From Elusimicrobia bacterium HGW-Elusimicrobia-2 (lineage in GTDB: Bacteria > CG03), in NCBI GenBank assembly GCA_002841685.1, contig PHAM01000035.1:1-19434 (forward strand): a stretch of 19,434 nucleotides of DNA, in the 5' to 3' direction. Below are positions 1-19,434 of this stretch, one piece after another (the first letter of the stretch is position 1; every line of letters begins with the position of its first letter). The notes under the pieces are model-generated. The model made no database searches. It was not told where the DNA came from and saw nothing but the letters and a program-made list of their open reading frames with translations. The translations under genes and the position numbers were made by a program.

Positions 1-303
1 TACGGAACCCACGGGCTTGCCCATCTTTATGGCCGATATCACGCGGTCTTCCAGCGCCGAGTCTATGAATTTTATCTGCGGGAATATTTTTCCGCCTTTT
101 GACACATATATCGGCGGTTTTATCTTGATCTGGTCGCCTCTTTTGAGAACGTCTATCCCCGAAATCTTAAGATAACCGTCCAGCACAACAACGGCTTCCT
201 TGCCTTTTATGCTCACCTCCGTCACGCCCATGACGGCCGACGCTTTCGGCGCCGACGCTATGACAAACATCAAGGCCAACATCAGTTTTATGGATCTTTT
301 CAT
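1..303 (-). CDS. Exported small protein with SpoVG-like core, 3' end outside the window
   Basis: The 101 visible codons start with ATG at 303, preceded by an AAGGGGG ribosome site, 14 bases after the PorV-like gene. Residues 1-23 look like a Sec signal peptide (basic MKRSIK, then a hydrophobic LMLALMFVIA stretch, then ASA). The mature part begins VMGVTEVSIKG and continues through an AVVVLDG strand, an IKPPIYVSKGGKIFPQIKF segment and an EDRVISAIK helix. This order matches the SpoVG fold (I-T-D-V-R-I start, a MPSRK-type turn, then F..I.HPI). SpoVG is a cytoplasmic nucleic-acid-binding protein, so a signal peptide on it is odd. The family call rests on motif order only and the function of exported versions is unknown to me. 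As last visible gene of the block it is probably co-transcribed with the barrel and the giant protein. The real protein continues beyond base 1. Confidence 0.55.
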   Translation of the reverse strand, partial: MKRSIKLMLALMFVIASAPKASAVMGVTEVSIKGKEAVVVLDGYLKISGIDVLKRGDQIKIKPPIYVSKGGKIFPQIKFIDSALEDRVISAIKMGKPVGSV

Positions 304-317
304 TTTTCCCCCTTATC

Positions 318-1355
318 TCACTCCAAATCTATCTCTTCGCCTTTGTCTTCCCAAAAAATCTCTTTTTTCTCCGCTTTCTGCGGCTTTTCGCGAACAACCT
401 TTTCTCCGCGCCTGAGCTTCAGCTCAAGACGGTGCGACACGACGGAACTTATTCCCGACGGCACGCTGTAAGCGTAATTAAACGCGAGATTGTCCTCGCC
501 GAAAACCTTCATGTTGATACCGAAACCGAAAGAAACTTCGTCGTTATTATAACCGGCTCTCATCGCCAGCTTCTGGGAAATCCTCCATTCAGAGCCGACA
601 CAGGTCGTTGTCTTATCTCCCCAGTCCTGAGACCGTATATCCTGAGCGACGGCAAGAGTGAATTTTCCGTTTGTAAAATCCCCCGCGAAACGCATAATGG
701 ACGGCACCTCGTCCTTATCATATATCCCTATATCCGCCGGCAGCATGTTCTGATAAGTGATCGCGGCGTTGAGCGTCCGCGAGAGAACGGCCCTCATCCC
801 TATGTCCGCGGTGAGAGCCGAAGCGCTCCATGACGAATCAAAAGTCTTGTCTCCCAGCGACATCGTCCTGTCGTCGGGAAAATATTCGTGAGAGAGCTGT
901 TTGAGAGTAACGCCCGTCTGAAAACGCTCCGACACCTTATATGACAGAGCCGCCCAGAGAGATGTTTCCTGATAAAGCCTGTCTTGGCTGTCTCCCGCCG
1001 CGAACTGGGTGTAGCCGATCCCGAAAACGCCTTTCATATAAACGGGCATCGCGAAAGAAATGGCCGTCGTGTTAAAATCCACATTCAGCAGGCCCGAGAA
1101 AGGGTTGTGGTAATAAACCGACAACTCCGGATTGCTTATATTTTTCAAACCCGCGGGATTATAGAATATGAGATCGGGACTGCCATACATCGTGGAATAT
1201 GCCCCGCCCATCGCCGCTCCGCGCGCCGACAGGCCCGTGTCAAAAAACGCCGCGAAAGAACGCACCGTGAAAACTGACAGACAGCAGACAGCGATGACGA
1301 AAATCAATCCGGCAGCCGAAGCGCGGTTCCTTTTTGTTATTTTGCTATTCATCAT
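318..1355 (-). CDS. PorV/PorQ-type (UPF0164-like) outer-membrane beta-barrel protein
   Basis: This is a 345-residue protein. Residues 1-35 form a signal peptide (basic ITKRNR, hydrophobic AAGLIFVIAVCCLSVF, cleavage near SFA/A). The mature start FFDTGLSARGAAMGGAYST followed by DLIFYNPAGL is the hallmark of the PorV/PorQ/UPF0164 family: G.R..AMGGAY, then an NPAGL turn at the first strands. The rest is alternating amphipathic strands (for example GVFGIGYTQFAAGD and LAFNYAYSVP) with a charged tail rich in K and E. In known type IX secretion systems PorV is the barrel that collects substrates from the translocon and passes them to the surface attachment complex. The ATG at 1355 overlaps the giant gene's TGA as ATGA, with no clear ribosome site of its own, so translation is probably coupled. 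A second in-frame ATG follows at once. Partnership with the giant protein is inferred from the coupling and that protein's tail. Confidence 0.8.
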   Translation of the reverse strand: MMNSKITKRNRASAAGLIFVIAVCCLSVFTVRSFAAFFDTGLSARGAAMGGAYSTMYGSPDLIFYNPAGLKNISNPELSVYYHNPFSGLLNVDFNTTAISFAMPVYMKGVFGIGYTQFAAGDSQDRLYQETSLWAALSYKVSERFQTGVTLKQLSHEYFPDDRTMSLGDKTFDSSWSASALTADIGMRAVLSRTLNAAITYQNMLPADIGIYDKDEVPSIMRFAGDFTNGKFTLAVAQDIRSQDWGDKTTTCVGSEWRISQKLAMRAGYNNDEVSFGFGINMKVFGEDNLAFNYAYSVPSGISSVVSHRLELKLRRGEKVVREKPQKAEKKEIFWEDKGEEIDLE

Positions 1356-1603
1356 TTTACCACGATTATCACGCCGGTGGCTTTCGCGCCGCCGGCGCCT
1401 GTAGATTCATATATATACGCGCCGCTTTCAACCATCTGCGAGGCCGGCACTGCAGCGGATGTTTCTCTGTCCGCGCCGTACCAGACAAGGGGTGAACCCG
1501 TCGTAAGAGTCACGACTTTCCTGCCCCTCGGGTCATATATTATCACCTTTGTCGCGGAGGCAAAATCAACCGGCGTTATCGCCGTTAAAAATCTCTGAAC
1601 GGG
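1352..1603 (-). other. C-terminal secretion/anchoring tail of the giant protein
   Basis: The last 80 or so residues read KVIIYDPRGRKVVTL, then a W-containing turn (LVWYGADRET), then ESGAYIYE and a final GVIIVVK. The pattern V.IYD..GR.V..L - W.G - SG.Y.Y - GK.ivVK is the one seen in FlgD-like Ig and type A type IX sorting domains. It is at the extreme C-terminus, as sorting domains are, and the next gene encodes the PorV-like barrel. It is not certain that this lineage uses a full type IX system. Confidence 0.6.
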
Positions 1604-4600
1604 TTTGATTTCTCCCGTCGTCGCCGCAAAAAGGGCGAATCTTGAAAGGTGCGGGAAATTAAAAGCTAATGTGTTGACAGTAGTGTTCTGCGTTCCGCCT
1701 ATGTATCTCCAAATATGATTTCTCTCATCAAGAAAATACGCCTTAAGACGGGACTCAACGGCGGCGGTTGCAGTACAGGACGAAAACACAACGCCGTCTC
1801 TTTCAAGATAAAGCAACGTTATTGAAACAGGATTCGCGAATGTCACATTCATATCATAACCGTCGGCGTCTTTAGGGTCTATGTCCCAGCACATCACGGG
1901 CATCCCCGCATTAACGTTTACATCCACTCTCTCACCTGAAGTTCCTGCGGGAAACGAAGGCCAATCGGCCGAAGAAGGAATAAACGTTTGCGTTATTTTC
2001 AAACTTGATGGCGTCGTCCCATCGACAGCGCCGAGAACGATAGAAGTTTCCCCGTCTAAAGCATTACCGTCTGTAAGACGATATGGCGTCGTGCTCGCCG
2101 CCCATGTGAATGTCTGACTGCTTGAGACGGTCACATTGATCGTCGGCGTGCGTGTGGAACGGCTGGCATAATCTCCGTATTCCACAAAATACGAGAAATT
2201 ACCGCCGGACACGAAACTGGCCGGAACAGTGAATGTTCCGGAATAAGTAGTGAAATTGGTTCCGCCCTCTACAACAGGCTTTACCGCTACAATCTCCGTA
2301 ATTGCGGTACCGCTTCTGTAATAACTCATCCGGGGAGTCACTGCGGCAAGCGCCTGTATACCATTTGAATCACTCAGGGTGAAATTAAACTTAAAGTCGT
2401 TCCCTTTCATATGAGCAGCGTTCGGCAGAGCAGATATCGTCGGGAAAGCATAATCACAATAAACCGTTATTTTTAACCATCCAGCGTCGCCGAGAGTCGT
2501 AGTACTTGTTTTGCCGGCATAATCAATCGCGCTGATACGGAAAGTGTATGTTGTGCCTTTCAACAGATTAAGAGTCAAAGAAGTTCCGGCAGTGGAAACA
2601 GCATCTGTATACGTATCCGGAATTGAGAATTCAGCCCCTATTTTTCTCTCAATAAAATATGTTACTACATCACTCGGCCCCGGTTGCCAGAATATACTTA
2701 CGGTGTCGGATGAAGATGAAACACTACTCCTCACCCACGACGGAATAGCTTTTTCAAGAAGAGGCGGCGTGGAATCACTCAAGTATATGGATGCGTGGGT
2801 GCTTATTGAGGAAACATTACCCGCATAATCCTGAACTTTAACGCAAAAATAGAAATCTCTCTCTGGATACAGGCCTGTCACAACTTTCGTTTCGATGCCC
2901 TGATCAAGGGTAGATGATGACGAGGCTGTAAAAAAGACACTCCCCTGAAAACCTTTTACAGCGCCCACGGAGTTCCACCATGCCTCCGAGGCGTAATTGG
3001 TTATTAATGTTGGATATGTGGCGTATCTCACTTCATATCCTGCCGCGTCGGAAGGCGCTATCCATGAGAGTTGCACCTCCCCGTCCACGCTTCCCGCTAA
3101 AGCCGAAATATAACTTATGGGATATGGCGCGGAAACTTTGTTCTTCGACCCTTTTGTATATCCAACCACATACCAATCGGAAGAAGCGGCGCCGGTATCA
3201 TCCGTATCCGCCGACACCTCGTCTCTCGCAATTGATTTTGCTGAAGTACCGGCGGACCAGTCAACAGCATTACTGACCGAAGCCTGTTCCGGGGACCACT
3301 GATTGAATTCCACCGCATCAGCCCACAAGGCGTCCCAGTCAGGAGCCACGCTCTGGCTGTAAGCGACAAAATCAACGATATTCCCCGAGGCGTCCCTTAA
3401 AATAACCAGGCCTTCAAAACCCTTCAAATCATAATCCCCGTAAACATCCCAAAACCCGTTGGAGCCCTTTGCCGAAGTCTCATCCGTTCCCGATTCATTG
3501 AGATTCAGAACGAGATAATCTCCCGTCGAAACGTCAACCTGGGAGAAAGTCTTGACGAGCGCTTCGTCATCTTCGCCGGAGGCAATGTTGTAAACAGCCC
3601 AATCGGTAATGTCCACGCTTTGAGTAAAATACAGTTCCACCCAGTCCTGCGCCGCGGCGTCAAGAGAAACAACTTCGTTTATCCTCACATTGGAACCGAT
3701 AGCGGAAGACGCCATGGCAGAAACCCCGTTGGACAAGCCGCCCCTGTTAAGCGTTTCATCTTCCGCAACTATAACAAAATAGTAAGTCCCCCCCGGGTTA
3801 AGGCCGCCGGCTATATAAACTTCTGAGGATCCTGAAGCCTGCGGTATCCAGTAGAATGCATCGCTCTGAGCCTCTTTTGAAACAACGTTAAGATTGGAAG
3901 CTCTATCAAACCCTTCATTGTCTGTTATGGGAGATACTCCGTACCGGACAACATAGCCCGCGGCGGAACCGGCGGCAGCGTCGTTTCCGGGCGCCGCCCA
4001 TGACATCCTGACCGTGCCCCTGTTTATACCTGTCGCGACGGAAAAATCTGATATTTGCGCAGGCGCGCTTATATCCGGCGACGGATTTGCCACGCCTCTT
4101 GTAACGCTCTTTGAAAGATACCAGTTTTTGTGCTCCGGATTTATCCCGTCAGTTGAATTTTCATCCCGGGCAATAGACCTCCCCCTTGAAAGATAAACCG
4201 AGGGCGCGCAATATTTCTCAACAACAGCGTCATTGTCGCCTGTGGCTAAAATTCCAGACCACTGGCCGGCCTGGATTGCGCCGTTATACGCCTCTCGGAA
4301 TTTAGAAGTGCCGGAAAGAGAAGAGCTTCTGTCGGCATAACATACCGCGTCAATCCAGCCTCCTGCGGAATCCTTTAGTATTATGACATTATCCGCCGAC
4401 ACCAGACCGGCATTATCCGTAAAAAGTTCCCATGAACGAGCGCCAGTCTGCCGGGGAACCGTCATGTTTCTTGTCTGGTTAAACCTTAAAACAAGGTAAT
4501 CCCCCGCAGGAAACGTCCAGTTGCCCTCCACCTTTTCCATGTAGGAAACTGTTGACGTATAAGCCTCATAAACCTCAAACCCGAAAATATTGACAGTGGA

Positions 4601-7600
4601 GCCCGCATTGTAAAATTCTATCCAGTCGCTCCCGTCGGAAGAATATTGAGCGGGAGCGATTTCATTTATCCTGATGGAAGAGCCCACATTTCCCTCGAGC
4701 GCTTTGGCAGAACATGAATTGCTGAAATCCGAAACATTTTGATTGTAAGAGCCGTCATATGTTTTAATCAGAAAATAGTACGTCGTACCCGGCCTTAAAT
4801 GAAGCGTTTGGGTCTCCGCCGCGTCCGTAGACGCCACTGGCCACTGCTGAATATATTCCTCCGCAATCTTCCACCAGGCCGTCGTCCCTAATCCCGCGAC
4901 AGGTATTGTAGCGAATTTTAATATGTAGCCGGCGAAAATGTTGTTGTTAACCTTCAATCCGGTGTTGGCAATGTCGGCGGGCGCTTTCCAGGAGAGAGTG
5001 ATTTCACCCGCGGAAGATCCCGTCAAAGAGGAGAGCGTATCCACTTTTTCCGGCGGGTTCGTGTCGGGCCCCGCCGACGGCGTGGGCGTGGGAGCCGCTA
5101 AAACCTCAAAATCAGCATAATTATCGTTTGTATCCGTTCCTGCCGTTTTTCTGCTTATGCTCTTTGGCGCGGTCGCCGGCCCGACGGGGGAATTATTTTC
5201 CGCTAAACCGCTTGCCCAATTATATCCGACGTAGTCAATTATGTTCCCCAGATTGTCTTTGAGCCTTACGCCGCATTTGGAAGAATTGTTCAGCCCCGCC
5301 GAATCTTTCCATTCATCAGCGCCGTCAAGATAAAAATCCGCTCCAAGCGTGGAACCCAGTCCGCTCTGCGCGCAGAGGAAGTAACTTTCGCCGGAAACGG
5401 ATTTATCCGATATGGTAAAAAGAGTTGTAGCGGCCGACCAGTCTTCAGAATTGGCTTTTTCAACGCTCCAACCCTGAAGAGAAACGGAAAACGTGGAATA
5501 GTTAAAAAGCTCTATCCACTCTTTTCCCGTATCCGTCCCGACAGCGTCATAAATAAATTCGTTGATGACAACGGGCTGGGACTTGGGAAAAGCTCCCGCT
5601 GTATTTGATATGGCCGATGACAAGCCCGATTCGTCCAGAACCTTCAGCGCAAAATAGTACATTCTTCCGGGATACATATTCTGAACGGTAAGCGATTCCG
5701 CCGTCCCCGAGGGAAGAGGCAGAGGAACATTTGAAAGCCGCGCGGCCGCGCTGAATGAGGCGGAAGTTATGGCGAAAGTTGCCCGCCTTATGTCATATTC
5801 ACTCGCGATTCCGGTATTCCCGTCATCGCCTGATGCCGTCCACGAAAGAATTATCTCACCGTAATTAGAGCCGCTAACAACTGTCAGATCAGCTATTGCC
5901 GCCGGAGCCGCTGTATCCGGCTGTGTGGTGGCTACAACAGGGCCCGCTGTGGATAACGGAGCGCAATAAGATTCATTGGCGCTTTTATCCGTCTGAAGAA
6001 CGGCAAAATAATACGCGGTGCCCGGCACAAGGGAATCTCCCCCGCAGGTCCTTACGACAACGCCCGTCCCTGACGGATTTGTCACAACCGTTTCGGGAAT
6101 CAGATTGCCGTCAGCGACATTCCCCTCATCCACCGCGCCGTTGCCGTTGTTGTCAACGCCGTCAGATATTTTTATCGGCGATATCGGCAGAGAACTGACG
6201 AAAATATAATATCTTGAGAAGTCCGTTTCAGTTGTTTTCGTCCACTGTAACGCTATTGCTTTTGTCCCTGTATTATAGGCGGAAATCCCGCTTATTGCCC
6301 TGGGCGCGGTTGTATTTTCCTCAACATCTTCCGTCCCATCTTCATCGGAAGTATAAGACCAGAGATTCTTGAAATATTTGACAAACTGCCTGGCAAGACG
6401 TTTATCGGTTATGACAACGGTGTTCTCATCATTGTATTTACCCCCCGCAGGGGTCCAGTTCGTGGAGCCGGTTACAATTTTCTCCTGATCGATGATCATC
6501 ACTTTATTGTGCATGATATCGCCGCTCAAACCAGATTTTTTTCGAACGCGCATACCCTTGCCGTTCAAATCCAAACCGTCGCCTGTACCGACGCCGTATA
6601 TCCCGCTGGTATTGGGATTTGCAGTCATAAACCTGTCAAATATACCGTTAACCACAATGCCCCCCTGATGAAGGTCATAAAATTTATTTCCGAGCGTTTT
6701 ATGGGTAAAAGTAAATATTGAGAAAAGAACGCTTTCCTTTGCCGATGCCGCCAAATCAGGAAAAACATTCTCAACCGGACTGTTCTGGGGTGAAAAATAA
6801 TTTTTAACTTCCGCCGAGGCAATGGTCATAGACGTTACGGGGCTGTTTTTCTTATAACCCTTGTAATACCCGCTCCACATTTCCCTGAATTCTTCCTCAT
6901 AATTTTTTGCCAGCGCCGTTGAAACAAGGACGACACTGTTGTTGTCCTGAGGGCCGAAACCGCCGTATGTAAAATTCGTGGAACCGGTATAAACCGTATT
7001 CCCGTCTATCACGGCGATCTTGTCATGCATTATATAAGAATCATCGGCATTTAACTTCTCGTCATTGACTGTCCATTTCACATTATCCGATAATTCATCG
7101 GCAATATCTGTATTCGCGGAATCAGTGGTATAGTCATCAACTATAAGACGGACAATAACGCCTCTGTCCGCGGCGTTGTTCAAAGCGGTTATAACTTCGG
7201 GCGCGGTAAGCGTATATATGGTCATATAAACATGGCTCGCCGCGCGGTCTATAAGGTTTACCAGCTGTTGTTTTATATCAGGAGCGCTAAAATTCCTGGC
7301 TGTAAAGAAAAACTCTATTCTTTCTTCCGCGGGCGCTATAAAAGAGGGCCAGGTTTCGTCCGGCTGAGCGGGAGAAAGAAAATTATCCGGCTGCGCCCGG
7401 ACGGCAAAAGAAAAATCAGCGCTATTCTCGTCTGTATCGCAGGCCGAAGGAGTACTCAGGTTTCTCTTGTATGAGCCGCCTTTAACCCAGGAGGCGGTTG
7501 ACACGGCGGTTCCTTCCATAGTCGTCGTGGTTGTCAGGACGCCCCACCTGACCCTGTCCATAACTTCGTTTGCAGAGTCATACACACAGAAATGGCCGCC

Positions 7601-10600
7601 GGCGTTGCTTATCGCTTCGGTGAACTTCGTATTATACGGTATGGCGTAGTCATAATAACTGCTTCCGAAAAGATAAAATCCATTTGGCTTCAGAATAGTG
7701 CCGTCAGGAACCGTACAGGAATACCAGGCCGACTCCGGCTGAACATTATCGGCGGAAGCATATCTCAATTCATAACCGGAAATATCCACATCAAAAGCCA
7801 GGGGATTGTAAATTTCAACAAATTCGTTTCTGGTGGAAGATACACCCCCTGTTGAAAATTCGCTGATGACGATATGGTCCACTTCCTGAATAGGCTGAGC
7901 CAAAGAACTCGCCTGCGGAAATGTCACATCCATGACAAAATTAAGCATATCATCAACAGCCCGCAACCTGAAATAATAAGTGCTGCCGGGGGTAAGTCCT
8001 GTTGTTATGGACATTGTCTGTTTTGACCCCGGAGAATATGGTGAAGGAATTGAGGAAGCCGCCACTGTATGCACAAAAGAGCTGTTCCAGTCAGAGTAAC
8101 CAAATGATTTTGTCGCGTATTTCACCTCGTACTCTGTTACGCTTCCGGATGAAGGATCATTATTGTCTTCACAGGGCGATGTCCAGGAAAGATAAACCGA
8201 ACCTTTTGTCGGCCCGGCTTTCGCGCTTACATCGTCAATATCAGCCGGCGGAAATTTGTCATAAGCAAACTGATAGGTGAGGTCCTTACCGTCGTTGTTA
8301 TTCCAGGTGGCGCCGCTGTCAGCACTTTTTGTAAAACAAGTGTCAGCGCCGCCGAAAGTTATTGAAGTAAAAACAGGTTCACCGGTATTCCCCGTATTCA
8401 GATCGCTGATCTTGTAGCAGTTATTAGTGTCCAAAGAGAGAGGAGAATAAAGATAAAATCTGTAACTCTTGCCCGCTGTGAGCGTGTATGTGCTTCTAAA
8501 AGGAACATCCCACCACTGAAAACTGTCTGTGAGTTCCGTCTTGTAAGCGGCCGTGCCGCTTACAACCTCAAGGCCGTCCGAAATGTTGTAGAGCGCGTAA
8601 AAAAGGTGGTCAACCGCATTTCCGGTTTCCTTAATATAAATCCGCGCCCCGTTTATATTCTGAGTTGTGAGAACATTTATTTTTTCGCCCGGACGATTTT
8701 CTTCATAAGCGTTCCCGCTTGCGCTGCTGCCGGAATAATATGGATTCCCTTCGCTTGTGCCGTCGTCAAATTCAAGGACATAGACCGGCTCGGAATAAGT
8801 GCCTTCGTCACTCCAGGCGGAACCGTTATAATACCGTGAATATCTGTCCGGATTCAAAATACCGTTTATCCATTCCTCATTTCGCGGCTTTGTTCCTCTC
8901 GGATACACTTTATTCTTATCATCAATGCTTACCAAACCCGCCCAGCCGGGATTTACTTCCCTATACTGCGTAACAATATGATATGTCCTTCCCTTTACAA
9001 TCTCCCCGGGTGTGGTAAGAATGATATCATGCCAATTGCCGGAATTATCAGTTTCAAACCAGTTCTCGGCCCCGGCCCATGCAAGCCCCCCGGGCGATCC
9101 GTTGCTGTCATTTTCAAGACGGACATCAAATCTGATTTTGGATCCGGTTTCGCCCATGTACACATGGATTGTATTCACTGTTTTACTGTTTTGCGCGGTA
9201 AATCTGTATGAGACCTTCTTATCTTCCGCATCTATATTGTAAACTCCGCCGGAACCTTCAACAGCAAATTTATTTCCGATAATATCAAAAACAGCGTCGG
9301 ACTGCGCCGCCTGCGAAACTATATTGCTTATCCCTGATGAGTTATCGGCCTCATCTTTTGTGATAACAGCAAAATAATAAACCTCCCCGCCCTGAAGATT
9401 TCCGACTGTATAACTTTGCGCTTCAAAAGGAGAACAGTTTGCCGCCATTGTTTCCGTAAAATAATTTGTCGCGAAAGAATCGTTGGAAGTTGAGTATCTT
9501 ATTTCAAAACTTCCGTTAACAAGCTTTCCCGAATTCAAATCGTCGCCCGGTGAAGTCCAGGTCAAATCAGCCGTTCCGTATGACTTCCCTGCCGCGGCGG
9601 CAAGACTGTCAATATCCGCGGGGGGCGTCTCATCAAAAACAATAAGAAAACCAATGTCCTGGTATGATCTTTTGTACCACGCATCCCCTCCGCCCGGGGA
9701 AAACGTAAAAACAGAATTCGTTCCGTCATAAGTTTCAGCCCCCGACGATGGATCTGTATAGTGACCTATGCAATTGACCGCATAACAATTTGAATCGTCC
9801 ACACTGCCGGTTGAAACAAAATAAAGACGGTAATCACCCGCGGAAAGCGTCTTGGAGCTTAGCAGAACGCCCGTTTTCCAGTAGAATTTGTCCTCATTCA
9901 TTGAAGTGCGCGCCGAAGACGATGAGATAACGATACCGCTTGAAATAAGAACAGAGGCCGTCGTTTCAAGACGGTAATACAAATGATCGGCCGGGCTTCC
10001 ATTCCTCGCGATATAAACGTTAAGCGAATTGATCTTCTCATCCTGGGTCAGAGTAAAGTCCTCACCCGCGTATTGAAGCCCGAATATTTTATCATATGTT
10101 GCCGAATACAAGACAGAGTAAGGATTCCCTTCAAAACTTGAATCACTGTAAGAAAGAATATAAACGGGTTCGGCTTGAAGGTCGGCCCATGCGCCTGAAT
10201 ATCCGCGCATAGCCGTCCGGTAATCGTTTGAAGTCAAACCGTTAACCCATTTCTCATTTTTAGATGAAGTGTAATAAAGAGAAATGTAATTAGCGGCGTC
10301 GACATTTTCCTTATATCTCACAACAATATGATATGTCGTCCCCACCGAAAGCGCGCCGGAATTCAGAAGCGCAATTTCCCCACTCCAGTTGCTACCCGTG
10401 GTAAAAATAGTATTTACAAAAATCGCGGAAGATCCAGACCATGCGTAATACCCCGACGGTTTTCCCGTGGCGGCGTCATTTGTTTCAATTCCGAGCGTAT
10501 AATACGCGCCACTGCCTGTGCGATAACCGTAAAGATAAACTTTTTCAAGCATCCTGTTGTTTTGCGCTATAAATCTATATGAAAATGCTTCGTTCAAATT

Positions 10601-13600
10601 ATTTAACTGTTTTGCGTAAGTTGAATCGATAACAAACTCATTCCCTCTTTGAGAAGATGGCTCGTATCCCTCAATCGGAATAAGCGCTGAGATCACACTT
10701 GAATAAGAGCTTGATTTGACTACGCTGTAAAGCCCGTTTGCTCCAGGCCCGAAATCCAATGTGGAAACCCTGTAGTAATATGTCACCCCTTCCTCAAGGC
10801 CTGTGTCTATATGAGATGAGGCGGGAGCGGAAACTTCAAAAGAATATTCATCGGCAAAATCGTAAGGAGTAGTTGAGTCCCTGTAAAAGACATATTTTTC
10901 TATATCTGTCGCGGTCGGCTCCGTCCATGACAAAGTAATTGCCCCGTATGTGGGAGCCGCCGAAAAATTTGAAATTATTGTCGGAACCAAGTCGCAGGCA
11001 GGCGCCGAACTCTTTGGATTAACTCCTCCCGAATTTGACCACGAAGACCAGTTATCGCCGTCCGAAACCTTTACCGCGAAATAGTAAGTCGTCCCTGCAT
11101 AAAGATTAGCCATGGTGTATGTGTGTTCCGTTCCCTGAGTTGTGTATGTTGTTGACTTTGAAACCGAATAGGTGTAATAGCCGTTGCTTATTACGGATGG
11201 ATAATTTGACGAAGTTATCGGATAAGTTGACGCTTTTATTTGGAGAGTCCCGTTTGTGATCCCTCCGCTCCACCCGTCATCGCCCGGAGCCGTCCATTTC
11301 AGATCCACTTCACCGTCGAGAGTACCTATCATCGCCGTCAGATTGTTTATCGCCGCCGGCGGAATCGTATCCGGCACAAATTCCATAAGTTCCGCATAAT
11401 CAACATACGCATTATTATTGTTATCTACGGATTCTTTCGCTTCAAACTCGACCGCCGCTCTCACCGTTCCCGCCGGAGCCGTCGTCGAGAAACTTATCTG
11501 CTGCCATGTATTAAAAGCATCAAGCGTTATATCGCCCGAGGCGTCTGTGTAAATCAGCCCTCCCGTACTGTTATACCAGCGAATATTTATCTGCAATTGA
11601 GCATCGGTTACAACCCCTCCTCCGCTCGCTTCCACAAATGCCCACGCAGAAGCCGCATATTGAGTCCCCGCTGCTGCGGTAGGCGTTGAAGAGACAATTC
11701 CTCTGCCGCTATATGCACTTGTAAGAGTTGCAAATTTGCAGGATTTAGAACCGGAATAACTTGTGTTTGCTATAACTATGCTGCTGGCTGTGCCGTCTTT
11801 TGTCCACATGGAAAAGTCAACGGGGTCTTCAAAGTCATAATTGTAGTCAGCTAAAAGATTTCCTGAAGGCGGCGCCCCAGCCGTTAACGTTGTAATCACC
11901 GTGTCAAAAGCGGTCATCGTGCTTATGCCGTTATACGCCCATACCCTGAAATAATAAGTCGTGCTCCCGCTCAAATCCGTCACAGCCGTCGTGTTCGCCG
12001 TGAGAGTTTGCGCATAATTGGCGGGCTGCGTCGTCACAAGAAGACTGAAATCAGAATATGTGGAATACGACAAACCGTAATGAGTATAACCGGGATTGCT
12101 GTTGACTTCCCAGGTTATCGTCACGCTTGAAGACCAAACTGCCGTACAAGTTGAATTTACGGGCGGATTCGCCAGCGTCCAGCTCGTCGTAACACTCGTC
12201 AGAGGAGAATATCCAGCCGTGTTTGTCGCCACAATAATTCTGTAATTGGAAGTGTTTACAGAAAGGCCCGTCTCAACCCAGAAAGTCGTACCCGCGGAAA
12301 GCCCCGCGATAACTGTTGCGGAAGTTGAATATCTTAGTATATAACCGCCCTCGCCAGTAACGTCCGTCCATGACCAGTTTATTGAACTTATACTCCGCCC
12401 GGTCCCCGCAAAACCCGTAGGAGCCGCAGGCGGCGCCGTACAAGGAAAGGCGTTCGTATATGCGTAAGCGCTTGAAATCACCGCGCTGAAAAGTCCGTCA
12501 GCGCCATCGCCCCAGTCATAGGTGGTTATCCTGTAATAATATGTGTTGAAATTGGTGAGGGGAGCCGTAGAGGGATAGGAATTCCATCCGGTATATCCCT
12601 GCGAGGAAAAAATAATACTACTGAAATCGCCAACCGGATGCGTTCCGAAAGATGAAACCTCCACTATGTAATAATCAACGTCAAAATTGGACGGCTCCGT
12701 CCAATTAACAGTTAACTGCCCGTCGGCGGGTACCGGCGCGCTCACCGTCACAATATCAGGTGCGAGGTCGCAGGCGGGAGCCGTGCTTTTTGTGTTCACG
12801 CCCGCGTATGACCACGAACTCCAATTCCCCGCGGCATCTTTCACTTTAATCGCGAAATAATAAGTCGTGCCCGGATAGAGCCCCGTCATTGTGTATGAAT
12901 GTTCCGTCGCCTGCGTGGAATAAGTTGTCGCCCCGCCTCTCAGATAAGTGTAATAGGGATTTTCCGCAATTGAATCAAAATTTGCCGATGTTATGCTATA
13001 TGTAGATGCAAGAATTTTGATCTCACCGCCCGAAATGCCGCCGCTCGTCCCGTCGTCGCCCGGCGCCGTCCATTTCAGATCAACTTTCCCGTCGTTTTTG
13101 CCGGAGACTATCATCGCCGTCAGATTACTCACCCCGCACGGCGGGATGGCTTCTAGTACTTCTATAAACTCCGCATCATCCAAATAAATCGCGCCGGAAG
13201 ACCCCACATCATCTTTGATATAAAGCCTAATACTACAAGAACACGCTCCCGCCGGCGGGACTATATCAGTATCCCCTAAATTCTGCCAGCCAGCCAAATC
13301 AACTGAATCGATGCCTATCTGAGGTGAGGTCAAGGCGGTACCGCTCGCATCGCCGGACGCATACCAGAAAATTCTCAAATAACCCTTTACCCCAGCAACA
13401 TTATCGTATATCTGCGCAGAAAAATCATAAACTTTTGAATCGCTTATCGTGACACCTGAAACGGTTCCCGTGCCAAGTGATTGATGCACATAGCTTGCCG
13501 TTGCATTATCGTCTATGCACTTTACCGAATAAGAACCACTGTTAATCTGTTCATCACTTGTTGCATAAGTGCCTGCGCCGAGGCCATAAATCGCCCAACT

Positions 13601-13750
13601 TGTCGGCGGCTGAACTCCTCCCACGCCGTCCGCCTCATAACCCGGATTGGTTAACAAATTTGCCGCGAAAGCGGGAACGGCGAAAAGCAGCAGCGAGAGA
13701 ACGGGAACTATCCTCATTTTCTTAGTGAGCCAATCTCCAATACTTTTCAT
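1352..13750 (-). CDS. Giant secreted FN3/lamin-tail/phospholipase-D mosaic surface protein (4132 aa)
   Basis: One open frame of 12.4 kb. Residues 1-30 are a signal peptide (MRIVPVLSLLLFAVPAFA/A). The chosen ATG at 13750 has a GGGAAG site and overlaps the upstream stop as ATGA; Met12 is an alternative start. Modules in order: carbohydrate-binding-like beta-sandwich 30-200; four FN3 203-622; second such sandwich 628-790; two FN3 791-1025; a 350-residue module at 1027-1373 and again at 1488-1835, each followed by an FN3; lamin-tail domain 1955-2125; two-HKD phospholipase-D region 2145-2465; then FN3 modules alternating with lamin-tail domains at 2722-2885, 3022-3215 and 3352-3535; two more FN3; a beta-rich part; and a secretion-type tail 4050-4132. 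Typical FN3 signatures are L.P.TTYYF and DLKWTAPGDDG. A DGVDNNGNGAVDEG loop near 2530-2545 looks metal-binding. Expected role: cell-surface or secreted phosphodiesterase, possibly a nuclease or adhesin. Substrate unknown. Domain limits are approximate. Confidence 0.85.
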   Translation of the reverse strand: MKSIGDWLTKKMRIVPVLSLLLFAVPAFAANLLTNPGYEADGVGGVQPPTSWAIYGLGAGTYATSDEQINSGSYSVKCIDDNATASYVHQSLGTGTVSGVTISDSKVYDFSAQIYDNVAGVKGYLRIFWYASGDASGTALTSPQIGIDSVDLAGWQNLGDTDIVPPAGACSCSIRLYIKDDVGSSGAIYLDDAEFIEVLEAIPPCGVSNLTAMIVSGKNDGKVDLKWTAPGDDGTSGGISGGEIKILASTYSITSANFDSIAENPYYTYLRGGATTYSTQATEHSYTMTGLYPGTTYYFAIKVKDAAGNWSSWSYAGVNTKSTAPACDLAPDIVTVSAPVPADGQLTVNWTEPSNFDVDYYIVEVSSFGTHPVGDFSSIIFSSQGYTGWNSYPSTAPLTNFNTYYYRITTYDWGDGADGLFSAVISSAYAYTNAFPCTAPPAAPTGFAGTGRSISSINWSWTDVTGEGGYILRYSTSATVIAGLSAGTTFWVETGLSVNTSNYRIIVATNTAGYSPLTSVTTSWTLANPPVNSTCTAVWSSSVTITWEVNSNPGYTHYGLSYSTYSDFSLLVTTQPANYAQTLTANTTAVTDLSGSTTYYFRVWAYNGISTMTAFDTVITTLTAGAPPSGNLLADYNYDFEDPVDFSMWTKDGTASSIVIANTSYSGSKSCKFATLTSAYSGRGIVSSTPTAAAGTQYAASAWAFVEASGGGVVTDAQLQINIRWYNSTGGLIYTDASGDITLDAFNTWQQISFSTTAPAGTVRAAVEFEAKESVDNNNNAYVDYAELMEFVPDTIPPAAINNLTAMIGTLDGEVDLKWTAPGDDGWSGGITNGTLQIKASTYPITSSNYPSVISNGYYTYSVSKSTTYTTQGTEHTYTMANLYAGTTYYFAVKVSDGDNWSSWSNSGGVNPKSSAPACDLVPTIISNFSAAPTYGAITLSWTEPTATDIEKYVFYRDSTTPYDFADEYSFEVSAPASSHIDTGLEEGVTYYYRVSTLDFGPGANGLYSVVKSSSYSSVISALIPIEGYEPSSQRGNEFVIDSTYAKQLNNLNEAFSYRFIAQNNRMLEKVYLYGYRTGSGAYYTLGIETNDAATGKPSGYYAWSGSSAIFVNTIFTTGSNWSGEIALLNSGALSVGTTYHIVVRYKENVDAANYISLYYTSSKNEKWVNGLTSNDYRTAMRGYSGAWADLQAEPVYILSYSDSSFEGNPYSVLYSATYDKIFGLQYAGEDFTLTQDEKINSLNVYIARNGSPADHLYYRLETTASVLISSGIVISSSSARTSMNEDKFYWKTGVLLSSKTLSAGDYRLYFVSTGSVDDSNCYAVNCIGHYTDPSSGAETYDGTNSVFTFSPGGGDAWYKRSYQDIGFLIVFDETPPADIDSLAAAAGKSYGTADLTWTSPGDDLNSGKLVNGSFEIRYSTSNDSFATNYFTETMAANCSPFEAQSYTVGNLQGGEVYYFAVITKDEADNSSGISNIVSQAAQSDAVFDIIGNKFAVEGSGGVYNIDAEDKKVSYRFTAQNSKTVNTIHVYMGETGSKIRFDVRLENDSNGSPGGLAWAGAENWFETDNSGNWHDIILTTPGEIVKGRTYHIVTQYREVNPGWAGLVSIDDKNKVYPRGTKPRNEEWINGILNPDRYSRYYNGSAWSDEGTYSEPVYVLEFDDGTSEGNPYYSGSSASGNAYEENRPGEKINVLTTQNINGARIYIKETGNAVDHLFYALYNISDGLEVVSGTAAYKTELTDSFQWWDVPFRSTYTLTAGKSYRFYLYSPLSLDTNNCYKISDLNTGNTGEPVFTSITFGGADTCFTKSADSGATWNNNDGKDLTYQFAYDKFPPADIDDVSAKAGPTKGSVYLSWTSPCEDNNDPSSGSVTEYEVKYATKSFGYSDWNSSFVHTVAASSIPSPYSPGSKQTMSITTGLTPGSTYYFRLRAVDDMLNFVMDVTFPQASSLAQPIQEVDHIVISEFSTGGVSSTRNEFVEIYNPLAFDVDISGYELRYASADNVQPESAWYSCTVPDGTILKPNGFYLFGSSYYDYAIPYNTKFTEAISNAGGHFCVYDSANEVMDRVRWGVLTTTTTMEGTAVSTASWVKGGSYKRNLSTPSACDTDENSADFSFAVRAQPDNFLSPAQPDETWPSFIAPAEERIEFFFTARNFSAPDIKQQLVNLIDRAASHVYMTIYTLTAPEVITALNNAADRGVIVRLIVDDYTTDSANTDIADELSDNVKWTVNDEKLNADDSYIMHDKIAVIDGNTVYTGSTNFTYGGFGPQDNNSVVLVSTALAKNYEEEFREMWSGYYKGYKKNSPVTSMTIASAEVKNYFSPQNSPVENVFPDLAASAKESVLFSIFTFTHKTLGNKFYDLHQGGIVVNGIFDRFMTANPNTSGIYGVGTGDGLDLNGKGMRVRKKSGLSGDIMHNKVMIIDQEKIVTGSTNWTPAGGKYNDENTVVITDKRLARQFVKYFKNLWSYTSDEDGTEDVEENTTAPRAISGISAYNTGTKAIALQWTKTTETDFSRYYIFVSSLPISPIKISDGVDNNGNGAVDEGNVADGNLIPETVVTNPSGTGVVVRTCGGDSLVPGTAYYFAVLQTDKSANESYCAPLSTAGPVVATTQPDTAAPAAIADLTVVSGSNYGEIILSWTASGDDGNTGIASEYDIRRATFAITSASFSAAARLSNVPLPLPSGTAESLTVQNMYPGRMYYFALKVLDESGLSSAISNTAGAFPKSQPVVINEFIYDAVGTDTGKEWIELFNYSTFSVSLQGWSVEKANSEDWSAATTLFTISDKSVSGESYFLCAQSGLGSTLGADFYLDGADEWKDSAGLNNSSKCGVRLKDNLGNIIDYVGYNWASGLAENNSPVGPATAPKSISRKTAGTDTNDNYADFEVLAAPTPTPSAGPDTNPPEKVDTLSSLTGSSAGEITLSWKAPADIANTGLKVNNNIFAGYILKFATIPVAGLGTTAWWKIAEEYIQQWPVASTDAAETQTLHLRPGTTYYFLIKTYDGSYNQNVSDFSNSCSAKALEGNVGSSIRINEIAPAQYSSDGSDWIEFYNAGSTVNIFGFEVYEAYTSTVSYMEKVEGNWTFPAGDYLVLRFNQTRNMTVPRQTGARSWELFTDNAGLVSADNVIILKDSAGGWIDAVCYADRSSSLSGTSKFREAYNGAIQAGQWSGILATGDNDAVVEKYCAPSVYLSRGRSIARDENSTDGINPEHKNWYLSKSVTRGVANPSPDISAPAQISDFSVATGINRGTVRMSWAAPGNDAAAGSAAGYVVRYGVSPITDNEGFDRASNLNVVSKEAQSDAFYWIPQASGSSEVYIAGGLNPGGTYYFVIVAEDETLNRGGLSNGVSAMASSAIGSNVRINEVVSLDAAAQDWVELYFTQSVDITDWAVYNIASGEDDEALVKTFSQVDVSTGDYLVLNLNESGTDETSAKGSNGFWDVYGDYDLKGFEGLVILRDASGNIVDFVAYSQSVAPDWDALWADAVEFNQWSPEQASVSNAVDWSAGTSAKSIARDEVSADTDDTGAASSDWYVVGYTKGSKNKVSAPYPISYISALAGSVDGEVQLSWIAPSDAAGYEVRYATYPTLITNYASEAWWNSVGAVKGFQGSVFFTASSSSTLDQGIETKVVTGLYPERDFYFCVKVQDYAGNVSSISTHASIYLSDSTPPLLEKAIPSWVRSSVSSSSDTVSIFWQPGPSDVVTYFIERKIGAEFSIPDTYTDAVSTAGTSLTLNLLKGTTYTFRISAIDYAGKTSTTTLGDAGWLKITVYCDYAFPTISALPNAAHMKGNDFKFNFTLSDSNGIQALAAVTPRMSYYRSGTAITEIVAVKPVVEGGTNFTTYSGTFTVPASFVSGGNFSYFVEYGDYASRSTRTPTINVTVSSSQTFTWAASTTPYRLTDGNALDGETSIVLGAVDGTTPSSLKITQTFIPSSADWPSFPAGTSGERVDVNVNAGMPVMCWDIDPKDADGYDMNVTFANPVSITLLYLERDGVVFSSCTATAAVESRLKAYFLDERNHIWRYIGGTQNTTVNTLAFNFPHLSRFALFAATTGEIKPVQRFLTAITPVDFASATKVIIYDPRGRKVVTLTTGSPLVWYGADRETSAAVPASQMVESGAYIYESTGAGGAKATGVIIVVK
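6356..7318 (-). other. Two-HKD phospholipase-D-fold catalytic region inside the giant protein
   Basis: Residues about 2145-2465. Two complete HKD motifs of the form H-x-K-x4-D-x6-G-S-x-N are visible: HDKIAVIDGNTVYTGSTN with H2242, K2244 and D2249, and HNKVMIIDQEKIVTGSTN with H2414, K2416 and D2421. Each half also has the strand-helix opening expected for this fold (VYMTIYTLTAPEVITAL and VLFSIFTFTHKTLGNKF). The motifs are 172 residues apart, so one polypeptide can build the shared two-histidine active site. Superfamily members include phospholipases, cardiolipin synthases and DNA/RNA phosphodiesterases. The nearby lamin-tail domains and a secreted context would fit an extracellular nuclease, but the substrate cannot be told from the motifs. 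Confidence 0.85.
8246..9289 (-). repeat. 350-residue module, copy 2, in the giant protein
   Basis: Residues about 1488-1835. It matches copy 1 (9632-10672) segment by segment: VSYRFTAQN against FSYRFIAQN, TYHIVTQYRE against TYHIVVRYKE, NEEWINGI against NEKWVNGL, SEPVYVLEF against AEPVYILSY, EGNPY in both, and AVDHLFYALY against PADHLYYRLE. Each copy itself has two similar halves that could be paired beta-sandwiches. I cannot name the family firmly; choice-of-anchor-type modules are the nearest pattern I know. Confidence 0.75.
9632..10672 (-). repeat. 350-residue module, copy 1, in the giant protein
   Basis: Residues about 1027-1373; partner of the copy at 8246-9289 and separated from it by one FN3 module (1377-1485). 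The similarity is clear in protein but strongly diverged, so the duplication is old. Aromatic and glycine positions are kept, which suggests both copies fold. Confidence 0.75.
10685..11869 (-). repeat. [beta-sandwich]-FN3-FN3 block, copy 2
   Basis: Residues about 628-1022. The second sandwich module (NLLADYNYDFEDP...) is followed by an FN3 pair that parallels residues 30-436: GEVDLKWTAPGDDGWSGG against GKVDLKWTAPGDDGTSGG, TEHTYTMANLYAGTTYYF against TEHSYTMTGLYPGTTYYF, and KSSAPACDLVP against KSTAPACDLAP. This points to duplication of a three-module unit. Confidence 0.75.
12443..13663 (-). repeat. [beta-sandwich]-FN3-FN3 block, copy 1
   Basis: Residues about 30-436, at the N-terminus right after the signal peptide. 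The opening NLLTNPGYEADG, the later SGSYSVKC strand and the AIYLDDAEF ending are typical of CBM4/9-like jelly rolls. The following two FN3 modules match those of copy 2. Confidence 0.75.
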
Positions 13751-14325
13751 CGCTTCCCTTTTTTAATCGTATGCTTGAGCTTCATCACCGCAAAGTTAAG
13801 TTCTATCGTTGTCTCGCTGCCAAAAACACTTAACCCCTCATCAAAAATTTCCGTTATCAGGCCGCCACTTTTCTGCATGAGAGATTTTTGTGTTTCCTTG
13901 TCTTTGTTTACAGAAAGTTCCTTTATATTTTTGGTAAGCTGCCGGAGCTTTGAGAATGTTTCTATAATCGCTATTGTCGTCTGCGTCGCTGCCTGACTTT
14001 TTAAAATCGTTGCCAACATATAAAGACCTTTCTCAGTAAACACTTTTGGCTTAACCCTGGTTTTGGTAAATTTTGCGGTGGAAAATTTACACCGCAAATA
14101 TTCAAGTTCGTCTTTATTGAGTTCATAAATATAGCTGACAGGAAATTTATCAGGATTGTTTTTAACGGCTTTGTTGATATCCCTTGTTTGTACTCCATAA
14201 AGTTCCGCTAAATCACTATCCAGAATCACCTTCTGCCCTTTCAAATCCATAATTCTGCTTTCAATTTTGTCAATCGGCAGGAATCTGCTCCGCCGCGGAT
14301 TCCTGATTATCTTTTTATTTTTCAA
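13747..14325 (-). CDS. ORF6N-domain DNA-binding protein (paralogue B)
   Basis: 192 residues. The ORF6N domain covers about 20-130: IESRIMDLKGQKVILDSDLA, ELYGVQTRDINKAVKNNPDKF, LNKDELEYLRCKFSTAKF, then VFTEKGLYMLATIL. The rest (KLRQLTKNIKELSVNKDKE and onward) is helical. The start is a TTG at 14325 overlapping the TGA of the preceding ORF6N gene (TTGA). Its own TGA overlaps the ATG of the giant gene (ATGA), so it sits in a tightly coupled string. ORF6N domains occur in phage antirepressor and KilA-N-type proteins and are thought to bind DNA. This copy belongs to a different subgroup from the other two here (FTEKGLYMLA instead of FTEQG-AMLS, longer tail). A regulatory role on its own string of genes is possible but unproven. 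Confidence 0.8.
   Translation of the reverse strand: MKNKKIIRNPRRSRFLPIDKIESRIMDLKGQKVILDSDLAELYGVQTRDINKAVKNNPDKFPVSYIYELNKDELEYLRCKFSTAKFTKTRVKPKVFTEKGLYMLATILKSQAATQTTIAIIETFSKLRQLTKNIKELSVNKDKETQKSLMQKSGGLITEIFDEGLSVFGSETTIELNFAVMKLKHTIKKGKR
14072..14098. repeat. 27-base palindrome inside ORF6N paralogue B
   Basis: Left arm TTTGCGGTG, right arm CACCGCAAA, with a further AAA/TTT pairing around a central A at 14085. Twelve of 13 base pairs match. It encodes LRCKFSTA and the centre is the first base of codon 81, the aligned equivalent of the palindrome centres in the two other ORF6N genes. Confidence 0.8.
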
Positions 14326-14333
14326 AATCCCAT
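14318..14333 (-). repeat. Junction repeat ATGGGATTTTGAAAAA, copy 1
   Basis: The minus strand reads ATGGGATTTTGAAAAA at the end of paralogue A: codons M-G-F-stop, with TTG overlapping TGA to start the next gene. The same 16 bases occur at 15538-15553 and 16817-16832. Confidence 0.85.
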
Positions 14334-14807
14334 TTTCCCCTTCGGTTTCACCGACGGCGGCAATAACAGCTTATTTATTACCCCGAATATCGTTTTTATC
14401 TGCGTGTCATGTTCCTCAAGTTTTTTCAACACATCTTTATGCGTCGCTAAATATTCCCGCACCTTCACAAAAGTTCGCATTATCGCGATATTAACGGATA
14501 TTGCTCTATCACTATTAAGAACGCCTGAAAGCATTGCAATGCCCTGTTCCGTGAACACATATGGGAAATATCGTCTGCCTCCTCTCTTTGAGGTCGCAAC
14601 TTGCGACCTCAAATTCTCAAATTCCTTTTTAGCCATTTGAAACATAAAATCATCGGGAAACCGCTTAATATTTCTCTTAATCTGTTCTACCAATCTTTTT
14701 GTCTCCACTCCATAGAGTTTTGCCAAATCCCTATCAAGCATAACTTTTTGCCCTCTAATAAGATAAATCTTATTGGCAATAATTTCAACAGGCACTAAAT
14801 TACTCAT
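14322..14807 (-). CDS. ORF6N-domain DNA-binding protein (paralogue A)
   Basis: 161 residues. The ORF6N domain covers about 5-115: VEIIANKIYLIRGQKVMLDR, DLAKLYGVETKRLVEQIKRN, KRFPDDFMFQMAKKEFENLR, then YVFTEQGIAMLSGVLNSDRA. A short helical region follows (HKDVLKKLEEHDTQIKTIF), and the end is LLLPPSVKPKGKMGF. The tail motif P.KPK...GF is usual in this family. The ATG at 14807 overlaps the stop of a 38-codon leader ORF, and a GGGAGG ribosome site 8 bases upstream lies in a hairpin. The stop overlaps the TTG of paralogue B. Members are phage- or mobile-element-associated putative DNA-binding proteins. The partner or target here is unknown. Confidence 0.85.
   Translation of the reverse strand: MSNLVPVEIIANKIYLIRGQKVMLDRDLAKLYGVETKRLVEQIKRNIKRFPDDFMFQMAKKEFENLRSQVATSKRGGRRYFPYVFTEQGIAMLSGVLNSDRAISVNIAIMRTFVKVREYLATHKDVLKKLEEHDTQIKTIFGVINKLLLPPSVKPKGKMGF
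14587..14613. repeat. Perfect 27-base palindrome inside ORF6N paralogue A
   Basis: Left arm TTTGAGGTCGCAA, central C at 14600, right arm TTGCGACCTCAAA: 13 of 13 pairs. It encodes LRSQVATS and the centre is the first base of codon 70. A chance perfect 13-base arm with one central base is expected about 3 in 10,000 windows of this size, assuming equal base use. Confidence 0.9.
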
Positions 14808-14920
14808 AGGGAGCGCCTCCCTGAAGCGAAGGCGGGGACGGCGAAAAGCAAAAGAAAGATTGCGATAGGAACCGTCCCTATTGCCCGCAGTTTTCCCAAT
14901 TTCTCAAAAATTCTCATCAT
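14804..14920 (-). CDS. 38-residue signal-peptide-like leader ORF upstream of ORF6N paralogue A
   Basis: ATG at 14920 (a second ATG follows at once) to TGA at 14804-14806, which overlaps the ATG of the ORF6N gene as ATGA. The peptide starts MMRIFEKLGKLRAIGTVP, then has a hydrophobic core IAIFLLLFAVPAFA and ends SGRRSL. Residues 1-32 would be a good Sec signal peptide. The core shares LLLFAVPAFA with the giant protein's signal peptide, and the DNA is nearly identical there (CTTTTCGCCGT.CCCGC.TTCGC). It may be the cut-off 5' end of a secreted-protein gene interrupted by ORF6N genes, or a true leader peptide that opens the hairpin over the next ribosome site. A 27-base repeat lies in its frame. 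I see no strong ribosome site of its own, so translation is not proven. Confidence 0.5.
   Translation of the reverse strand: MMRIFEKLGKLRAIGTVPIAIFLLLFAVPAFASGRRSL
14808..14822 (-). promoter_or_regulatory. Hairpin covering the ribosome site of ORF6N paralogue A
   Basis: The minus strand reads AGGGAG-GCG-CTCCCT directly before the ATG at 14807. The first arm and loop contain GGGAGG, a good Shine-Dalgarno sequence 8 bases from the ATG, and the second arm pairs with it. A ribosome finishing the leader ORF would melt the stem, which fits translational coupling. Seen in sequence; regulation is inferred. Confidence 0.55.
14865..14891. repeat. 27-base direct repeat, copy 1
   Basis: Exact match to 15493-15519, same orientation. 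The core ATAGGAACCGTCCCTAT is an imperfect palindrome with 7 of 8 pairs. Copies flank the hicBA pair. On the minus strand the repeat encodes LRAIGTVP within the leader ORF. AGGGACGGTTCC-type sequences are common dispersed (REP-like) repeats in several bacterial phyla, from general knowledge. Confidence 0.8.
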
Positions 14921-14944
14921 CTAAATTTTATCATCTTTGCCAAA

Positions 14945-15172
14945 TCATAATAACTTCAAAAAATCTTCCACCGTTAATCCGGATTTCCTAATAATCGAGC
15001 GCAAGGTTCCCTTTGCCAATTCTTTGTGAGCCGGAACAATTACCGTATTCGTTTTTCCCTCTTCAAGCTTTTGCAGTGCAATGTGACTGCCTGATTGCCT
15101 TACCTTTTTGAATCCCTTTTTATTCAATGCCCCTATTACTTCATCAGCGGAAATAATCGGCAATTTTACCAT
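14945..15172 (-). CDS. hicA: HicA-family mRNA interferase toxin
   Basis: 75 residues with the full HicA pattern: ISADEVIGALNKKGFKKVRQ, the catalytic histidine in SGSH (about residue 30), then NTVIVPAHKELAKGTLRSII and a final helix GLTVEDFLKLL. HicA is a small double-stranded-RNA-binding-fold ribonuclease that cuts mRNA and is held inactive by HicB. The ATG at 15172 overlaps the HicB stop by one base (TAATG), so antitoxin is made first and the toxin is translationally coupled. Length is normal for the family (about 60-85). All key residues seem intact, so an active toxin is likely. Confidence 0.92.
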   Translation of the reverse strand: MVKLPIISADEVIGALNKKGFKKVRQSGSHIALQKLEEGKTNTVIVPAHKELAKGTLRSIIRKSGLTVEDFLKLL

Positions 15173-15402
15173 TATCCGGCAACCGCAATTTCAAAAGTGC
15201 TTATCAGCGGAGGCATAGTCAGGGAAACCATATCCTTTATCTCTTCTTTTGAAGCCGTCTGAAAATATAGTTTTACCGCTTCTTTTAAATTCGCAGATGC
15301 TTCTTCAACAGTTTTCCCCTGACTTGCAATATCCAGCTCGGGACAGAGCGAAACATACCATTCCCCTTCTTTTTCAATTATCATGGAAAACTTGTAGGAC
15401 AT
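15172..15402 (-). CDS. hicB: HicB-family antitoxin, short form
   Basis: 76 residues matching the HicB partial RNase-H-like fold: FSMIIEKEGEWYVSLCPELD, IASQGKTVEEASANLKEAVK, then a tail ending STFEIAVAG. It precedes hicA and neutralises it by direct binding. A GGGAGG ribosome site at 15411-15416 lies 8 bases before the ATG at 15402. No helix-turn-helix or ribbon-helix-helix domain follows, so this short form may not repress its own promoter unaided, unlike longer HicB proteins. An extended -10 promoter lies upstream at about 15464-15472. The pair is flanked by exact 27-base direct repeats. Confidence 0.9.
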   Translation of the reverse strand: MSYKFSMIIEKEGEWYVSLCPELDIASQGKTVEEASANLKEAVKLYFQTASKEEIKDMVSLTMPPLISTFEIAVAG

Positions 15403-15463
15403 AAACCTTACCTCCCGTTGAGCTGCGCTTCTTTCACTTCAATCAAAAATTATCGCTGAATCA

Positions 15464-15472
15464 ATTATAGCA
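15464..15472 (-). promoter_or_regulatory. Extended -10 promoter for hicBA
   Basis: The minus strand reads TGC-TATAAT: a perfect -10 hexamer with the TGn extension, about 62 bases before the hicB ATG. No good -35 is seen, which an extended -10 can tolerate. Transcription would start near 15457. It lies just downstream of the second copy of the 27-base repeat. Confidence 0.55.
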
Positions 15473-15545
15473 CTTTGGCCGAAATAAAAGTAATAGGAAC
15501 CGTCCCTATTGCCCGCAGTGCTTTGATTAAATTTTGCTTTTTCAA
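15465..15545 (-). pseudogene. 26-codon leader remnant after ORF6N paralogue C
   Basis: A TTG at 15545 overlaps the ORF6N stop as TTGA, and the frame reads MKKQNLIKALRAIGTVPI then TFISAKVL and TAA. Its beginning resembles the frameshifted 5' extension of paralogue C (MKKQKK, IRTLKRIGTAPG) and part of the 38-residue leader ORF (LRAIGTVPI). I take it as a broken 5' fragment of a gene that was split by the ORF6N gene, not a working protein. The -10 hexamer of the hicBA promoter overlaps its end. Confidence 0.35.
15493..15519. repeat. 27-base direct repeat, copy 2
   Basis: Identical to 14865-14891, 628 bases away in the same direction, with the hicBA pair between. On the minus strand it again reads LRAIGTVP in the frame of a short leader ORF. 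Confidence 0.8.
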
Positions 15546-15553
15546 AATCCCAT
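15538..15553 (-). repeat. Junction repeat ATGGGATTTTGAAAAA, copy 2
   Basis: Same M-G-F-stop/TTG junction as at 14318-14333. Identity with the copy at 16817-16832 runs on through GCAAAA, giving 22 identical bases. Confidence 0.85.
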
Positions 15554-16039
15554 TTTCCCCTTCGGTTTCAACGGCGGCGGCAATAACAGCTTTTTTAATG
15601 CTTGAAAAATAACCTCTATCTTTTTATCATGCTCCCCGTATTTTCTTTCCAGAGATTCAAATTTTCTTAATAATTCGCTGTGACTGAGGGCCAATTGTTT
15701 TAACTTCGAAAACACCCGCATTATGCTGATATTGACCATTATCGCTCTTTCACTATTAAGCACGCTCGAAAGCATCGAAACGCCCTGTTCCGTAAAAACA
15801 TACGGCAAGGCGCCGCCAAAATATTTTTTGGATGGTATCGCAAAATGCGATACCACAAATCCCAGTTCCTTCTGCGTAAGCTGAATCATAAAATCTTCCG
15901 GAAATCTTTTTTTATTCCTCTTGACCTGCTCTCTCAGCCTAATCGGTTTTACACCGTACAATTTCGCAAGGTCTTTATCAAGCATTACTTTTTGTCCGCG
16001 AATCAAAAATATCTTATTCGCAATAATTTCAATAGGCAC
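15542..16039 (-). CDS. ORF6N-domain DNA-binding protein (paralogue C), probably 5'-frameshifted
   Basis: 165 codons from a GTG at 16039. The ORF6N domain covers about 1-110: PIEIIANKIFLIRGQKVMLD, KDLAKLYGVKPIRLREQVKR, KRFPEDFMIQLTQKELGFVV, YVFTEQGVSMLSSVLNSERA. A coiled-coil-like part follows (SHSELLRKFESLERKYGEHD), and the end is LLLPPPLKPKGKMGF. It is close to paralogue A through the whole length. The GTG has no convincing ribosome site. Upstream, an ATG at 16100 overlaps the HEPN stop as ATGA and begins MKKQKK; removing one A from the A10 run at 16081-16090 joins it in frame through IRTLKRIGTAPGNL to the ORF6N domain. So the natural start may be 16100, with a one-base frameshift or slippage. 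Confidence 0.8.
   Translation of the reverse strand: MPIEIIANKIFLIRGQKVMLDKDLAKLYGVKPIRLREQVKRNKKRFPEDFMIQLTQKELGFVVSHFAIPSKKYFGGALPYVFTEQGVSMLSSVLNSERAIMVNISIMRVFSKLKQLALSHSELLRKFESLERKYGEHDKKIEVIFQALKKLLLPPPLKPKGKMGF
15833..15855. repeat. 23-base palindrome inside ORF6N paralogue C
   Basis: Left arm TGGTATCGCA, spacer AAA, right arm TGCGATACCA: 10 perfect pairs. It encodes VVSHFAIP and the centre (15844) is the first base of codon 66. It shares the core TCGCA-N3-TGCGA with the palindrome of paralogue A while the flanking arms differ and pair with each other. Confidence 0.85.
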
Positions 16040-16100
16040 TAAATTACCGGGGGCGGTTCCAATTCTTTTCAGAGTTCTAATTTTTTTTTTGCTTTTTCAT
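16040..16100 (-). pseudogene. Frameshifted 5' extension of ORF6N paralogue C with A10 run
   Basis: ATG at 16100 overlaps the HEPN stop. The frame as written is ATG AAA AAG CAA AAA AAA AAT TAG, only seven codons. With nine A instead of ten it reads MKKQKKIRTLKRIGTAPGNL and enters the ORF6N frame. This could be a fixed mutation, a sequencing error, or a slippage site. Confidence 0.45.
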
Positions 16101-16489
16101 TTTTTCAAAACTCTATACACTTCTTTTCTGAATTCCTTCACTATTTCCAGCGCTTCATCCGCGAGAATTTTGTTGACAAGGAAAACTTCTTCATAGTCAA
16201 CCAGCAATCGTTTTTTTGAAAGCATGCTGAAATGCCCTGAATATTTTCTATCCACTATACCTGTTTTAACAAAATACAAAGCGAATTGATTTCCCGCCGC
16301 TTTATGGGACTTTACGACTATTCCCTTTGAAATCAGCAGAGCTTTTGCGAAATATAAAAAAACATAATACGCTTTTGACAGGGAATCCTCAAAAAATTTC
16401 TGCTTGTACAAAACTTTACAAGCCAACAAACTTTTTTCAGCTTTTTTCAAAAAATTGCTGATGTTTTGATTTTTTAATTTCGTGTCCAC
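16097..16489 (-). CDS. HEPN-domain protein (UPF0332-like), toxin of a MNT/HEPN pair
   Basis: 130 residues, all-helical HEPN layout: NISNFLKKAEKSLLACKVLY, then the family-typical SKAYYVFLYFAKALLISKG, VKSHKAAG, FALYFVKTGIVDRKYSGHFS, and KKRLLVDYEEVFLVNKILAD. Many HEPN proteins are ribonucleases with an R-x4-6-H motif. Here RKYSGH fits by spacing, but the position usually holding the motif in UPF0332 proteins reads RLLVDY with no histidine, so activity is uncertain. It overlaps the end of the nucleotidyltransferase gene by 16 bases and starts with GTG at 16489. In studied pairs the MNT partner inactivates the HEPN toxin by adding AMP to a tyrosine near the motif. Its TGA overlaps an ATG at 16100 that probably began the next gene. 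Confidence 0.8.
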   Translation of the reverse strand: MDTKLKNQNISNFLKKAEKSLLACKVLYKQKFFEDSLSKAYYVFLYFAKALLISKGIVVKSHKAAGNQFALYFVKTGIVDRKYSGHFSMLSKKRLLVDYEEVFLVNKILADEALEIVKEFRKEVYRVLKK

Positions 16490-16824
16490 AGCGCTTTACC
16501 TTCTCTTTCGATTTCCCTTAAAAAAAGAGAACCCTTCCTGTAGCAATTCTTAAATTCCCCTTCTGTGTAAGTTACGACGGATAAATCCACATAATACTTT
16601 TCAAGTATTTGCGCAATAATAGCATAAATGGCTAATTCCGCTTTCTTTCTGTTCCTCACAATTGCCAGCATATCTATATCTGAGCCTCTTTTACAGTCCC
16701 CTCTTGCTTTTGAGCCGAATAATGTCACGCTTTTGACTTCACGACCGGCTTTTTTATTTAACGCGTCTTTAAATTCATTTAACGCGGCGATCTCTTTTTT
16801 ATTAAATATTTTTTGCTTTTTCAA
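16474..16824 (-). CDS. MNT-type minimal nucleotidyltransferase, antitoxin partner of the HEPN protein
   Basis: 116 residues. The Pol-beta-like catalytic motif is intact: VTLFGSKARGDCKRGSDIDM gives GS at about 42-43 and the DxD pair about 12 residues on, and a third acidic residue is present in YYVDLSVV. Members transfer AMP onto the partner HEPN protein or act as stable antitoxins. Both active-site acid positions are kept, so enzymatic antitoxin action is plausible. The start is TTG at 16824, the only start codon early enough to include the first helix (MKKQKIFNKKEIAALNEFKD). It overlaps the TGA of the 58-codon ORF (TTGA), so coupling would be needed for efficient use. The antitoxin-first order and 16-base overlap with the HEPN gene are typical of this toxin-antitoxin family. 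Confidence 0.85.
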   Translation of the reverse strand: MKKQKIFNKKEIAALNEFKDALNKKAGREVKSVTLFGSKARGDCKRGSDIDMLAIVRNRKKAELAIYAIIAQILEKYYVDLSVVTYTEGEFKNCYRKGSLFLREIEREGKALWTRN

Positions 16825-16832
16825 AATCCCAT
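16817..16832 (-). repeat. Junction repeat ATGGGATTTTGAAAAA, copy 3
   Basis: Same M-G-F-stop/TTG junction as at 14318-14333 and 15538-15553, here between the 58-codon ORF and the nucleotidyltransferase gene. Confidence 0.85.
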
Positions 16833-16997
16833 CCCACCACGGCGGACTTTCAGCTTCCCCGTTTTTTTCGGCTTCGGCGGCTCAAGCATCGTAGAACGCC
16901 TCTGTGAAGTGAAGGCTGTAGCGGCAAAAAGAAAAGCATTTCCCGCTTTTTTGGCTGTTTCAATGGCAAACAAAGGTTTGGATATCTTTATAGGCAT
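16821..16997 (-). CDS. 58-codon ORF: signal-peptide-like start fused to an ORF6N-like tail
   Basis: ATG at 16997 to TGA at 16821. The first part MPIKISKPLFAIETAKKAGN then AFLFAATAFTSQRRS resembles the 38-residue leader ORF (LLFAVPAFASGRRS), and the DNA of the two is clearly related (CTTTTYGCCG, GCCTTCRCTTCA, AGGCGYTC). The second part LEPPKPKKTGKLKV then RRGGMGF ends like the ORF6N proteins here (P.KPKGKMGF) and uses the same stop/start junction into the next gene. I read it as a collapsed leader-plus-ORF6N cassette with the middle deleted, or a short leader for the nucleotidyltransferase gene. A possible TGTTACAAT extended -10 lies 6 bases before the ATG, which would give an almost leaderless transcript; this is weak. 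No function is assigned. Confidence 0.4.
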   Translation of the reverse strand: MPIKISKPLFAIETAKKAGNAFLFAATAFTSQRRSTMLEPPKPKKTGKLKVRRGGMGF

Positions 16998-17024
16998 TGT
17001 CGAATTGTAACAAAAATCCTCTGA

Positions 17025-18686
17025 TCAGCGCAAGCTCACGCATAGGGGGGCACAGGGACGCGGATTATTTTTTTCCCAGGTTTTTTTTATGAGCCTTTCA
17101 AAAATTCTCACGATCTCCGGGTCAAATTGCGTGCCGGATGCTTTTTTTATCATTTCAAGTGCGGCTTTCGGCGAATAAACGCGGCTGTATGACCTTTCGG
17201 AAATAAGCGACTGATAAACATCCGCCACGGCTATGATCCTGGAACCCAGAGGGATGTCCGTACCCTTTAATCCTGTGGGATAACCTTTGCCGTTCCACCA
17301 CTCATGATGATGCAGGATGAGCGGCACAATGGCGCTAAGCCCGTGCACGCCCTTGAGTATGTCGGCGCCTATCTGAGGATGTCTTTTTATCTCGTTGAAT
17401 TCCGCCTCGCTCAGGGGCCCCTTTTTCTTGAGGAGATTCCCGCTTATCCCTATTTTCCCGAGGTCGTGGAGTATGGCCGCCTGCCTGAGGTCTTCTCTTT
17501 CTCTGGATGAGAGCTCCATCGCGCCGGCTATCATAGTGGCGTAATAAACGGTTTCCTCAACATGCTCACCCGTGTAAAGGTCCTTGAATTTTATGGTTTT
17601 CGCGAAAGCGAATATGGCTTCCACGAGGCCCTGGCTGGATCGTTTGCTCAATTTCTGTATGGTCGACTGAAGATCCCGTATGTTAACCGTTTTGCTGGAA
17701 GCTTCCTTTATTATGGACGGCCTGTCCTCGGCCTCCGCCGCGCTGTAGACCCTGTTACCGCCGTCCTCTTTGGCTTTCATCATTATGCTGTCGGCAAGAT
17801 CTATCAGCGCCATCCCCTTAGACACATCGTCTTCCGGGTAAGAGGCGGCGCCTATGCTCACCTTGATCTTTATTTTCTGCTCCGTCCATCCGAAATAATA
17901 AACAGCCAGTTTTCCAAGGATCCTCTGCGCTAGAGAAAAGGCTGTTTTGCGCGAGGCGCCGGGAAGGATTATCACGAACTCCTCCCCCCCGAACCTGGCC
18001 ACGACATCATATTTCCGCACCTCGCCCTGAAGGATTTCAGCGAATTCCTTGAGTATCATATCTCCGTATTTATGCCCGTACACGTCATTGATCGATTTGA
18101 AATAATCTATGTCAAGCATCAAAACAGCCAGCGGGCGAAGGATTCTTTTGGCCCTGAAAAATTCCGATTCAACGGTCTGCGCCATATATCTGTGATTAAA
18201 AAGGCCCGTGTGAGAATCCACCAGCGCCATCCTCTGAAGGCTGTGATTGCTTTTGAGCAGCTGCTCGTTCACCGCCTCAAGTTTGGCCGTAGCGGCCTTT
18301 TTCTCCGTGATATCCACAATGGCCGCAACCAGCACATCGGCGGCGCCGGCTTTCATCCTGTTGAGCATGACATTGGCGAAGAATTTCTTCCCTCTGATTT
18401 TTTTGTGCAGCCACTCAAATTTACAATCTCCGTTTTTGAGAGCCTGCGCGATGAATTTATTCGCGGCCTCGGAAGACAGCGCGCCGTCCGGCTGTTTTTT
18501 GGGCGACAGATCATAGAAAGAACAGTTCGTGAATTTTTTTAGGCTCCCGCAGCCGAACATTTTAAGCGCCTCGCTGTTGCCGCTTATAAACCGGCCGTCA
18601 ACGGAGAGAATCATGAGAGCGCAGCCGGAAGAATTATAAATCGCCTCAAAAACAGATTCGTTAAAGATCACCTTATTTTTTTTCAT
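17025..18686 (-). CDS. PAS-GGDEF-HD-GYP hybrid cyclic-dinucleotide signalling enzyme
   Basis: 553 residues with no membrane segment, so cytoplasmic. PAS domain about 5-130, a short coiled coil 130-152 (TAKLEAVNEQLLKSNHSLQR), GGDEF domain 153-315, linker, then HD-GYP domain about 350-535. The GGDEF active site is GGEEF at 233-237, with metal-site LDIDYFK (D192, D194) and an intact product-inhibition site RKYD at 224-227, five residues before it. The HD-GYP part keeps H375, H407-D408 (ILHDLGKIG), H436 (RHPQIGADIL), HHHEWWNGKGYP with GYP at 468-470, and D489. So both synthesis and breakdown of a cyclic dinucleotide (c-di-GMP most likely) look possible, with the PAS domain as sensor. The ATG at 18686 overlaps the oxidoreductase end by 14 bases, so the two are co-transcribed. 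Confidence 0.92.
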   Translation of the reverse strand: MKKNKVIFNESVFEAIYNSSGCALMILSVDGRFISGNSEALKMFGCGSLKKFTNCSFYDLSPKKQPDGALSSEAANKFIAQALKNGDCKFEWLHKKIRGKKFFANVMLNRMKAGAADVLVAAIVDITEKKAATAKLEAVNEQLLKSNHSLQRMALVDSHTGLFNHRYMAQTVESEFFRAKRILRPLAVLMLDIDYFKSINDVYGHKYGDMILKEFAEILQGEVRKYDVVARFGGEEFVIILPGASRKTAFSLAQRILGKLAVYYFGWTEQKIKIKVSIGAASYPEDDVSKGMALIDLADSIMMKAKEDGGNRVYSAAEAEDRPSIIKEASSKTVNIRDLQSTIQKLSKRSSQGLVEAIFAFAKTIKFKDLYTGEHVEETVYYATMIAGAMELSSREREDLRQAAILHDLGKIGISGNLLKKKGPLSEAEFNEIKRHPQIGADILKGVHGLSAIVPLILHHHEWWNGKGYPTGLKGTDIPLGSRIIAVADVYQSLISERSYSRVYSPKAALEMIKKASGTQFDPEIVRIFERLIKKTWEKNNPRPCAPLCVSLR

Positions 18687-19434
18687 CAGCCCCGGGGGTA
18701 TTTTTAATATTGTCCATTATGCGCAGCGCCAGACGGAGGGCGTCAAGCCCCTGACGGCCCGACACCTGAGGGGGGAGCCCTTCTCTCACGCAAGTTATAA
18801 AATCACGGAGCTCTTCGGCGAGCGGCTCGGTTTTCCTTATGCGGGGGCGCTTCACCTCAATGTCTTTTATGCTCTCAACCTGCTCTTTTTTCTTGCGGTA
18901 AACCGTGAATTTCTGCTTGCCGTAATCCAGCGAAATATACCTGTCCGCCTCAAAAACCCTTATTTTTCTTTCCGCCTTATAGGATATGCGCGAGGCCGTG
19001 ACGGTGGCTACGCAGCCGTTCTCAAACTGTATGCGGCAATTGGCGATGTCCTCTTTTTTTGACAGCACAGCGGCCGCTGTGGAATCTATCTTCACCACTT
19101 TTGACCTGACAAAGCTGAGTATTATGTCTATGTCGTGTATCATCAAATCCATCACAACGCCTATATCCAGCGACCTCTGCGGATAGGGCGAGATCCTTAT
19201 AACCTCTATGTACCTCGGGTTGTTGATATACTCCCGCGCGGCGATGACTGCGCCGTTAAAACGCTCTACATGCCCGACCTGCAGTATCACATTTTTGGAA
19301 TCCGCGATATTCACCAGTGAGAGCGCCTCGTCGGGATCGGCGGCTATGGGTTTTTCAACGAGCGCGTGCACGCCGTTTTCCAGAAACTTTTTTGCCACCT
19401 CGTAATGATGCACCGTTGGAGTGGCGATGCTGAC
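18673..19434 (-). CDS. Gfo/Idh/MocA-family oxidoreductase, lipid-A-pathway type, 5' end outside the window
   Basis: 254 codons are visible, with no start in the window; the frame is open to base 19434. The Rossmann domain's end is seen as VSIATPTVHHYEVAKKFLEN then the catalytic-lysine motif VEKPIA. The C-terminal domain carries VGHVERFNGAV, VMDLMIHDIDIILSFVRSKV with the conserved His-Asp, EDIANCRIQFENGCVATVTA and DRYISLDYGKQ. This set matches the oxidoreductase often encoded between lpxA and lpxB, related to GnnA, the UDP-GlcNAc 3-dehydrogenase that makes 3-amino lipid A precursors. Neighbouring lpx genes would lie upstream, outside this window, so the pathway is inferred. A typical member has about 320 residues; roughly 70 are missing. 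It overlaps the GGDEF/HD-GYP gene. Confidence 0.82.
   Translation of the reverse strand, partial: VSIATPTVHHYEVAKKFLENGVHALVEKPIAADPDEALSLVNIADSKNVILQVGHVERFNGAVIAAREYINNPRYIEVIRISPYPQRSLDIGVVMDLMIHDIDIILSFVRSKVVKIDSTAAAVLSKKEDIANCRIQFENGCVATVTASRISYKAERKIRVFEADRYISLDYGKQKFTVYRKKKEQVESIKDIEVKRPRIRKTEPLAEELRDFITCVREGLPPQVSGRQGLDALRLALRIMDNIKNTPGADEKK

Follow-up and report, generated by a model that had tools for sequence, protein, structure and literature searches.

Palindromes inside ORF6N genes covary with the recognition helix that each gene encodes, suggesting operators written into coding sequence

Why should paralogous genes of one bacterium carry palindromes of different sequence at the same codon? 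The window (the whole stretch of DNA analysed, 19,434 nucleotides of contig PHAM01000035.1 from Elusimicrobia bacterium HGW-Elusimicrobia-2) holds three ORF6N genes, all on the minus strand: gene A (13747..14325, 192 aa; Pfam PF10543, E=7.3e-30), gene B (14322..14807, 161 aa; E=1.4e-36) and gene C (15542..16039, 165 aa; E=7e-32), which score 103-125 bits against the Pfam cut-off of 27.8. Gene B overlaps gene A, and a gene of 4132 residues follows them. The palindromes that the first-pass annotation had described are all present, centred as claimed on codons 81, 70 and 66 (the first base in each case) and paired as described: that of gene A (14072..14098) at 12 of 13 pairs, that of gene B (14587..14613; TTTGAGGTCGCAAsTTGCGACCTCAAA) at 13 of 13, and that of gene C (15833..15855; TGGTATCGCA-N3-TGCGATACCA) with 10 paired positions in its arms around a 3-nt centre. 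One detail has to be corrected: the core TCGCA-N3-TGCGA, which had been assigned to genes A and C, is common to the palindromes of B and C, and the one at 14072 is built on another core (GGTGGAAAATTTACACC, plus strand). A fourth ORF6N gene of the same genome (L003) carries the palindrome tggtgtgccattttggcatacca at the homologous codon.

The feature proved to be general in the family. ORF6N genes were gathered from three sources (genomes related to that of the window, a collection of genomes from many phyla, and viral contigs), 299 of them distinct; we scored each by its best palindrome 32 to 8 codons before the FTE motif, and compared the scores with a null in which synonymous codons were resampled from each gene's own usage. 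A score of at least 8 was reached by 94.6% of the 299 genes vs 2.1% under the null, and a score of at least 12 by 48% vs 0.04%, which bears out the suggestion that the palindrome itself is under selection. There is one palindrome per gene, without iterons, and across the ORF6N genes the centres of the high-scoring ones cluster 45-54 nt before the FTE codon, the distance to that motif varying through indels; about 5% of the genes have poor palindromes.

The pattern of substitution shows that what is selected is double-stranded DNA. We number the pairs (k) from the central base toward the ends. Watson-Crick pairing holds at pairs 3 to 11 in 87-100% of the distinct sites, and up to four pair types occur at a single position (at k4, AT in 107, GC in 77, CG in 47 and TA in 4), so these are true compensatory changes. 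Perfect inverted repeats could also fold in mRNA, where a hairpin, one of the options proposed earlier, might control the translation or decay of the ORF6N message, but such a hairpin would be expected to tolerate G-U, and opposite U at k4 the 5' base is A in 107 sites, C in 10 and G in none (G-U 0/117). Over all pairs, mispairs of the G-U kind are about as rare as those of the A-C kind, with no excess of G-U on the sense strand. The third base of a threonine codon within the site tracks its partner in both directions, ACC being used in 139 of 146 cases where the partner is G and ACT in 22 of 35 where it is A. The near absence of G-U from the core pairs favours double-stranded DNA, and since a hairpin would also leave unexplained the covariation with the encoded protein described below, we consider that reading largely refuted and highly improbable. 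Further, 23 genes encode the site in a shifted reading frame, giving a peptide of the VVTICDHL type vs LRSQFVTS in the in-frame set, and in most of them the 17-bp core is identical to that of the in-frame genes; the palindrome is thus kept across reading frames, and it is the DNA sequence itself that is conserved.

If the DNA is what matters, its reader may have left a trace in the proteins. We masked the segment that encodes the site, built a tree from the rest of the proteins, simulated the evolution of the palindrome bases along it, and compared the mutual information between the bases and every protein column with the simulated values, whose maximum z was about 5-6. Residue 41 stood out, with z of 82 for pair 4 and 63 for pair 5, followed by residue 38 (42 and 26), residue 37 (39 at k7; pairs 7 and 8), residue 42 (25) and residue 45 (10.7 at k3). 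The correspondence is near-deterministic: Glu41 goes with GC at pairs 4-5, Gln41 with AC, Arg41 with CG and Lys41 with CT, and pair 3 is C in 266 of 266 genes with Arg45 and A in 20 of 20 with Asn45 (Arg with G, Asn with A and Gln with A are classical residue-base pairings). Pairs 4-5 were predicted correctly in left-out clades for 254 of 262 genes (97%) vs 49% for the majority class. Among disjoint sister pairs, residue 41 and pairs 4-5 had both changed in 52 and neither in 76, with 3 discordant (Fisher 6e-33), and no column outside the helix fell below p=0.001 in the same test. One gene (L064) still has the decayed remains of its old site next to a new site that matches its Arg41. The home genome fits this code: genes B and C have Glu41 with GC, and at pairs 7-8 they have GG with Lys and AT with Ile, respectively, at the position of residue 37; the fourth gene has Arg41 with CG; and gene A, of the Asn45 type, has A at pair 3.

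A reading in which protein structure alone is at work, the peptide LRSQ-x-VTS packing on the recognition helix and the palindrome being a by-product, would fit the covariation that is indeed seen between peptide and helix residues. The palindrome, however, vanishes under the synonymous null; the silent third base of a serine codon follows residue 41, all 71 genes with Glu41 using TCG and 119 of the 120 with Gln41 using TCA; and the shifted-frame palindromes, which encode VVTICDHL, obey the identical code, 21 of the 23 being predicted correctly by a code trained on in-frame genes alone. These three tests refute both the peptide reading and the broader proposition that amino-acid conservation fully explains the palindromes, and we put the probability of such a constraint at next to nothing.

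What would read the site? An AlphaFold model (pLDDT 78.5) has a helix-turn-helix (HTH) formed by helices 25-32 and 36-45, so that residues 37-45 lie in one helix, and the predicted recognition helix, which is also the part that covaries with the palindrome, is encoded in gene B by codons 36-45 (14673..14702, minus strand); by alignment, the homologous codons lie at 14158..14187 in gene A and at 15917..15946 in gene C, both on the minus strand. The stretch encoded by the site itself is a low-confidence loop, followed by a strand (83-86) and then by long helices. Sequence search returned no solved homologue and Foldseek no confident fold match; the VIA matches to known structures were weak, namely to Ski/Dachshund (Z 6.5/5.8), CpGV Orf22 (Z 6.3) and the HTHs of RacA, MerR and ParA (Z about 5). 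The earlier suggestion was that specificity varies together with the stretch of protein encoded by the palindrome; it follows mainly the recognition helix, some 30 codons upstream of the site. Residues 75-80, just after the site, covary with the outer pairs 8-13; in gene B their codons (14568..14585, minus strand) adjoin the palindrome and may form a wing loop. As these codons are neighbors of the site, this is the weaker evidence, and the covariation of the outer arms could partly reflect linkage, so that we consider a contribution of the loop to outer specificity possible.

Since the helix residues predict the palindrome pairs and change together with them in sister genes, we infer that the ORF6N protein very probably binds its own gene, and most probably does so as a dimer. 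That residue 41 and k4k5 change together on the tree is the behavior expected of an autogenous operator (a site that lies in a gene and is recognized by that gene's own product), and it lends strong support to the earlier suggestion of an intragenic operator. In the mechanism that we propose, a winged helix-turn-helix dimer would read the palindrome. Residues 37, 38, 41, 42 and 45 would specify pairs 3 to 8 in both half-sites, and contacts to outer pairs 8 to 13 would probably come from the loop at residues 75-80. From one half-site to the other the key pairs are about 8-10 bp apart, a spacing at which the two helices would enter consecutive major grooves on the same face of the double helix. 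With the site written into the codons just past the HTH, operator and reader would together occupy about 130 bp and would move together in duplication or horizontal transfer.

It seems likely, judging from these sequence patterns, that the palindrome serves as the operator of the protein encoded by the same gene, with autoregulation as its likeliest purpose. Most likely, bound protein would damp transcription through its own gene by acting as a roadblock, whatever promoter lies ahead, and a portable site for negative autoregulation would suit genes that are small, mobile and often embedded in operons. Operators at the promoter were considered and rejected: sites of ORF6N type lay within about 400 nt upstream of 23 of 281 genes, and those of the gene's own class were not above chance (10 of 27 vs 8.8 expected). 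Within one genome, paralogues share half-sites about as often as chance predicts (11 identical pairs, where 12.1 were expected), so that insulation is not the driver.

Free-standing sites of ORF6N type also occur away from ORF6N genes in some intergenic regions, some of them next to genes of toxin-antitoxin-like or DUF1016-like type, and the protein may therefore do more than bind its own gene. Such sites, together with the indels that vary the distance from site to FTE motif, are what a mobile palindromic repeat inserting into ORF6N genes would leave. Against this, palindrome B has no second copy in the home genome at up to 3 mismatches (on which ground a dispersed repeat element was rejected), the sequences of the paralogues differ in step with their recognition helices, and hundreds of genes carry their palindrome at the homologous position. 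For a target of insertion or recombination, which had also been put forward, we saw no observation in its favor, and either version strikes us as very unlikely. A homing endonuclease or other mobile nuclease was likewise rejected, since the window proteins match ORF6N and, weakly, Rha only in Pfam, with no nuclease, transposase or replication domain among them.

The palindrome could instead be the protein's own binding site and yet serve as a tag for another act, whether self-mobilization, replication or partition of an element, or the exclusion of incoming copies. Such a tag would suit a site that lies inside the coding sequence, away from the promoter, and accompanies the gene wherever it goes, as well as genes that are solitary, multi-copy and patchily distributed, some of which encode proteins with longer C-terminal parts (~300 aa); a precedent is found in the repABC plasmids, in which oriV lies inside repC, a gene without repeats (PMC3155836). 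The site is, however, a single palindrome and not a set of iterons, the Pfam matches of the window proteins just given point to no such activity, and the genes lie in chromosomes, in varied contexts. We therefore regard tagging as unlikely, if deserving of more weight than any other alternative considered here, and keep to autoregulation as the preferred reading.

ORF6N, Bro-N, Rha and RhuM are reportedly families of phage-type regulators, and we take them to be such, with the window genes as members of the first. Bro-N and RhuM resemble ORF6N in having a palindrome in a comparable place. All 9 anchored Bro-N genes score at least 8, with most other Bro-N loci similar, and 85% of 47 RhuM genes carry the palindrome vs 7% under the null. 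The RhuM residue homologous to residue 41 goes with pairs 4-5 as in ORF6N where it is Glu (GC, 15/15) or Arg (CG, 3/3); Lys goes with CT in 7 of 13, and Leu differs from the ORF6N code. Among 17 Rha genes scanned, a few from phages may share the feature (L448, L452, perhaps L453, L456), and since candidates are confined to these the palindrome is not general in Rha. On balance we lean toward viewing ORF6N, RhuM, Bro-N and perhaps some Rha as a superfamily of self-addressed genes, the main target of each being its own coding DNA, built around a portable operator and reader module of ~130 bp whose code would be readable from thousands of genomes without experiment.

Genes of the ORF6N, Bro-N and RhuM families are common in bacteria and phages, and each now gains a predicted binding site within its own sequence, together with a near-deterministic recognition code, tests of which extended to different phyla and reading frames and partly to other families. 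The hundreds of matched protein-DNA pairs form a natural data set for the evolution of specificity, in which L064, with its two sites, would be the fossil of a switch; they also offer dimeric DNA-binding domains whose specificity can be read, and show clearly how the recognition of double-stranded DNA constrains a coding sequence. In our search of open-access full texts, no paper connected ORF6N with a palindrome or binding site (such absence is not proof), and none was pertinent to a binding site or palindrome of RhuM, Bro-N or Rha or to intragenic operators.

How does such an arrangement compare with known systems? In phage lambda, the origin ori-lambda lies inside the O gene and contains iterons. 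Both lambda O and repC are like the ORF6N genes in that a cis-acting DNA region sits in the gene's own coding sequence and travels with it; unlike lambda O, with its iterons, and repC, with no repeats, the ORF6N genes have one palindrome each, are small and regulator-like, and bear no sign of a replicon. I-TevI is autorepressed through a site that overlaps a late promoter, as a single case (PMC3943268). Like the ORF6N proteins, if these act as we propose, it is a DNA-binding protein whose site lies within or at the frame that encodes it, but the ORF6N site lies ~200 nt inside the gene, is a near-perfect palindrome, recurs at the equivalent position of hundreds of genes, and coevolves with the recognition helix.

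ORF6N-type palindromes are not confined to the intragenic site, the palindrome within each gene's own coding sequence. About 8% of ORF6N genes, among them those at loci L046, L144, L118, L067, L072, L236 and L309, carry an additional one, 200–400 nt upstream of the intragenic palindrome and often immediately 5' of the start codon. At L118 the intragenic palindrome has decayed and the upstream one is perfect. When the class of the upstream palindrome was compared with that predicted by the gene's own code, agreement was no better than chance.

Other palindromes of this type lie outside any ORF6N gene (0-based centres L374:1196, L374:5902, L382:1202, L353:1508, L370:1169 and L384:1249), and several of them adjoin genes that, judged by eye, are toxin-antitoxin-like or DUF1016/YhcG-like. 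In a pattern search for ORF6N-type palindromes, GGTCRCAANTTGYGACC was matched in 47 of 386 genomes and its reversed control in 0 of 386.

The ORF6N gene of locus L064 (about 1116–1700) contains two neighboring sites, one intact and one decayed: the intact site is of the TGC type, consistent with Arg41 in the recognition helix, while the decayed site is older and of a different type, so that the pair is apparently the fossil of a specificity switch. Likewise, at locus L028, a decayed site adjoins a fresh one.

The three ORF6N genes of the window belong to an accessory cluster lying entirely on the minus strand (13747–16824), in the order nucleotidyltransferase and HEPN pair, ORF6N C, a small gene in the HicB position, HicA, ORF6N B, ORF6N A and, with its start overlapping the end of the latter, a gene for a secreted-looking protein of 4132 residues. 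Between the ORF6N genes lies the direct repeat taggaaccgtccctattgcccgcag (14866–14890 and 15494–15520).

ORF6N proteins share a conserved C-terminal tail, PPxxKPKGKMGF/RRKIGF (e.g., gene B residues 149–161), that recurs across phyla and is perhaps a docking or degradation tag. Loci L148 (minus strand) and L126 encode longer ORF6N proteins, whose C-terminal part, by eye, resembles a PLD-type nuclease. The window's own genome also carries a gene of the related RhuM family (L481; G000:C47:28312), which appears to adjoin a type I restriction-modification methylase-like ORF.
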